A stretch of 64,000 nt of DNA from assembly GCF_006716565.1 (NCBI RefSeq), contig NZ_VFPG01000002.1, positions 806,001 to 870,000 on the forward strand, written 5' to 3'. This document shows positions 1 to 64,000 of this stretch, one piece after another; position 1 is the stretch's first letter; every line of letters begins with the position of its first letter. This DNA is from Nocardia bhagyanarayanae (lineage in GTDB: Bacteria; Actinomycetota; Actinomycetes; Mycobacteriales; Mycobacteriaceae). The notes under the pieces are model-generated. The model worked only from the letters and a program-made list of their open reading frames with translations, did not search any database and was not told where the DNA came from. Both the position numbers and the translations under genes were made by a program.

Positions 1-317
1 TGGACGCGATCCGCACGGTGGCGGCCGGGGAGGCGCTGCTGTCGCCGAGCGCGACCGCCGCCGTCATCGCGCGGGTGAGGTCCGCGCCCGATCCCGCGCC
101 GCGCCCCACGCTGGGCGCGCTCACCGATCGCGAACTCGATGTGCTCGTCCTCGTCGCGCGCGGCCTGACCAACGCCGAGATCGCCGAGACCCTCGTGCTC
201 AGCCCGCTGACGGTGAAGACCCACGTCAGCCGCATCCTGGCGAAACTGCTCGCCCGTGACCGCGTCCAGCTCGTCATCGCGGCCTACGAGGCGGGCCTCG
301 TCACGCCCGCCACCTGA
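1..317 (+). CDS. LuxR/NarL-type response regulator, C-terminal part (5' end outside window)
   Basis: The reading frame is open from the first bases, so the gene starts before the window. What remains (about 104 residues) is the end of the linker followed by a complete LuxR-type helix-turn-helix: LTDRELDVLVLVARGLTNAE, then the recognition helix LSPLTVKTHVSRILAKL. The preceding sequence (DAIRTVAAGEALLSPSAT) is the usual linker between a receiver domain and the HTH in NarL/DegU-type regulators, so the missing part is most likely a receiver domain phosphorylated by a sensor kinase upstream. Its targets cannot be inferred. The next gene is convergent, about 270 bases away, and nothing recognisable lies in between. 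Confidence 0.9.
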   Translation, partial: DAIRTVAAGEALLSPSATAAVIARVRSAPDPAPRPTLGALTDRELDVLVLVARGLTNAEIAETLVLSPLTVKTHVSRILAKLLARDRVQLVIAAYEAGLVTPAT

Positions 318-587
318 GAACCCCTGCGGCGGATTCGGCGCGCGTGCCCGTCCGTTGCGGACTGCGCCAGGTCTCGCAGTGCTGGTGGCCTGACGGCTGT
401 GAGGTTGTTGCGCCGGGGCTTATGGTGCTGGCCTGTCGGTTGCGACCTGTCCGCGTTATCTCGCGCCTGCTCGTCGGCGATGGGCCTGTGCGCCGAGCTT
501 GGTAGCGCTTGCCGGTCGGCTGTGCGCCGGATGTCGCGGCGCTTCCTGCCGGTTCTGGGGCAGTACGGAGTCGCGCTGAGCTGCCGG

Positions 588-1361
588 TCAGTTGTCGGGG
601 ACCGGGGCGTCGTCCGGTCCGGGGACCACGGCGTCGGTGTGTTCCGGCAGCAACGGGCTGACCGCGAAGTGGCCCGCGACCGCGTCGGCGGGCAGGGCTT
701 CGATCGCGCGGATGCCGTTGGTGGCGGCCAGGTTTCGCAGCTCCGGTAGGGTTCCGCGGACGACCAGGCCTACGGTGCAGGCGCATCCGGCTCGCAGGCG
801 GGAGATGGAGACCGTCATGACCCGCGTGTAGCGCTCGCCGATCGCGCCGGTGCGCTCGAGCTGGTCCTGCACCTGCCAGGCGGCCGCGTCGGCGGACGCC
901 ACGGCCACCGCGTCGCCCGCGGGCACCTGCACCGCGACCAGCGGCGTCTGCACGCGCGGAATCGGAACCCGGTACAGCACTTGGCCGATACGCAGACCAC
1001 CGCTGTGCGCGGGAATCGCCTGCGGCGCGATCGGTTCGGTGAACGAGACCAGCGCCCAGTGCTGCTCGGTGTCGGTTCCGGAGAGCGAATCCCTCGCTCT
1101 GGCAAGGTATTCGGCGACCGGCTCGGCGTGGTCGGGGCCGAGGCGATCGGAGCCGACGCCGAGCTCGCGCGGCGGATTCAGCGCACCGAGCACGGCCATG
1201 AATCCGATGACGCCGACCGCCAAGATTCCAGCGAGCGGGGCCCGCAGCATGCGTCCGCGGCCCCCTTCGCCGGCGCGCGTATGGTTCGTTGCCGGGCCTT
1301 CGGGTCCGCCCGCGGCGCCACTTTCGTGACGATCCGTACCGGACTCCGACCGCTCACGCAT
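588..1361 (-). CDS. Single-pass membrane protein of unknown function
   Basis: About 257 residues if translated from the ATG whose ATGCGTGA overlaps the stop of the upstream pseudouridine synthase gene; an internal ATG (MLRAPLAG, near position 1250) is an alternative. A hydrophilic N-terminus is followed by one membrane segment ([20 protein letters not shown], about residues 41-60) and an extracytoplasmic domain of about 195 residues containing a Cys pair (GCAC). I do not recognise the family. Coupling with the rluA-like gene and lspA suggests it is the third gene of that operon, but this gives no function. The context and consistent codon use make it a real gene. Confidence 0.7.
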
Positions 1362-2280
1362 TGCGCAGGACGTCCAGCGCGTTCTTCAGATCGTCCGGGT
1401 ACTCGCTGGTGATCTCCACCCAGCGTCCGTCGGCGGGGTGGGCGAAGCCGAGCGAGCGGGCGTGCAACCACTGCCGTTCCAGGCCGAGGCGTTCGGCGAG
1501 GCGCGGGTCGGCGCCGTAGGTGAGGTCACCGCAGCAGGGATGCCGGATCGCCGAGAAGTGCACGCGAATCTGGTGGGTGCGGCCGGTCTCCAGGTGGATG
1601 TCCAGCAGGCTGGCCGCCTGGAACGCCTCGACGGTGTCGTAGTGGGTGACGCTCGGCCGTCCGTCCGCGGTGACCGCGAACTTCCAGGCGTCGCCCCTGG
1701 CGCGGCCGATGGGCGCGTCGATCGTGCCGCTGCTCGGATCGGGATGTCCCTGCACCAGCGCGTGATACCGCTTGTCGACGGTGCGTTGCTTGAACGCCCG
1801 CTTGAGCACGGTGTAGGCGTGCTCGGACTGGGCGACCACCATCACACCGGAGGTGCCGACGTCCAGTCGGTGCACGATGCCCTGGCGCTCGTGCGCGCCG
1901 GAGGTGGAGATCCGGTATCCGGCCGCGGCCAGCCCGCCGACCACGGTGGGGCCCGTCCAGCCGACGCCGGTGTGCGCCGCGACGCCGACCGGCTTGTCCA
2001 CCGCGACGATGTCGTCGTCGGCGTAGAGGATCTTCATGCCCTCCACCGGTTCGGCCTCGATGGTGAGTTCGCGCTTGGGCTCGGGGAATTCGACCTCCAG
2101 CCAGGCGCCGGCGACGAGCCGGTCGGACTTGCCCGCCGGCACGCCGTCGAGCTGGACCGAGCCCTCGGCGGTGAGCGCCGCCACCGCAGTCCGCGACAGC
2201 CCGAGCAGCCGGGAGAGGCCCGCGTCGACCCGCATGCCGTCGAGCCCGTCGGGCACGGGCATGGTTCTGGTCTCTCTCAT
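1354..2280 (-). CDS. RluA-family ribosomal large-subunit pseudouridine synthase (RluD-like)
   Basis: A 308-residue protein with an N-terminal S4 RNA-binding region (about residues 15-75, [20 protein letters not shown]) and a pseudouridine synthase domain. The catalytic motif HRLDVGTSG is present with the nucleophilic Asp near residue 140. The family isomerises uridine to pseudouridine in 23S rRNA (RluD modifies helix 69 in E. coli); which uridines this enzyme modifies is inference. Its ATG overlaps the lspA stop (ATGA), giving translational coupling. The same lspA-rluA order is found in mycobacteria (Rv1539-Rv1540). Confidence 0.93.
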
Positions 2281-2966
2281 GCCGCGTTCTCCTCTCCGGT
2301 GCTGCCCGGCATGTCCTTGTTCGGCTCAGTCTTGTTCGGCTCAGTCTTCTGCGGCCCGTCCTTGCCGGGTTCGGTCTCGGCGGGCGGTTCCGGCCGCGGC
2401 GTCGCCGCGCGCTCCTCGTCCTCGTCGCGGCCGGTCCGGGTGCCGTCGGGCTCGAACCCGAACACGGTCAGCACCACGAGCAGGATCGCGCCGCAGACGA
2501 TCGCCGAGTCCGCCACGTTGAACACCGGCCACCAGCCGATCGCGACGAAGTCGACGACGTGGCCCTGCAATGGTCCCGGCGCGCGGAAGAGCCGGTCGAC
2601 CAGGTTGCCGAGCGCGCCGCCGAGCACCATGCCGAGTCCGATCGCCCACCACAGCGAGCGCAGCGTGCGCCCGATGCGGATCACGCCGATCACCACGGCC
2701 GCGGCGACCAGCGTCAGCAGCCAGGTCATGCCGGTGGCCATGGAGAACGCGGCGCCGGGATTGCGCACCAGGGTGAACCGCGCGAAATCGCCGATCAGAT
2801 ACACGGGCTCGCCCGGCCGGAGGTTGGCCACCGCGATCGTCTTGGTGAGCAGATCGAGGCCGAACAGCACCGCGGCGATGATCAGCAGGGTCCGCAACCG
2901 TAGCGGCTGGGTCGTCTTTCGCGCCGGGTCGGCGGTGTTGTCCTCGGGCGGCCGGTCGTCACTCAC
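2277..2966 (-). CDS. lspA: Lipoprotein signal peptidase (signal peptidase II)
   Basis: LspA cleaves the signal peptide from diacylglyceryl-modified prolipoproteins in the cytoplasmic membrane. Four membrane segments are visible, with both catalytic aspartates in conserved contexts: GNLVDRLF (Asp about 124) and FNVADSAI (Asp about 153). I chose the GTG at 2966, which gives a protein like mycobacterial LspA; the open frame extends to 3068 and tandem ATGs lie at 2978/2975, but the added N-terminal residues look non-conserved. The C-terminal tail (about 55 residues) is charged and contains an exact 15-bp tandem duplication (2316-2345) that encodes a repeated TEPNK, a candidate for length variation between strains. 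The two lipoproteins just upstream on the other strand are typical substrates. Confidence 0.95.
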
Positions 2967-3086
2967 GCCGATCATCATCTCTCGAGCGCCGCGGGCGCCG
3001 CGCCGCGCCTCCTCGCGCGTGTTCGCAACGCGCCCGGCGGCACGCAAGGCGAATGTCCCAGCTGACACTCAGGAAGCGGTCGTATC

Positions 3087-4043
3087 GTGTTGCTCGTGAC
3101 GGTGTTGTCTTCTTCTCACCTGCCCCGGTTCGCGCGCTCGAGTGTGTTGCTCGTCGTGCTCGCGGTCGGGCTTTCCGCCTTCGGCGTCGCCTGCGGCGAC
3201 GACACCGAGGCGCCCGCGGCCACCGAAGGGACCGAGCCGCTCGGCATGCCCAAGGAAGTGACCGTGCCGATCTCGGCCGCGGCGGCCACGCTCCTCTCGC
3301 CCGGCGCCGAGCCGCGCGATGTGCTGCGGCCGCATTTCGTCGTCGGCACCGACCAGCGGGTGACCCTGCGCACCGATCACCGCATCGAGCAGCAGATCAA
3401 CGATCAGCCCAAGCGCGACTTCTCCACGCCCGCGCTGACCATCCCGATGACCGCCGAGACCAGCGCGGAGGGCGTCGACCTCGTCATCGGCGCGGTGTCC
3501 ACGCCCGACCCGCTGTTGAACAAGGCGCTCACCGCCGCCGACGGCTCACACGCCGGCTTCGATTTCAGCGACGACGGCGCCATCACCGCGCTGCGGCTCG
3601 CGCCGTCACCGGACACCTCCAACGCCGCGCGCGCCGCGCTGGAGCAGGCGTTCTACCAGGCCGTGTACCGCTCGATCATGTTCCCCGACGAGCCCGTGGG
3701 CGAGGGCGCGGTATGGACCGTGCACCAGGAGGTGACCGGCGGCGTGACGCTCGACCAGATCACCACCGCGACGCTCACCGAGCGCGACGGTGACCGGCTC
3801 ACCATCCACCTGAACGTGACGCAGACCCCGAAATCCTCGAAGTGGTCGCTGCCCAACAACGCGGGCACCCTCGACATCGAGGACTACGTGATGCAGGGCA
3901 CCGGGACCATCACCGTCGACCTCGGATTGCCGCTGCCGGTGGCGGGCTCCATCACCGTCGGCGGTCATCAGGCCTACCGTGATCCGCGCAGCGCGAGCAT
4001 GTTGCAGCAGACCATCACCACGCAGGTCTCGTGGGCGGAGTGA
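3087..4043 (+). CDS. Secreted lipoprotein, DUF6263-like
   Basis: A 318-residue protein that starts with a positively charged N-region, a hydrophobic stretch (SSVLLVVLAVGLSAFGVAC) and a lipobox with Cys about residue 36, so it should be lipid-anchored outside the membrane. The mature part is rich in Thr and beta-forming residues and resembles DUF6263 proteins, whose function is unknown. The start is a GTG at 3087; another GTG at 3096 is possible. It is divergent from lspA and translationally coupled (GTGA overlap) to a second lipoprotein. The family assignment is from general resemblance and should be treated as tentative. Confidence 0.75.
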   Translation: MLLVTVLSSSHLPRFARSSVLLVVLAVGLSAFGVACGDDTEAPAATEGTEPLGMPKEVTVPISAAAATLLSPGAEPRDVLRPHFVVGTDQRVTLRTDHRIEQQINDQPKRDFSTPALTIPMTAETSAEGVDLVIGAVSTPDPLLNKALTAADGSHAGFDFSDDGAITALRLAPSPDTSNAARAALEQAFYQAVYRSIMFPDEPVGEGAVWTVHQEVTGGVTLDQITTATLTERDGDRLTIHLNVTQTPKSSKWSLPNNAGTLDIEDYVMQGTGTITVDLGLPLPVAGSITVGGHQAYRDPRSASMLQQTITTQVSWAE

Positions 4044-4753
4044 GACGCGGCCTGCTGCTCGCGGTGGTGAGCGCGGCGGTGGTCGCGGGCTGCGGATCGG
4101 AGCGGGAGGAACCGTCCGCGCCCGACCTACCGCCGCTCGGTCCCGCGGTCGCGGCCGCTTCGGTGCCGGGTCCGCCGCTGACCGATCCGAACGAGCTGGC
4201 CCGCCGCCTGCTCGGGCCCGCCGACCTGCCCGGCATGACGCCGGTGCTCGATACCCGCTCCCCGGGACAGGCCCAGACCGCCGGACCCACGGCCGAGACG
4301 CGCCCGGCCCAGTGCGCTCAGGTGTTGCTGCCGCTGGCCGAGCAGGGCACCGAACCGCTGACGTGGAACACCGTCGCCTACAACGGTCCCAGCTTTTCCA
4401 GTATCGATATCGACGCCGCGAGTTACGCACCGGAGAAATTGGCGGACGCCTTTTCCGCGGTGCAGCGCACATTGCGCGAATGCACCGAGTATTCCGGCAA
4501 CGACGCGGACGGGACGTCGATCGAATACCGGCTCGGCGGTCTGGAACAACCGTCCGTCGGGGACGCCTCGACGGCATTCCAGCTGCGGACGTCGAGCGCC
4601 GGGTTCACCCTGGTCTCGGTCGCCTCGATCGTTCAGGTCGGTTCGGTATTGGCGCAGGTCACCATTACCGCGCCGGAGTCGGTGGAGCCTGCTGCGCTGA
4701 CCGATCTGACGGCCGATCAAGTGGACAGGTTGCGGGGCGTCGCCGGGCCGTGA
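4040..4753 (+). CDS. Secreted lipoprotein, possible sensor-type domain
   Basis: I place the start at the GTG at 4040, which overlaps the preceding stop as GTGA; the open frame extends a few codons further upstream. The protein (about 237 residues) begins VRRGLLLAVVSAAVVAGCGS, a clear lipoprotein signal with the lipid-modified Cys near residue 18. After a Pro-rich linker comes a domain of about 170 residues with two cysteines (AQCAQ and LRECTEY), as in PknH-type extracellular sensor domains of mycobacteria. That similarity is suggestive only. It forms a two-gene operon with the upstream lipoprotein. Confidence 0.75.
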   Translation: MRRGLLLAVVSAAVVAGCGSEREEPSAPDLPPLGPAVAAASVPGPPLTDPNELARRLLGPADLPGMTPVLDTRSPGQAQTAGPTAETRPAQCAQVLLPLAEQGTEPLTWNTVAYNGPSFSSIDIDAASYAPEKLADAFSAVQRTLRECTEYSGNDADGTSIEYRLGGLEQPSVGDASTAFQLRTSSAGFTLVSVASIVQVGSVLAQVTITAPESVEPAALTDLTADQVDRLRGVAGP

Positions 4754-4872
4754 GCCTGGGCGTGGTTCCGGCCGCGTGTCCATAGATCTTTCGGCCGATC
4801 GTGCGATTTCGGCGGGCTGTCGGGAATAGGCTCGCCCTATCCGACATAAACGCCTCGATCGGAGGTCTTCAA

Positions 4873-5340
4873 ATGTCCGATGTGAAACCCATCCCCGACG
4901 GATATCCGGCGGTATCGCCGGGCCTGGCGATCGACGGCGCCGCGGCCGCGATCGATTTCTACAAGCAGGTGTTCGGCGCCGCGGAACGAATGCGCATGCC
5001 GCGCCCCGACGGGAAGATCGCGCACTGCGAACTCACGCTCGGTGATTCGGTCATCATGCTCGGCGACCCGGCGCCGGACATGGAATTCCTCGACCCCAAG
5101 ACGGTCGGCGGCACACCCGTCAACATCTACGTCTACGTCGAGGACGCCGACGCGTCCTTCGCGGCCGCCATCGCGGGCGGCGCCAGGGAGCTGTCGCCGA
5201 TGACCACCCAGTTCTACGGTGACCGCAGCGGCGCGTTCGAAGACCCGTGGGGACACCGTTGGACGGTGGCCACACACGTGGAGGACATCTCCCCGGAGGA
5301 GATGGACCGGCGCATGGCGGAGATGTTCGGCGAGGACTGA
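4873..5340 (+). CDS. VOC/glyoxalase-fold protein (PhnB-like)
   Basis: A 155-residue single-domain protein. Start ATG at 4873 is preceded by GGAGG at 4861-4865; the longer open frame from 4801 lacks such a site. Typical features of the vicinal-oxygen-chelate superfamily, PhnB/YdeM type, are the opening PYLAIDGAAAAIDFYKQVFGA-like segment (here GLAIDGAAAAIDFYKQVFG), DGKIAHCELTLGDSVIML and the final FEDPWGHRWTVATH. Metal-binding residues of true glyoxalase I are not all evident, so an enzymatic role is uncertain. It ends two bases before the convergent Rieske gene. Confidence 0.88.
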   Translation: MSDVKPIPDGYPAVSPGLAIDGAAAAIDFYKQVFGAAERMRMPRPDGKIAHCELTLGDSVIMLGDPAPDMEFLDPKTVGGTPVNIYVYVEDADASFAAAIAGGARELSPMTTQFYGDRSGAFEDPWGHRWTVATHVEDISPEEMDRRMAEMFGED

Positions 5341-5342
5341 GG

Positions 5343-5777
5343 TCACTCGGCGACGACCGAATCACCCTCCACCCGAACGGCTTTGGATGCCAGCGAGCGC
5401 TGAGCCGGTCCGGCGACGACGGAGCCGTCCAGACCGAACTTGCTGCCGTGACAGAGACAATTGACGGTGCCGCCGGTCACCTCGCCGACTCGGCAGCCGG
5501 CGTGCGTGCAGGTGCTGTCCAGGCCGACGAAGACGCCCGCGCTCGGCTGGGTGACCACGGTGTCCCCGGCGATCACGCCGCCGCCCACGGGAACGTCGGC
5601 GGTCTTGGCGAGGACCGTCGGGCCGCCGGACCGCGCCGCGGATGCCGGAGCGGACGCCGCCGTGTTGTCCCCGGAGGCGCCGCACGCCGCGAGCGCGGTG
5701 GCGGCCAGCGCCCCGGCTCCTACCACCACGGTGCGGCGGTCGAGCAGCGAATCGTTGTCGTCCCTAGCGTGTTTCAT
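5343..5777 (-). CDS. Exported Rieske [2Fe-2S] protein with Tat-type lipoprotein signal
   Basis: A 144-residue protein starting at the ATG at 5777 with a GAGGAG Shine-Dalgarno. The N-terminus has a twin arginine (LLDRRTVVVGAGALAATALA) running directly into a lipobox-like ALAAC (Cys about 32), so it is probably exported folded by Tat and lipid-anchored. The Rieske cluster ligands are complete: Cys90-x-His92 in CTHAGC and Cys107-x2-His110 in CLCHGSKF. Stand-alone Rieske lipoproteins of this size are common in actinobacteria; redox partners are unknown and none is encoded next to it. Confidence 0.9.
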   Translation of the reverse strand: MKHARDDNDSLLDRRTVVVGAGALAATALAACGASGDNTAASAPASAARSGGPTVLAKTADVPVGGGVIAGDTVVTQPSAGVFVGLDSTCTHAGCRVGEVTGGTVNCLCHGSKFGLDGSVVAGPAQRSLASKAVRVEGDSVVAE

Positions 5778-6083
5778 GCGTATCTCCTCGAACCCAGCCG
5801 CGGCGATACAGAGCCGATTCCGCCCGAACCACCGTCCCCACCTACACGTCCCGCAACCCACCCCGGTTCAACCACCTCCCTTTCGGGGCTGTGACGTGTA
5901 CGGCCGAGGGCGGCTGGAACCCGGTCTTCGTGGGCGGCGGCCGAGACTTGTCGCGCCCACGGCAGCAGGAGGATGCCCAGCGTCATCCGGCGTGGACCGC
6001 TGGGTCGGCCGCCGCCATGACGCGCGAAAAGCGCGGGGGCGCTACGCCGATCACTCGCTCGGTGCTGGTTTTCACTCGGTACT

Positions 6084-6120
6084 CCTTCATGTCTACTACG
6101 GGGCATAGTAGACATGAAGG
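6084..6120. promoter_or_regulatory. Perfect 15-bp inverted repeat, candidate operator
   Basis: Left arm CCTTCATGTCTACTA (6084-6098), 7-base spacer, right arm the exact reverse complement (6106-6120). It is AT-richer than its surroundings, lies in a gene-free interval and has no T-run, so a regulator-binding palindrome is more likely than a terminator. The core contains ATGT...ACAT, the pattern bound by PadR-type repressors in other bacteria; the binding protein is unknown. Confidence 0.55.
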
Positions 6121-6154
6121 CGGGCATTCGGAAAGGGTTTTCAGTGGCGCGAGG

Positions 6155-6193
6155 GCGGCGGACCCGATCCCCCTCACGGACCGGGTACGCCGC
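6155..6193 (-). terminator. Probable terminator of acs
   Basis: 12-bp arms (6155-6166 and 6182-6193) with one mismatch and a 15-base loop, starting 12 bases past the acs stop on the minus strand. There is no clear T-run, as is common in this GC-rich group. Confidence 0.5.
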
Positions 6194-6204
6194 CGGGCGC
6201 CGGG

Positions 6205-8157
6205 TCAGCCCCGGGCGATGGCCTCGAAGACCTTGGGGTCGACGAGGGTGGAGGTGTCGCCGAGTTCGCGGCCTTCGGCGACGTCGCGCAGCAGGCGGCG
6301 CATGATTTTGCCGCTGCGGGTTTTGGGGAGTTCGGGCACGACGTGGATTTCGCGTGGTTTGGCGATGGGACTGATCTCGCGGGCGACTTCGGCCTTCAGT
6401 TCGCCGATGAGTGCTTCGCCGGTGTCTTTGGCTTCGGCGGTGAGGATGACGAAGGCGACGATGCCTTGGCCGGTGGTGGCGTCGCTTGCGCCGACGACGG
6501 CGGCTTCGGCGACGCCGGAGTGTCCGACGAGGGCGGATTCGACTTCGGCGGTGGAGATGCGGTGGCCGGAGACGTTCATGACGTCGTCGACCCGGCCGAG
6601 CACCCAGAGCGCCCCGTCCTCGTCCACCTTCGCCCCGTCACCGGCGAAGTACCACCCTTCGGAAGCGAAACGCGCCCAATAGGTTTCGCGAAACCGGTCC
6701 ATATCGCCCCAGATGCCGCGCAGCATGGACGGCCACGGCTGGTCGAGCACCAGGAGCCCGGAGCGGCCACGCTCGAGGCCGCTGCCGTCGTCGTCGACGA
6801 CCTGTGCGGAGATCCCGGGCAGCGGGGTCATCGCGGCGCCGGGTTTGGCGGCGGTGACGCCGGGCAGCGGGGAGATCATGATCGCACCGGTCTCGGTCTG
6901 CCACCAGGTGTCCACGATCGGAGTCCGGTTGCCGCCGATCACCTCTCGATACCACCGCCAGGCCTCGGGATTGATCGGCTCGCCGACCGAGCCGAGGAGT
7001 CGCAGTGCGGACAGGTCGTGCGCGTCGGGGATCTCGCGCCCCCATTTCATGAAGGTGCGCACGAGGGTGGGAGCGGTGTAATAGATGGTGACGCCGTACT
7101 TTTCGATCGTCTCGAAGTGCCGGTGCTCGGTGGGCGAGTTGGGGGTGCCTTCGTAGACGACCTGGGTGGCGCGGTTGGACAGTGGTCCGTAGACGATGTA
7201 GCTGTGGCCGGTGACCCAGCCGATGTCGGCGGTGCACCAGTAGACGTCTTGTCCGGGTTTGTGGTCGAAGACGTAGTGGTGGGTGTAGGAGGTCTGGGTG
7301 AGGTAGCCGCCGGAGGTGTGCAGGATGCCTTTGGGTTTTCCGGTGGTGCCGGAGGTGTAGAGGATGAACAGCGGGTGCTCGGCGTCGAAGGGCTGGGCTT
7401 CGTGCTCGGTCGAGGCCTGGGCGACGGTCTCGTGCCACCACAGGTCGCGCCCCTCGGTCCACGGCACTTCGACGTTCGTGCGGCGCACCACCAGCACGTG
7501 CTCGACACTGTGCGGCACGTCGCCGTGCGCGTAGAGCGCCTCGTCCACGGCCTCCTTGAGCGGCGCGGACTTGCCGCGGCGCCACTGCCCGTCGGTGGTG
7601 ATGACGAGCCGGGCGCGCGCGTCGTCGACGCGCTGGCGCAGGGCGGTGGGGGAGAAGCCCGCGAACACCACCGAGTGGGTCAGCCCGAGCCGCGCGCAGG
7701 CGAGCATCGAGACGATCGCCTCGGGGACCATGGGCATGTAGATGGCGACCCGGTCACCCGCCTCGAGCCCGAGCTCGGTCAGGTAGTTGGCGGCCTGGGA
7801 CACCTCGTCGAGCAGCTGACGGTAGGTGATGTCGCGCGAGTCACCGGGTTCGCCTTCCCAGTGGATGGCGACTTGATCGCCGTGTCCGTCCAGGACGTGG
7901 CGGTCCACGCAGTTGTAGGCGACGTTGAGCTCGCCACCGACGAACCACTTGGCCACGGGCGCGTCGCTCCAGTCCAGCACCCGGTCCCATTTCCGATGCC
8001 AGTGCAGTCGCTCGGCCTGCTCGGCCCAGAACGCGTCGCGGTCCTCGGCGGCCCGATCGTAGAGTGCCGCACCGCCATTCGCGGCGGCGGCGAACTCGGC
8101 GCCGGGCGGGTAGACCGCGGGGACCGCGGTGCCGGGTTCGGTGGTGGCGCTGGACAA
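6205..8157 (-). CDS. acs: Acetyl-CoA synthetase
   Basis: A 650-residue AMP-forming acetate:CoA ligase of normal length for AcsA. It activates acetate to acetyl-AMP and then acetyl-CoA in the cytoplasm. The ATP-binding signature YTSGTTGKPKG is present about one third of the way through, WWQTETGAIMISPLPG marks the adenylate/acetate pocket, and the C-terminal KTRSGKIMRR carries the catalytic lysine (about 617), the known site of regulatory acetylation in this family. The start ATG at 8157 is preceded by AGGAGAT. It lies downstream of a monocarboxylate symporter operon on the same strand, which supports a role in growth on acetate; terminator-like hairpins between them suggest a separate transcript. 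Confidence 0.97.
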   Translation of the reverse strand: MSSATTEPGTAVPAVYPPGAEFAAAANGGAALYDRAAEDRDAFWAEQAERLHWHRKWDRVLDWSDAPVAKWFVGGELNVAYNCVDRHVLDGHGDQVAIHWEGEPGDSRDITYRQLLDEVSQAANYLTELGLEAGDRVAIYMPMVPEAIVSMLACARLGLTHSVVFAGFSPTALRQRVDDARARLVITTDGQWRRGKSAPLKEAVDEALYAHGDVPHSVEHVLVVRRTNVEVPWTEGRDLWWHETVAQASTEHEAQPFDAEHPLFILYTSGTTGKPKGILHTSGGYLTQTSYTHHYVFDHKPGQDVYWCTADIGWVTGHSYIVYGPLSNRATQVVYEGTPNSPTEHRHFETIEKYGVTIYYTAPTLVRTFMKWGREIPDAHDLSALRLLGSVGEPINPEAWRWYREVIGGNRTPIVDTWWQTETGAIMISPLPGVTAAKPGAAMTPLPGISAQVVDDDGSGLERGRSGLLVLDQPWPSMLRGIWGDMDRFRETYWARFASEGWYFAGDGAKVDEDGALWVLGRVDDVMNVSGHRISTAEVESALVGHSGVAEAAVVGASDATTGQGIVAFVILTAEAKDTGEALIGELKAEVAREISPIAKPREIHVVPELPKTRSGKIMRRLLRDVAEGRELGDTSTLVDPKVFEAIARG

Positions 8158-8202
8158 GTCACATCTCCTATCGAAAAAGCCTGAGCGGCAACGGGAACAG
8201 GG

Positions 8203-8285
8203 GTCGGGCCCCGGTGCTGCCGGGACCCGACGAGCGCCGCGCCGTTGCGGCGAGTCCTGCGGTGGTCCCGGCGGGCGCCGGGACC
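8203..8285 (-). terminator. Two consecutive hairpins after the symporter gene
   Basis: Hairpin 1: 8264-8272 with 8277-8285, perfect 9-bp GC stem and 4-base loop. Hairpin 2: 8203-8214 with 8220-8231, 12-bp stem with one mismatch and 5-base loop. They lie 8-90 bases beyond the stop of the symporter gene on the minus strand and before the acs ribosome-binding site, so termination (or mRNA 3'-end protection) is the likely role. Confidence 0.55.
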
Positions 8286-8292
8286 CGGAAGG

Positions 8293-9957
8293 TCAGTGCA
8301 CGACCGCCTTCTCCGCGCCCACTCCGGTGAGCGAGCGAACCTCCATCTCGGCGGCCTTCGCGGGGTTCTCCGGTGTGCGGCCGCCCACCAGGGTGCCGAT
8401 CACGCCGAGCGCGAAAGCCAGTGGGATGGAAACGATTCCAGGGTTCGACAGCGGGAACCAGTCGAAGTCGGAACCGGGAAGCATGGCGCTCTTGCTGCCC
8501 GACACCGCGGGCGAGAACACGATGAGCACGATGGTCGAGATCAGGCCGCCGTACATGCTCCACAGCGCGCCGGTGGTGTTGAAACGCCGCCAGAACAGCG
8601 AGTACACGATCGTCGGCAGGTTCGCCGCCGCGGCGACCGCGAAGGCCAGCGCCACCAGGAACGCGATGTTCTGCCCGTTGGCCAGGATGCCGAGGCCGAT
8701 GGCGAGCACGCCGATCACCACCGCGGTGATCCGCGAAACCCGCACCTGCGCGGACTCGTCCGCCTTGCCGCGCTTGAGCACGCTGCCGTAGATGTCGTGC
8801 GCGAACGACGCCGCCGCGGTGATGGTGAGACCGGCGACCACCGCGAGGATGGTGGCGAACGCGACCGCGGAGATGATGCCGAGCAGCAGCACGCCGCCCA
8901 GTTCGAAGGCCAGCAGCGGCGCCGCCGAGTTCTGGCCGCCCGCCGAGGCGAGGATGCGGTCCGGGCCGACGATCGCTGCCGCACCGTAGCCGAGCACCAG
9001 CGTGAACAGGTAGAACGCGCCGATCAGGGCGATCGCCCACACCACCGAGCGGCGGGCTTCCTTGGCGGTCGGCACGGTGTAGAAGCGCATCAGCACATGC
9101 GGCAGGCCCGCGGTGCCGAGCACGAGGGCCAGGCCGAGGGAGACGAAGTTCAGCTTGGAGGTCTCGTTCGCGCCGTACTGAGCGCCAGGGGCGAGCACGT
9201 CACGCGAGGCGACGGCCTTGTTGGTGGAATCGGAGACCATCTGCTGCGCCGAGCCGAGGATGTCGGAGAAGTCGAACCCGAACTTGGCCAGCACCATCAC
9301 CGTCATCAGCGCGGCGCCGGTGATGAGCAGCACCGCCTTGATGATCTGCACCCACGTGGTGCCCTTCATGCCGCCGACGAGCACGTAGACGATCATCAGC
9401 ACGCCGACCACGGCGATCACCACCGACTGCCCGGCGCGGTCGTCGATGTCGAGCAGCAGCGCGACCAGGCCGCCCGCGCCCGCCATCTGCGCCAGCAGGT
9501 AGAACAGCGAGACGGTCAGCGTGGACAGCGCGGCGGCGGTGCGCACCGGCCGTTCCCGCAGCCGGAAGCTCAGCACGTCGGCCATGGTGAATTTGCCGGT
9601 GTTCCTGAGCATTTCGGCGACCATCAGCAGCGCGACCAGCCAGGCCACCAGGAATCCGATGGAGTACAGGAACCCGTCGTAGCCGTACACGGCGATGGCG
9701 CCCGCGATGCCGAGAAAGCTTGCCGCCGAGAGGTAGTCACCGGCGATGGCGATGCCGTTCTGCGGGCCGGAGAAGCCGCGTCCGCCGGTGAAGTAATCCG
9801 CGGCGCTGGCGTTGTTGCGGCTGGCCCTGATCACCACCACCATCGTGACGGCCACGAACAGGCCGAAGATGGCGATGTTCGCGATCGGGTTGCCGACCGT
9901 GTCGGCGGCGAGGTACTGCGTGGCTGTGTCGATTGTTCGCTCGCTGCGCTCGCTCAT
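8293..9957 (-). CDS. Sodium:solute (acetate/monocarboxylate) symporter, ActP/MctC type
   Basis: A 554-residue membrane protein of the SSS family with about 13 hydrophobic segments. Family landmarks include SGPQNGIAIAGDYLSAASFLGIAG near the N-terminus and GTAGLPHVLMRFYT in the middle; the latter is typical of ActP (E. coli acetate permease) and MctC (Corynebacterium monocarboxylate transporter). It should import acetate or related short acids with Na+ or H+; exact substrate is inferred. The ATG overlaps the stop of the upstream DUF485 gene (ATGA). The first residues (MSERSER) are encoded by a GCTCGCTGCGCTCGC palindrome. acs lies directly downstream. Confidence 0.93.
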   Translation of the reverse strand: MSERSERTIDTATQYLAADTVGNPIANIAIFGLFVAVTMVVVIRASRNNASAADYFTGGRGFSGPQNGIAIAGDYLSAASFLGIAGAIAVYGYDGFLYSIGFLVAWLVALLMVAEMLRNTGKFTMADVLSFRLRERPVRTAAALSTLTVSLFYLLAQMAGAGGLVALLLDIDDRAGQSVVIAVVGVLMIVYVLVGGMKGTTWVQIIKAVLLITGAALMTVMVLAKFGFDFSDILGSAQQMVSDSTNKAVASRDVLAPGAQYGANETSKLNFVSLGLALVLGTAGLPHVLMRFYTVPTAKEARRSVVWAIALIGAFYLFTLVLGYGAAAIVGPDRILASAGGQNSAAPLLAFELGGVLLLGIISAVAFATILAVVAGLTITAAASFAHDIYGSVLKRGKADESAQVRVSRITAVVIGVLAIGLGILANGQNIAFLVALAFAVAAAANLPTIVYSLFWRRFNTTGALWSMYGGLISTIVLIVFSPAVSGSKSAMLPGSDFDWFPLSNPGIVSIPLAFALGVIGTLVGGRTPENPAKAAEMEVRSLTGVGAEKAVVH

Positions 9958-10310
9958 GCCCGCTCACCCTCCAGGTAGTCGCGGATGGACGCGGCGCGCG
10001 GATCCAGTTCCTTGTTGGCGAAGCGAACGTAGAGGGCGGTGATCACGAAGGTGGACACGAACTGGCCGAGACCGAGCAGCAGCCCGACGTTGATGTCGCC
10101 GACGACCTTGCTCGCCATGAAGTCGTGCGCGTACGCGCCGAGCAGCACGTAGCTCAGGTACCAGACAAGGAACAGCGCCGTCATCGGGAACACGAAGCGG
10201 CGCAGCCGGTTGCGCAGCTCCTGGAATTGCGGACTGGCCTGTACGGCCGCGAAGTCCTCGGCGCTCGGCACGCGCGGTGGCTTGGTGCCGTCGAGGTCGA
10301 TACTTGTCAT
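9954..10310 (-). CDS. DUF485 membrane protein, symporter partner (YjcH-like)
   Basis: A 118-residue protein with two membrane segments (FVFPMTALFLVWYLSYVLLG and VGLLLGLGQFVSTFVITALY) separated by a short loop, the DUF485 layout. In E. coli yjcH sits upstream of actP, and in corynebacteria a DUF485 gene precedes mctC; here too it is immediately upstream of and overlaps the symporter gene by ATGA. It probably assists folding or regulates the transporter; no enzymatic residues are visible. Confidence 0.9.
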   Translation of the reverse strand: MTSIDLDGTKPPRVPSAEDFAAVQASPQFQELRNRLRRFVFPMTALFLVWYLSYVLLGAYAHDFMASKVVGDINVGLLLGLGQFVSTFVITALYVRFANKELDPRAASIRDYLEGERA

Positions 10311-10469
10311 CGGAGCGTCCTAGCTTGTGACGTGGATTACTGCGGTGAAGGTAGACCGCGCCGAGCCCCGATATGCGTTGTGGCGCAGGTCACTCTGTGA
10401 AGGCGGGGATCTGTGCGGTGAACGGTCGGCTCGGCGCGACGAACGGTCGGCGGTCGAACGGCCCGGAAG

Positions 10470-12215
10470 TCAGCCCGCGCGCAGTCCGCGCTCGCGGTCG
10501 GCGCCCATGCCGAGCCGTTCCGGCGCGTGCATGCGCACGAAGATCCGCCGCACCGTGCGCGGGGCTTGGCCGCGCGTCAGCTTGCTCACCAGAATCATCG
10601 TCAGGAACGCCAGCGGCACGCTGATCGCCGCGGGGTAGCCGAGGATCGCGGCGAGCCAGCCGTCGGCCACCGCCTCGGACGCGCCGCCGAGCACCGACAC
10701 CGCCGTCGCCCCGCCCGCGACGAGTCCGCCCGCGATCAGGCCCGCCCCGGCGCCCTTCGCGGTGAGCCCGCGCCACCAGATGCCCAGCACGAGCAACGGA
10801 CACAGCGTCGACGCGGCCACCGAGAAGGCCAGCGCGACCGTGCGGGAAAGGTCGAGCGAGGCGACGGTGAGCGAAAGCGCGAGCGGCACAGCGCCCGCCG
10901 CCAGCGCCGCCATCCGGAAGTCCCTGACCCGGCCGCGCAGCATGTCGGTGCTCAGCACGCCCGCGATGCTGACGAGCAGCCCGGACGACGTGGAGAGGAA
11001 CGCGGCGATCGCGCCCGCCGCGGCCAGCGCCGCCAGCAGCTGCCCCGGCAATCCGCCGAGCACCGAACCGGGCAGCAACAGCACCGCCGCGTCGGAGGTC
11101 CCGGTGATCAGCAACTGCGGCACATAGAGCCGCGCGAACACCCCGAGCAGGATCGGGAAAAGGTAGAACGTGCCGACCAGACCGATGACGGCGAGCGCGG
11201 TGGCGCGCGCGGCCCGGCCGTCGGGATTGGTGTAGAAGCGCACCAGCACGTGCGGCAGCCCCATGGTGCCGAGGAAGGTGGCGATGATCAGCGAATACAC
11301 CTGGTAGGTCGGGTGCGAGCCGCCGAAGCCGCCGCCGGGCGACAACCAGCTCGTGCCGTCCGCGGGCGCACCAGCCACCACCGGGACCGCCGAACCGGGT
11401 TCGAGCACCATCTCGGTGCCCGCTGCCAGCTCGTGTTCGCCGGGGGTCAACGCCACCGGTCCGTCGACGCGGTGGCCGTCCACCGTGCCGGTGATGGAAA
11501 CCTGTTGGCCGACACCGACCTGCACCACCACATCCGTGGTGACATCCACCGTGGTGCGCTCGGTGACGATCGGCGGCGCCGCCGTGCCGAGTTCGCGGTC
11601 CTGCGCCAGGAAATGACCGAGCAGCACCAGGGCGGGCAGCGCGACCGCGGTGAACTTCAGCCAGTACTGGAACGCCTGGACCAGCGTGATCGACCGCATC
11701 CCGCCGCCGGTGACATTGGCGATCACGATGGCGCCGACCGCCACGGCCCCGACCCAGCTGGGCACGCCGAGCAGAATCCGCAGCGTGAGCCCGGCCCCCT
11801 GGAACTGCGGAATCAGATAGACCGCGCACACCAGCACCACCACGACTGCGGCCAGCCTGCGCAAACGCACCGAGCCGAGCCGGAATTCGGCGAAGTCCGG
11901 CACCGTGTAGGCCCCCGACCGGCGCAGCGGCGCGGCGACGAACAGCAGCAGCGCCAGATAGCCCGCGGTGAACCCGACCGGATACCACAGCGCGTCCGCG
12001 CCGTACTTGGCGATCAGTCCCGCGACGCCGAGAAACGAAGCGGCCGAGAGGTATTCGCCGGAGATGGCCGCGGCGTTCCATCCGGGGCCGACGCTGCGCG
12101 AGGCGACCAGGAAATCGGAGGTGGTGCGCGCGAGCCGCACGCCGTAGGCGCCGATGGCCACGGTGGCGAACGCGGCGAGCAGCAGCGCGGCGAGGGTCAG
12201 GGCGGGCGCGCCCAC
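10470..12215 (-). CDS. Second sodium:solute symporter with an extra-long extracytoplasmic loop
   Basis: A 581-residue SSS-family transporter with a GTG start two bases before the stop of its small upstream partner. It shares ISGEYLSAASFLGVAG and GTMGLPHVLVRFYTNPDG with the neighbouring symporter, so it is a distant paralogue, probably also for a carboxylate. Between two membrane segments (about residues 205-290) lies a hydrophilic insert rich in Thr/Val/Gly (TERTTVDVTTDVVVQVGVG onward) that ordinary ActP proteins have in much shorter form. The two-component genes upstream are in the same direction and overlapping, so transport is probably controlled by, or sensed through, that system. Confidence 0.9.
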   Translation of the reverse strand: MGAPALTLAALLLAAFATVAIGAYGVRLARTTSDFLVASRSVGPGWNAAAISGEYLSAASFLGVAGLIAKYGADALWYPVGFTAGYLALLLFVAAPLRRSGAYTVPDFAEFRLGSVRLRRLAAVVVVLVCAVYLIPQFQGAGLTLRILLGVPSWVGAVAVGAIVIANVTGGGMRSITLVQAFQYWLKFTAVALPALVLLGHFLAQDRELGTAAPPIVTERTTVDVTTDVVVQVGVGQQVSITGTVDGHRVDGPVALTPGEHELAAGTEMVLEPGSAVPVVAGAPADGTSWLSPGGGFGGSHPTYQVYSLIIATFLGTMGLPHVLVRFYTNPDGRAARATALAVIGLVGTFYLFPILLGVFARLYVPQLLITGTSDAAVLLLPGSVLGGLPGQLLAALAAAGAIAAFLSTSSGLLVSIAGVLSTDMLRGRVRDFRMAALAAGAVPLALSLTVASLDLSRTVALAFSVAASTLCPLLVLGIWWRGLTAKGAGAGLIAGGLVAGGATAVSVLGGASEAVADGWLAAILGYPAAISVPLAFLTMILVSKLTRGQAPRTVRRIFVRMHAPERLGMGADRERGLRAG

Positions 12216-12216
12216 G

Positions 12217-12582
12217 TCAGTCCCCGGCCAGGTCGAGGAAGTCCTCCTCGTTGCGTTCGGACAGGCGGACGTAGAGACGCCCGACGGCGTACAGCGCGGG
12301 GAACACCGCCAAGCCGAGCAGGAGCCACGGCAGCCGCACGCCGAGCAGGACGGCCGAGGCGAGCGCGTCGATACCGAGCAGCAGCGGAACCGCGCCGAGC
12401 ACCAGCACCGTGACCACCGCGAGCCGCAGGGCCAGGCCGAGCTGGGCGCGGATGAGACCGCCGATCAAGGCTTCCCCGATCTCGGTCTGTTCGGCCACTT
12501 CGACCCGGGTGCGCACCCGTCGCGCGCCGCGCCGCTCGGCGAGCACCACTCGCTGGCGGGCAGGCCGCTGCGGGCCGGTCAC
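12217..12582 (-). CDS. Small membrane protein, symporter partner
   Basis: Start chosen at the GTG at 12582, which overlaps the stop of the LytTR regulator (GTGA). The 121-residue product has a charged, Arg-rich N-terminal third and two membrane segments (LRLAVVTVLVLGAVPLLLG and LPWLLLGLAVFPALYAVGRLY), ending with an acidic tail. Size, topology and position directly before an SSS symporter match the DUF485-symporter arrangement next door, but the sequence is not clearly DUF485. A longer open frame to 12696 would run into the regulator gene and is not needed. Confidence 0.75.
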   Translation of the reverse strand: MTGPQRPARQRVVLAERRGARRVRTRVEVAEQTEIGEALIGGLIRAQLGLALRLAVVTVLVLGAVPLLLGIDALASAVLLGVRLPWLLLGLAVFPALYAVGRLYVRLSERNEEDFLDLAGD

Positions 12583-13373
12583 CGGGTCGTCCAGTTGTGC
12601 CGCGGCCCGTGCACCAGTCGTTGCTTGAGCTCGCGCACCTGGCGGCGGCTGACGGGCAACTCCACCGCCGCCGCGCTGCCCTCGGCGCGCAGGCACACCA
12701 CGGTTCCGCTGCCGACCGTGCGCAAGCCGGTCACCATCCGCAGTGCCACCAGATAGGAGCGGTGCACGCGCAGGAAACCGGCGTTCTCCCAGCGGGATTC
12801 GAGCGCGGTGAGTGGGATGCGCACCAGGTGCGAGCCCGCGCTGGTGTGCAGTCTCGCGTAGTCGCCGTCCGCCTCGACCCAGCTCACGCTGGAGCGATGC
12901 ACCAACGTGGTGACGCCGCCCAGTTCGACGGGGATCACTTCGTTCGGGTCGGTGCGCGGCGCCGCGGGCGGCGGGGGAGCGGCGCGCGTCTGGGTGATGC
13001 GCCGCACCGCCTCGGTCAGGCGCGCCTCGCGCAGCGGTTTGAGCAGATAGTCCACCGCGCCGAGATCGAAGGCGCTCACCGCCCGGTCGTCGTGCGCGGT
13101 CACGAACACCACGGCGGGCGGGTTGGCGAACTCGGAGAGGATGCCGGCCAGCTCCATGCCGTCGAGCCCGGGCATGTTGATGTCGAGGAAGACGGCGTCG
13201 ACCGGATGGGTGCGCAGCACCCGCAGCGCGCTGGTCGCCTCGCCCGCGGTGTGGATCTCGCCGACGCCGCGCTGGGTGCGCAGCAGGTACACCAGCTCGT
13301 CCAGAGCGGGCTTCTCGTCATCCACGGCGAGCACGCGCAGCGGGCCCGCCGAGCCATCGGTGTTCTGCGTCAC
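12579..13373 (-). CDS. LytTR-type response regulator
   Basis: A 264-residue protein with a receiver domain (residues about 13-130) containing the acidic pair DDE, phospho-acceptor Asp64 in VFLDINMPG and the conserved Lys in YLLKP, followed by a LytTR DNA-binding domain (about 155-255; FLRVHRSYLVAL). LytTR regulators usually pair with LytS-type kinases, and one is encoded 67 bases upstream. Overlap with the small membrane gene and the symporter gene makes these four genes one probable operon, so the symporter is the likely target. Confidence 0.93.
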   Translation of the reverse strand: MTQNTDGSAGPLRVLAVDDEKPALDELVYLLRTQRGVGEIHTAGEATSALRVLRTHPVDAVFLDINMPGLDGMELAGILSEFANPPAVVFVTAHDDRAVSAFDLGAVDYLLKPLREARLTEAVRRITQTRAAPPPPAAPRTDPNEVIPVELGGVTTLVHRSSVSWVEADGDYARLHTSAGSHLVRIPLTALESRWENAGFLRVHRSYLVALRMVTGLRTVGSGTVVCLRAEGSAAAVELPVSRRQVRELKQRLVHGPRHNWTTR

Positions 13374-13440
13374 AACCGTTCCATCGTAAGGGCATGGTGA
13401 TCGGCGCTGTTTCGGATACCCCGACCCGGCTCGGCGTCGC

Positions 13441-14640
13441 TCAGGCGCGCACGCCGGGCCGGAACTTCGGCACCCGCAGGCTGACCTTGGTGCCCGCGCC
13501 CGGCGCGGTCTCGACGATCAACCCGTAGTCGTTGCCGAAGGCCGCGCGCAGCCGGTCGTCCACGTTCGCCAGCCCTACGTGCGCGGACTCTCCGGAACCC
13601 GCGGGGCCCGAACCGGTTTCGACCGCGTCCAGCGCGCCGGAGCGCAGCAGGTCGGGGTCCATGCCCGCGCCGTCGTCCTCGACGCTGATCAGGCAGTCGG
13701 TCCCCGCGTCGGTGGCCACGATGGCGATGGTGCCGCCGCCCTGCCTGCCCGCGATGCCGTGCCGCACCGCGTTCTCCACCAGCGGTTGCAGGGCGAGGAA
13801 GGGCAGCACCACGCCGAGCACCTCGGGCGCGATGCGCAGCCGCACCTGCAGCGCGTCGCCGAAGCGGGCCCGTTCCAGCGCGAGGTAGCGCTCGATGTTG
13901 CGCAGTTCGTCGGACAGCACGGTGAATTCCCCCGCGGCTCGGAAGGAGTAGCGGGTGAAGTCGGCGAACTCGAGGATGAGCTCTCTGGCCCGATCGGGAT
14001 CGGTGCGCACGAACGAAGCGATGGTGTTGAGCGCGTTGTAGATGAAGTGGGGGCTGATCTGGGCGCGCAGCGCGCGCACCTCGGCGCGGTCGAGCCGGGC
14101 GCGCGAAGCGTCGAGATCGGCGAGTTCCAGCTGGCCGCAGGCGTACCGGGCCACCTCGGCGAGCGCGCCGAGCAGCCCCGGCCCCGGCTTGCCGTCGGTG
14201 ACCACGCCGAGCGCGCCCGCCGCGCCGCTGTTCTCGATCAGCAACGGCTGCGCCACCAGCGTCCGCGCGCCGTGCTCGCCCTGCCCGGGACCGGCCACCA
14301 GAACCGGTCGCTCGCTCGCGGCCGCCCGTCGCGCGGCGTCGGCGAAGGCCTCGGCGAGATCGGTGTGGGGACCGTCCCAGGCGAGCACCTCTCCGTCGGG
14401 ATCGGCGACGCCGAGGGCGTCCGCGCCGGTCAGCGCGCGCAAATGTGGCGCGGCCTCCCGCGCGGACTGGTCGGTGAGCCCGCGGCGCAGCGGCACGGCC
14501 GCCAGCGAGGCGGTGTGCAGCGCCGAGTGCACCGCACGTTCGGCGGGTGTGGTGACCACCCGCCGCGTGCGCAGCCACACCAACAGCGCGCCGCCCGCCA
14601 CCAGCGTCGCCGCGACGACGGCGACCACGGTCGCGGTCAC
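13441..14640 (-). CDS. LytS-type sensor histidine kinase
   Basis: A 399-residue kinase. One N-terminal membrane segment (about residues 4-23) is followed by a GAF-like region (about 65-150), then the His_kinase (LytS/YehU) block LRAQISPHFIYNALNTIASF with the phosphorylated His near 198, and a C-terminal HATPase domain (PLVENAVRHGIAGRQGGG, then GIG-box-like sequences). Unlike LytS of Bacillus it has only one membrane segment, so it may sense a cytoplasmic ligand through the GAF-like region. It is the partner of the LytTR regulator directly downstream. Confidence 0.92.
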   Translation of the reverse strand: MTATVVAVVAATLVAGGALLVWLRTRRVVTTPAERAVHSALHTASLAAVPLRRGLTDQSAREAAPHLRALTGADALGVADPDGEVLAWDGPHTDLAEAFADAARRAAASERPVLVAGPGQGEHGARTLVAQPLLIENSGAAGALGVVTDGKPGPGLLGALAEVARYACGQLELADLDASRARLDRAEVRALRAQISPHFIYNALNTIASFVRTDPDRARELILEFADFTRYSFRAAGEFTVLSDELRNIERYLALERARFGDALQVRLRIAPEVLGVVLPFLALQPLVENAVRHGIAGRQGGGTIAIVATDAGTDCLISVEDDGAGMDPDLLRSGALDAVETGSGPAGSGESAHVGLANVDDRLRAAFGNDYGLIVETAPGAGTKVSLRVPKFRPGVRA

Positions 14641-14703
14641 CGGACCACGGTCAGGATTCGCCCGATCATGGTCCGATTATGGACGCGCCGCTACGGGCGC
14701 GGG

Positions 14704-15159
14704 TCAGCCCTGGTACGGGGCGACCGCGAACTGGATCGTGCCGGGCTGCGGCATGTGCGCCGCGCCGACCGTGATCGTCGCGGTGAACTTCCCGACGCCC
14801 GGGCTGAAGATCGCCGACTTGCCGTCGTTCATCCAGAAGCCGGGACCGTTGGGCGTCTGGGTGACCTTCCCCGTTTCGCCGGTCTCGGTATTGCGCCAGT
14901 TCAACGTCACCGGGACGTTGCACGGCCCGAGGCCCCACATGTTCGAGGCGACGGTGAAGGCGGCGGACTGCGGGTACGCGTCGCCGTTGACGGAGGCATC
15001 GATCTGAGCGATGCATGCTCCGTTGGTCAGCGAGTAGATGGTGGCGAACTCGCCGCCGTTGGCCGCGGCGGGAGCCGCGGTGACGGCGAGCGCGGCCGCG
15101 GAGAGCACGGCGGCCATGGGGACTGTCCTGACTAGCGTGCTGGTCATCTTGGCGGTCAT
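14704..15159 (-). CDS. Small secreted protein of unknown function
   Basis: ATG at 15159 preceded by a GAGGTG ribosome-binding site gives 151 residues with a classical signal peptide (RTVPMAAVLSAAALAVTAAPAAA, cleavage about residue 33 after AAAN). The mature part (about 118 residues) contains two cysteines and several beta-strand-like segments. I recognise no family. It is monocistronic, divergent from dnaE1 and convergent with nothing; a longer open frame upstream to 15264 has no supporting site. Confidence 0.75.
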   Translation of the reverse strand: MTAKMTSTLVRTVPMAAVLSAAALAVTAAPAAANGGEFATIYSLTNGACIAQIDASVNGDAYPQSAAFTVASNMWGLGPCNVPVTLNWRNTETGETGKVTQTPNGPGFWMNDGKSAIFSPGVGKFTATITVGAAHMPQPGTIQFAVAPYQG

Positions 15160-15474
15160 TCGACACCTCGTCCGAATTGTTGCGGATTCTTCGACCTGCG
15201 TACGCGGATGCGAGAGTACCAAGATCGAGCCTTCGGTCCGCACGATTTCGATCGATCCGGCCACTCGCGAGCGCGCTGTCGTCCGCGGCGGCGCGGGCCC
15301 TTCGCGACCGGTCTTTCCGGCCGATCTGGGCGGCCGATCGCGACGCGCCGGTGATCTTCTTCACGACGCGCCGATGATCATCCTGGCGGTGCGTGCCGGT
15401 GCGAATTCGTGTCGCAGGGGGCGCTTAGACTCGGTGCACCAACCCCCGTCGAGACCTTGGGAGGAAGGACTGTC

Positions 15475-18400
15475 TTGGCCGAGTCCGGATCGTTCGTTCA
15501 CCTGCACAACCACACCGAGTACTCCATGCTCGACGGGGCGGCCAAGATCTCTCCGCTGTTCACCGAGGCGAAGCGACTCGGGATGACGGCGGTCGGCATG
15601 ACCGACCACGGCAACATGTACGGCGCGTCCGAGTTCTACAACTCCGCCAAGAAACACGACATCAAGCCGATCATCGGCATCGAGGCCTACATCGCGCCCG
15701 GCTCCCGGTTCGACACCAAGCGCGTGCAGTGGGGCGATCCGAGCCAGAAGGGCGACGACGTCTCGGGTTCGGGCGCCTACACCCACATGACGATGGTCGC
15801 CGAGACCGCGACCGGCCTGCGCAACCTGTTCAAGCTCTCCTCGCTGGCCTCCATCGAAGGACAGCTCGGCAAGTGGGCGCGCATGGACGAGGAGATCATC
15901 GCCCAGTACGCCGAGGGCATCATCGCGACCACCGGCTGCCCGTCCGGCGAGGTCCAGACCCGGCTGCGCCTCGGTCACGACCGCGAGGCGCTGGAGGCCG
16001 CGGCCAAGTGGCAGGAGATCTTCGGCAAGGAGAACTTCTTCCTCGAGGTGATGGATCACGGTCTGTCGATCGAGCGCCGCGTCCGCGAGGGTCTGCTGCA
16101 CATCGGCAAGCAGCTGGGCATTCCGCCGTTGGCCACCAACGACTGTCACTACGTGACCAAGGATCAGTCGGCCAACCACGAGGCGCTGTTGTGCGTGCAG
16201 ACCGGCAAGACCCTCTCGGACCCGACCCGGTTCAAGTTCGACGGTGACGGCTACTACCTGAAGTCGGCCGAGGAGATGCGCGCCCTGTGGGACGCGGAAG
16301 TGCCTGGCGCGTGCGAGAACACGGTGCTCATCGGCGAGCGCGTGCAGTCCTACGACGACGTGTGGAACTTCAAGGACCGCATGCCGGTGTTCCCGGTGCC
16401 GGAGGGCGAGACCCAGGACTCGTGGCTGCGCAAAGAGGTGGACCGCGGGCTGGCCCGCCGGTTCCCCGACGGCGTGCCGCAGGAGTACTACGACCGCGCC
16501 TACTTCGAGCTCGACGTCATCCGGCAGAAGGGCTTTCCCGCCTACTTCCTCGTCGTCGGCGACCTCGTCAAGCACGCGCGAGAGGTCGGCATCCGCGTCG
16601 GTCCCGGCCGTGGTTCGGCGGCCGGTTCGCTGGTCGCCTACGCGCTCGGCATCACGAATATCGACCCGATTCCGCACGGCCTGCTGTTCGAGCGGTTCCT
16701 GAACCCGGAGCGGCCCTCCGCGCCCGATATCGATATCGACTTCGACGATCGTCGCCGCGGTGAGATGGTCCGCTACGCCACCGAGAAGTGGGGCAGCGAC
16801 CGGGTCGCCCAGGTGATCACCTTCGGCACCATCAAAACCAAGGCCGCCATCAAGGACTCCGCACGCGTCCAGTTCGGCCAGCCCGGTTTCGCCATCGCCG
16901 ACCAGATCTCCAAGGCGCTGCCGCCGCCGATCATGGCGAAGGACATCCCGCTCTCGGGCATCATGGATCCCGATCACGAGCGGTACAAGGAAGCCGCCGA
17001 GGTCCGCGAGCTCATCGGCAACAATCCCGATGTCGCCAAGATCTACGAGACCGCCCGCGGCCTGGAAGGCCTGATCCGCAACGCGGGCGTGCACGCCTGC
17101 GCGGTGATCATGTCCTCCGAGCCGCTGATGGACGCGATCCCGGTGTGGCGCCGCCCCCAGGACGGCGCGATCATCACCGGCTGGGACTACCCGTCCTGCG
17201 AGGCCATCGGCCTGCTGAAGATGGACTTCCTCGGTCTGCGCAACCTCACCGTCATCGGTGACGCGCTGGACAACATCAAGGCCAACCGCGGCATCGACCT
17301 CGACATGGACAACCTGCCGCTGGACGATCCCGCCACCTACGAATTGCTTTCGCGCGGTGACACTCTGGGCGTCTTCCAGCTCGACGGCGGGCCGATGCGC
17401 GACCTGCTGCGCCGCATGCAGCCCACCGGGTTCAACGACATCGTGGCCGTCCTCGCGCTGTACCGCCCCGGCCCGATGGGCATGAACGCGCACAACGACT
17501 ACGCCGACCGCAAGAACGGCCGCCAGCCGATCAAGCCGATCCATCCGGAGCTCGAGGAACCGCTCAAGGACATCCTGGCCGAGACGTACGGCCTGATCGT
17601 CTACCAAGAGCAGATCATGTTCATCGCTCAGAAGGTCGCCTCCTACTCCATGGGCAAGGCCGACGCGCTGCGCAAGGCCATGGGTAAGAAGAAGCTCGAG
17701 GTGCTGGAGGCCGAGTACAAGGGCTTCCACGAGGGCATGACCGCGAACGGGTTCTCCGAGGGCGCGGTGAAAGCGCTGTGGGACACCATCCTTCCGTTCG
17801 CCGGCTACGCGTTCAACAAGTCGCACGCGGCGGGCTACGGTCTGGTCTCCTTCTGGACCGCCTACCTCAAGGCCAACTACCCGGCCGAGTACATGGCGGG
17901 CCTGCTCACCTCCGTCGGCGACGACAAGGACAAGGCGGCGGTCTACCTGTCGGACTGCCGCAGGCTCGGCATCACGGTGCTGCCGCCGGACGTCAACGAG
18001 TCCGAGCAGAACTTCGCCTCGGTGGGCAAGGACATCCGCTTCGGTCTCGGCGCGGTGCGCAACGTCGGCGCGAACGTGGTGTCCTCGATCATCCAGGCGC
18101 GCAAGGAGAAATCGAAGTTCACCGATTTCTCCGACTACCTGAACAAGATCGATGCCGTCGCCTGCACCAAGAAGGTCACCGAATCCCTCATCAAGGCGGG
18201 CGCTTTCGATTCGCTCGGGCATCCGCGCAAGGGCCTGATGCTGATCCACTCCGACGCCATCGACGCGGTGATGACCACCAAGAAGGCCGAGGCCATCGGA
18301 CAGTTCGACCTGTTCGGCGGCATGGACGCCGACGAGTCGGTGGCCTCGGTGTTCAACGTCGCGGTGCCGGACGAGGAGTGGGAGTCCAAGCACAAACTCG

Positions 18401-19020
18401 CGCTGGAACGGGAGATGCTCGGTCTCTACGTCTCCGGGCATCCGCTCAACGGCGTGGAGCACGTGCTCGCCGCGCAGGCCGACACCCCGATCCCCGCCAT
18501 CCTCGAAGGCGACGTGAAGGACGGCGCGCAGGTCACCATCGGCGGCATCCTCGCCTCGGTGAATCGGCGCATCAACAAGAACGGCCTGGCTTGGGCCTCG
18601 GCTCAGCTCGAGGACCTGACCGGTGGCATCGAGGTGCTGTTCTTCCCGCAGGCGTACTCGGTGTACGGCGCCGACGTCGTGGAGGACGCGGTGGTGCTGG
18701 TGAAGGCGCGCGTCTCGGTGCGCGATGATCGAATCTCGTTGATCGCCAACGACCTCGCGGTTCCCGACCTGTCCTCCATCGGCGTCGCCAAACCGCTCGC
18801 GGTCACCATCTCCACCCGGATGTGCACCCCGGACAAGATCGGCGAACTCAAACGCGTTCTCTCCCGCCACCCCGGCACCTCCGACGTACACGTCCGCCAC
18901 GTCGGCGCCCGCGACAAGACCACCTTGCTCAAACTCGACGACAGCCTGCGCGTCTCCCCGTCCTCGGCCCTCTTCGGCGACCTCAAGGCCCTGCTCGGCC
19001 CGAGCTGCCTGACGATCTGA
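15475..19020 (+). CDS. dnaE1: DNA polymerase III alpha subunit (replicative polymerase)
   Basis: Catalytic alpha subunit of the replicative DNA polymerase, 1181 residues from the proposed start, the same size as mycobacterial DnaE1. The PHP domain opens the protein ([15 protein letters not shown], about residues 7-21; in actinobacteria this domain supplies proofreading). The polymerase active-site motif PDIDIDFDD lies near residues 417-425, followed by [21 protein letters not shown] palm motifs upstream and a C-terminal helix-hairpin-helix and OB-fold ([18 protein letters not shown]). I chose the TTG at 15475 because GGAGGAAGG (15460-15468) sits six bases upstream and the protein then begins as in mycobacteria; an in-frame GTG at 15409 has no such site. 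Confidence 0.96.
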
Positions 19021-19029
19021 GCGCCCCGC

Positions 19030-19062
19030 GGCCGCCGAACCTGCTGTGCGGATTCGGCGGCC
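19030..19062. terminator. Bidirectional terminator between dnaE1 and the MFS gene
   Basis: Perfect 10-bp stem (19030-19039 with 19053-19062, GGCCGCCGAA/TTCGGCGGCC) and 13-base loop, placed between two convergent stop codons (19020 and 19074). Confidence 0.7.
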
Positions 19063-19073
19063 GGGTCGGGCGG

Positions 19074-20267
19074 TCAGTGGGTGCTGGTGGCGAGGTCGGC
19101 GGCGGGTGATTCGGGGGCGGGGATCGGCTTGTGGTGCAAGCGATCTGCCCACAGAACAGTGGCCAGCATGGCGAGGGCGAGGGTGGCGCCGAGCCAGCCG
19201 AGGGAGGCGTAGCCGTAGCCGGCGCCGATGGCCAGTCCGCCGAGCCAGGGGCCGACGGTGATGCCGACGTTGAAGGCCGAGAAGTTGGTGGCGGCGGCCA
19301 GGGTGGGGGCGGCCTCGGCGAGGGCGAAGACGCGGGTGTTCAGGGCCGGGTTGGTGGCGAAACCGAAAGCGCCGAGCAGGAAGACGAGCACGACGGCCGC
19401 GGCCGGGATGGTCGCGGTGAGCGCGAGCGCGGCGGCGACGACGGCCATGCCCGCCGCGCCGGCGTAGAGGGTGGCGAAGGGGTGCTTGTCGGAAGTGCGG
19501 CCGCCGATGACGATGCCGACCAGACTGCCGAGCCCGTAGAGCCCGAGCACCGCGGGAATCCAGGATTCCGCGAGGCCGGTGGTGTCGGCGAGCAGCGCGC
19601 CGAGGTAGGCGAAGACGACGAAGATCGAGCCGGTGGACAGCGCCGTGGTTCCGTAGGACAGCCAGAGCCGCGGGCTCGCCATAGCGCGGAGTTCGCCGCG
19701 CAGCCGCGGTGATTCGGCCGCCCGCCCGCCGGGAATCGCGGCGAACACCCCGATCATCGACAGCGCCGAGAGCAGCGCCACCGCCCAGAACGCCGACCGC
19801 CAACCGAACTGCTGGCCGAGCACCGTCCCGGCGGGCAGGCCGACGATGGTGGCGATGGTGAGTCCGCCCGCGACGATGCTCATCGCCTTGCCCCGCGCGG
19901 TCGGCGCCACCGTGCTCACGGCGGTCGCGGCGGCGAGCGCCCAGAAGCCGGCGTAGACGAACGCGCTGATCACCCTGGTGCCGAAGAGAATCCAGTAGTC
20001 GGAGGTGAGCGCGCCGACGACATGGGCGATCACGAAGAGCCCGAGGAAGCCGAGCAGGGCATCGCGTCGGGGCCAGCGCAGCGTGCCGACGGCGAGCATC
20101 GGTGCGCCGATCAGCATGCCGAGAGCGAAGCCCGAGATCAGCAGTCCCGCACGGGGAATGGAGACGCCGAGATCGGCCGCGATTTCGGTGAGCAGTCCGG
20201 CGAGCATGAGTTCCGAAGTGCCCTGGGCGAAGATGGAGATGCCGAGGACGTAGACGGCGAGGGGCAT
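19074..20267 (-). CDS. MFS drug exporter, Cmx/CmrA (chloramphenicol exporter) type
   Basis: About 397 residues from the ATG at 20267 (preceded by GAGGAAC), with 12 predicted membrane segments. The opening MPLAVYVLGISIFAQGTSEL and MLIGAPMLAV-containing segment are typical of the AraJ/CmlA-like DHA1 exporters that include actinobacterial Cmx. Substrate cannot be told from sequence; chloramphenicol is only a guess from the family. The TetR gene directly upstream on the same strand and the palindrome in the 77-base gap (20281-20304) indicate ligand-inducible expression. Confidence 0.88.
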   Translation of the reverse strand: MPLAVYVLGISIFAQGTSELMLAGLLTEIAADLGVSIPRAGLLISGFALGMLIGAPMLAVGTLRWPRRDALLGFLGLFVIAHVVGALTSDYWILFGTRVISAFVYAGFWALAAATAVSTVAPTARGKAMSIVAGGLTIATIVGLPAGTVLGQQFGWRSAFWAVALLSALSMIGVFAAIPGGRAAESPRLRGELRAMASPRLWLSYGTTALSTGSIFVVFAYLGALLADTTGLAESWIPAVLGLYGLGSLVGIVIGGRTSDKHPFATLYAGAAGMAVVAAALALTATIPAAAVVLVFLLGAFGFATNPALNTRVFALAEAAPTLAAATNFSAFNVGITVGPWLGGLAIGAGYGYASLGWLGATLALAMLATVLWADRLHHKPIPAPESPAADLATSTH

Positions 20268-20280
20268 GTGTTCCTCTTCT

Positions 20281-20304
20281 GTTTTGGATGGATCGGTACA
20301 AAAT
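20281..20304. promoter_or_regulatory. Operator 1 for the TetR regulator (exporter promoter)
   Basis: TTTTG (20282-20286), 12 bases, CAAAA (20299-20303), lying 15-36 bases upstream of the exporter start. The same TTTTG-N12-CAAAA pattern, with several shared inner bases (GGA..GAT.G.T), recurs upstream of the TetR gene. Confidence 0.6.
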
Positions 20305-20343
20305 GAGGCCACGGCAAACGCGGCGAAGTCGGATGTGGGAGTC

Positions 20344-20916
20344 TCAGAGACAAGCCAGTGCGGTCTCGGCGATGGCGCTCAGGGTCTTTCGGTCCGCGCC
20401 GCCGCGGGCCGCCACACGGATGCCGCTGATCGTCGCGATGAGGAAGTGGGCGAGTTCGTTCGCCTCCCGGCTCTTGTGGATCTCGCCCGCCCGTTGTCCC
20501 TCGGCGATGGTGGCGGTGATCGCGTCGTGGCGGCGGCGCAGATCCGCGCGGAGTATGGCGGCGACCTCGGGGTCGCGGGGCGCGAGCTCGACGGTGGAGT
20601 TGACCACGAGGCAGCCCGCGGGTTCGTCCTCGGGTGCGTCGGCGGCTTGTTCCAGGAGTGCGCGCAACTTCTCCTTCGCCGATCCCGTGCCGTCGAGCAA
20701 CTCGAAGATCGGCCCGTTCTTGGCGGCCATGTAGCGATCGAGCGCCCGGCGGAAAAGCTCGTGCTTGCTCGTGAAGGTGTTGTAGATGCTGCTGCGGCCC
20801 AGCCCCGTTGCCGCGCAGAGGTCTTGGGTGGAGGTGGCTTCGTAGCCCGCGGTCCAGAACGCGCGCATCGCCGCCTGGACCGCGCGCTCCTCGTCGAACT
20901 GCTTGGGTCGCGCCAT
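20344..20916 (-). CDS. TetR/AcrR-family repressor
   Basis: A 190-residue regulator with the TetR DNA-binding domain at residues about 1-55 (FDEERAVQAAMRAFWTAGYE, then ATGLGRSSIYNTFTSKHELF). The C-terminal part has the TetR_C_16/YezE-like pattern with GCLVVNSTVELAP, common in regulators of drug exporters. It is the first gene of a tetR-exporter pair and has matching palindromes upstream of both genes, so it most likely represses itself and the exporter. Confidence 0.92.
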   Translation of the reverse strand: MARPKQFDEERAVQAAMRAFWTAGYEATSTQDLCAATGLGRSSIYNTFTSKHELFRRALDRYMAAKNGPIFELLDGTGSAKEKLRALLEQAADAPEDEPAGCLVVNSTVELAPRDPEVAAILRADLRRRHDAITATIAEGQRAGEIHKSREANELAHFLIATISGIRVAARGGADRKTLSAIAETALACL

Positions 20917-20933
20917 ATTCGGAACGATAGCAC

Positions 20934-20957
20934 GTTTTGGACTGATTGATTCAAAAC
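20934..20957. promoter_or_regulatory. Operator 2 for the TetR regulator (own promoter)
   Basis: TTTTG (20935-20939), 12 bases, CAAAA (20952-20956); the outer arms GTTTTGGA/TTCAAAAC pair with one mismatch. It is 18-41 bases upstream of the TetR start codon, a position suited to autorepression. Confidence 0.6.
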
Positions 20958-21117
20958 CGGTTCCCGGAACCCGGCCCAGAATCCGTACGATCTACCCGGT
21001 CGCCGCCGCGAACAAGCGTGTGACCGGCGCTTTAACCGCGTCTTCAGCCGATGGCAAGCCGCCGTGGGAACACTTGGCGGCGTTCGACATTCCCCCTCTC
21101 ACCACAGGACAACGACC

Positions 21118-21519
21118 ATGGCAACGATCCTCCGCCCCTTCCGTGCCGCACTCCTCGCGCTCACCGCTCTCGCGGCCACCCTCGTGTTCGCCGGCGCGGG
21201 CGCGGGCGCCGCGCAGGCCGGGGTGTACACGGAAATCAAGTTCGCGCCGGGCGCCAGCGAGGCCACCCTGGACGGAGCGGTCGTGCGCGGCGACGCGGAC
21301 AGCTACCTGCTCGACGCGCGCGGCGGGCAGTTGCTCTACACCGCGATCGTCGCGCTGGAGGACAACGTGAACTTCAGCATCTCCGCCCCCGACGGCCTGG
21401 TGCTGGCGGTCGAGGAGACCGCGACCGAGATCGTGCTGCCCTACGACGGCCTCTACCGGGTGCTCGTCGCGCCGACCCGCGGCAACGCCAGCTACACGCT
21501 GCACGTCGAAATCCACTGA
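21118..21519 (+). CDS. Small secreted protein of unknown function
   Basis: From the ATG at 21118 the product is 133 residues: signal peptide (FRAALLALTALAATLVFAGA, cleavage about residue 34 at AQAG) and a mature domain of about 100 residues. The mature part has alternating hydrophobic/charged residues predicting beta strands and ends YRVLVAPTRGNASYTLHVEI, reminiscent of bacterial pre-peptidase (PPC-like) beta sandwiches, but I cannot assign a family. No cysteines. Isolated gene, divergent from tetR. Confidence 0.7.
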   Translation: MATILRPFRAALLALTALAATLVFAGAGAGAAQAGVYTEIKFAPGASEATLDGAVVRGDADSYLLDARGGQLLYTAIVALEDNVNFSISAPDGLVLAVEETATEIVLPYDGLYRVLVAPTRGNASYTLHVEIH

Positions 21520-21597
21520 CGCTCAGCTCCCGCCGTGCGCGGTCGGTCGATCCATCGACGGATCGCGCACGGCCGCGTCACCAGGCGCTGATAGGCA

Positions 21598-21725
21598 CTG
21601 TCGGGTGGAGCCCGTCCGCAGCCCGCGCATGGCCGGCGCGAAGGCGAAGGTACGCATAGAAGATGCTGTCGGGTGGAGCCCGTCCACAGCCCGCGCATGG
21701 CCGGAGCGAAGGCGGAGGTACGCCT
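21598..21725. repeat. Two copies of a 60-bp direct repeat
   Basis: Copy 1 is 21598-21657 and copy 2 is 21666-21725; about 54 of 60 bases agree and the copies start 68 bases apart. Each contains GTGGAGCCCGTCC(A/G)C, a small hairpin with wobble pairing in copy 1. Copy 2 reaches into the stop codon of the methyltransferase gene on the minus strand. The pair looks like a dispersed extragenic element that was duplicated. Confidence 0.75.
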
Positions 21726-22338
21726 AAGGGGAGACCGCGACACCCAGCGTCAGCGCGGCGAGGAACTTCGGTCCCTCGCCGTAGAACACGTCCAGGTCGC
21801 GGATCTCGAACCCGGCGGCACGCACCAGGCCGAGGATGTCGCGGTCGAGGTTGCACCCGCCCGCGATCGTCTTCTGGATCGGATTGAGCCGGTGCTGCCA
21901 GGTCTGCACCTTGGCGTCCGGCGCGAGCCCGTGCTCGACGAAGTGGAATGTTCCGCCAGGCACCAGCACCCGGCGCACCTCCGCGAGCGCGGTCGCCACG
22001 TCGGGGATGGTGCACATGGTCCAGGTCGAGAGCGCGGAGTCGAAAGTGTTGTCCGGGAAGGGCAGCGACTGGCCGTCCAGCCCGGCCCGCTCGATCGGCA
22101 CCGTTGCCCGTTCCAGGCGCTTGCCCGCCAGTTTCCAGCCCAGATCCGCGGGCTCCACCGCGCTGATCGACCGCACCGTGTCCGGATAGAACGGCACGTT
22201 GAGCCCGGAGCCGAAGCCGATCTCGACCACCCGGCCGTGCAGACCGGCGCACGCCCGCTTCCGCTGCGGTTCGTTGACCCGCATGCCGCAGGCGAACTCC
22301 ACCAGCCGGGGCACGACCTGATTCTCGTACAGTCCCAC
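21724..22338 (-). CDS. Class I SAM-dependent methyltransferase
   Basis: About 204 residues from the GTG at 22338 (VGLYENQVVPRLVEFACGMR), the normal start of this family; a longer frame exists but is not conserved-looking. Motif I VVEIGFGSGLNVPFYP binds S-adenosylmethionine, motif II is around SAVEPADLG, and CTIPDVATALAEVRRVLVPGG is the usual post-II/III segment of Methyltransf_11 proteins. The substrate is unknown; relatives act on lipids or quinones. The gene is divergent from treZ. Confidence 0.85.
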   Translation of the reverse strand: MGLYENQVVPRLVEFACGMRVNEPQRKRACAGLHGRVVEIGFGSGLNVPFYPDTVRSISAVEPADLGWKLAGKRLERATVPIERAGLDGQSLPFPDNTFDSALSTWTMCTIPDVATALAEVRRVLVPGGTFHFVEHGLAPDAKVQTWQHRLNPIQKTIAGGCNLDRDILGLVRAAGFEIRDLDVFYGEGPKFLAALTLGVAVSP

Positions 22339-22551
22339 GCGTTCACTCTCGCAGCCCGAGTGCCCCCGCGCCAGTGCCCACCAGATGCGGCGCCGGTGCG
22401 CTCGATGGATACCGAACTGGTGCGCTCGACGGGTGCTGCGCCAGTAGACATCGAGGGGTGCAGCGGCAATGCGCTGGAAGGACACTGTGCCGATACCGCC
22501 CGGCGGCCTCGTCGGGATGATCTACCCGGTCCGGCGTGCGATGCTGGCGCG

Positions 22552-24297
22552 GTGACTGTCTTCGAGGTGTGGGCGCCCAAGGCCGGCACGGTGCGGCTCG
22601 AGCTCGACGGAGACGTGCACCCGATGCGGGGCTCCGCCGACGGCTGGTGGCGCGTCGAGCGGGACGCGGCCGACGGCGCCCGGTACGGGTACCTGCTCGA
22701 CGACGATCCCACCGTGCTGCCCGACCCGCGCTCGGCCCGTCAGCCGGACGGCGTGCACGGACGCTCCGCGCTGCACGCGCTGGATCCGGCCGGGTGGACC
22801 GACCGGGACTGGACCGGGCGGCCGCTGGCGGGATCGGTCTTCTACGAACTGCACATCGGCACGTTCACGCCCGAGGGCACCTTCGACGCAGCGATCGGAC
22901 GCTTGGACCACCTCGTCGACCTGGGCGTCACCGTGGTGGAACTGATGCCGGTCAACGCCTTCGACGGTACCCACAACTGGGGCTACGACGGCGTGCTCTG
23001 GTACGCGGTGCAGGAGAGCTACGGCGGGCCCGACGGGCTGCAACGGTTCGTGAACGCCTGCCACACGCGCGGTTTGGCGGTCTGCCTCGACGTCGTCTAC
23101 AACCACCTCGGGCCGTCCGGCAACTATCTGCCCCGCTTCGGTCCCTATCTCACCGAGGGCCGCAACACCTGGGGGCGCAGCCTCAACCTGGACGGTCCGG
23201 CCTCGGACGAGGTGCGCCGCTACATCATCGGCAACGCGCTGCGTTGGCTGCGCGACTTCCACATCGACGCGCTACGGCTGGACGCGGTGCACGCCTTGGT
23301 CGATCGCACCGCCACCCATCTGCTCGCCGAGCTGGCCGCCGAGACCGAACGCCTCGCCGCCCACGTGCGCAGGCCGCTGACCTTGATCGCGGAGAGCGAT
23401 CTCAACGATCCTCGGCTGATCACGGCGCGCGCGGCGGGCGGCTACGGGCTGACCGGGCAGTGGAACGACGACCTGCACCACGCCGTGCACGCCGCGGTCT
23501 CCGGTGAGCGGCAGGGCTACTACGCCGATTTCGGTTCGATGGCCTGTCTGGCACGGACGCTGACGCACGGCTTCTTCCACGCGGGCACGTACTCCAGCTT
23601 CCGCGGTCGCGTCCACGGTCGTCCGATAGATCGTTCCCTGGTCCCTGGTTCGGCGCTGCTCGCCTACACCTGCACCCACGATCAGGTCGGCAACCGGGCG
23701 CTGGGCGACCGGCCGAGCGCCTACCTGACCGACGGCCAGCTCGCCGTCAAGGCGGCGCTCGTGCTGTGCTCCGCGTACACCCCGATGCTGTTCATGGGCG
23801 AGGAATGGGGCGCCCGCACGCCGTTTCAGTTCTTCACCTCGCACACCGACCCGGAGATCGGCGCGGCCACCGCGGCCGGACGCAAGAACGAGTTCGCCGA
23901 GCACGGCTGGCCGAGCGAGGACGTGCCCGACCCGCAGGACCCCGCCACCTTCCTCCGATCCAAGCTGGACTGGTCCGAACTCGCCGATCCCGCCGGGGCC
24001 AGGCTGCTCGCCTGCTATCGCGCCCTGCTCGCGATGCGCAGGGCGCACCCGGATCTCACCGATTCGTCGCTGCGGCACGTGCGGGTGGACTACGATGAAC
24101 GGTCCCGATGGCTCGTGCTGCACCGCGGGGCGCTGCGCCTGGTGTGCAACCTGTCCGAAGACCCGGTGCGGGTGCCGGTAACCGGGTTCTCCCTACTGTC
24201 CTGGGAGCCGCCGACCGAAGGGCCAACGGGCACAACGATTCCCGCGCACTCCTTCGCGCTGCTCGCCGACTCTCCCCAAGCCGTGAAAAGCCTGTGA
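22552..24297 (+). CDS. treZ: Malto-oligosyltrehalose trehalohydrolase
   Basis: TreZ releases trehalose from the maltooligosyltrehalose made by TreY. The GTG start at 22552 gives 581 residues, the usual TreZ length; the open frame runs far upstream but that part overlaps the divergent methyltransferase. An N-terminal beta-sandwich (VTVFEVWAPKAGTVRLELDG) precedes the GH13 barrel with YELHIGTFTPEGTF, VVYNHLGPSGNYL, catalytic Asp in IDALRLDAVHAL (about 244) and Glu in LIAESDLNDPR (about 282), and TCTHDQVGNRALGDR. In mycobacteria treX-treY-treZ are contiguous; here treZ is alone, on the other strand and about 9.7 kb from treY. Confidence 0.95.
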   Translation: MTVFEVWAPKAGTVRLELDGDVHPMRGSADGWWRVERDAADGARYGYLLDDDPTVLPDPRSARQPDGVHGRSALHALDPAGWTDRDWTGRPLAGSVFYELHIGTFTPEGTFDAAIGRLDHLVDLGVTVVELMPVNAFDGTHNWGYDGVLWYAVQESYGGPDGLQRFVNACHTRGLAVCLDVVYNHLGPSGNYLPRFGPYLTEGRNTWGRSLNLDGPASDEVRRYIIGNALRWLRDFHIDALRLDAVHALVDRTATHLLAELAAETERLAAHVRRPLTLIAESDLNDPRLITARAAGGYGLTGQWNDDLHHAVHAAVSGERQGYYADFGSMACLARTLTHGFFHAGTYSSFRGRVHGRPIDRSLVPGSALLAYTCTHDQVGNRALGDRPSAYLTDGQLAVKAALVLCSAYTPMLFMGEEWGARTPFQFFTSHTDPEIGAATAAGRKNEFAEHGWPSEDVPDPQDPATFLRSKLDWSELADPAGARLLACYRALLAMRRAHPDLTDSSLRHVRVDYDERSRWLVLHRGALRLVCNLSEDPVRVPVTGFSLLSWEPPTEGPTGTTIPAHSFALLADSPQAVKSL

Positions 24298-24381
24298 CCC
24301 TGCCGAATCCCGGGTAACGGTCCGCCAACTGTCCGGGACAGGATTATTGCCCGGTTTGTCCGTCGCCATTACCGTGGAGTG

Positions 24382-25602
24382 ATGAGCAACGTGGCTTCAG
24401 TCAGCGGCAGCGCCGCCGCCGAATTCGGACCCCTGGTACGCGCTTTCACCAGGGCGTTCGGAAACCGTCGCGGCGCGGGTGGCGCGCTGGCGGTGCATTT
24501 GAACGGTGAACCCCTTGTCGACATCTGCGTCGGCACCGCTGGCGAGGGCGTCTGGACCCGGGAAACCGGCTCGATCATCTTCTCCGCGACGAAGGGCATC
24601 ACCGCCACCGTCATCCACCGGCTCGCCGACCGCGGACTGCTCGACTACAACGCTCCCGTCGCCGAGTACTGGCCCGAATTCGCCGCCAACGGCAAGGGCG
24701 GCATCACGGTGCGGCAGGTGATGACGCACAGCGCGGGGCTCTCGGCCCTGGCGCCGATCGCGAAGAGCCCCGACGACATCCTCGACCACGAGCTAATGGA
24801 GCGGCGCCTGGCCGCCGCCAAACCCGATCGAAAACTCGGCGTGCCGACCTATCACGCGCTCACCTACGGCTGGCTGCTCGCGGGCATCGCCCGCGGGATC
24901 ACCGGCAAGAGCATGGGCGAGCTGTTCCGAACCGAGGTGTCCGAGCCGCTCGGCGTCGACGGGCTCCACCTTGGTCTGCCGCCCGCCGGGTCGGCCACCG
25001 TGTACGCGCCGCTGGCGGGCAGCCAGCTCAGCCTGCTCGGCAAGCCGCTCGGTGCGCTCGTGCTCGGCCGCAGCCACCTCATCCCCGGCGCGTTGGGCGC
25101 GGCGACCCGCTGCCTGTTCCTGCCCGGGTTGCACGCCATCCTCGAGGGCGACGGGCCGTCGATCCTGCGCACGGAGCTGCCCGCGGGCAACGGGGTGGCC
25201 ACCGCGTCCGCCCTCGCCACCATGTACGGCGCCGTCGCGAGCGGCCAGACACCGGGCGGCCTGCCGTTCCTGTCGCGCGCGACGATCAGGGAACTGAGCA
25301 AGGTGCGCACCTACCGCCTCGACCACGCGCTGTTCTACGCGCCGATGATGTGGCATCTCGGCTACCACTCGCTGCCGATGCCGGGCGCCCGCGGCGGTCT
25401 CGGCCACATCGGGCTCGGCGGCTCGTTCGGCTGGGCCGAACCGCGCATGGGCCTCTCGGTCGGGTTCGTGCACAACCGGCTCTCGGCCGGTCAGCTGGGC
25501 GTCGACCAGTTCTCGGCCATGTGGCTGTTGCCGCTGATCCTCAACTGCCTGCGCGCCACCCGGCGCGTCACGCTCGACGAGACGCGCGAGGCGGCGGCCT
25601 GA
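24382..25602 (+). CDS. Serine beta-lactamase-fold hydrolase/esterase (class C-like)
   Basis: A 406-residue protein of the beta-lactamase/penicillin-binding-protein-like esterase family (EstB/LipL type). The nucleophile motif is SATK (about residues 70-73) and the second motif is carried by YHALTYGWLL. There is no signal peptide, so it acts in the cytoplasm, unlike true beta-lactamases; a lipase/esterase role as for mycobacterial LipL is more likely than antibiotic resistance. ATG at 24382 follows a GTG at 24379; both are possible starts. Confidence 0.88.
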   Translation: MSNVASVSGSAAAEFGPLVRAFTRAFGNRRGAGGALAVHLNGEPLVDICVGTAGEGVWTRETGSIIFSATKGITATVIHRLADRGLLDYNAPVAEYWPEFAANGKGGITVRQVMTHSAGLSALAPIAKSPDDILDHELMERRLAAAKPDRKLGVPTYHALTYGWLLAGIARGITGKSMGELFRTEVSEPLGVDGLHLGLPPAGSATVYAPLAGSQLSLLGKPLGALVLGRSHLIPGALGAATRCLFLPGLHAILEGDGPSILRTELPAGNGVATASALATMYGAVASGQTPGGLPFLSRATIRELSKVRTYRLDHALFYAPMMWHLGYHSLPMPGARGGLGHIGLGGSFGWAEPRMGLSVGFVHNRLSAGQLGVDQFSAMWLLPLILNCLRATRRVTLDETREAAA

Positions 25603-25616
25603 CTGGCCGACCGGTC

Positions 25617-25648
25617 GTCCCCGCGCTGTCAGCGGACAGAGCGGGGAC
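25617..25648. terminator. Bidirectional terminator between esterase gene and ilvA
   Basis: 14-bp stem with one mismatch (25617-25630 with 25635-25648) and a 4-base AGCG loop, between the convergent stop codons at 25602 and 25655. Confidence 0.65.
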
Positions 25649-25654
25649 GGGGTG

Positions 25655-27010
25655 TCAGGTCAGATACCGGTAGGCCGGTGAACCCGGCTCCAGCCGCTCG
25701 CACTGGATGGGTGAGGCGGCCATCCGCTCCAGCACCGGTTCCAGACCGTCCGGCGTACCGAGTTCGATGCCGACCAGCGCCGCCCCGGTCTCCCGGTTGT
25801 TGCGCTTGACGTACTCGAACAGGGTGATGTCGTCGTCCGGGCCGAGCACCTCGTTGAGGAAGCGGCGCAGCGCGCCGGGCTCCTGTGGGAAGTCGACGAG
25901 GAAGTAGTGCTTCAGCCCACGGTGCACCAGTGAGCGCTCGATGATCTCGCCGTAGCGCGAGACGTCGTTGTTGCCGCCCGACACCAGGCACACCACCGTC
26001 GAGCCCGGCGTGACGTCGACCTCGGCGAGCGCGGCCACCGCGAGCGCGCCCGCGGGTTCGGCGATGATGCCCTCGTTCTGGTACAGGTCGAGCATGGTGG
26101 TGCAGATGGCGCCCTCGTCGACCTGAAGAAGTCGGAAAGAGCCTGCGCCGCTGCGGGATTCGGTCGCGGTCAGCAGAGGCAGCGAGCCGTGCGAGACCAC
26201 CCGGCCACCGAAGCCCGCGACCGCGGCGTAGGGCACCGCGCCGATCCTGCGCACCGCGGCGCCGTCGACGAACGGGTCGATCTCCGGCAGCGTCACCGGT
26301 CCGCCCGCGACCAGCGCCGCGGTCATCGAGGCCGCGCCCGCCGGTTCGGCGCCGAGGATGCCGGTCTGTGGCGCGCGCTCGCGCAGGTAGGTGCCGACGC
26401 CGGCGAGGCAGCCACCGCCGCCCACGGGGACGACGACGAGGTCGGGCGCGGCGCCGAGCTGCTCTAGGATCTCGGCGGCGATGGTGCCCTGGCCCGCGGC
26501 GGTGCGCGGGTCGTCGAACGGGGGAACCATGGTCGCGCCGGTGCGCTCGACATCGGCGGCGGCGGCCGCGGCGGCGGCGTCGTAGGTCTCGCCGACCGCG
26601 ATCAGCTCGACGAACTCGCCGCCGTGCACCCGGATCCGGTCGCGCTTCTGCTTCGGGGTGGTGGTCGGCACGTAGATGCGGCCGGTGATGCCCATGGCGT
26701 GGCAGGCGTAGGCGACGCCCTGCGCGTGGTTGCCCGCGCTGGCGGCGACCACGCCCGCGGCCCGCTCCTCGGCGCTGAGCTGGACGATGAGGTTGTAGGC
26801 CCCGCGCAGCTTGTAGGAGCGCACGGCGGAGAGGTCCTCGCGCTTGAGATAGACCTGCGCGCCCGTCAGCGCGGACAGCCGCGGACTGAGCTGGAGCGGG
26901 GTCGGGTCGATAATGTCGGCAATTCGCTTGGCGGCGGCATCGATCTCGTCCGCGCTCAGTGCGGGACGGGCGGCGGACAGGTGATCGATCACATCAAGCG
27001 GATTGGACAC
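25655..27010 (-). CDS. ilvA: Threonine ammonia-lyase (threonine deaminase)
   Basis: A 451-residue PLP enzyme that deaminates threonine to 2-oxobutanoate, the first step of isoleucine synthesis. The PLP lysine lies in SYKLRGAYN (Lys about 67), followed by ASAGNHAQGVAYA and the phosphate-binding glycine loop VVVPVGGGGCLAGV. The last about 90 residues form one ACT-like regulatory domain (HYFLVDFPQEPGALRRFLNE), the shorter layout of the actinobacterial/Bacillus enzyme, which responds to isoleucine and valine. The tre-ilvA neighbourhood is shared with M. tuberculosis (Rv1559-Rv1564c). Confidence 0.95.
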   Translation of the reverse strand: MSNPLDVIDHLSAARPALSADEIDAAAKRIADIIDPTPLQLSPRLSALTGAQVYLKREDLSAVRSYKLRGAYNLIVQLSAEERAAGVVAASAGNHAQGVAYACHAMGITGRIYVPTTTPKQKRDRIRVHGGEFVELIAVGETYDAAAAAAAADVERTGATMVPPFDDPRTAAGQGTIAAEILEQLGAAPDLVVVPVGGGGCLAGVGTYLRERAPQTGILGAEPAGAASMTAALVAGGPVTLPEIDPFVDGAAVRRIGAVPYAAVAGFGGRVVSHGSLPLLTATESRSGAGSFRLLQVDEGAICTTMLDLYQNEGIIAEPAGALAVAALAEVDVTPGSTVVCLVSGGNNDVSRYGEIIERSLVHRGLKHYFLVDFPQEPGALRRFLNEVLGPDDDITLFEYVKRNNRETGAALVGIELGTPDGLEPVLERMAASPIQCERLEPGSPAYRYLT

Positions 27011-27073
27011 CCGAAATATGCTGCCACCCGCCGCGACGCGGGTGCGCGGCGGGTGGGGCGCTCGCTTGTCCGA

Positions 27074-27508
27074 TCAGCGCGGGGTGAGCACGAAAACGGG
27101 GATCTCGCGGGTCGTCTTCGTCTGGTAGTTGGCGTAATCGGGCCACACCTCGACGGCGCGGTCCCACCACACCCGCTTCTCCTCGCCGAAGACCTCGCGG
27201 GCGGTGTAGTCCTTGGTGACCTCGCCGTCGCGCAGTTCGACGTGCGGTTCGGCCTTGATGTTGTAGTACCAGACCGGGTGCTTCGGCGCGCCGCCCAGCG
27301 AGGCGACCACGGCGTATTCACCGTCGTGCTCGACCCGCATCAGCGGGGTCTTGCGCAATTTTCCGGTCTTGGCGCCCTTGGTGGTGAGCAGGATGACGGG
27401 CTTGCCCTGTAGCGACGTGCCCTTGGTACCGCCGGAATTCTCATAGGTCTCGGCCTGCTTGCGAGCCCAGTCGGACGTGCTCGGTGCGTACTCTCCGGTA
27501 AGTGGCAT
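27074..27508 (-). CDS. Deazaflavin (F420)-dependent nitroreductase-family protein
   Basis: A 144-residue protein from the ATG at 27508. The pattern [39 protein letters not shown] and [21 protein letters not shown] is that of the Ddn/FDOR-A family, which uses coenzyme F420 in actinobacteria to reduce quinones or nitro compounds. The physiological substrate is not known. The long open frame that continues upstream to 29077 is a shadow of the LuxR gene and does not belong to it. Confidence 0.9.
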
Positions 27509-27595
27509 ACGACCGGCAACACCGCATCGGCCGCCGGTGTTCCCGGCCGGAAATGTTCGGTGGCCCGAAATTCGCCTTCCGTATATCCTGATGAC

Positions 27596-27829
27596 ATGGC
27601 AACGGCTCACCCCATCAGCGTGGACATCGCGGGCACCGCGTGGCCCGTGTACAAGCTCGAGGCGCTGGCCGCCGGGCTGGTGGCCGGTGCGCTGCTCCTG
27701 CTGATCACCGGCGCACCGCAGGTCGCCGTGCTGGCCGCCGCCGCGATCGCGGCTCTGCGCTGGACGCTCGGACACGTGACGACGCGGCGCGACGTCCATC
27801 CGGCAGCCCGGGCGCTGTCCCCGCACTGA
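27596..27829 (+). CDS. Small two-segment membrane protein
   Basis: A 77-residue product from the ATG at 27596. After a short polar N-terminus there are hydrophobic stretches ([19 protein letters not shown] and [14 protein letters not shown]), then a basic C-terminus with His/Arg. No family recognised. It is divergent from the F420-type gene (88-base gap) and ends five bases before the convergent LuxR gene. Confidence 0.6.
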
Positions 27830-27834
27830 ACGGA

Positions 27835-30519
27835 TCAGTCCGCATCCAACGGCAACGCCGCCAGTTCCCCGCGCGAGACGACGCCGAGCTTCGGATAGGC
27901 CTTGTACAGGTGATGGCCGACAGTCCGCGGACTCAGGAACAGCTGCGCCGCGATGTCCCGATTCGTCATCCCCTGCGCGGCGAGCCGCACGATCTGCAAC
28001 TCCTGCGGTGTGAGCGCGGCGAGCACCCCCGATCCGGCCCGCGCGGCCGCGCCGACGCCGAGCGCGCCGAGTTCCACGCGGGCACGCTCGGCCCACGGCG
28101 CGGCGTCCAAGCGCTCGAAGATCTCCAGAGCCGGTTGCAGCTGGCTCCTGGCGTCCACTTTGCGGCGGTTGCGGCGCAGCCACTCCCCGTAGAGCAGCTG
28201 GGTGCGGGCGCGCTCGAACGGACGGCCACCGAACTCGAGCGAGGCACGGAAATGTTCCTCGGCATCCGCGTCCGGGCCGAGCAGCGCGCGAGCGCGTGCG
28301 GCGAGCGCGGCCACCCAGTCCTGGCGCGAGGCCGCGGCCCAGTCCTCGAGACGATCCAGCGCGTCGCCTGCCCGGGCGGGGTCGCCGAGCCGGACCGCCG
28401 CTTCCACGAGATCGGGTAGCGAGCGCAGCCCGATGACCATGTGCCGGGCCGGTTCCTCGGTCAGCGATTCGAGCCGGGTCATGGCGCTGTCCACCCGGCC
28501 GAGTCCGAGATCGAGCAGGCCGAGCGCCGCGTGTGCCCAGCCGGCGCCCGGCGCGTCGGCCCCGCCGAACCGCTCGGCCAGCGCGTGCTCGGCCGCGGCA
28601 CGGCAGTCCGCTTCCCGCCCGCCCAGCGCCGCGAGGTAGGCGAGCATTGCCGAGAGCTGGCAGACCCAGTGATCCTGCCCGGTGTCCTGCGCGATCCGCA
28701 CGCCTTCGGTCGCGACGACCAGCGCCTCGCGCGGTCGGCCGAGGAAGGCCTCGGCTTCGGCGCGGAAGAACAGCAGCGTCGGTAGCGGGCCGATCCTGCC
28801 CTCGTCGCGACATGCCGCGACCAGTTCGTCCGTCAGTTCCGCCACCCGCTCGTCCTGTCCGACCACGAGACCGACGCCGGACAACTGCACCAGATCGCGC
28901 ACGTCCGCGCCCGTGGCGCGGGCCGCGTCGGCCGCCGCGCGCAGGTCGACGCGGAACCGCCCGTGCACGCCGTCGAGCACGTACGCGGTGGTGTGCGCCA
29001 GTGAATCGTCCTCGGGCAGCGGCAGTGCGGCCAAGCGCCGGGTGACCTCGTCGAGTTCGTCGGCGCCCAGATACCACGCGGTGTGCACCGCGACCATCAG
29101 GATGCGCGCCGCGAGCAGCGGTTCCCGTCGCGCCGCGTCGGCCGCCGCGATAAGGCGCCGGTGCGCCGGAAGTCGTTTGCCCGCACCGAATTCCGCGAGA
29201 CCGCGGACCAGGTCGAGGCGCGCCGCGAGCAGCGGGTCGGTGGTCTGCGCAGTCGCGCGCTCGGCCAGCCGGTCCGCCAGCTCGTACATGCCCGTCTCAC
29301 CGGCGGTTTCGGCGGCGAGCACCAACCTGCTCACCCGCGCCGCGGGTTCGGTGCTGAGCGCGGCCGCGCGCTCGTAGGCGGCCACCGCGCCGTGATATCC
29401 GTTGCGGGCGCGCGCCCGGTCGGCGGTGGCGGCCAGGGCGGCGGCGATCGCCTCGTCCGGACCGGTGGCCGCCGAGGCCAGATGCCAGGCGCGCAGGTCG
29501 GCGTCCTCCGGGGCGGTGAGTGTCGCGGCGAGGGCGCCGTGCGCGGCGAGCCGCTGGGCGAGCGGCGCGCCCTGGTAGATCGCCGAACGCAGCAAAGGAT
29601 GGCGGAAGGTGAGCGTCCGGCCATCGGTGCGCACCAGGCCGTCGTCCTCGGCGGGCTGGAGATCGGTGGGACCGGCACCCAGGGTCGCCGCCGCGCGCAG
29701 CATCGGATCGATCTCGGCCGCACCCGCCGCCGCGGCGACGAGCAGCATCGTCCGCGTGGCCGCGGGCAGCCTGCTGACCCGGCCGTAGAAGGCGACCTGA
29801 AGCCGCTGGGTGAGCGGCAGCGGATTCGGCCCGGAGTCCGCGGACTCGGCGGCCAGCACCGCGGGAAGCTCCCGCAGCGCCAGCGGGTTGCCGCCCGCCT
29901 CGGTGAGCAGCCGGTAGCGCAGTGCGGGGGCGAGATCCGGTGCGTCCGCGTCCAGCAGCGCGGCGGCCGCCTCCTGGCGCAGCGCAGGCACGGGCAGCTC
30001 CGGCAGGCCGGGGGCCGGGAAGTCGTTCGCGCCCGCGCGGGTCGCGAAGATCATCGCGACGCCTTCCGCGTCCAGGCGGCGCGCGGCGAAGAGCAGGGTT
30101 TCCGCGGTCGCGCGGTCCAACCAGTGCGCGTCGTCGATCAGGCACAGCAGCGGTCCTTCGGCGGCCTCCTCGGCCAGCAGCGAGAGCACCGCGAGGCCGA
30201 TGAGCAGCCGGTCGCCGGGTTCCCGCTCGCCGAGCCCGAACGCGCCGAGCAGTGCCGCGCGCTGGCGTTCTGGCAGCGTGTCCACCAGGGCCATGCCGGG
30301 CCGGACCAGCAGGTGCAGGCCGGCGAAGGGCAGCTCGGCCTCCGACTCGACACCCGCGCTGCGCACCGACGGAATGCCCTGTGCCGCAGCGTAATCGAGC
30401 AGCGCTGTCTTGCCGATGCCCGCTTCGCCGCGCAGCACGAGGACGCCGCTGCGGCCGGCCCGCGCGTCGGCTAGCAGTCGATCGATGCGCGCCTGTTCGG
30501 CCTCGCGTCCGTGCAGCAT
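27835..30519 (-). CDS. Large ATP-binding LuxR-family regulator (LAL)
   Basis: An 894-residue regulator from the ATG at 30519 ([20 protein letters not shown]). The N-terminal AAA-type ATPase has Walker [12 protein letters not shown] (about residues 31-41) and Walker [16 protein letters not shown]; a middle region of about 550 residues is made of Ala/Leu-rich helical TPR-like repeats; the C-terminus is a LuxR helix-turn-helix ([20 protein letters not shown], then [18 protein letters not shown]). LAL proteins of this build activate catabolic or secondary-metabolite genes. The divergent pair at 30721-31536 is the nearest candidate target, by position only. Confidence 0.92.
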
Positions 30520-30720
30520 CCGTTCACCGTATCCGTCACCGACGGGCGGCAGGTAGATCGCGGACGTACGAAGTCCGACGGCCACCCATGGCGGCGGCGA
30601 ATCGCCCTACGTCATCGGTCGCGGAAAGTACTTATGCGTGACTGATTCGGCGGCCCCTCGCCCCGCCATACCTTGTTCTCACAGCGCAACACGGCGCAGG
30701 GAAATACAAGGGAGACAACG

Positions 30721-31077
30721 ATGAACGACCTGGTCGCGCAGTACCTGGAGATCTGGAACACCACCGACGCCGCCGCCCGCTCGGCCGCCATCGCCCGGGT
30801 CTTCACCGACGAGCCGCGCTACGTCGACCCGCTCATGGCCGTCACCGGACGCGAGGCGCTGGACGCGGGGATCGCCGCGGTGCAGGCGCAGTTCCCCGGC
30901 ATGGTGTTCCGCTTGGCCGGCCCGGTCGACGGACACCACGACCAGGTGCGCTTCACCTGGGAGCTCGGCCCCGCCGACGGCCCGGCGCTGGTGGTCGGCT
31001 TCGACGTCGCGGTGCTCGACCAGGGCCGCATCGCCGACGTGTACGGCTTCCTCGACAAAGTGCCCGCCGCCGCCTGA
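30721..31077 (+). CDS. SnoaL-like/NTF2-fold protein
   Basis: A 118-residue protein, ATG at 30721 with GGGAGA upstream. The opening LVAQYLEIWNTTDAAARSAA, YVDPLMAVTGREALDAGIAA and closing DVAVLDQGRIADVYGFLDKVP are those of SnoaL-like NTF2-fold proteins, which include small isomerases, hydrolases and binding proteins. No specific substrate can be given. It is divergent from the LAL regulator and 36 bases before a membrane protein gene. Confidence 0.85.
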   Translation: MNDLVAQYLEIWNTTDAAARSAAIARVFTDEPRYVDPLMAVTGREALDAGIAAVQAQFPGMVFRLAGPVDGHHDQVRFTWELGPADGPALVVGFDVAVLDQGRIADVYGFLDKVPAAA

Positions 31078-31113
31078 TCTTCCCGAAACTACTGTTCAGA
31101 AAAGAGATTCGCC

Positions 31114-31536
31114 ATGACCACCACCACCGCCCCCGGTTACCTGTCCACCCTGTTCGCCCCCGGCGACAAGCTGCTGCGGACCTCGCTGCGCTTGGACGCG
31201 GTGATCACCGGCGCGAACGGGATCGCCTACCTGGCCCTCTCCGGCCCGCTCGAGTCGCTGCTCGGCCTCGACCGCGGCCTCGGCATCGCGATCGGCGTCT
31301 TCCTCACCCTCTACGGTCTCGGCGTCGCCGCGATCGGGTCGACGAAGTCGATCAATCCCGTCGCCGCCCGCGCGGTGATCGGCCTGAACGCCGCCTGGGT
31401 CCTGGTCAGCCTGGCCGCGCTCGTCGCGGGCGCGCTCGATCTGAACGTCGTCGGCTCGGTCTGGGCGGTCATGCAGGCCGCGACGGTCGGTGGTTTCGCC
31501 GCCCTCCAGTACCTGGGCCTGCGCAAGACCCGGTGA
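31114..31536 (+). CDS. Integral membrane protein, four segments
   Basis: A 140-residue hydrophobic protein with four membrane segments spread over residues about 25-135, no signal peptide and no conserved catalytic motif that I recognise. It follows the SnoaL-like gene closely and is followed by a strong terminator, so the two form a short operon probably expressed under the divergent LAL regulator. Confidence 0.75.
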   Translation: MTTTTAPGYLSTLFAPGDKLLRTSLRLDAVITGANGIAYLALSGPLESLLGLDRGLGIAIGVFLTLYGLGVAAIGSTKSINPVAARAVIGLNAAWVLVSLAALVAGALDLNVVGSVWAVMQAATVGGFAALQYLGLRKTR

Positions 31537-31574
31537 CCGCAAAACCCTTCTCCGACAACCGCATCGACCACAGC

Positions 31575-31601
31575 ACGGCCCCGGCGCCCCGCCGGGGCCG
31601 T
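31575..31601 (+). terminator. Terminator after the SnoaL/membrane-protein operon
   Basis: Perfect 10-bp stem ACGGCCCCGG/CCGGGGCCGT (31575-31584 and 31592-31601) with a 7-base loop, 38 bases after the stop codon. Confidence 0.65.
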
Positions 31602-31709
31602 CGTCGTATCCACCCTCGGGCGCCTCGCGCATGGCGCGATCGCCGCGCGGCTCGGCGAAGGTTCCGGATCCGGCCGGGCAGGTGCGTCGAGGCGGGTAGC
31701 GTCGGACGG

Positions 31710-32525
31710 ATGACAGAGGGACCGGTGGAAGCTCCGTCTTTTCACTCCGATCGGATCGATGCCGACCGGATCGATGAGCTGGTCGAGCTTCTCGACTTGC
31801 AGGCAGACCTGCCCGGCATCCGCCGGATGCGGCAGTGGGCGCACGAGGCGCTCGCGGTGCGCGCGGGGGAGCGGGCCCTCGATATCGGGGCGGGCACCGG
31901 ATCGGAGGCGCTGGTCTTCGCCGAGCGGGTGGGTGACGCGGGCGCGGCGATCGGCTTGGACCCGAACCCCGCGATGCTGGCCGTCGCGCGGCGGCGGGCG
32001 GCGGCCGCCGGGCTGTGCGCGCGGTTCGTGCACGGCTCGGTCTATCACCTGCCGTTCCCGGACGCGTCCTTCGACGCGGTCCGCTGCGAGCGCGTCTACC
32101 AGCATCTCGACGATCCCGCCGCGGCCACCGCCGAAATCGCCAGGGTGCTGCGCCCCGGCGGCCGGGTTCTGCTGATCGACAGCGACTGGTACACCGCCAT
32201 CACGCATCCTGGCGATCCGGCCGTCGTCGAGGCGCTCGGTACCGCGATGCTGGCGGACGTCCCCAACCCCGCGTCCGGCCGTAGGCTGCGCGGACTGCTG
32301 GCGGGCCAGGGTTTCGTCATCGACGATCAGGGATCCGAGGCGGTGATCTGGGACCCGGTGACCGCGCGACCGCTGTACCAGCAGATGAACGAGCAAGCGT
32401 CGAGATACGGCACGGTCACCGCCGAGGAGTTCGAGCGGTTCCTCGCCGACCTGGACGCGGGCATCGAGCGCGGCGACTTCCACCTGTCGGTGACGATGTT
32501 CGCGGTGCTCGCCCACAAGCCGTGA
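31710..32525 (+). CDS. Class I SAM-dependent methyltransferase (Methyltransf_11)
   Basis: A 271-residue protein from the ATG at 31710; the frame is open from 31533 but that part is a terminator and low-quality sequence. Motif I ALDIGAGTGSEALVFAERVG, GLDPNPAMLAVARRRA and the post-motif segment CERVYQHLDDPAAATAEIARVLRPGGRVLL define the family (UbiE/COQ5-like). Substrate unknown. It is monocistronic. Confidence 0.87.
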   Translation: MTEGPVEAPSFHSDRIDADRIDELVELLDLQADLPGIRRMRQWAHEALAVRAGERALDIGAGTGSEALVFAERVGDAGAAIGLDPNPAMLAVARRRAAAAGLCARFVHGSVYHLPFPDASFDAVRCERVYQHLDDPAAATAEIARVLRPGGRVLLIDSDWYTAITHPGDPAVVEALGTAMLADVPNPASGRRLRGLLAGQGFVIDDQGSEAVIWDPVTARPLYQQMNEQASRYGTVTAEEFERFLADLDAGIERGDFHLSVTMFAVLAHKP

Positions 32526-32816
32526 TCGCGTCGCGTCTTCGGATACGGCGACCAGCTACTACTGTCGGCGCCATGCCGTCGGTCTTCGGGAACGCGGCTC
32601 TCGCCGTCCGAAGCGGGCGGCGACGGCGGCGCCATGTTCGACGACCCGGCCCGGCTCTGCGTAGCGCCCACCCGAATATCCCGGGCCCGACCGGGACTTC
32701 TTCGTCGAAACGCATTGAAAGACAGCGTTTTCATTAACGGGGCCGGGCGCGGGGGCGATGATTCGAGTAGTCCAGTACGCGGGTTTCCGACGCGAATTCG
32801 AGGGGAGAATTTCGCC

Positions 32817-34022
32817 ATGAAACGCCTGGTGGTGTGTTGCGACGGCACGTGGAAAGCCGAGAACAGCAGCACGGTATCCAACATCGTCAAAATCGCGCAG
32901 ACCGTCCGCATGGAGGCCCCTGGCCCCGACGGGCAGCCCGTCCGCCAGCACGTGATCTACGTATCCGGGCCCGGCGCAAGGGGTTTCACCGCCGACCGGC
33001 TGTTCGGCGGCGCCTTCGGCCTGGGCCTGGAGGCGAACCTGTCCGCCGCCTACTGGCAGGTGGCCGTCAACTGGGAGCCCGGCGACGAGCTGTACATCTT
33101 CGGCTTCAGCCGCGGCGCGTACACCGCGCGCAGCCTGGTCGGCCTGATCGACTGCATCGGCATCATGAAACCCGATTCGATGATCGCCGGACAGTACCCG
33201 AAGGCGTTCAGAATGTACCGGCGCCGCGGCCGCAACAAGCTGATGCGGTGGCGCAAACCGCCCACCGACCAGCAGGTGCGTGACTTCCGTCGCGAGCACA
33301 GCCATCGCAGGCGGGTCATCGACTTCATCGGCGTGTTCGACACCGTCGGCGCGCTCGGCGTCCCCGGCCTGACCTCGTGGCGGCACCGCTTCCACGACGT
33401 CAAGCTCTCGCCGCGGGTGCTGTGCGCGCGGCAAGCCCTCGCCATCGACGAACGGCGGCGCAACTTCGAGCCCTGCCTCTGGGAGGTGCCGGTCGAACTC
33501 GGCATCAAGTACCGCCGGATCAAGGACCGCAAGGCCGACCGCGTCAAGCAGGTCTGGTTCGAGGGCGTGCACAGCGACATCGGCGGCGGCTACGCCCAGT
33601 GCGGGCTGTCCGATATCACCCTGCGCTGGATGGTCGCCGAGGCGGAGGCCGAGGGTCTCGCGTTCGACACCGAACTGCTCGAGGAGCTGTCGGCCAAGTG
33701 CGCGGGGCAGGAGAACCATATGGAGCGGCACAAGTCGTGCGGGCCCGGCTACACCCTGCTCAACGTGGTCCGCACCCTCCGAAGCCCGCTGCGGGCACGG
33801 TTCTATTGGAACTCCCTGCGCCGCCTGCGGGTGGAGACGGACAACGGCGTGCTGGTCGCCTCGACCGTGCACGACAAGGCCGAATACCGGCCGTACAACC
33901 TGCGGCGCTGGCAGCAGGATCTGGGCGGCGAGTTCCCGGCCGAGCTGATCGAGAAGATCAGCCCGCTCGATGCCTCAACGCACCAGCAGGGCGACGGGGA
34001 GCCGAGCGAACAGCTTCTCTAG
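32817..34022 (+). CDS. DUF2235 alpha/beta-hydrolase (Tle1-like phospholipase fold)
   Basis: A 401-residue protein. It opens KRLVVCCDGTWKAENSSTVS, the signature start of DUF2235, carries the nucleophile elbow FGFSRGAYTAR (Ser about 98), FIGVFDTVGALG and WFEGVHSDIGGGY, which supplies the acid and His of the triad. DUF2235 includes Tle1 phospholipase effectors of type VI secretion, but no secretion genes are nearby and there is no signal peptide, so this is probably a cytoplasmic hydrolase. Its last 48 bases overlap the 3' end of the convergent treY. Confidence 0.88.
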   Translation: MKRLVVCCDGTWKAENSSTVSNIVKIAQTVRMEAPGPDGQPVRQHVIYVSGPGARGFTADRLFGGAFGLGLEANLSAAYWQVAVNWEPGDELYIFGFSRGAYTARSLVGLIDCIGIMKPDSMIAGQYPKAFRMYRRRGRNKLMRWRKPPTDQQVRDFRREHSHRRRVIDFIGVFDTVGALGVPGLTSWRHRFHDVKLSPRVLCARQALAIDERRRNFEPCLWEVPVELGIKYRRIKDRKADRVKQVWFEGVHSDIGGGYAQCGLSDITLRWMVAEAEAEGLAFDTELLEELSAKCAGQENHMERHKSCGPGYTLLNVVRTLRSPLRARFYWNSLRRLRVETDNGVLVASTVHDKAEYRPYNLRRWQQDLGGEFPAELIEKISPLDASTHQQGDGEPSEQLL

Positions 34023-36425
34023 GCGCGCCCTGCCCTGGAAGGTATGCCCGGTGAGGCGGTCGGTCCAGTTGCCCTGCGGCAGGTCGAGCGCGGTATCGCC
34101 CCACCCGGTGTCGGTGAGGCCGACGCTGTGCCTGGTGGCCGCGACGATCACCTCGGGCGCGTCGCCGACCCTGGCGCGCGCGTAGGACACCAGCCGGGAG
34201 GCTTGCTCCCCGGTGGCGAACAGCGGCAGATAGGCGCCGCCGACGAAGCAGTCGGGGCGTTCCCTGCGCAGCCACAGCGCGTAGGCGACGATCCACATCT
34301 TCGCCGCGCCGGAGGTGTCCAAAGCCGGTGTCCCGGTGAGCGATTGCAGCATGCCGGTACGCGCGGGGAAGTCGACGGGACGGCGGTTGTCCGGGTCGAC
34401 CAGCGAGTCCTCCCACAGCTCGCAGCCCTGGTACAGATCCGGGATACCGGGACCGCACAGCTGAAGCAGTTTCTGCGACAACGCGTCCGACCAGGCGTGC
34501 GGCGCCAGATCGTGCACCAGATCGCTGAGCTCGGCGCCGACCGGTCCGTCGATCACCGCGTCCATCCACGCGTGCACGGCCGCCTCGAACTCGCCGTCCG
34601 GCTCCTCCCACGAGGTCCGGGTGCCTGCCTCGCGCATCGCCTTCTCGGCGAACAGATGCAGCCGTTCGCGCAGGCCCGGCACCGAGGAGGCGGGGCGGCC
34701 GTCGGCGGGCCAGACGCCGAACATGTTCTGCAACAAGAACAGTGCGGTCGCACCGTCCGGCGCGGGCGTCTTGTCCATCCAGGTCTCGACCGACCGAGCC
34801 CAGGTCCGCGCGACCTGGGAGAGCACCCCGATCCGGGCGCGCACGTCCTCGCCACGCTTGGTGTCGTGGGTGGACAGCGTGGTCATCGTGGCGGGCCAGC
34901 GCTGCGCGCGTTCGACATTGGCGAGATGGAATTCGTTGAGCGAGTGGCCGAATCGGGCCGGATTGCCGCCGACCTCTTGCAGCGAGACCAGCCGAGCCGC
35001 CTGGTAGAACATGGTGTCCTCGACGGCCTTGGCGGTGATCGCGCCGCACACCTGGTGGAAGCGGGCGGCCGCCTCCCCGTCGGCGGCGAGCGCCGACACC
35101 AGCACGTTGAGCGGCGCGGTGAGCTCGCTGTTGCGCTTCTCCACCTCGGCGATCACCGCGCCGGTCATTCCGGCCAGCGGCGCGTAGTCGGCGCGGTAGA
35201 CCGGCATGAAGGCGAGCACCTCGATGGTGGCGTTGGTCAGCGCCATGGTGTCGAAGCTGTCCGCGCGCGCGTCCCGTTTGATCGCGCCGATCAGCCGCCG
35301 AATCTCCGGCGCCAGAATGCTTTCGGCGACGGCGCGCTTGATCCGGTGCTCGGTCTCGCCGATCCAGGCGCGGTCGCTGCCGTGTCCGGCGAAGCGGCGC
35401 GACAGCTCGGTCAGCGTCTGCTCGCCGTCGGGATCGATGAGCACGCCGCCGAGCCCGGCCAGCGCGTCGTAGCCGGTGGTGCCGTCGATGGGCAGCGTCG
35501 CGTCCAGCGGCTCGCGGTTGGCCAGGATCTTCTCCACCAGCAGCAGTCGCTGCGGGCCGATCAGCTGGCGCAGGCGGGTCAAATACGCCGCGGGATAGGT
35601 CAATCCGTCCGGGTGATCGACCCGCACGCCGTCGATCAGGTCGTGCTCGCACCAGGCCGCGAGTTCGCGGTGGGTGAGGTCGAAGACCTCCGGGTCCTCC
35701 TGCCGCACCGCCGCCAGACTGCTCACCGCGAAGAACCGCCGATAGGTGCAGAGTCCGGCTTTCCAGCTCACCAAGCGGTAGTGCTGCTTGTCGTGGATGC
35801 GCAGCGCGTTGTCGCCGTCGGTGCCCGGCGCGATTGGGAAACGCAGATCGTGCAGGGCCAGCATCGGTTCCGGTCCGGAGCGGTCCACGGTCAGCGCCGC
35901 GGGATCGTTCTCGCTCTGCAGCACCGGCAGCGCCAGCCGACCGCCCGCGCCGTTGCTCGGGCTCCAGTCGATGTCGAAGAACCGGGCGAACGGCGAGTCC
36001 TTGCCGTTGCGCAGCACGTCCCACCACCACGGGTTCTGTCGCGGATCGGCGACGCCGACGTGGTTGGGCACCAGGTCGACGATGAGCCCCATGCCCCTGG
36101 TGCGCACCTCGTCGGAGAGCGCCTTGAGCCCGAGCGGGCCGCCGAGCGCCGCCGAGACGGTGCTCGGGTCGGTGACGTCGTAGCCGTGCGTCGACCCGTG
36201 CGTCGCGGTCAGGATCGGCGACAGATACAGGTGCGAGATGCCGAGCTGCTGAAGGTATTCCGCGATCGCCCTGGCGTCGGCGAAGGTGAGCGCGTCGGGG
36301 CGCAGTTGCAGCCGGTAGGTGCTGCGCACGGTGGTCTGCCGCGCGAGTGCGCGCCCGCGGGCGATGGGGTCGGTGTGATGTGTCTCGATCGGTGCGTGGG
36401 ATGCGGTCATGTGCGTGTCGGTCAT
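33975..36425 (-). CDS. treY: Maltooligosyl trehalose synthase
   Basis: TreY converts the reducing-end alpha-1,4 bond of maltooligosaccharides to an alpha,alpha-1,1 bond. 816 residues from the ATG at 36425, which overlaps the treX stop (ATGA). GH13 landmarks: STYRLQLRPDALTFADA at the N-terminus, YDVTDPSTVSAALGG, LIVDLVPNHVGVADPRQNPW, catalytic Asp in IDGVRVDHPDGL and Glu in LLVEKILANRE. Cytoplasmic. Forms an operon with treX; the partner treZ is at 22.5 kb. The 3' end overlaps the convergent DUF2235 gene by 48 bases, so the two mRNAs are complementary there. Confidence 0.95.
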   Translation of the reverse strand: MTDTHMTASHAPIETHHTDPIARGRALARQTTVRSTYRLQLRPDALTFADARAIAEYLQQLGISHLYLSPILTATHGSTHGYDVTDPSTVSAALGGPLGLKALSDEVRTRGMGLIVDLVPNHVGVADPRQNPWWWDVLRNGKDSPFARFFDIDWSPSNGAGGRLALPVLQSENDPAALTVDRSGPEPMLALHDLRFPIAPGTDGDNALRIHDKQHYRLVSWKAGLCTYRRFFAVSSLAAVRQEDPEVFDLTHRELAAWCEHDLIDGVRVDHPDGLTYPAAYLTRLRQLIGPQRLLLVEKILANREPLDATLPIDGTTGYDALAGLGGVLIDPDGEQTLTELSRRFAGHGSDRAWIGETEHRIKRAVAESILAPEIRRLIGAIKRDARADSFDTMALTNATIEVLAFMPVYRADYAPLAGMTGAVIAEVEKRNSELTAPLNVLVSALAADGEAAARFHQVCGAITAKAVEDTMFYQAARLVSLQEVGGNPARFGHSLNEFHLANVERAQRWPATMTTLSTHDTKRGEDVRARIGVLSQVARTWARSVETWMDKTPAPDGATALFLLQNMFGVWPADGRPASSVPGLRERLHLFAEKAMREAGTRTSWEEPDGEFEAAVHAWMDAVIDGPVGAELSDLVHDLAPHAWSDALSQKLLQLCGPGIPDLYQGCELWEDSLVDPDNRRPVDFPARTGMLQSLTGTPALDTSGAAKMWIVAYALWLRRERPDCFVGGAYLPLFATGEQASRLVSYARARVGDAPEVIVAATRHSVGLTDTGWGDTALDLPQGNWTDRLTGHTFQGRARLEKLFARLPVALLVR

Positions 36426-38542
36426 GCGGGGCAGCGGAGGACGAGCAGACAACGGTCGGGGACGGAGATCGTGGCGGCGGCCGGATAGGTGGCCTCGGCT
36501 CGGCCGTCGGCCGACGAGCAGTCCAGCGCCACCGTCCACGGTCCTCCGTAATCGGTGCCGGGCAGGGCGAAATCGATGGCCGAATCGTGGGCGTTGAAGC
36601 ACAGCAGGAACGAATCGTCGGTGATGCGTTCACCGCGCGGTCCCGGCTCGGGAATGCCCTGGCCGTTCAGATAGACCATGAGCGCCTTGGCGAATCCGCT
36701 GTCCCAGTCCGCGGCGGTCATCTCCGCGCCGGCGGGCGTGAGCCAGGCGATGTCGCCGGCCCGGTCTTTAGCGCGAATCGGTTGTCCGGCTAGGAATCTG
36801 CGGCGGCGGAAGACCGGGTGCTCGGTGCGCAGCGCGATGACCGAGCGGGTGAACGCGAGCAGATCGGCGTTGGTCTCGGCCAGCGACCAGTCCATCCAGG
36901 CCAGCGGCGAATCCTGGCAGTACACATTGTTGTTGCCCAGCTGGCTGCGGCCCATCTCGTCGCCGTGGGCCAGCATCGGGGTGCCCTGGCTCAGCACCAG
37001 CGTGGCCAGCATGTTGCGGGTCTGTTTGGCGCGCAGGGCATTGATCTCCGGATCGTCGGTCGGGCCCTCGACGCCGCAGTTCCAGGATCGGTTGTAGCTC
37101 TCCCCGTCGCGGTTGCCCTCGCCGTTGGCCTCGTTGTGTTTCTCGTTGTAGGACACCAGGTCCCGCAGCGTGAAACCGTCGTGCGCGGTGACGAAGTTGA
37201 TGCTCGCGCTGGGTCTGCGGCCGGTGGCCTCGTACAGATCCGAGGAGCCCGCGAGCCGAGAGGCGAACTCGCCCAAGGTGGCCGGTTCCCCGCGCCAGTA
37301 GTCGCGGACGGTGTCGCGGTACTTGCCGTTCCACTCCGTCCACAGTCCGGGGAAGTTGCCCACCTGGTAACCGCCCTCGCCGACGTCCCACGGCTCGGCG
37401 ATCAGCTTCACCTGGCTGACCACCGGATCCTGTTGCACCAGATCGAAGAACGTGGACAGCCGGTCCACGTCGTGCAGCTCGCGGGCCAGGGTGGCGGCCA
37501 GATCGAAGCGGAAACCGTCGACGTGCATGTCCAGGATCCAGTACCGCAGCGAGTCCATGATCAGCTGCAAGGTGTGCGGATGCCGGACGTTGAGACTGTT
37601 GCCGGTGCCGGTGTAATCCATGTAGCGCCCCGGATCACCGTCCAGCAGACGGTAATAGGCGGCGTTGTCGATACCGCGGAAGCCCAGCGTCGGCCCGAGG
37701 TGGTTGCCCTCGGCGGTGTGGTTGTAGACCACATCGAGGATCACCTCGATGCCCTCGGCGTGCAGCGCGCGCACCATCGCCTTGAACTCGGTCACCGCCG
37801 CGCCGCCGCGCGGACTCGCCGCGTACTCGTTGTGCGGTGCCAGATAGCCGAAACTGTTGTAGCCCCAGTAGTTTCGCAAGCCCTGGTCGAGCAGCACTCG
37901 ATCGTGCAGGAATTGGTGCACCGGCATCAGTTCGATCGCGGTGATGCCGAGGCTCTTCAAATGTTCGACGATCGCCGGGTGCGCGATGCCCGCGTAGGTG
38001 CCGCGCAGTTCCTCCGGCACCTCGGGGTGCGTCATCGTCATGCCCTTGACGTGCGCCTCGTAGATGACCGTCTCGTGGTAGGGCCGGTTCGGCGCGCGGT
38101 CGGACCCCCAGTCGAAGAACGGGTTGATGACGACGCCGGTCATGGTGTGGCCCAGCGAATCAAGACCGGGGGTATAGAGGGAGGGATCGTTGTCGAACTC
38201 GCCGTCGAAGGCCTTGCCGTACGGGTCGAGCAGCAGTTTGCTCGGATCGCAGCGCAGGCCGCGATCCGGGTCGTAGGGGCCGTGTACGCGGAAGCCGTAG
38301 CGCTGGCCGGGACCGATCGTCGGCAAGTAGGCGTGCCAGACGTAGCCATCCACCTCGTCGAGCGCGATTCTCGTCTCGCCGCCGTCCTTGGCGATCAGGC
38401 ACAGCTCGACGGATTCGGCGACCTCGGAGAAGACCGAGAAGTTGGTGCCCGCGCCGTCGTAGGTCGCCCCGAGGGGGTAGGCGGTGCCTGGCCAGACACC
38501 TAGTGGTGTCATCTCACCGGGCGCTGCGTCGGGCTGAGCCAT
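36422..38542 (-). CDS. treX: Glycogen debranching enzyme TreX/GlgX
   Basis: A 706-residue isoamylase-type enzyme that removes alpha-1,6 branches from glycogen to feed TreY/TreZ. Start chosen at the ATG at 38542 (MAQPDAAPGEMTPLGVWPG), where homologues begin; the frame is open further upstream. N-terminal CBM48-like domain (YPLGATYDGAGTNFSVFSEV), then the GH13 barrel with VILDVVYNHTAEGNHLGPTL, Asp in MHVDGFRFDLAATLARE, Glu in KLIAEPWDVGEGGYQVG and NFVTAHDGFTLRDLVSYNEK. Directly upstream lies a gene remnant, so the treX promoter may have been altered by the deletion described under findings. Confidence 0.96.
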   Translation of the reverse strand: MAQPDAAPGEMTPLGVWPGTAYPLGATYDGAGTNFSVFSEVAESVELCLIAKDGGETRIALDEVDGYVWHAYLPTIGPGQRYGFRVHGPYDPDRGLRCDPSKLLLDPYGKAFDGEFDNDPSLYTPGLDSLGHTMTGVVINPFFDWGSDRAPNRPYHETVIYEAHVKGMTMTHPEVPEELRGTYAGIAHPAIVEHLKSLGITAIELMPVHQFLHDRVLLDQGLRNYWGYNSFGYLAPHNEYAASPRGGAAVTEFKAMVRALHAEGIEVILDVVYNHTAEGNHLGPTLGFRGIDNAAYYRLLDGDPGRYMDYTGTGNSLNVRHPHTLQLIMDSLRYWILDMHVDGFRFDLAATLARELHDVDRLSTFFDLVQQDPVVSQVKLIAEPWDVGEGGYQVGNFPGLWTEWNGKYRDTVRDYWRGEPATLGEFASRLAGSSDLYEATGRRPSASINFVTAHDGFTLRDLVSYNEKHNEANGEGNRDGESYNRSWNCGVEGPTDDPEINALRAKQTRNMLATLVLSQGTPMLAHGDEMGRSQLGNNNVYCQDSPLAWMDWSLAETNADLLAFTRSVIALRTEHPVFRRRRFLAGQPIRAKDRAGDIAWLTPAGAEMTAADWDSGFAKALMVYLNGQGIPEPGPRGERITDDSFLLCFNAHDSAIDFALPGTDYGGPWTVALDCSSADGRAEATYPAAATISVPDRCLLVLRCPA

Positions 38543-38645
38543 GGCAACGACAGTAGCGTGAGGCATGTGCCGGGTCGGCGCACGGCCGTGCTCCTCGCGG
38601 GGAAGCGACCCGCCGCGCGCCTGCCTTGTTCCGCAGGCAACCAGC

Positions 38646-38862
38646 GCGTTCGTACCCGAGCCGCCGGGCGACCCCCGCCAGCCCGCCGAGCAGTGCGCGT
38701 TGCGTCCAGGCCGGGATGCCCGCGAGGTAGCCGTCCTGGTAGTCCCAGAGCAGCGCAAGCGCCAGCGGGTCGCGGGGCACCCGTCCCGCGGTGGTCTTGC
38801 CCGCCGCGTCGAGAGCGCGCCAGAGCCGGAACACCTCCCAGTGCCGCAGCGGCGGGCGGCAT
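38646..38862 (-). pseudogene. C-terminal remnant of a cupin-type protein (tentative)
   Basis: On the minus strand the frame LRHWEVFRLWRALDAAGKTT continues through RVPRDPLALALLWDYQDGYL and ends in RALLGGLAGVARRLGYERA. This helical segment resembles the C-terminal extension of small actinobacterial cupin proteins. There is no N-terminal part: at about 38862 the sequence changes abruptly into a MarR-type gene on the other strand. The remaining frame runs on into treX. Loss of the 5' half makes it non-functional. The family name is a guess; the truncation is clearer than the identity. Confidence 0.5.
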
Positions 38863-39120
38863 AAGCAGTCGATGGGGGAGCTGGTGGCGCACCTCGAGCG
38901 CCGCGGTTATGTCGAGCGGACGGTCGATCCCGCCGACCGTCGCGCCCGAATCGTCGTCACCACGGCGGCGGGCCGCCGCGCGCTCGCTCTCGCCGCCGAT
39001 CGAATCGCGGGGATCGAGCGGATGCTCGCGGACGAACTCGGAGACGACGCACTGCGTGCGCTGCGGACGTCGTTGGCCAGGGTGCCGGGATTGATCGACA
39101 GCGATGCGAGGGAGGCGTAA
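38863..39120 (+). pseudogene. C-terminal remnant of a MarR-family regulator
   Basis: From KQSMGELVAHLERRGYVERT the frame matches the recognition helix and wing of a MarR regulator (VDPADRRARIVVTTAAGRRA) and runs through the C-terminal dimerisation helix to a stop at 39120. Everything before the recognition helix (first about 60-70 residues of a MarR protein) is missing and is replaced by the truncated minus-strand gene. The upstream in-frame codons (from 38791) are antisense to that gene and do not look like MarR. No plausible start with a ribosome-binding site is visible. Confidence 0.7.
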
Positions 39121-39323
39121 GACGTCGTCGGCCGAGCGATCGGGTCCGTGGTACCGGCGGAGATCGGCGGTGGAACGTCGAGCCGCGGTCGACGGTGTCG
39201 GCCGAGTCGGGCGAGCTAGCCTCGGAGCCGGTGGCGTCGATGTCACATCCACGGCCCATCTGGTCGACCCGGGCCGGTGCCTGCTCCGGCGTGGCGCGGA
39301 CCCGAATACCGACTCCGCAGGGC

Positions 39324-40268
39324 TCAGGCTTCCGCCGGACCGAGTCGCCGCCGCCAGGTCTGGCCGACCAAGTCCTTGCCGAAACTGTGGTGCGGCGCCG
39401 ATTCGACGAGCTCGAATCCCGCGCGTTCGTAGATGCGGCGCGCTGCGGTGAGAACGTCGTTGGTCCACAACACCATCTCGCGGTAGCCGACCTCCGTCGC
39501 GAAGCGCAGGCATTCCGCCACCAGCGCGGCGCCGACGCCGAGCCCGCGGGCGCTCGGTTCCACGAGCAACAGGCGGAGGCGGGCGGTGGTCTCGCTGTCG
39601 GTGACGCAGAAGACGCAGCCCACCGGCACCCCGCCGCACTCGGCGATCCACGCGCGCTCGCGTCGATCGTCGTGCCCGGCAAGGAAATTCGCGACGATCT
39701 CGGCGACCAGCGCCTCGTATCGGACGTCCCAGCCGTACTCCGCGGCGTATACGGCGGCATTGCGCTGGATCACCCACCCATAGTCGCCCGGCAGCGGCGC
39801 GCGCAGCGTGAACTGCCGCGCGGCGGGTTCGGCCGGGCGGTCGAGCAGGCGCTGGATGGTGCGCATCGCGTCGACGAGCCGGGCCCGGTCGCCGGGCGGA
39901 TGCGCCGCGAGCAGCTTGCCGACGTCGGCCCCGGAGCGTTGGTTCAGCACCGCGAAAGCGGCCCGTCCCTTGTCGGTGAGCCGCACCTCCTGGCGGCGGC
40001 CGTCGCTGCTGGAACGTCCGCTCTCGATCAGGCCGCGGTTCTTGAATCGGGTCAGGATGCGGCTGAGGTAGCCGGGGTCCAGGTCCAGCGCGCGGCGCAG
40101 CCGGACCGCTTCGGTGGAACCGGTGGTAGCCAGTTCGAACAGGATTCGCGCCTCGGTCAGGGAGTACTCCGTCTCTACGAGTCCCTCGGCGAGCACGCCG
40201 ATGACCCGCGTGTAGTGGCGGTTGAACTCGCGCACGGCGGCGATGTCGGTGGGGAGGACGGCGGTCAC
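39324..40268 (-). CDS. MarR-GNAT fusion: HTH regulator with acetyltransferase domain
   Basis: A 314-residue two-domain protein. Residues about 1-145 are a MarR winged helix (VREFNRHYTRVIGVLAEGLV, LDLDPGYLSRILTRFKNRGL, SDGRRQEVRLTDKGRAAF); residues about 160-310 are a GNAT acetyltransferase with the acetyl-CoA loop RGLGVGAALVAECLRFA (Q/RxxGxG/A). Such fusions are widespread; the acetyltransferase probably modifies a small molecule or protein linked to regulation, substrate unknown. GTG at 40268 was chosen because it follows GGAGCC and keeps the palindrome TTTGACTGCGTCAAA upstream. Divergent from bioA. Confidence 0.9.
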   Translation of the reverse strand: MTAVLPTDIAAVREFNRHYTRVIGVLAEGLVETEYSLTEARILFELATTGSTEAVRLRRALDLDPGYLSRILTRFKNRGLIESGRSSSDGRRQEVRLTDKGRAAFAVLNQRSGADVGKLLAAHPPGDRARLVDAMRTIQRLLDRPAEPAARQFTLRAPLPGDYGWVIQRNAAVYAAEYGWDVRYEALVAEIVANFLAGHDDRRERAWIAECGGVPVGCVFCVTDSETTARLRLLLVEPSARGLGVGAALVAECLRFATEVGYREMVLWTNDVLTAARRIYERAGFELVESAPHHSFGKDLVGQTWRRRLGPAEA

Positions 40269-40281
40269 GACGGCTCCAATC

Positions 40282-40296
40282 TTTGACTGCGTCAAA
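40282..40296. promoter_or_regulatory. Palindrome upstream of the MarR-GNAT gene
   Basis: TTTGAC-TGC-GTCAAA, a perfect 6-bp inverted repeat with a 3-base spacer, 13-28 bases before the GTG start. Size and position fit an autoregulatory MarR operator. It is distinct from the BioQ-type site 73 bases further on. Confidence 0.55.
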
Positions 40297-40368
40297 CAAT
40301 ATCCGGAATCGAGGGCGGCCGGGCCGAATTCTCGGAGCCGGGTCGGATCGATAGAGCTCGACTGATAA

Positions 40369-40385
40369 CTTGAACACCGTTCAAG
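40369..40385. promoter_or_regulatory. BioQ-type operator upstream of bioA
   Basis: CTTGAACACCGTTCAAG is a perfect 7-bp inverted repeat around ACC, 24-40 bases before the bioA GTG. The core TGAAC-N3-GTTCA matches the known actinobacterial BioQ-type operator pattern and recurs upstream of bioF and bioB. Confidence 0.8.
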
Positions 40386-40408
40386 CCCGTCGACCGGGAG
40401 GGATTCCT

Positions 40409-41701
40409 GTGGCACTGACCCCCGACGAGATCATCGCCGTCGACGCCGAACACGTCTGGCACCCCTACGGCGGATTCCCGGCTTCAACACCGCCGCTCGT
40501 GGTGGCGGAGGCGTCCGGCGCGCGGCTCACCCTGGCCGACGGCCGCGAACTGGTCGACGGCATGAGCTCGTGGTGGGCGGCCGTGCACGGCTACCGGCAC
40601 CCGGTGCTCGACGCCGCGTTGCTCGCGCAGTCGCGGCGGATGAGCCACGTCATGTTCGGCGGGCTCACCCACGAACCGGCCGCGCGCCTGTCCCAGCTGC
40701 TCGTCGAGCACACGCCCGCCGGCCTGGAGAAGGTCTTCCTCTGTGACTCCGGCTCGGTCTCGGTCGAGGTCGCCGCCAAGATGTGCCTGCAGTACTGGCG
40801 CAGTGTCGGGAAACCTCAGAAGCGGCGGCTGCTCACCTGGCGCGGCGGCTACCACGGCGACACCTTCACGCCGATGAGCGTGTGCGACCCCGAGGGCGGC
40901 ATGCACTCGCTGTGGACCGACGTGCTCGTCGAACAGGTCTTCGTCGCGGCGCCGCCGCGCGACCACCGCGCCGACTACGTGGCCGAACTGGAACGCGCGA
41001 TCACCGCCCACGCCGACGAACTCGCGGCCGTCATCGTGGAACCGGTCGTGCAGGGTGCGGGCGGAATGCGCTGGCACGACCCGCGCTACCTCGCCGACCT
41101 GCGCCGCCTCTGCGACGCCAACGACGTGCTGCTGGTCTTCGACGAGATCGCCACCGGTTTCGGCCGCACCGGCGAGCTGTTCGCGGCCGACCACGCGGGC
41201 GTCGCCCCCGACGTCATGTGCGTCGGCAAGGCGCTGACCGGCGGCTATCTGACCCTCGCCGCGACGCTGTGCACCGCGCGCATCGCCGAGACCATCAGCG
41301 CGGCGCACGGCGGGCTGATGCACGGACCCACTTTCATGGGCAACCCGCTGGCTTGCGCGGTCGCCGTCGCGTCGATCGAGCTGCTGCTCTCGCGTGACTG
41401 GCGCGGCGAGGTGGCGCGGATCGAATCCGAGCTCGTCGCGGGCTTGGCCCCGGCGCGGGAGCTCCCCGGCGTCGCCGACGTCCGGGTGCTCGGCGCGATC
41501 GGCGTCGTCGAACTCGAGCGGCCGGTCGACATGCGCGCCGCCACCGCGGCCGCGGTCGACGCCGGCGTCTGGCTGCGGCCGTTCCGGAACCTGATCTACA
41601 CCATGCCGCCGTTCATCAGCGGCACCGAGGAAGTCGCCACGATCACCTCGGGAATGTGCGCGGCGGCCGCGGCCCACATTCCGGCCGCTCTCCCGTCCTG
41701 A
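40409..41701 (+). CDS. bioA: Adenosylmethionine-8-amino-7-oxononanoate aminotransferase
   Basis: BioA transfers an amino group from SAM to 7-keto-8-aminopelargonate, giving 7,8-diaminopelargonate in biotin synthesis. 430 residues from the GTG at 40409, preceded by GGGAGGG. Hallmarks: [46 protein letters not shown], and the PLP lysine in [16 protein letters not shown] (Lys about 274, the same number as in E. coli). First gene of bioA-bioF-bioD; a BioQ-type operator lies in its promoter. Confidence 0.97.
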
Positions 41702-41711
41702 ACGGTGTTCA
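41699..41711. promoter_or_regulatory. BioQ-type operator at the bioA-bioF junction
   Basis: TGAACGGTGTTCA, the same TGAAC-N3-GTTCA palindrome as before bioA and bioB, overlapping the bioA stop codon and ending 16 bases before the bioF start. It implies a second, internal controlled promoter or a roadblock site. Confidence 0.75.
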
Positions 41712-41727
41712 AGTATGCTGCGGAGCT

Positions 41728-42882
41728 GTGACTACCGATCCGTTGAGCTGGTTGGACGAACGGGCCGCAGAGCGCGTGACCGCCGGATTGCGCCGGGAAC
41801 TCCGGCCGCGTGATCCGCATTCGCCGTCGATCGACTTGGCCTCCAATGACTATCTCGGTCTCACCAAGCACCCCGAGGTGATCGAGGGTGCGATCGAGGC
41901 CGTGCGGCGCTGGGGCGCCGGTTCCACCGGCTCGCGACTTGTCACCGGGACCACCGCCGACCACGAGCGCCTGGAAGCCGAACTGGCCGAGTTCGTCGGC
42001 GCCGAGGCCGGTCTCGTGTTCGCCTCCGGCTACGCCGCGAACCTCGGCGCGGTCACCGCGCTCGCCGGGCGCGGCGCCTTGATCGTCTCCGATGCGGGCA
42101 GTCACGCGTCGCTGGTCGACGCCTGCCGCCTCTCCCGAGCGAGGGTGGAGATCGCACCGCACTGCCATGTCGACGCCGTGCACCGGTTGCTCGCCGCGCG
42201 CACCGAGGAGCGCGCGCTCGTGCTCACCGATTCCGTCTTCAGCGCCGATGGCGACCTGGCCCCGCTGGCCGAGCTGCACCGCGTGACCCGCGCGAACGGC
42301 GCGGTCCTCGTCGTCGACGAGGCGCACGGGCTCGGGGTGCGCGGTAGTGGAGGCCGCGGGCTCGTCCACGAACTCGGCTTGGCGGGCGAGCCGGATGTCG
42401 TCGTGACGGCGACGCTGTCCAAGGCCTTCGCCGCCCAGGGCGGCGCGGTGCTCGCCAGCGAACGGGTCCGCGCGCACCTCATCGACGCGGCGCGCACCTT
42501 CATCTTCGACACCGGTCTCGCGCCCGCCGCCGTCGGCGCCGCCCGCGCCGCGCTGGGATTGCTGCGCCGCGAGCCCGAGATGGCGACCCGTGTGCTGGAC
42601 CGCGCCGCCGACATCGCGCGAATCGCGGGTGTGCCCACACCGGACTCTGCGGTCGTCTCGGTGGTGCTCGGCGAGGCGCAGGTCGCCTACGACGCGGCGC
42701 AGGAATGTCGCGCTCGGGGACTGGATGTCGGCTGCTTCCGCCCGCCGTCGGTACCCGAGGGCACCTCGCGACTGCGGCTCACCGCCCGCGCGAACCTCAC
42801 CGACGCGGAGCTCGGCACCATCGCCGACGTGCTCGGCTCGGTGCTGGCCGAGGCGCGCGGACTGGACGTGGTGCCCGCATGA
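41728..42882 (+). CDS. bioF: 8-amino-7-oxononanoate synthase
   Basis: BioF condenses pimeloyl-ACP/CoA with alanine to 8-amino-7-oxononanoate. 384 residues from the GTG at 41728 ([20 protein letters not shown]). Alpha-oxoamine synthase signatures: [59 protein letters not shown] and the PLP lysine in [13 protein letters not shown] (Lys about 232). The GGAG before the start is unusually close (2 bases), so the start is less certain than the gene. Overlaps bioD by ATGA. Confidence 0.96.
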
Positions 42883-43553
42883 CTCTGCTGCTCATCACCG
42901 GGACCTCCACCGACGTGGGCAAGACCGTCGTCACCGCCGCGCTGGCCGCTTCCGCGCGCGCGGCGGGCTTGTCGGTCGCGGTGTGCAAACCCGCGCAGAC
43001 CGGTATCGCGCCCGGCGAACCCGGCGATCTCGCCGAAGTCGAGCGGCTGGCCGGTCCGGTCAAGACGCTTGAACTCGCCCGCTATCCGGAGCCGCTCGCG
43101 CCGGACACCGCGGCCCTCCGCTGCGGCCAACCGCTGCTGACACTGAAGGAGACCGCCGCCGCGGTGCGCGCGCTGGACGGCGCGGACCTCACCTTGGTGG
43201 AAGGCGCGGGTGGGCTGTTGGTGCGGGTCGGCGAATTCACCCTCGTGGATCTCGCGCGCGAACTCGACGCGCCCGTGGTCGTCGTGGCCGCCGCGGGACT
43301 CGGCACCCTCAATCACAGCGAGCTGACCGTCCGCGCGCTGGAGTCGGCGGGGGTCCGCTGCGCCGGCTTGGTGATCGGGGCCTGGCCCGCCGAGCCGGAT
43401 CTCGCCGCCGAATGCAATAGGACCGATCTCCCGCGCGTGACGGGTGTCGATGTGGTCGGCGTCGTCCCGGCGGGTGCGGGCGGTTGGGATCAGGATCGGT
43501 TCGTCGCGGCGGCGCCGGGATGGTTCGTCCCGGGGTGGTCCGCGCACCGCTAG
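42879..43553 (+). CDS. bioD: Dethiobiotin synthetase
   Basis: BioD closes the ureido ring of diaminopelargonate with CO2 and ATP to give dethiobiotin. 224 residues with the P-loop [13 protein letters not shown] (residues about 6-18), substrate lysine in VCKPAQTG and [13 protein letters not shown]. The ATG overlaps the bioF stop (ATGA). Last gene of the bioAFD operon; the enzyme for the final step (bioB) is 16.4 kb away past the rRNA operon. Confidence 0.96.
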
Positions 43554-44050
43554 GCGTGCGTCTTGCCGCGTCCATTCCGCGTTAAGTGTCGGTTTACCGC
43601 TTCTACCAGCGGATTTGACATCGTGCTCATCGCTACGTAACTTTATCCAAGTCAGAGCGACACGGACACCGACCCGGAGCCGAGACGCCAAGCCGAAAGG
43701 CTGAGCGTGGACCGGGAAACGAGGTAGGACGAGGAGCGCCTGACGATCACACTAGCTCGATTGGGACCCCGATTTGGTTTCGGGTTACTGGCCGCGCTAA
43801 GCTGTAAAAGTTGCCTCACCGATTGATCGGGGGAATCCCCGGGAGATGGTGTGTGCGTGTGTTCTTTGAGAACTCAATAGTGTGTCGATGAATGTCAGTG
43901 CCAAATTTTGAAATTTGGTTCCGGCTCTTCCACTCCCCGTGTGGAGGGCTGGACATTGAAGTCAGCTAATTTCCGGCTGGCGATTGTTTTGCTAGGTTTT
44001 CGGACTCTAGTTAGATATTTCTGATTCACCTTCGGGTGTTTCGAGAGTCT
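43554..44050 (+). promoter_or_regulatory. rRNA operon promoter and leader
   Basis: No gene is present in these 497 bases. A strong sigma-70-type promoter has -35 TTGACA (43615-43620), a 17-base spacer and -10 TAACTT (43638-43643). A second AT-rich area near 43795-43815 (CTAAGCTGTAAAAG) might be another promoter. Downstream is the actinobacterial antitermination-like BoxA region TGTTCTTTGAGAACTCAATA (43860-43879), followed by the pre-16S leader. The distance from promoter to 16S is about 400 bases, as in mycobacteria. Confidence 0.75.
43860..43888 (+). other. Left arm of the pre-16S RNase III processing stem
   Basis: These 29 bases, which include the BoxA-like element, can pair with 45729-45757 beyond the 16S 3' end; only about 5 positions differ from perfect complementarity and some of those are G-U. 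Together they bring the ends of pre-16S together for cleavage. Confidence 0.75.
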
Positions 44051-45575
<1,525 letters not shown>

Positions 45576-45728
45576 AGCATTCTCCAGGCATGCCCACACA
45601 GGTGGGAGGTTGTTCTGGCAGAGGCTGTTTGAGCTCTCGTATGAAGAGCCGCAGTTGCTCATGGGTGGAACGCTGACATGTGCTGGCAACAGCTCGCGGT
45701 CACGATGGCTGCGGGTGCCAGATGTAGT

Positions 45729-45757
45729 CGACACACTGTTGGGTCCTGAAAGAACAG
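45729..45757 (+). other. Right arm of the pre-16S RNase III stem
   Basis: TCGACACACTGTTGGGTCCT and the next nine bases pair with the leader arm at 43860-43888. Confidence 0.75.
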
Positions 45758-45850
45758 ACGTTCTTTCCAGGCAAAAGATACGATCCGCTCGGATCTCCTG
45801 TGATACCGGCTCCTTTGGGGGTGCTGGTCCGGGGTGTGGGTTCGAGTGGG

Positions 45851-45881
45851 TGTGTTGTTTGAGAACTGCACAGTGGACGCG
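45851..45881 (+). other. Left arm of the pre-23S RNase III stem (with BoxA)
   Basis: Pairs with 49036-49067 downstream of 23S (outer parts GCACAGTGGACGCG/CGCGTCCACTGTGC are perfectly complementary, as is TGTGTTGTTT with AAACAACACA apart from small internal differences). Confidence 0.8.
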
Positions 45882-45892
45882 AGCATCTTTGT

Positions 45893-49027
<3,135 letters not shown>

Positions 49028-49035
49028 AGAAGCTA

Positions 49036-49067
49036 CGCGTCCACTGTGCGGTATCTGAAACAACACA
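49036..49067 (+). other. Right arm of the pre-23S RNase III stem
   Basis: Begins CGCGTCCACTGTGC and ends AAACAACACA, complementary to 45851-45881. Confidence 0.8.
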
Positions 49068-49187
49068 CAGACACCGAGTGATCGAATGAAACCCCTTTGG
49101 GTTTTCATTCGGCGGGGAGTTCGAGGGCACCACCCTCGAAAGGATTCTCCCGGCACACGATATGGTGTGTGGATAGTTTCATAGAGT

Positions 49188-49305
49188 TACGGCGGCTATA
49201 GCGGTGGGGAAACGCCCGGTCCCATTCCGAACCCGGAAGCTAAGGCCACCTGCGCCGATGGTACTGCACTCGACAGGGTGTGGGAGAGTAGGACACCGCC
49301 GGAAC
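49188..49305 (+). rRNA. rrf: 5S ribosomal RNA
   Basis: About 118 bases: TACGGCGGCTATAGCGGTGG at the 5' end, CCCATTCCGAACCCGGAAGC in the middle and GGTGTGGGAGAGTAGGACAC near the 3' end. GGCGG and CCGCC form the closing helix. Third gene of the operon, about 160 bases after 23S. Confidence 0.96.
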
Positions 49306-49314
49306 ATCATTGCG

Positions 49315-49346
49315 AAAGGCCCCCAGCACCAGCTGGGGGCCTTTTT
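49315..49346 (+). terminator. Rho-independent terminator of the rRNA operon
   Basis: Perfect 13-bp stem AAAGGCCCCCAGC/GCTGGGGGCCTTT (49315-49327 and 49332-49344), ACCA loop and a run of five T (49342-49346), ten bases after 5S. The clearest terminator in the window. Confidence 0.93.
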
Positions 49347-49468
49347 GCGTTCGGCGAGATGCCGTCGACCGCGAAGGCCCCCGACCGTAGCTGGAGGCGT
49401 TCGGCATTTCCGGGGCTCGCCGTATCGAGGCTCCTCGCGCGCCGAAGTCTCGGACTACCGTGGTGCAC

Positions 49469-49939
49469 ATGTCCAGCACCAGGATCGGCAAGCACATTCG
49501 CGCACCGCGGTCGACCGTCTACGGCCTGCTGCTGGACGCCGAAGCGGTGGCGCGGTGGCGGGTGCCCACTGGAATGACCAGTCACGTCCATGAATTCGAG
49601 CCGCGCGAGGGCGGGCGGTTCCGCATCACCCTCACCTACGACGACCCGGCCGACACCGGCAAGACCACCGCCCAGTCGGACACCTATCAGGGGCGTTTCG
49701 TCACCTTGATCCCCGACGAACAGGTCGTGGAGATTCTCGAATTCGAAAGCGACGACCCGGCCGCCCGCGGCGAGATGACCGTTGCCGTAACCCTTTCCGA
49801 TGCGGGCGACGGTGGCACGGATCTGGTCGCCATCCACGAGGGCGTGCCCGCCGCGGTGAAACCGGAGGACAACGAACTGGGCTGGCGACTCGCACTGGCC
49901 AAACTCGCCACGCTCGCGGAAACCGGCTCGCTCGACTGA
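49469..49939 (+). CDS. SRPBCC/AHSA1-type START-fold protein
   Basis: A 156-residue protein of the SRPBCC superfamily (activator of Hsp90 ATPase homologue 1-like, polyketide-cyclase type). Starts MSSTRIGKHIRAPRSTVYGL; the WRVPTGMTSHVHEFEPREGG and GTDLVAIHEGVPAAVKPEDN segments are characteristic. These proteins bind hydrophobic ligands; function here unknown. GTG at 49460 is an alternative start. First gene after the rRNA operon. Confidence 0.88.
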   Translation: MSSTRIGKHIRAPRSTVYGLLLDAEAVARWRVPTGMTSHVHEFEPREGGRFRITLTYDDPADTGKTTAQSDTYQGRFVTLIPDEQVVEILEFESDDPAARGEMTVAVTLSDAGDGGTDLVAIHEGVPAAVKPEDNELGWRLALAKLATLAETGSLD

Positions 49940-49960
49940 GGAAGTGGTCAGGCCGGGCAG

Positions 49961-50692
49961 TCAGGCCATCGTCGGAATCCGCATCGGCGCGGTGACGTTC
50001 CAGACAGCCGGGACATCGCGCATGAGCAGCGTGCAGTCGAGAGTCGCACTGCCGCGCGGGAAACGGGTCTGGTCCTCGAAGAAGGTCGAACGGACAGCGT
50101 GTGTGCGCGCCGGGCTCACCTGCCATGCGTGCGTGTCTAGTTCGAGGCCGTCGAGGCGCGTGTCATCACGGCTGGCGGAGAAACCGGTGCGGCCCCGCTG
50201 GAAGAAATCCGAAGCCGCGGCCAGATCGGGGAACATCGCGCTGCCCTCGAACTCGTCGACCGTGCGTACGTCGACACTGACCTTGGTCGAACTGTCCCTG
50301 CTCGTGTAGGCGACGTGCAGGTCGTGCCCGCTCTCCTCGACGTCGAATCGGGCGAAGCTGTGGACGCCGGGAAACAGGCGCCCGCCGAGCAGCACGTTCA
50401 GTGGTGAGCCGCTGTCTCTGCGCGGAATGTAGACGCCGCTCTCGACCCCATCCGGACCGTCCCACTCGACAGCTATTCGATGCGCCGCGTTCTCGCTGCG
50501 CACACCGACCACGCTGGGCAGACCGACCGGACGTACTCGGCCGAGCCGGATGAGACAGATTCCCGCCACCGCCCAGTCGCCGACCAGATGTGGTCGCAGT
50601 GGCGCCGGTAGCAGAGCCGCCGCAACGTCGGGTTCGACGCGGTAATTGACCAGCAGACGTCTCTCGATGACGCTCGAGATCTGAGGCATCAT
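49961..50692 (-). CDS. DUF2071 (acetoacetate decarboxylase-fold) protein
   Basis: A 243-residue protein from the first of two tandem ATGs at 50692/50689, with GAGAGAGGA upstream. The sequence IERRLLVNYRVEPDVAAALL, VAGICLIRLGRVRPVGLPSV and GVYIPRRDSGSPLNVLLGGRL is typical of DUF2071. The family is related in fold to acetoacetate decarboxylase but no activity has been assigned. The longer open frame to 50932 is not supported. Divergent from the hydrolase gene. Confidence 0.85.
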   Translation of the reverse strand: MMPQISSVIERRLLVNYRVEPDVAAALLPAPLRPHLVGDWAVAGICLIRLGRVRPVGLPSVVGVRSENAAHRIAVEWDGPDGVESGVYIPRRDSGSPLNVLLGGRLFPGVHSFARFDVEESGHDLHVAYTSRDSSTKVSVDVRTVDEFEGSAMFPDLAAASDFFQRGRTGFSASRDDTRLDGLELDTHAWQVSPARTHAVRSTFFEDQTRFPRGSATLDCTLLMRDVPAVWNVTAPMRIPTMA

Positions 50693-50961
50693 GCGACGGG
50701 TCCTCTCTCTCGGAGCCGGCTCCGCCGCTGTTGCGGGCGATACCGATCCCTCCGGTTTCGACGGTACACGGAGCAGTGCAGATCGCTCTTGTGCGTTCGC
50801 GCACAGCCTTTCGAGGAGTTCAGGTCTGCAGACGATGGCGAGCCGGGGTGCGTTGTCGAAGGTGGCAGCTGGGCAAGCACTTGCCGAAGCATTGCGGGGT
50901 CGGCTTCGAGCTCGATGCGGACCACGTGGCAACCCTTCGCATCCGTCGATACCGTGAAGAG

Positions 50962-52128
50962 ATGTCGCCGTTGGACGATCGGCACCCGTCCACCGTCACC
51001 GACTGGGATGATGCGCGACGTAAGGCTCGGCTCCGGGAGACCCGCCTCGGGCACCGGTGGACGACGTTGCGCCGCACCAGGTTGACACTGCTGCGGGTCG
51101 CCGCACTGCTGATACTCGTACTCACCGTGTTCACTCAGTACTGGGTGCACGATGTCGCCCCCGAGCGCGCCAGACTCGCCTTGACCGAGCCCGCGCTGCT
51201 CCCGGTCGCGACTCCCGCGCGGGAGGAGAACTGGGACACCGCGGTCGTCGATCTGGTCGGACTGGGCGGTCTGAACGCCTCCGACACGGCGGCGTCGCTA
51301 CCCGCCCTGCGGCGGATGGGCGTGGTTTGGGCCATCAAATACGACAATCAGGGCATCGACAGCAAGGTGATCGCCGATCTCGTCGTCCGCGCCGCGCAGA
51401 TGTCGGGCGTGCGGAACATCGTGCTCGTCGGGCACAGCATGGGCGGGGTCATCGCGCTGGAGGTCGGGCAGCACATCCATCTGGACAGCGATCGGCGGCT
51501 TGCCGGCGTGCTGTTGGACTGCACCCCAGTCGATCTGAACGCGGTGCGCCCGGAGAGTCGCGGACGCGGCGAGGACATGCTGCGCTGGATGGGCTGGTTG
51601 CCTGGGGCGCGCGAGAGCCGGGCCCTGCGGCTCGCCGTGGAGACCTACGCGCGCCGGGAGCGGTTCGTCGATCGCACCGCCGACCCGGTGCCGACGATTC
51701 GATTCGGCGAACTGGGAGACGTGCTGGCCGAGGTCGCGACCGAGAAGGTCTTGTCGCGCAACGCCGCGAGCAACGGGCTCATCGAATCGCAGTTCCTCGC
51801 CATCGTCGGCGGCGGCGCGATCGACAATCTCCGCGCGCTGTCCCGTCCGGTCGACGGCAAACCACGCCCGGCCATCGTCTTCATCCGGCCACGCGACGCC
51901 GAGCGCGACCGAGTCGTCGATGTCGAGTACTCGCACCAGGTCCTCATCGAGCGCGCGGGCGGAGTGGACGGCAGCCTACTGGTGGTGATGCCACGCAACA
52001 CCGGCCACGCCAACCCGCGGCAGGCACCGCACGAGTACAACAAGGTCATCGACCAGCAGGTCATGCCGTTCCTGCAGCGGTATCTGGATCAGGTACGCGG
52101 GGTGCGCAGCGCCGCCGCGCCCGGCTGA
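50962..52128 (+). CDS. Membrane-anchored alpha/beta hydrolase
   Basis: A 388-residue protein from the ATG at 50962 (GAAGAG just before). Residues about 41-60 form one membrane segment, and the following domain is an alpha/beta hydrolase with the nucleophile elbow LVGHSMGGVIAL (Ser about 159), Asp in LLDCTPVD, and a late His (NTGHAN). This places the catalytic domain outside the membrane. Substrate unknown. The stop is immediately followed by the 24-bp repeat array. Confidence 0.87.
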   Translation: MSPLDDRHPSTVTDWDDARRKARLRETRLGHRWTTLRRTRLTLLRVAALLILVLTVFTQYWVHDVAPERARLALTEPALLPVATPAREENWDTAVVDLVGLGGLNASDTAASLPALRRMGVVWAIKYDNQGIDSKVIADLVVRAAQMSGVRNIVLVGHSMGGVIALEVGQHIHLDSDRRLAGVLLDCTPVDLNAVRPESRGRGEDMLRWMGWLPGARESRALRLAVETYARRERFVDRTADPVPTIRFGELGDVLAEVATEKVLSRNAASNGLIESQFLAIVGGGAIDNLRALSRPVDGKPRPAIVFIRPRDAERDRVVDVEYSHQVLIERAGGVDGSLLVVMPRNTGHANPRQAPHEYNKVIDQQVMPFLQRYLDQVRGVRSAAAPG

Positions 52129-53300
52129 CACAGTGCCCGGCTGACACAGCGCTGGGGTGTCTGCGTGACCACAGCGTTGCGGTGCCTGCCGACACAGCGC
52201 TCCGGCGCCCTTCTGGCGGAGCGTCGCCCGGTTGAGCGCAGTGCTGGGCACCGGACTGATACAGAGCCGCGGTGCCCGGCCAGCACCGCGTCGCCCGGTT
52301 GAGCGCAGCGCCGGGGCGCGCGACTGGCACAGCGCAGTGGTGCCGGGCTGATCCCGCGCTGCGGTGCCGACTGATAAAGCACATCGGCGCCCCGCTGGCA
52401 CAGCGCTACGGGGCCCGACTGATACAGCACATCGGTGTCCGGCTGTCAGCGCTGTGGCTCCCGGTTGATACAGCGCTGTGGCTCCCGGTTGATACAGCGC
52501 TGTGGTACCCGACTGGCGCAGCGCAGTGGTGCCTGGCTGACCACAGCGTTGCGGGGCCTGGCTGGTACTGCACGTCGGTGCTCGGTTGGCACACCGCCCG
52601 GCTCAACGCAGTGCCGAGGCACAGCGCTGCGGCACATGGCGGACACTGTGCTCCGGCGTACGCCGGACCGCAGTGCTGCGGTGCCCGGCTGGCGCACCGC
52701 GGTGGTGCCCAGTTGATACTGCACAGCGGTGCCCGGCTGACGCGCACAGGTGCCCGGCTGATACAGCGCCGCCCGGCTGACCGCAGTGCTGGGCGCCCGA
52801 GTGATACAGAGCTGCGGTGCCCGGCTGGCACCGTGCAGCCCGGTTGAGCGCGGCGGCGGGGCGCGCGGCTGGCATAGCGCAGCGGCGCCGGGCTGATGCC
52901 GCGCTGGGGTGCCCGGCTGACACAGCGTTGCGGTGCCTGACCGACTGGAGGACAGCGGTGCCCGGCTGTCACCGCGCCGCCCGGTTGAGCGCAGCGCTGG
53001 GGCGCGCGACTGGCATAGCGCAGTGGCGCCGGGCTGATGCCGCGCTGGGGTGCAGTTGGCACCGCGGCGCCAGTCGAGCGCAGCGCCGAGGTGCCTGGCT
53101 GACACAGCGCTGTGGCTCCGGCCGACACAGCGCCGCCCGGTTCCTTTGCGGCGCCGGGGCGCCCGAATGGCACAGCGCCATGGTGCCCGGCTGATTCAGC
53201 GCCGCGTGGTTGAGCGCGGGGATGCGCCCGAATGGGGCAGCGCCCTGGTGCCCGACTGGTCCAGCACTTCGGCGCCTGCGGGGCGGTGTTGCGGCGACGG
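52129..53300. repeat. Array of about 50 degenerate 24-bp repeats, no gene
   Basis: Units are contiguous, typically 24 bases (some 18-26), beginning GCTG, with GGTGCCCGGCTGA in the middle and ending ACAGC; successive units join as CAGC|GCTG, an 8-bp palindrome, and each good unit can fold as a GCTGT/ACAGC hairpin. Two perfect neighbouring copies are near 52450-52500. Higher-order copies exist: 52286-52368, 52831-52913 and 52972-53054 (83 bases each), and 52225-52368 matches 52771-52913. Because 24 is divisible by 3, long open frames with 8-residue periodicity appear on both strands; I regard them as by-products. No ribosome-binding sites or known domains are present. Confidence 0.85.
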
Positions 53301-53439
53301 GTTGGCATCGCGATGCGGCGCGCACTGACATGGTGCAGGGGAAAAGAGGACGCGGCGCATGGCGGCGGGTTGGCACCGGTTCGAATCAGGCTGTCGTTAA
53401 CCGTGTTCGGGTCTGTTTCGTCCTGCTTGACTACCGAGC

Positions 53440-54531
53440 ATGTTTCGACCGAGTACGTTCCTGCCCGGCCTCCGTGGCCGCACCACCGCCGCTTTGCTTG
53501 CCGTGGCGACCGCTGCGACCCTCGGGCTGACCGGGTGCGCGAAGGACGACACGCCGGTCGTCGACACCGCCAATACGCCGCTGCCGACCGAGGTGCCCGC
53601 GGGCACCAAACTGATCGTCGCCGATCAGCAGGAGCGCCTGCAGAGCGTGCTGCGCTTCTCCGGTGAGCTGGACAAGCTGCCGTTCCAGGTGGAGTTCGCC
53701 AACTTCGTCGGCGGACCGGCCATCCTGGAGGCGTTCCGCGCGGGTGCGGCCGATGTGGCGCCGGTCGGTGACGTGCCGCCTATCCACGCGCTGGCCGCGG
53801 GGCAGGACGTGCCGATCGTCGGTGCGCAGCAAACCAGTCCGGCCGCACTGAAATTGGCGGTCGCCCCCGGCCGCACGGCGACGACGCTGGCCGACTTGAA
53901 GGGCAAGAAGATCGCCTACGCCGAGGGCACGGCGCAGCAGGCCGCGGTGCTGCGCGCGCTGGACAAGGCGGGGCTGAAGACCGGCGACGTGCAGCTGGTC
54001 CGGTTGCAGCTGGCCGAGTTTCTCGACGCGGTGCGCACCGGCCAAGTCGACATCGCCCCGCTGATCGAGCCGAATGTGACCCGGCTGCTGCGCACGCCCG
54101 GCACCTCGGTGATCCCGGATTCCGAGACCGCGGGCATCTACGGTGGCCTGGCCTACCTGTACGCGCGGCGCGCGGTGACGCAGGATCCGGCCAAGTCGGC
54201 GGCGGTCGGCGCGCTGGTGAGTGCTTACGTCCGGGCCTACCAGTGGGTGAACACCCATCGCGAGGAGTGGGCGCAGAAGTACTACGTGGACAACCAGAAG
54301 GTCAGCCCCGAGGACGCGCGGCGCATCGTGGAATCGCTGGGCACCTACACCTTCCCGCACCTGGATCAGCGGCTCGTCGACCGGCAGCAATCCACCATCG
54401 ACGCCATCGCCGCCGCGGGCGAACTGCCCAAGAAAGTCAGCGCCGCCAACGGTTTCGATCTGCGCTACGACGCCCTCGTGACGCGCGCGGTCGCCGAATC
54501 CGGCGCTTCACACGAACCGAAGGAGCGGTGA
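53440..54531 (+). CDS. ABC transporter substrate-binding lipoprotein (SsuA/TauA-like)
   Basis: A 363-residue lipoprotein with signal peptide and lipobox (TAATLGLTGC, Cys about 33). The binding-protein body has the NMT1/SsuA pattern: FVGGPAILEAFRAGAADVAPVGD, KGKKIAYAEGTAQQAAVLRA and a C-terminal YYVDNQKVSPEDARRIVESL. It should capture an aliphatic sulfonate or similar anion outside the cell and deliver it to the permease. First gene of a four-gene operon; the next ATG overlaps its stop by one base (TGATG). Confidence 0.9.
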   Translation: MFRPSTFLPGLRGRTTAALLAVATAATLGLTGCAKDDTPVVDTANTPLPTEVPAGTKLIVADQQERLQSVLRFSGELDKLPFQVEFANFVGGPAILEAFRAGAADVAPVGDVPPIHALAAGQDVPIVGAQQTSPAALKLAVAPGRTATTLADLKGKKIAYAEGTAQQAAVLRALDKAGLKTGDVQLVRLQLAEFLDAVRTGQVDIAPLIEPNVTRLLRTPGTSVIPDSETAGIYGGLAYLYARRAVTQDPAKSAAVGALVSAYVRAYQWVNTHREEWAQKYYVDNQKVSPEDARRIVESLGTYTFPHLDQRLVDRQQSTIDAIAAAGELPKKVSAANGFDLRYDALVTRAVAESGASHEPKER

Positions 54532-55394
54532 TGGCGACACTCGACGCGGGCGTACTCGGCCGATTCGGCAGGGCGGCGACAGCGCCCGTCGAACTTCAGG
54601 CGCGCGGCAAGGTGTCGCGGCGCAGGCTCGGACCCGGCAAGCCGATTCCGTTCGGCATCGCCCTCGGACCGACGCTGCTGGTGGCGGCGTGGGTGATCGG
54701 ATCCGCCACGGGGACGCTGGATCCGGAGACGCTGCCCGCGCCGTGGACGGTGGCGCAGACGGCAGGGGATCTGATCGCCGACGGACGCTTACAGTCCAAC
54801 CTGCTGACCTCGGTGCAGCGCGCCGGTCTCGGTTTGGGTCTCGGCGTCGCCATCGGTGTGGTGCTCGCGCTGGCCGCCGGGCTCAGCCGCGTCGGCGAAG
54901 CGTTGCTGGACGGCCCGATTCAGATCAAGCGCGCGATTCCGACGCTGGCGCTGATCCCGCTGTTCATCGTGTGGTTCGGCATCGGCGAGGAGATGAAGCT
55001 CATCGTCATCACCACCAGTGTGCTGGTGCCGGTGTACATCAACACGCACGCCCACCTGCGCAGCGTGGACGCCCGCTACGTGGAACTCGCCGAGACCGTT
55101 CAGCTTTCGCGCTGGGGGTTCATCCGCCGCATCGCTCTGCCCGGCTCGCTGCCCGGCTTCTTCATCGGCCTTCGTCTCGCGGTCACCATCTCGTGGCTGG
55201 CGCTGGTCGTGGTCGAACAGGTCAACGCCACCAGCGGCATCGGCTATCTCATGACGCAGGCGCGCACCTACGGCCAGATCGACGTCATCGTGGTCGGTCT
55301 GGTGATCTACGGCCTGCTCGGGTTGTTCGGCGACATCGCCGTGCGCGCACTGGAAAGGAGGACGCTGGCATGGCGTCAGACACTCGCGGACTGA
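54531..55394 (+). CDS. ABC transporter permease (SsuC-like)
   Basis: A 287-residue permease with six membrane segments and the EAA-type cytoplasmic loop (YVELAETVQLSRWGFIRRIALPG) that contacts the ATPase. GLALGLGVAIGVVLALAAG-like and ALIPLFIVWFGIGEEMK segments are those of the SsuC/TauC/NrtB family. AGGAG lies just upstream of the ATG. The downstream ATPase gene overlaps its end by 25 bases. Confidence 0.92.
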   Translation: MATLDAGVLGRFGRAATAPVELQARGKVSRRRLGPGKPIPFGIALGPTLLVAAWVIGSATGTLDPETLPAPWTVAQTAGDLIADGRLQSNLLTSVQRAGLGLGLGVAIGVVLALAAGLSRVGEALLDGPIQIKRAIPTLALIPLFIVWFGIGEEMKLIVITTSVLVPVYINTHAHLRSVDARYVELAETVQLSRWGFIRRIALPGSLPGFFIGLRLAVTISWLALVVVEQVNATSGIGYLMTQARTYGQIDVIVVGLVIYGLLGLFGDIAVRALERRTLAWRQTLAD

Positions 55395-56152
55395 ACGTGG
55401 TCCGCGCCCGAGACCTCAGCCGCGGCTTCGGCGACCGCGTGGTGTTGCGCGGCATCGACCTCGACATCGCACGCGGTGAATTCGTCGCGCTGCTCGGCCG
55501 CAGCGGCTCGGGCAAGAGCACCCTGCTGCGCGCGCTGGCCGAATTGGACGACGACGTACCGGGTTCCGGCGATCTCGCGGTGCCCTCGGAACGCGCCGTG
55601 GTATTCCAGGATTCGCGTCTGCTGCCGTGGGTGCGGGTGCTCGACAACGTGACGCTGGGCCTCAGCGGTGCGGGATCGGCGGATCGTGGCCGCGCCGCGC
55701 TCGCCGAGGTCGGCCTCGCCGGTCGTGAGAAGGCCTGGCCCAAGGAGCTTTCCGGCGGCGAGCAGCAGCGCGTGGCACTGGCCCGCTCGCTGGTGCGCGA
55801 ACCCGAGCTGCTGCTGGCCGACGAACCGTTCGGCGCGCTGGACGCGCTGACCCGGATCCGGATGCACGCGCTGCTGCAGGAGCTGTGCGCGAAGCACAAG
55901 CCCGCGGTACTGCTGGTCACCCACGATGTCGACGAGGCCGTGCTGCTCGCCGATCGCGTGCTCGTTCTCGACGAGGGCCGCATCGCCATCGATCTGCGCA
56001 TCGACCTGGAACGCCCGCGCCGCCACAGCGATCCGGAGTTCATCGCGGCGCGCGAGCGGCTGCTTGCCGGTCTCGGCGTCGATCCCCTTGCCAGCGCGGC
56101 CGGTGACGCGGCCGCCCCCGATTTTCACGAGGAAGAGAAGCAAGCCTCATGA
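55370..56152 (+). CDS. ABC transporter ATPase (SsuB-like)
   Basis: A 260-residue nucleotide-binding subunit. Walker A GRSGSGKST (residues about 43-51), Q-loop VVFQDSRLLPWVRVLDNV, signature LSGGEQQRVALARSLV, Walker B LLLADEPFGALDALTR and switch His in VTHDVDEAV. Short spacing and the DSRLLPW Q-loop are typical of sulfonate/nitrate/taurine importers. AAAGGAGGA precedes the ATG inside the permease gene; its stop overlaps the next start (ATGA). Confidence 0.94.
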   Translation: MASDTRGLNVVRARDLSRGFGDRVVLRGIDLDIARGEFVALLGRSGSGKSTLLRALAELDDDVPGSGDLAVPSERAVVFQDSRLLPWVRVLDNVTLGLSGAGSADRGRAALAEVGLAGREKAWPKELSGGEQQRVALARSLVREPELLLADEPFGALDALTRIRMHALLQELCAKHKPAVLLVTHDVDEAVLLADRVLVLDEGRIAIDLRIDLERPRRHSDPEFIAARERLLAGLGVDPLASAAGDAAAPDFHEEEKQAS

Positions 56153-57495
56153 CCGAGCGCCAGCTGAGCCTGAACGCGTTCATCTACCCGTCCGGCCACC
56201 ACGAGGCGGCCTGGCGCCACCCGCAGAGCCGCCCCGACCGGATCTACGACGTCACCTACTACCAGGAAATCGGCCGCACCGCCGAGGCCGCGAAACTCGA
56301 CGCGGTGTTCTTCGCCGACGGACCGGCCCTGCGCACCAATGTCGCGCACAACGCGGCGCCCGGCTTGGAGCCGATCACGCTGCTGACCGCGATCGCCGCG
56401 GCCACAACCCATCTCGGTCTGATCGCCACCGCGTCCACCACGTACTACGAGCCCTACAACCTGGCTAGGCTGTTCTCCAGCCTGGACCACATCTCCGGCG
56501 GACGCGCGGGCTGGAACATCGTCACCACCGGAACCGATCTGGCCGCGGCCAACTTCGGCCTCGACCGGCATCCCGACCACGCGGAAAGATACGCCCGCGC
56601 ACGGGAATTCGTCGACGCCGTGGTGGCGCTGTGGGACAGCTGGGAGGACGACGCGATCCTGCTCGACCAGGCCGCCGGCCGCTACGCCGATCCGGACAAG
56701 ATCCACCGCATCGACTTCGAGGGCGAATACCTCAAGGTGCGTGGACCGTTCAACGCGGCGCGTACGCCACAGGGCTACCCGGTGCTGGTGCAGGCGGGCG
56801 CGTCCAACGAGGGCAGGTCCTTCGCCGGCCGCTACGCCGAAGCCATCTTCACCGCGCACCAGCGGCTGACCGACGCCCAAGCCTTCTACGCCGACATCAA
56901 GGCCAAGGCGCGGGAATTCGGCCGCGACCCCGAGCAGGTGAAGATCCTGCCCGGCATCAGCCCGTTCATCGGCGACACCGAGGCCGACGCCAAGCGGCTG
57001 GAGCGCGAATTCAACGAGCTGACCGTGCCGGAATACGGTCTGGCGCAACTGGAGAGCATCGCGGGCAAGAGCCTGCGGCACCTGGCGCTGGACGAGCTGG
57101 TCCCGGTCGAGGAGTTCGACGGCGCGGGCGATGTCACCGACAACGCGCGCTCACGGCTCCAGGTGGTCGCGGGCATCGTGCGGCGGGACCGCCCGACACT
57201 GCGCGGGTTGCTGCACAGGTTGGCGGGAGCGCGCGGGCATCGAGTCTTCGCCGGCACACCGGAGCAGGTCGCCGACACTATCGAAGAGTGGTTCCGTAAC
57301 GGCGCCGCAGACGGTTTCAATGTGATGCCGCCCTACTACCCGGGCGGGCTCGAGGTCTTCACCTCGACTGTGGTGCCGATCTTGCAGGAGCGCGGACTGT
57401 TTCGCACCGAGTACACCGGAACCACGCTGCGGGACCACTTCGGTCTGGCACGGCCGGAGAGCCGGTTCGCTCGTCGTCCGGCACTCGCCCGGTGA
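56149..57495 (+). CDS. LLM-class flavin monooxygenase (NtaA/SnaA/DszA family)
   Basis: A 448-residue FMNH2-dependent oxygenase of the NtaA/SnaA/DszA/DmoA group: NAFIYPSGHHEAAWRHPQSR, YYQEIGRTAEAAKLDAVFFA, LARLFSSLDHISGGRAGWNI VTT and YPVLVQAGASNEGRSFAGRY. Members cleave C-S or C-N bonds (dimethyl sulfone/sulfoxide-type, EDTA, dibenzothiophene sulfone). Coupling to an SsuABC-like importer argues for desulfonation or related sulfur scavenging. The flavin reductase it needs is not encoded here. Confidence 0.92.
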   Translation: MTERQLSLNAFIYPSGHHEAAWRHPQSRPDRIYDVTYYQEIGRTAEAAKLDAVFFADGPALRTNVAHNAAPGLEPITLLTAIAAATTHLGLIATASTTYYEPYNLARLFSSLDHISGGRAGWNIVTTGTDLAAANFGLDRHPDHAERYARAREFVDAVVALWDSWEDDAILLDQAAGRYADPDKIHRIDFEGEYLKVRGPFNAARTPQGYPVLVQAGASNEGRSFAGRYAEAIFTAHQRLTDAQAFYADIKAKAREFGRDPEQVKILPGISPFIGDTEADAKRLEREFNELTVPEYGLAQLESIAGKSLRHLALDELVPVEEFDGAGDVTDNARSRLQVVAGIVRRDRPTLRGLLHRLAGARGHRVFAGTPEQVADTIEEWFRNGAADGFNVMPPYYPGGLEVFTSTVVPILQERGLFRTEYTGTTLRDHFGLARPESRFARRPALAR

Positions 57496-57739
57496 ACGGG
57501 GCGGATTGCGACTGTTCCGAACATCTTCCGGCCGTAGGGACGGCGGTTGCCGCGGGATCGCGGGCGGGCTCGACAGCCCCGGTGGGCGATCGAGCTCGTT
57601 TCGAGCGCGCGGCGGCCGACTCGTCGGCGTGTGGTCGTTCCGTCTCGCCTGGTGGTGAACCCATTGGGCGGCAACCAGTTACGCTGAGTGTGGTGGCCTG
57701 TCGGCGCGGTCTCGACGCGGATGCTCGGCGGTTGGCGCG

Positions 57740-58945
57740 GTGAGCGGGGAACTAGCCGAGAAAGCTTCGGTCACCCCCACTCCGGTGCGGCTGCGCAGCC
57801 TCACCTGGTCGGTGTTCGTGCCGATGGCGTTGTACGGCACCGGCGCGGGCGCGGCCGCGCCCATGTACGCGCTGCGGGCGCTCGACCTCGGTGCGTCGGT
57901 GGGTTCGGCCGGTCTGATAGTCGCTTTCGGCGGACTGGGCATGGTGCTCACCGACCTGCCCGCCGGGCGCATCGTCGCGCGGATCGGTGAGCGCGGCGCG
58001 GTCGGCCTCGGTTCGCTTCTCGGACTGCTCGGCGTACTGGCTGCCATCTTCGCGCCGAACCTGGTTGTGCTGGCCGCGGGCATGCTGCTCAACGGCGCCG
58101 CGGGCGCGGTGTGGGGGCTGGCGCGCCAGTCCTACATCGTGGCGGTCGTGCCGCCCACCGATCGTGGGCGAGCGCTGTCGACGCTGGCGGGGGCGCACCG
58201 GCTCGGGTTCTTCTGCGGACCGTTCCTCGGGGCCGGGCTCGTACACGGGATGGGACCGAACGGAGCGCTGTGGTTGCAGTGCGCGACAACGGTTACTGCC
58301 GGGCTCGCGATGGTCGCCATCCGCGATGTCGAGGATGGCGCGTCCAGCGGGCACACGCTGCGTTCGGTGGTCGTCGAAAACCGGAGGGTGCTCGGCACTT
58401 TGGGGTCTGCCGCGTTGCTCACAGGCGCGGCGCGGGCGTCGCGGCAGGCGTTGTTGCCGCTGTGGGCCGCGCACATCGGTCTGAGTCCCGCGACGACGAG
58501 TCTCATCTTCGGCGTCTCGGGCGCGGTGGACGTGCTCATGTCGTATCCGGCGGGCGTCTGGCTGGATCGGCGGGGTCGCCGGGCGACCGGGGTGCCATCG
58601 ATGATGTGCTTCGCCGCCGGGTACGCGGTGCTGCCGTGCACGGGTACGGCGCTGACCATGGGGCTCGCGGCGGTGTTGCTCGGGCTGGCGAACGGGATCA
58701 GCAACGGTCTGATCATGACGGTCGGCGCCGACGTCGCGCCGGAGGACCGGCGCGCCGAGTTCCTCGGCGCGTGGCGGCTCACCCACGATGTCGGCATGTT
58801 CGCCGGTCCCATCGCGGTGGGCGTGATCAGCTCGATTGCCGTGCTCGGCGCGGCTGCCCTCGCTCTCGCGGTGTCCGCCGCAGCTGGTGCGGTGGCGATG
58901 TACCGCTGGTTTCCCGGCGCGGGCGGTCGGCTGCGGCTGCGCTGA
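57740..58945 (+). CDS. MFS transporter
   Basis: A 401-residue protein with 12 membrane segments from the GTG at 57740. The loop DLPAGRIVARIGERGAVGLG matches the MFS A-motif, and GVWLDRRGRRATGVPSMMCF its repeat in the second half. General drug/sugar-phosphate-like exporter type; substrate unknown. It is separate from the upstream operon (244-base gap with no feature that I recognise) and convergent with bioQ (about 290 bases, also without a visible gene). Confidence 0.85.
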   Translation: MSGELAEKASVTPTPVRLRSLTWSVFVPMALYGTGAGAAAPMYALRALDLGASVGSAGLIVAFGGLGMVLTDLPAGRIVARIGERGAVGLGSLLGLLGVLAAIFAPNLVVLAAGMLLNGAAGAVWGLARQSYIVAVVPPTDRGRALSTLAGAHRLGFFCGPFLGAGLVHGMGPNGALWLQCATTVTAGLAMVAIRDVEDGASSGHTLRSVVVENRRVLGTLGSAALLTGAARASRQALLPLWAAHIGLSPATTSLIFGVSGAVDVLMSYPAGVWLDRRGRRATGVPSMMCFAAGYAVLPCTGTALTMGLAAVLLGLANGISNGLIMTVGADVAPEDRRAEFLGAWRLTHDVGMFAGPIAVGVISSIAVLGAAALALAVSAAAGAVAMYRWFPGAGGRLRLR

Positions 58946-59234
58946 ATGGAGCGGACGCCGACTCTCGCGGCCATCGCCTGCATGACCTGGGCACAGCTGT
59001 CCCCGCTCGGTCTCGAAGCGCCAGGTCGGAGCAGTGAGGAAGGCGGACCCCGGGGAAGCGGATTCGGTGGCGGCGGGTCCTGTTGAGAGCCGGGTCGGTT
59101 TGGTGGAGGCGAGTGCTGCTGGAGATCGGCTCGGCTGATGGGTGCAGGTTCCGCTGGGAACCGGAGCGTTTCAGCGGCAACTGCGGAGATCGGGCCGGTT
59201 CGGTGGTTGCGGATGCCGCGGAGGCTCGCTCCGC

Positions 59235-59819
59235 TCAGCGGATGCGGCTGCCAAGCAGGTGCCGAACGCCCGCGACGAACAGTTGCAGTCCGAAATCGAA
59301 TCGTGCTGTCGCGTCGGGGGTTTCGTCGATCGGCGTGCTGTCCTCGGGCAGCGCGCCCGCCGAATCCATCTGCATGCGGGACTGTTCGTCGACGGTCTGA
59401 CCGAGCACGTAGTACAGCAGCGTGAACGCGGCGAGCTCGGCCTCCTGGCGCGGCATGCCCGCGCGGATGGCGGCGCTGGCGAGGCGTTCCCTGCCCTTGC
59501 TCGTGGTCAGGCGGGAGGCGTAGGTGGAGGAGACCAGCTCCGCGCCGTCGCGGTAGGCGAGCAGGCAGTCGCGCAGCCGGTGCGCCAGCTCGGAGATCTG
59601 GCCGGACCACTCGTCGGCGGTCACCGGATCCTCCATCGGCGCGAGAATGCGGTCGGCGACCGCGCCGAGCAGCGCCTGCTTGTTGGGGAAATGCCAGTAC
59701 AGCGCGCCGGGCTGCACCTGAAGCGAGCTCGCCAGCCTGCGCATGGTGAGATCGGCGAGGCCGTACTGGTCGAGAATGGCGATGGCGCCGTCGACCACGT
59801 CCGCCCTGTGCAGTTGCAC
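59235..59819 (-). CDS. bioQ: TetR-family biotin repressor BioQ
   Basis: A 194-residue TetR regulator with the HTH at residues about 1-55 ([20 protein letters not shown], then [20 protein letters not shown]). It is divergent from bioB, the arrangement of mycobacterial bioQ, and the palindrome TGAAC-N3-GTTCA lies between them and again before bioA and bioF. In actinobacteria without a BirA DNA-binding domain BioQ represses the bio genes when biotin is ample. The gene name rests on context plus family. Confidence 0.85.
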
Positions 59820-59869
59820 CCGGATTCCTCCCCGTCGTGTTTTGACTCACTCCTACCGCTACCCTAGCC

Positions 59870-59882
59870 TGAACACCGTTCA
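59870..59882. promoter_or_regulatory. BioQ-type operator between bioQ and bioB
   Basis: TGAACACCGTTCA, identical in its 13-base core to the bioA site, 51 bases upstream of bioQ and 71 bases upstream of bioB, so one site can control both directions. Confidence 0.8.
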
Positions 59883-59952
59883 AGTTGCACGGCCACCTCG
59901 GGCGCGAGGCGCGTCGTCGCCGACAGGCAGTTCAGCCGAAGGGATCCGTCCA

Positions 59953-60966
59953 GTGACGCAGGCACCCGTTGACACCGATATTCTCTCGATCGCCCGCGAG
60001 CAGGTGCTCGAGCGCGGCGAAGGCCTGACCCAGGAGCAGACGCTCGAGGTGCTGCGCCTCGGCGACGACCGGCTCGAGGAGCTGCTGTCGCTGGCCCACG
60101 ATGTCCGCATGAAGTGGTGCGGTCCGGAGGTCGAGGTCGAGGGCATCATCAGCCTCAAGACCGGCGGCTGCCCCGAGGACTGCCACTTCTGCTCGCAGTC
60201 CGGCCTGTTCCAGTCGCCGGTCCGCGCCGCCTGGCTCGACATCCCCAGCCTGGTCGAGGCCGCCAAGCAGACCGCCAAAACCGGAGCCACCGAGTTCTGC
60301 ATCGTCGCCGCGGTGCGCGGACCGGACGAGCGGCTGATGGCGCAGGTCGCCGCGGGCGTCGAGGCGATCCGCAACGAGGTCGACATCCAGGTCGCCTGCT
60401 CGCTCGGCATGCTGACCCAGGAGCAGGTCGACCAGCTGGCCGCCATGGGCGTGCACCGCTACAACCACAACCTGGAGACCGCCAAGTCGCACTTCCCGCA
60501 GGTCGTCACCACGCACACATGGGAGGAGCGCTGGGATACCCTGCGCATGGTGCGCGAGGCGGGCATGGAGGTGTGCTGCGGCGGCATCCTCGGCATGGGC
60601 GAGACCCTCGAGCAGCGCGCCGAATTCGCGGCGCAGCTGGCCGAATTGGAGCCCGACGAGGTGCCGCTGAACTTCCTCAACCCGCGTCCGGGCACCCCGT
60701 TCGGTGACCTCGAGGTGCTGCCCGCCGCCGACGCGCTGCGCGCCGTCGCCGCGTTCCGCCTCGCGCTTCCGCGCACCATCCTCCGGTTCGCGGGCGGCCG
60801 GGAGATCACCCTCGGCGATCTGGGCGCCAAGCAGGGCATCCTCGGCGGCATCAACGCCGTCATCGTCGGCAACTATCTGACCACCCTCGGCCGTCCCGCC
60901 GAGGCGGACCTGGATCTGCTCGGCGAGCTGAAGATGCCGATCAAGGCGCTCAACGAAACGCTGTAG
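59953..60966 (+). CDS. bioB: Biotin synthase
   Basis: Radical-SAM enzyme that inserts sulfur into dethiobiotin. 337 residues from the GTG at 59953 (AAGGGA upstream). Cluster ligands are the Cys73-x3-Cys77-x2-Cys80 set in [13 protein letters not shown]; further landmarks are [29 protein letters not shown] and [12 protein letters not shown]. The frame remains open upstream but overlaps bioQ's promoter region. Followed ten bases later by bsaP, which supports this class of BioB in actinobacteria. Confidence 0.97.
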
Positions 60967-60975
60967 GACCGGGCC

Positions 60976-61203
60976 ATGAGTACTGTCATGGATATGGACG
61001 AGCGCTACAACCCGTTCACCGGCAAGCGGATCGTGCCCGGTCTCGACGACACGGTGCCCGCCGCGGCCGCGCTCGGTCTCGAGCCGCCGCGGTTCTGCGA
61101 GCAGTGCGGGCGCCGGATGATCGTGCAGGTGAGTCCCGACGGCTGGTGGGCCAAGTGCTCGCGGCACGGCGTGATCGACTCGAAGAGTCTGGAACACCGC
61201 TAG
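60976..61203 (+). CDS. bsaP: Biotin synthase auxiliary protein
   Basis: A 75-residue protein with [18 protein letters not shown] and a conserved NPFTGK start, corresponding to Rv1590 of M. tuberculosis. In mycobacteria this small Cys-rich protein is needed for biotin synthase activity, probably by serving its Fe-S cluster; the three cysteines could bind a cluster or metal. Ten bases after bioB and overlapping the next gene by one base. ATGs at 60976, 60988 and 60994 are all possible starts. Confidence 0.88.
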
Positions 61204-61871
61204 TGGCGGCGGTGCAGGCGCGTGGTGTGCGGACCGAGGCGGGAGTGGCGCTGCTCGTCTTGGCCGCCGTCGTGGTGTGCAGCGTGCTCGTCGGCGTGCT
61301 GTGGGGGTTCCTGGCGCCGACCGAACAGCTGCTCGTCACCGAACCGGGACGCGGCGCGCCGCTGACCGGCGAGAGCACCCATCAGTTCGACGCGGTCGCG
61401 CTGTTCGTCTGCGCGGGCGGGGTGACCGGACTGCTCACCGCCGTCGCGGCCTGGCGTTTGCGCACGGTGCGCGGCCCGCTGCTGCAACTCGGGCTGGTGT
61501 CCGGCTCGTTGCTCGGCGCGTATTCGATGGTGCTGGTGGGGGAGACGGTCACGGAGCTGTTGCACCCGCGGCCGGACGACCCGCCGGTCGGCCAGATCGT
61601 CGAGCTCCCAACGCAAGTCGGCACGGCGCTCGCGTTGGTCGTGCAGCCGCTGATCGCCTCGCTGGTGCTGCTGTTCCTCGCGGCGCTCAATCCGTCGGAG
61701 GATCTGGGCACCGGCTACGGCAGCGCATTCGGTCGTTCGCGTCCGTCCGAGGCGTTCACGCCGATCGGGTTCGACGCGGCCGGGGCGCGCGCGCCGTACG
61801 GGAGCGCCTACGGCGGTTACGATCCGGCCGCCGAGGACGGGACGGATTCGGTGCCGCGCCCGGCTCGCTGA
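61203..61871 (+). CDS. DUF2567 membrane protein
   Basis: A 222-residue protein with GTG start overlapping the bsaP stop (TAGTG). Four membrane segments are visible (AGVALLVLAAVVVCSVLVGV, VALFVCAGGVTGLLTAVAAW, GLVSGSLLGAYSMVLVGETV and ALVVQPLIASLVLLFLAAL) with a Gly/Tyr-rich hydrophilic C-terminus. It is the counterpart of Rv1591, always next to bioB-bsaP in this group. Function unknown; a link to biotin uptake or use is inferred from position only. Confidence 0.85.
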   Translation: MAAVQARGVRTEAGVALLVLAAVVVCSVLVGVLWGFLAPTEQLLVTEPGRGAPLTGESTHQFDAVALFVCAGGVTGLLTAVAAWRLRTVRGPLLQLGLVSGSLLGAYSMVLVGETVTELLHPRPDDPPVGQIVELPTQVGTALALVVQPLIASLVLLFLAALNPSEDLGTGYGSAFGRSRPSEAFTPIGFDAAGARAPYGSAYGGYDPAAEDGTDSVPRPAR

Positions 61872-61961
61872 CACGTCACCCAACCGTTGTCTCTCCGCGC
61901 TGTTTTGGTGCCTCTACCACGTAAAATGGTGGAAACAGGCACATTCGGAGAGGAACGGGTC

Positions 61962-62495
61962 GTGGCGTTCATCGGTGGCGGTCCGGTCGTCGAGGAGATC
62001 GACGCGAAGTTCTGGCGGCTGTCCGAGCCGCTCGTCTATCGGGGTGATGTTCAGGAATTCACCGTGCCCGCGGGCTTCCGCACGGACTTCGCTTCGGTGC
62101 CGCGCGCGCTGGTCTGGCTCATTCCCCGCTACGGCGCATACACCCGTGCCGCCATCCTGCACGACTATCTGCTGCGCTCGCAGGAGGTGAGCAGTGCCGA
62201 CGCCGACGGGCTCTTCCGGCGCTGCCTGCGCGAGTTCGGCATTTCGGTGCCGCGGCGCTGGATGATGTGGGCGGCGGTGCGCTCGGCGAACCGGTTGCAC
62301 GGCGCGAGCCCGCGCGACTGTGCCCTGTTCCTGCTTGTCGCGGTGCCCTCGGTGTTGTTCCTCGCGATACCGGTGATCGTTGTGACGCTGTTCCTGTGGT
62401 TGTTCTGGGTGGTGGAGCTGGTGTTCTGGGCCGGTGGGCGGCTCGCGACCCGCACGCCCGCGTCCCCGCCGAAGCCCCAGATGAAAACGGCCTGA
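61962..62495 (+). CDS. DUF1353 protein with C-terminal membrane segment
   Basis: Start taken as the GTG at 61962, which has GGAGAGGA seven bases upstream; an ATG at 61926 and a TTG at 61887 in the same frame have weaker sites. 177 residues. The DUF1353 core (EFTVPAGFRTDFASVPRALV, YGAYTRAAILHDYLLRS, ADGLFRRCLREFGISVPRRW) is followed by a strongly hydrophobic region (about 115-155). DUF1353 proteins are often found in phages, but nothing else phage-like is near. Confidence 0.82.
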   Translation: MAFIGGGPVVEEIDAKFWRLSEPLVYRGDVQEFTVPAGFRTDFASVPRALVWLIPRYGAYTRAAILHDYLLRSQEVSSADADGLFRRCLREFGISVPRRWMMWAAVRSANRLHGASPRDCALFLLVAVPSVLFLAIPVIVVTLFLWLFWVVELVFWAGGRLATRTPASPPKPQMKTA

Positions 62496-62654
62496 ACGGT
62501 TTTCGGCGCATCCCGTACGGACGGCTCGCGCCGCCATCCTGCGTCACCCGATTCGCGGAGCCGCCCGGCCGAAAATGGGTGGAGAACGAACGGCGCCCGT
62601 CGTTACCGTGATCCGGCAAGCGAACGGGCGAGCCCAGGGGAGGAGGTGACGACC

Positions 62655-62837
62655 ATGCACGCCCAGCCACAGACCGCACCGCACCCCGACGCGTCCCGAA
62701 CCTCTTCGGAACGCCCGGATCTCACCGCCTGGCGACGCCGCCACGAACTACGCCGCTCCAACGCCGCCCAGCCGATCCCCGGCAAACGCCGATACCGCCG
62801 CACCCCGAAACACCGAAACCGCTCCCACGACGCGTGA
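62655..62837 (+). CDS. Small Arg-rich hypothetical protein
   Basis: A 60-residue product with a strong Shine-Dalgarno (GGGGAGGAGG, 62637-62646) before the ATG at 62655. The C-terminal half is very basic (LTAWRRRHELRRSNAAQPIP then KRRYRRTPKHRNRS). No family recognised; could bind nucleic acid. The good ribosome-binding site is the main reason to call it. Confidence 0.5.
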   Translation: MHAQPQTAPHPDASRTSSERPDLTAWRRRHELRRSNAAQPIPGKRRYRRTPKHRNRSHDA

Positions 62838-62940
62838 TCCCCGCGCGCCGCGACCTCACTCCGCTCGGGGCGGAGGGCGGCGAATTCGTCGGTGACGCGG
62901 AGGCCGGAGTCGGTGACGCGGAGGCCGGGTCGGTAGTAGT

Positions 62941-64000
62941 TCAGCGCCAAGCGTCGACGAGATCCGCCGGGCCCCAGTGCATCGCCAAGGGAAGCTCGGC
63001 TCCGAGACCCGCGCGGGATACTGCGACAAGTGGCGTGCGAACGTCGGCTCCCGGCACCGAGAGCGTCGCGCGGGCGAGCGCGTCGTAGTCGTGCCGATCG
63101 AACGGCCGATCCTCGAGCCACTTGATCGACCCGAGGAAGTGGACTGTGCCGGCGACCGGTTCGCGATCGGCGCCGACGAGATCGATCTCCGGATTGTTCT
63201 GCCGGTTCCACCATCCGCCGATCGCCTCGGTGTCGGGCCAACGCTCATCCGGCAGCAGGCGCAGTAGGGATTCACGGATGAGCGGTTCGACCGCACGCCC
63301 ACGCCAGGTCGTCCATGATCGTTCGATCCGCGTGCGGGCGACATCGCCGCGGCCTCGCTCGACCAGTGGGATTCCGCGCTGCAGGAAGGCGAGCCAAAAC
63401 CGGAGATAGGAATCGGCGATGCGGTACCGCTTGTTCTTGCTGTCGGGTTTGGTCGACAACGGAAGGTCGGCCGCGACGATTCGTTTCGATTGCAGTGTGC
63501 TCAGTAGCGGTGTCAAGGTTCCAGCGGGAAGCGCACCCGCTCCGCCCGCCTGCGCCGCGATGGTGCTGAAAGTGCGCTCACCGCTGCCGACCGACTCGAG
63601 CACCGCGCGCGCCCGGGATGCTTCCGGAAACTCGCCGAGCAGTGTCAGTTCCCCTGCCACGAGTAGTGGAGACAGCGGGTTGTCTGTCGAAGCGCGCAAG
63701 AAGTCGATTCTGCTCATGCCGGGACGCCACGACTGAACGATTTCCGGGAAGCCGCCGGTGATCAGCAGTGCGTCGACGGCGTCGGCCGGATCGAGACCGG
63801 TCATGGATTGAACGTCGGCCAAATGCAGTGGCTCGACGGTCATCTCGGCGGCTCGCCCGAAGAACGGCCGCTCCCGGGACTGCAACGCCTCCATGACCGA
63901 GATGTCACTGCCGACCAGGATCAGGAGAACGGGCTTGGCCGACAGGTGACGATCCCAAACGGTCTGCAGCGCACCCTCGAACTCGCCGTCCTGCTCGACC
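62941..64000 (-). CDS. Archaeal-type ATPase with DUF234 domain (5' end outside window)
   Basis: The frame continues to the right edge of the window, so the N-terminus with the P-loop is missing. Seen here: the Walker-B/sensor part LSAKPVLLILVGSDISVMEA, then ADAVDALLITGGFPEIVQSW, a winged-helix region (residues around FSTIAAQAGGAGALPAGTLT) and a C-terminal DUF234 nuclease-like domain beginning KNKRYRIADSYLRFWLAFLQ with an acidic NNPEIDLVG. Such proteins (Archaeal_ATPase plus DUF234) are scattered in bacteria and archaea, often moved horizontally; role unknown. Confidence 0.85.
   Translation of the reverse strand, partial: VEQDGEFEGALQTVWDRHLSAKPVLLILVGSDISVMEALQSRERPFFGRAAEMTVEPLHLADVQSMTGLDPADAVDALLITGGFPEIVQSWRPGMSRIDFLRASTDNPLSPLLVAGELTLLGEFPEASRARAVLESVGSGERTFSTIAAQAGGAGALPAGTLTPLLSTLQSKRIVAADLPLSTKPDSKNKRYRIADSYLRFWLAFLQRGIPLVERGRGDVARTRIERSWTTWRGRAVEPLIRESLLRLLPDERWPDTEAIGGWWNRQNNPEIDLVGADREPVAGTVHFLGSIKWLEDRPFDRHDYDALARATLSVPGADVRTPLVAVSRAGLGAELPLAMHWGPADLVDAWR

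Follow-up and report, generated by a model that had tools for sequence, protein, structure and literature searches.

A degenerate 24-bp minisatellite probably born from the tail of a hydrolase gene in Nocardia bhagyanarayanae

We describe a block of degenerate 24-bp tandem repeats in Nocardia bhagyanarayanae that is very probably a non-coding minisatellite, born in place from the tail of an alpha/beta-hydrolase gene and with no function of its own indicated. The window analyzed here is a 64,000-nt stretch of contig NZ_VFPG01000002.1 (positions 806,001-870,000, forward strand), and coordinates of the locus refer to this window. A preliminary description of the DNA had offered several readings of the block, among them a decaying minisatellite. 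The evidence favors this reading and gives it a concrete origin, namely the stop-codon region of the hydrolase gene. Since near relatives carry one or few copies of the unit, the array looks like a young, fast-wearing tandem repeat and not like a new genetic device.

Architecture of the array and its surroundings

Wrap-around profile segmentation resolved positions 52107-53330 into 53 head-to-tail units of about 24 bp each, with the consensus CAGCGCTGCGGCGCCCGGCTGACA, followed by a very worn extra unit that reaches 53352 and matches the consensus at 10 of 24 positions. The earlier count of about 50 degenerate repeats was thus close, and the limits given with it (52129-53300) need a small correction, in that the array begins at 52107, within the last codons of the hydrolase gene. 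The 24-bp periodicity proposed for the block was readily recovered, with a lag-24 identity of 0.45 that is far above what 100 dinucleotide-preserving shuffles gave (mean 0.304; z = 11), and a second periodic signal was present at lag 141. The wrap-around profile scored 626 on 52089-53366, versus 40-87 on six equally long segments of the window.

The units are considerably worn. Their length is 24 bp in 25 of 53 cases and 16-30 bp in the others, and their divergence averages 0.331 over 1233 pairs, with a nearest-neighbor median of 0.13. Segments of 258 and 403 bp recur inside the array at 74% and 72% identity, respectively, and among 45 near-full units similarity did not fall with distance over lags 1-14. 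Two adjoining units at 52447-52494 (plus strand) are probably the product of the latest duplication, because they form the only identical neighboring pair found. Columns 3, 10, 11 and 21 of the consensus are nearly invariant (1-2 deviations in 48-53). Changes relative to the consensus include 87 C-to-T and 26 G-to-A; the units share ancestry, and hence no conclusion is drawn from these counts. In its own genome the array occupies a single place: one DNA match was obtained (40 of 199 candidates scored), and a 20-base pattern gave eight scattered matches with three mismatches elsewhere in the genome, versus 10 for a reversed control.

The block lies between rRNA-linked genes and an ABC operon, as the preliminary description had it, with the 5S rRNA ending at 49304 and the first gene of the operon starting at 53440. 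Immediately upstream is the alpha/beta-hydrolase gene (plus strand; Pfam Abhydrolase_6), for which 73 related loci were found; the part conserved in relatives spans 50923-52128, and the longest ORF begins at 50731. Unit 1 is followed at 52131-53352 (plus strand) by some 53 more units, each of about 24 bp and the last of them very worn. Just past them stands the intact 74-nt leader of the ABC operon (53366-53439, plus strand), which was aligned in N. amikacinitolerans, N. lijiangensis and N. xishanensis. The genes at 53440-57495 (plus strand) encode, according to Pfam, an NMT1-like substrate-binding protein (SBP), a permease, an ATPase and a luciferase-like monooxygenase, and their common strand and close spacing suggest a putative operon. 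On the far side of the hydrolase gene, a DUF2071 gene (49961-50932, minus strand) separates it from an AHSA1-like gene. The DUF2071 gene had no tblastn match (E 1e-10) in the 73 related loci, several of which reach little upstream, and about 3.6 kb of N. amikacinitolerans sequence is unaligned at its position.

Contiguous units without coding or unit-level folding signals

In a minisatellite, or VNTR, units of some 10-100 bp follow one another head to tail with no spacers between them, and the 53 contiguous units found here have this form. A CRISPR array, by definition, has near-identical repeats with unique spacers between them. It was rejected as a class for this block, where no spacers separate the units and their mean divergence is 33%. 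A protein-coding repeat gene on the minus strand was likewise rejected. The 300-codon open frame that runs within the array on that strand (52406-53308) had no homologue among 7994 scored candidates and no Pfam match, and no frame is kept from unit to unit: 25 of the 53 units have lengths that are not a multiple of three, and the longest same-phase run is five units. We therefore judge this frame not to be a gene. The block was originally held to be neither CRISPR nor a gene, and both statements hold as far as tested.

The small hairpins that had been suggested for the units found no support. Seven of the 53 units were folded, none of them better than shuffles (z -0.44 to +1.46), and two candidate stems evaluated in 24 of the 53 units showed no covariation beyond shuffles; these stems pair more often than slid versions of themselves, as a consensus-derived stem would. 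The array had no Rfam match at the gathering threshold. Hairpin units, or a structured RNA repeat, were rejected at the unit level, and a role as an RNA platform is not favored. A 401-nt piece of the array folds modestly better than shuffles, both strands alike (z -2.2 and -2.3). As for the palindromes said to mark the unit junctions, the exact form CAGCGCTG occurs just seven times in the block.

The array is private among the Nocardia genomes compared

Between the end of the aligned hydrolase and the start of the SBP gene lie 1315 bp in N. bhagyanarayanae, 138 bp in N. amikacinitolerans and 73 bp in both N. lijiangensis and N. xishanensis, so that four close species differ in copy number as expected of a VNTR. 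Short spacers prevail more widely. Among the 73 loci at which the hydrolase was found, 29 have the SBP gene downstream, 68-265 bp away; the other 44 gave no downstream SBP match (three have an upstream match, and some of the loci are truncated). A second sample started from the SBP region, which matched in 119 of 150 Nocardia genomes, and the best 30 of these 119 loci comprise the window itself (1315 bp), 27 loci with 70-138 bp, and two with no hydrolase match. The genome sets contain one genome per species.

The search of other Nocardia genomes that the preliminary description had called for, covering the unit and its position, returned short matches and short spacers. Array DNA matched in 28 of 148 genomes, one of them the window's own. 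Elsewhere there were one or two matches per genome, 27-57 nt in length, the exception being a 92-nt match in G084, a genome in which hydrolase and SBP show the same identities as at the N. amikacinitolerans locus. At 29 loci from other genomes, lag-24 identity in 400-nt windows was at most 0.43, versus 0.515 here. With only short matches and no strong lag-24 locus, a dispersed array family elsewhere in the genus was rejected. The array is private among the genomes compared.

Probable growth from the hydrolase stop codon

Unit 1 (52107-52130, plus strand) comprises the last base of one codon, the last six hydrolase codons, the TGA stop (52126-52128) and CA. It is the closest of all units to the consensus, matching at 22 of 24 positions, against a consensus built from all 53 units with unit 1 included. 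An independent test of origin was made by matching the consensus over the whole locus of about 8 kb, on both strands, in relatives without the array. In N. lijiangensis and N. xishanensis, the best match was the hydrolase stop-codon site, which is present there as a single copy and matches at 20 of 24 positions (next best, 16 and 17). The same site is the best match in N. amikacinitolerans, where about three further worn units are found with it. In 10 other relatives the match was weaker and the site ranked joint first in two and lower in eight, a weakening that we expect from the distance of these species. Growth in place from the hydrolase tail is, on this sequence comparison, well supported by the two single-copy sisters and not by the distant relatives.

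The mini-array of N. amikacinitolerans resembles the array over 92 nt at 77% identity in its best BLAST piece. A shared unit order was considered and rejected: the four units of the mini-array can be arranged in 23 other ways, and six of these outscored the native order. We therefore make no claim of common descent for the two arrays.

We propose the following course of events. A 24-bp segment across the hydrolase stop codon was probably duplicated in tandem, a step that both the sequence and the relatives support. Further duplications of one or several units, together with point mutations and indels, may then have produced the 53 worn units, which is consistent with the unit divergence and the long-range repeats. 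The array would have grown in the gap between the hydrolase stop and the ABC operon leader, and was presumably tolerated, with both neighbors undamaged, because its first copy keeps the hydrolase stop and the array stops short of the operon leader. Its likely physical effect is to add some 1.2 kb between the upstream gene and the operon. The array looks like an instance of a process that recurs in Nocardia, in which unrelated arrays adjoin other gene ends.

Unit divergence and alternative readings

The units have diverged more than the age of the locus would suggest. With rRNA and gene starts masked, alignable non-coding DNA around the locus differs from N. amikacinitolerans by 0.052 (19 of 362 sites) and from the two single-copy relatives by 0.230 (40 of 174) and 0.207 (36 of 174). 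Fourfold sites differ by 0.16-0.17 and 0.18-0.30, respectively. At other loci, non-coding divergence was 0.036-0.077 for G084 and 0.11-0.19 for the genomes G138 and G083, in comparisons of more than 100 sites, those of fewer than 12 sites being left out. Three full-length units of the N. amikacinitolerans mini-array were 25-33% apart. The divergence of the array units (0.331) exceeds the neutral decay expected since the splits, and a step may be missing, because units younger than the splits should not differ by this much. Because alignable non-coding DNA leans toward constrained sequence, the true excess may be less than these figures suggest.

The excess would be explicable by fast mutation tied to duplication, by an older array lost elsewhere, or by import. 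We tentatively raise the possibility, which we regard as more doubtful than not, that Nocardia gene tails recurrently spawn tandem arrays by mutagenic copying, in which each round of duplication also mutates the copies. If this is true, units reach a difference of one third before nearby non-coding DNA changes by about one quarter, and gene ends would keep supplying these genomes with new non-coding DNA that might later turn coding or regulatory. A greater age of the array, with loss or contraction in the relatives, is unlikely, as is its import, flank included, from a species outside the sample. Unit divergence beyond what the age of the locus suggests would fit such a history, as would the merely moderate identity of the recurring 258- and 403-bp segments, but the short spacers of the comparable relatives would then require many clean losses, and the flanks near both edges differ from N. 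amikacinitolerans by the usual 5-7%.

Nothing was found in support of a function of the array, and the functional readings are weighed against growth from the hydrolase tail as follows. A regulatory spacer, the length of which would tune expression of the downstream ABC operon by analogy with the proposal for rnc-fpg1, is improbable, although the published M. tuberculosis case makes it a rival to be taken seriously. The operon leader is intact after the array, and the layout, as the cited part of that report describes it, resembles M. tuberculosis rnc-fpg1 in having a lineage-specific array between a stop and the next start (PMC2734929). Against it, the same gene pair lies 70-138 bp apart in relatives (27 loci). 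Within 51900-53600, a scan covering sigma-70 promoter-like and terminator-like sites found none, a result of little weight given that chance expectation was just 0.1 and 0.4. Little speaks for the protein-binding array suggested originally, a nucleoid, replication or segregation site. The strong phase across about 50 units would fit such a site, as would the four nearly invariant columns, which could hint at constraint; however, close relatives do without the array, it is absent from comparable loci and sits at a single place in its own genome, units of 16-30 bp would spoil a regular spacing, and the gene tail already explains its origin, which together make binding very improbable. Least credible of all is a minus-strand repeat gene encoded by the 300-codon frame, or a structured RNA. 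Long open frames do exist on the minus strand and the 401-nt piece has its modest extra folding on both strands, yet the 7994 candidates without a homologue, the lack of a Pfam match and the free change of phase argue against a gene, and covariation that does not exceed shuffles and the lack of an Rfam match in the array argue against an RNA.

Relation to known repeats

Several described systems resemble the array in part. The rnc-fpg1 intergenic repeats of the M. tuberculosis complex correspond to ETR-F, or VNTR3239, and a link between length and expression has been reported for them; the cited part of the source tabulates a spacer of 279-358 bp, versus 1-54 bp in other mycobacteria (PMC2734929). 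In both cases tandem repeats private to one lineage lie between a gene's stop and the next start. As described there, the 37-bp rnc-fpg1 repeats are exact and start 40 bp past the stop (PMC2734929), whereas the units studied here are 33% apart and the first of them holds the stop codon. MIRU units are scattered over 41 chromosomal places in H37Rv, according to the same portion of that source (PMC2734929), and are set apart by this description from an array that lies at one place in its genome.

Archaeal Borg tandem repeats share with our case flanking partial repeats that are suspected seeds, but in the section cited they are perfect, A-enriched and carried on extrachromosomal archaeal elements (PMC9879509), whereas here a worn, GC-rich array lies within a large bacterial contig. 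As in Bacillus, where constant-size repeats (52 and 20-21 nt) are described in the cited text as several sequence-distinct families per genome with function unknown (PMC8161180), the Nocardia arrays are distinct in sequence; unlike the constant unit size reported in that text (PMC8161180), unit size here varies (24, 25/54, 33, 41, 44 and 87 bp). The TAACTGA repeats of Beggiatoaceae overlap stop codons too, with one 7-bp unit common to many loci in the account cited (PMC4679880), whereas the unit differs from one Nocardia array to the next. Promoter tandem repeats in M. tuberculosis Erdman are likewise actinobacterial intergenic copies that change in copy number, but are characterized in the excerpt cited as promoter duplications with phase variation (PMC12817950).

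Constant-size arrays (PMC8161180) and stop-overlapping repeats (PMC4679880) are thus already in print, to judge from the sections cited, and the present array is ordinary in kind; its interest is the recurrence of such arrays at gene ends and their fast decay. We found no description of such arrays in Nocardia in the openly licensed literature searched. Here the birth site, the unit and the array-free sister loci of one bacterial minisatellite are all visible, and thus ideas on how arrays start can be checked. If gene-end recurrence and excess divergence hold genome-wide, gene-tail duplication in Nocardia would come with raised mutation, and if that is true the mechanism of minisatellite birth would be testable through strain comparison.

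Arrays at other Nocardia gene ends

A sample of 1.6 Mb, comprising 0.8 Mb of the window's own genome, 0.4 Mb of G084 and 0.4 Mb of G041 (another Nocardia), was surveyed with a custom gene finder. It yielded 141, 82 and 71 spacers of at least 250 bp, respectively, and repeats were flagged in 8, 3 and 2 of them. Judged by eye, three in the own genome (L162, L165 and L173), one in G084 (L225) and one in G041 (L243) are non-coding degenerate arrays, with units of about 25/54, 44, 41, 87 and 33 bp in that order. All five stand next to the predicted 3' end of one or more genes, and pairwise comparison of the six arrays, the present one included, gave no similarity at E <= 1e-3.

Copies of the adjacent gene tail are found in two of the five. 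The L173 array contains copies of the tail of a LysR-type gene (88% over 97 nt and 79% over 106 nt), and the L225 array has four matches to the tail of a cobB-type gene (77-84% over 32-73 nt), one of them with the stop. Neither L162 nor L243 yielded a tail seed, and the right flank of L165, the one tested, gave none either. In G084 the flanks of the L173 site adjoin each other directly; 1.1 kb of sequence that does not match is found there in G138, and a comparable left flank is missing from G083 and G020. The L162 site measures 88-156 bp in G084, G138 and G083, versus 617-641 bp with the array, and at the L225 site the window's own genome has 77 bp in place of 366 bp, G138 has 23 bp in place of 660 bp, and G083 still has 278 bp in place of 676 bp. 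Because the arrays are unrelated and those tested are missing or much shorter in most near relatives examined, gene ends in these Nocardia species appear to gain arrays independently.

Other flagged repeats were not counted. Those at L173:17803, L180 and L186 were judged by eye to be coding-like, those at L224, L231 and L245 were judged by eye not to be non-coding arrays, and L155 was set aside with a 1249-codon frame open there. L179 was left out as having 2.2 copies only; this 77-bp segment of the own genome (14433-14602), at a gene boundary and with an 88% match between copies, is possibly an array at its start. The 33-bp array of L243 (1648-2154) lies between two predicted genes that converge on it; of its 15 copies, several in the middle are nearly identical and those at both edges are worn.

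A dispersed repeat family was also observed at L165 (9443-9820, own genome), and L173 6705-6801 matches it as well. The L165 region has 64 matches in G084, most of them to this family, and several in G138 likewise. At about 9465-9560 of L165 a 17-base motif occurs in direct and inverted copies, and the family may be a small, mobile-element-like one. Finally, near position 6255 of L154 (own genome, G000:C1:100001-120000), a 24-bp period (0.70) lies inside a 4666-codon open frame, perhaps that of a long repeat protein.
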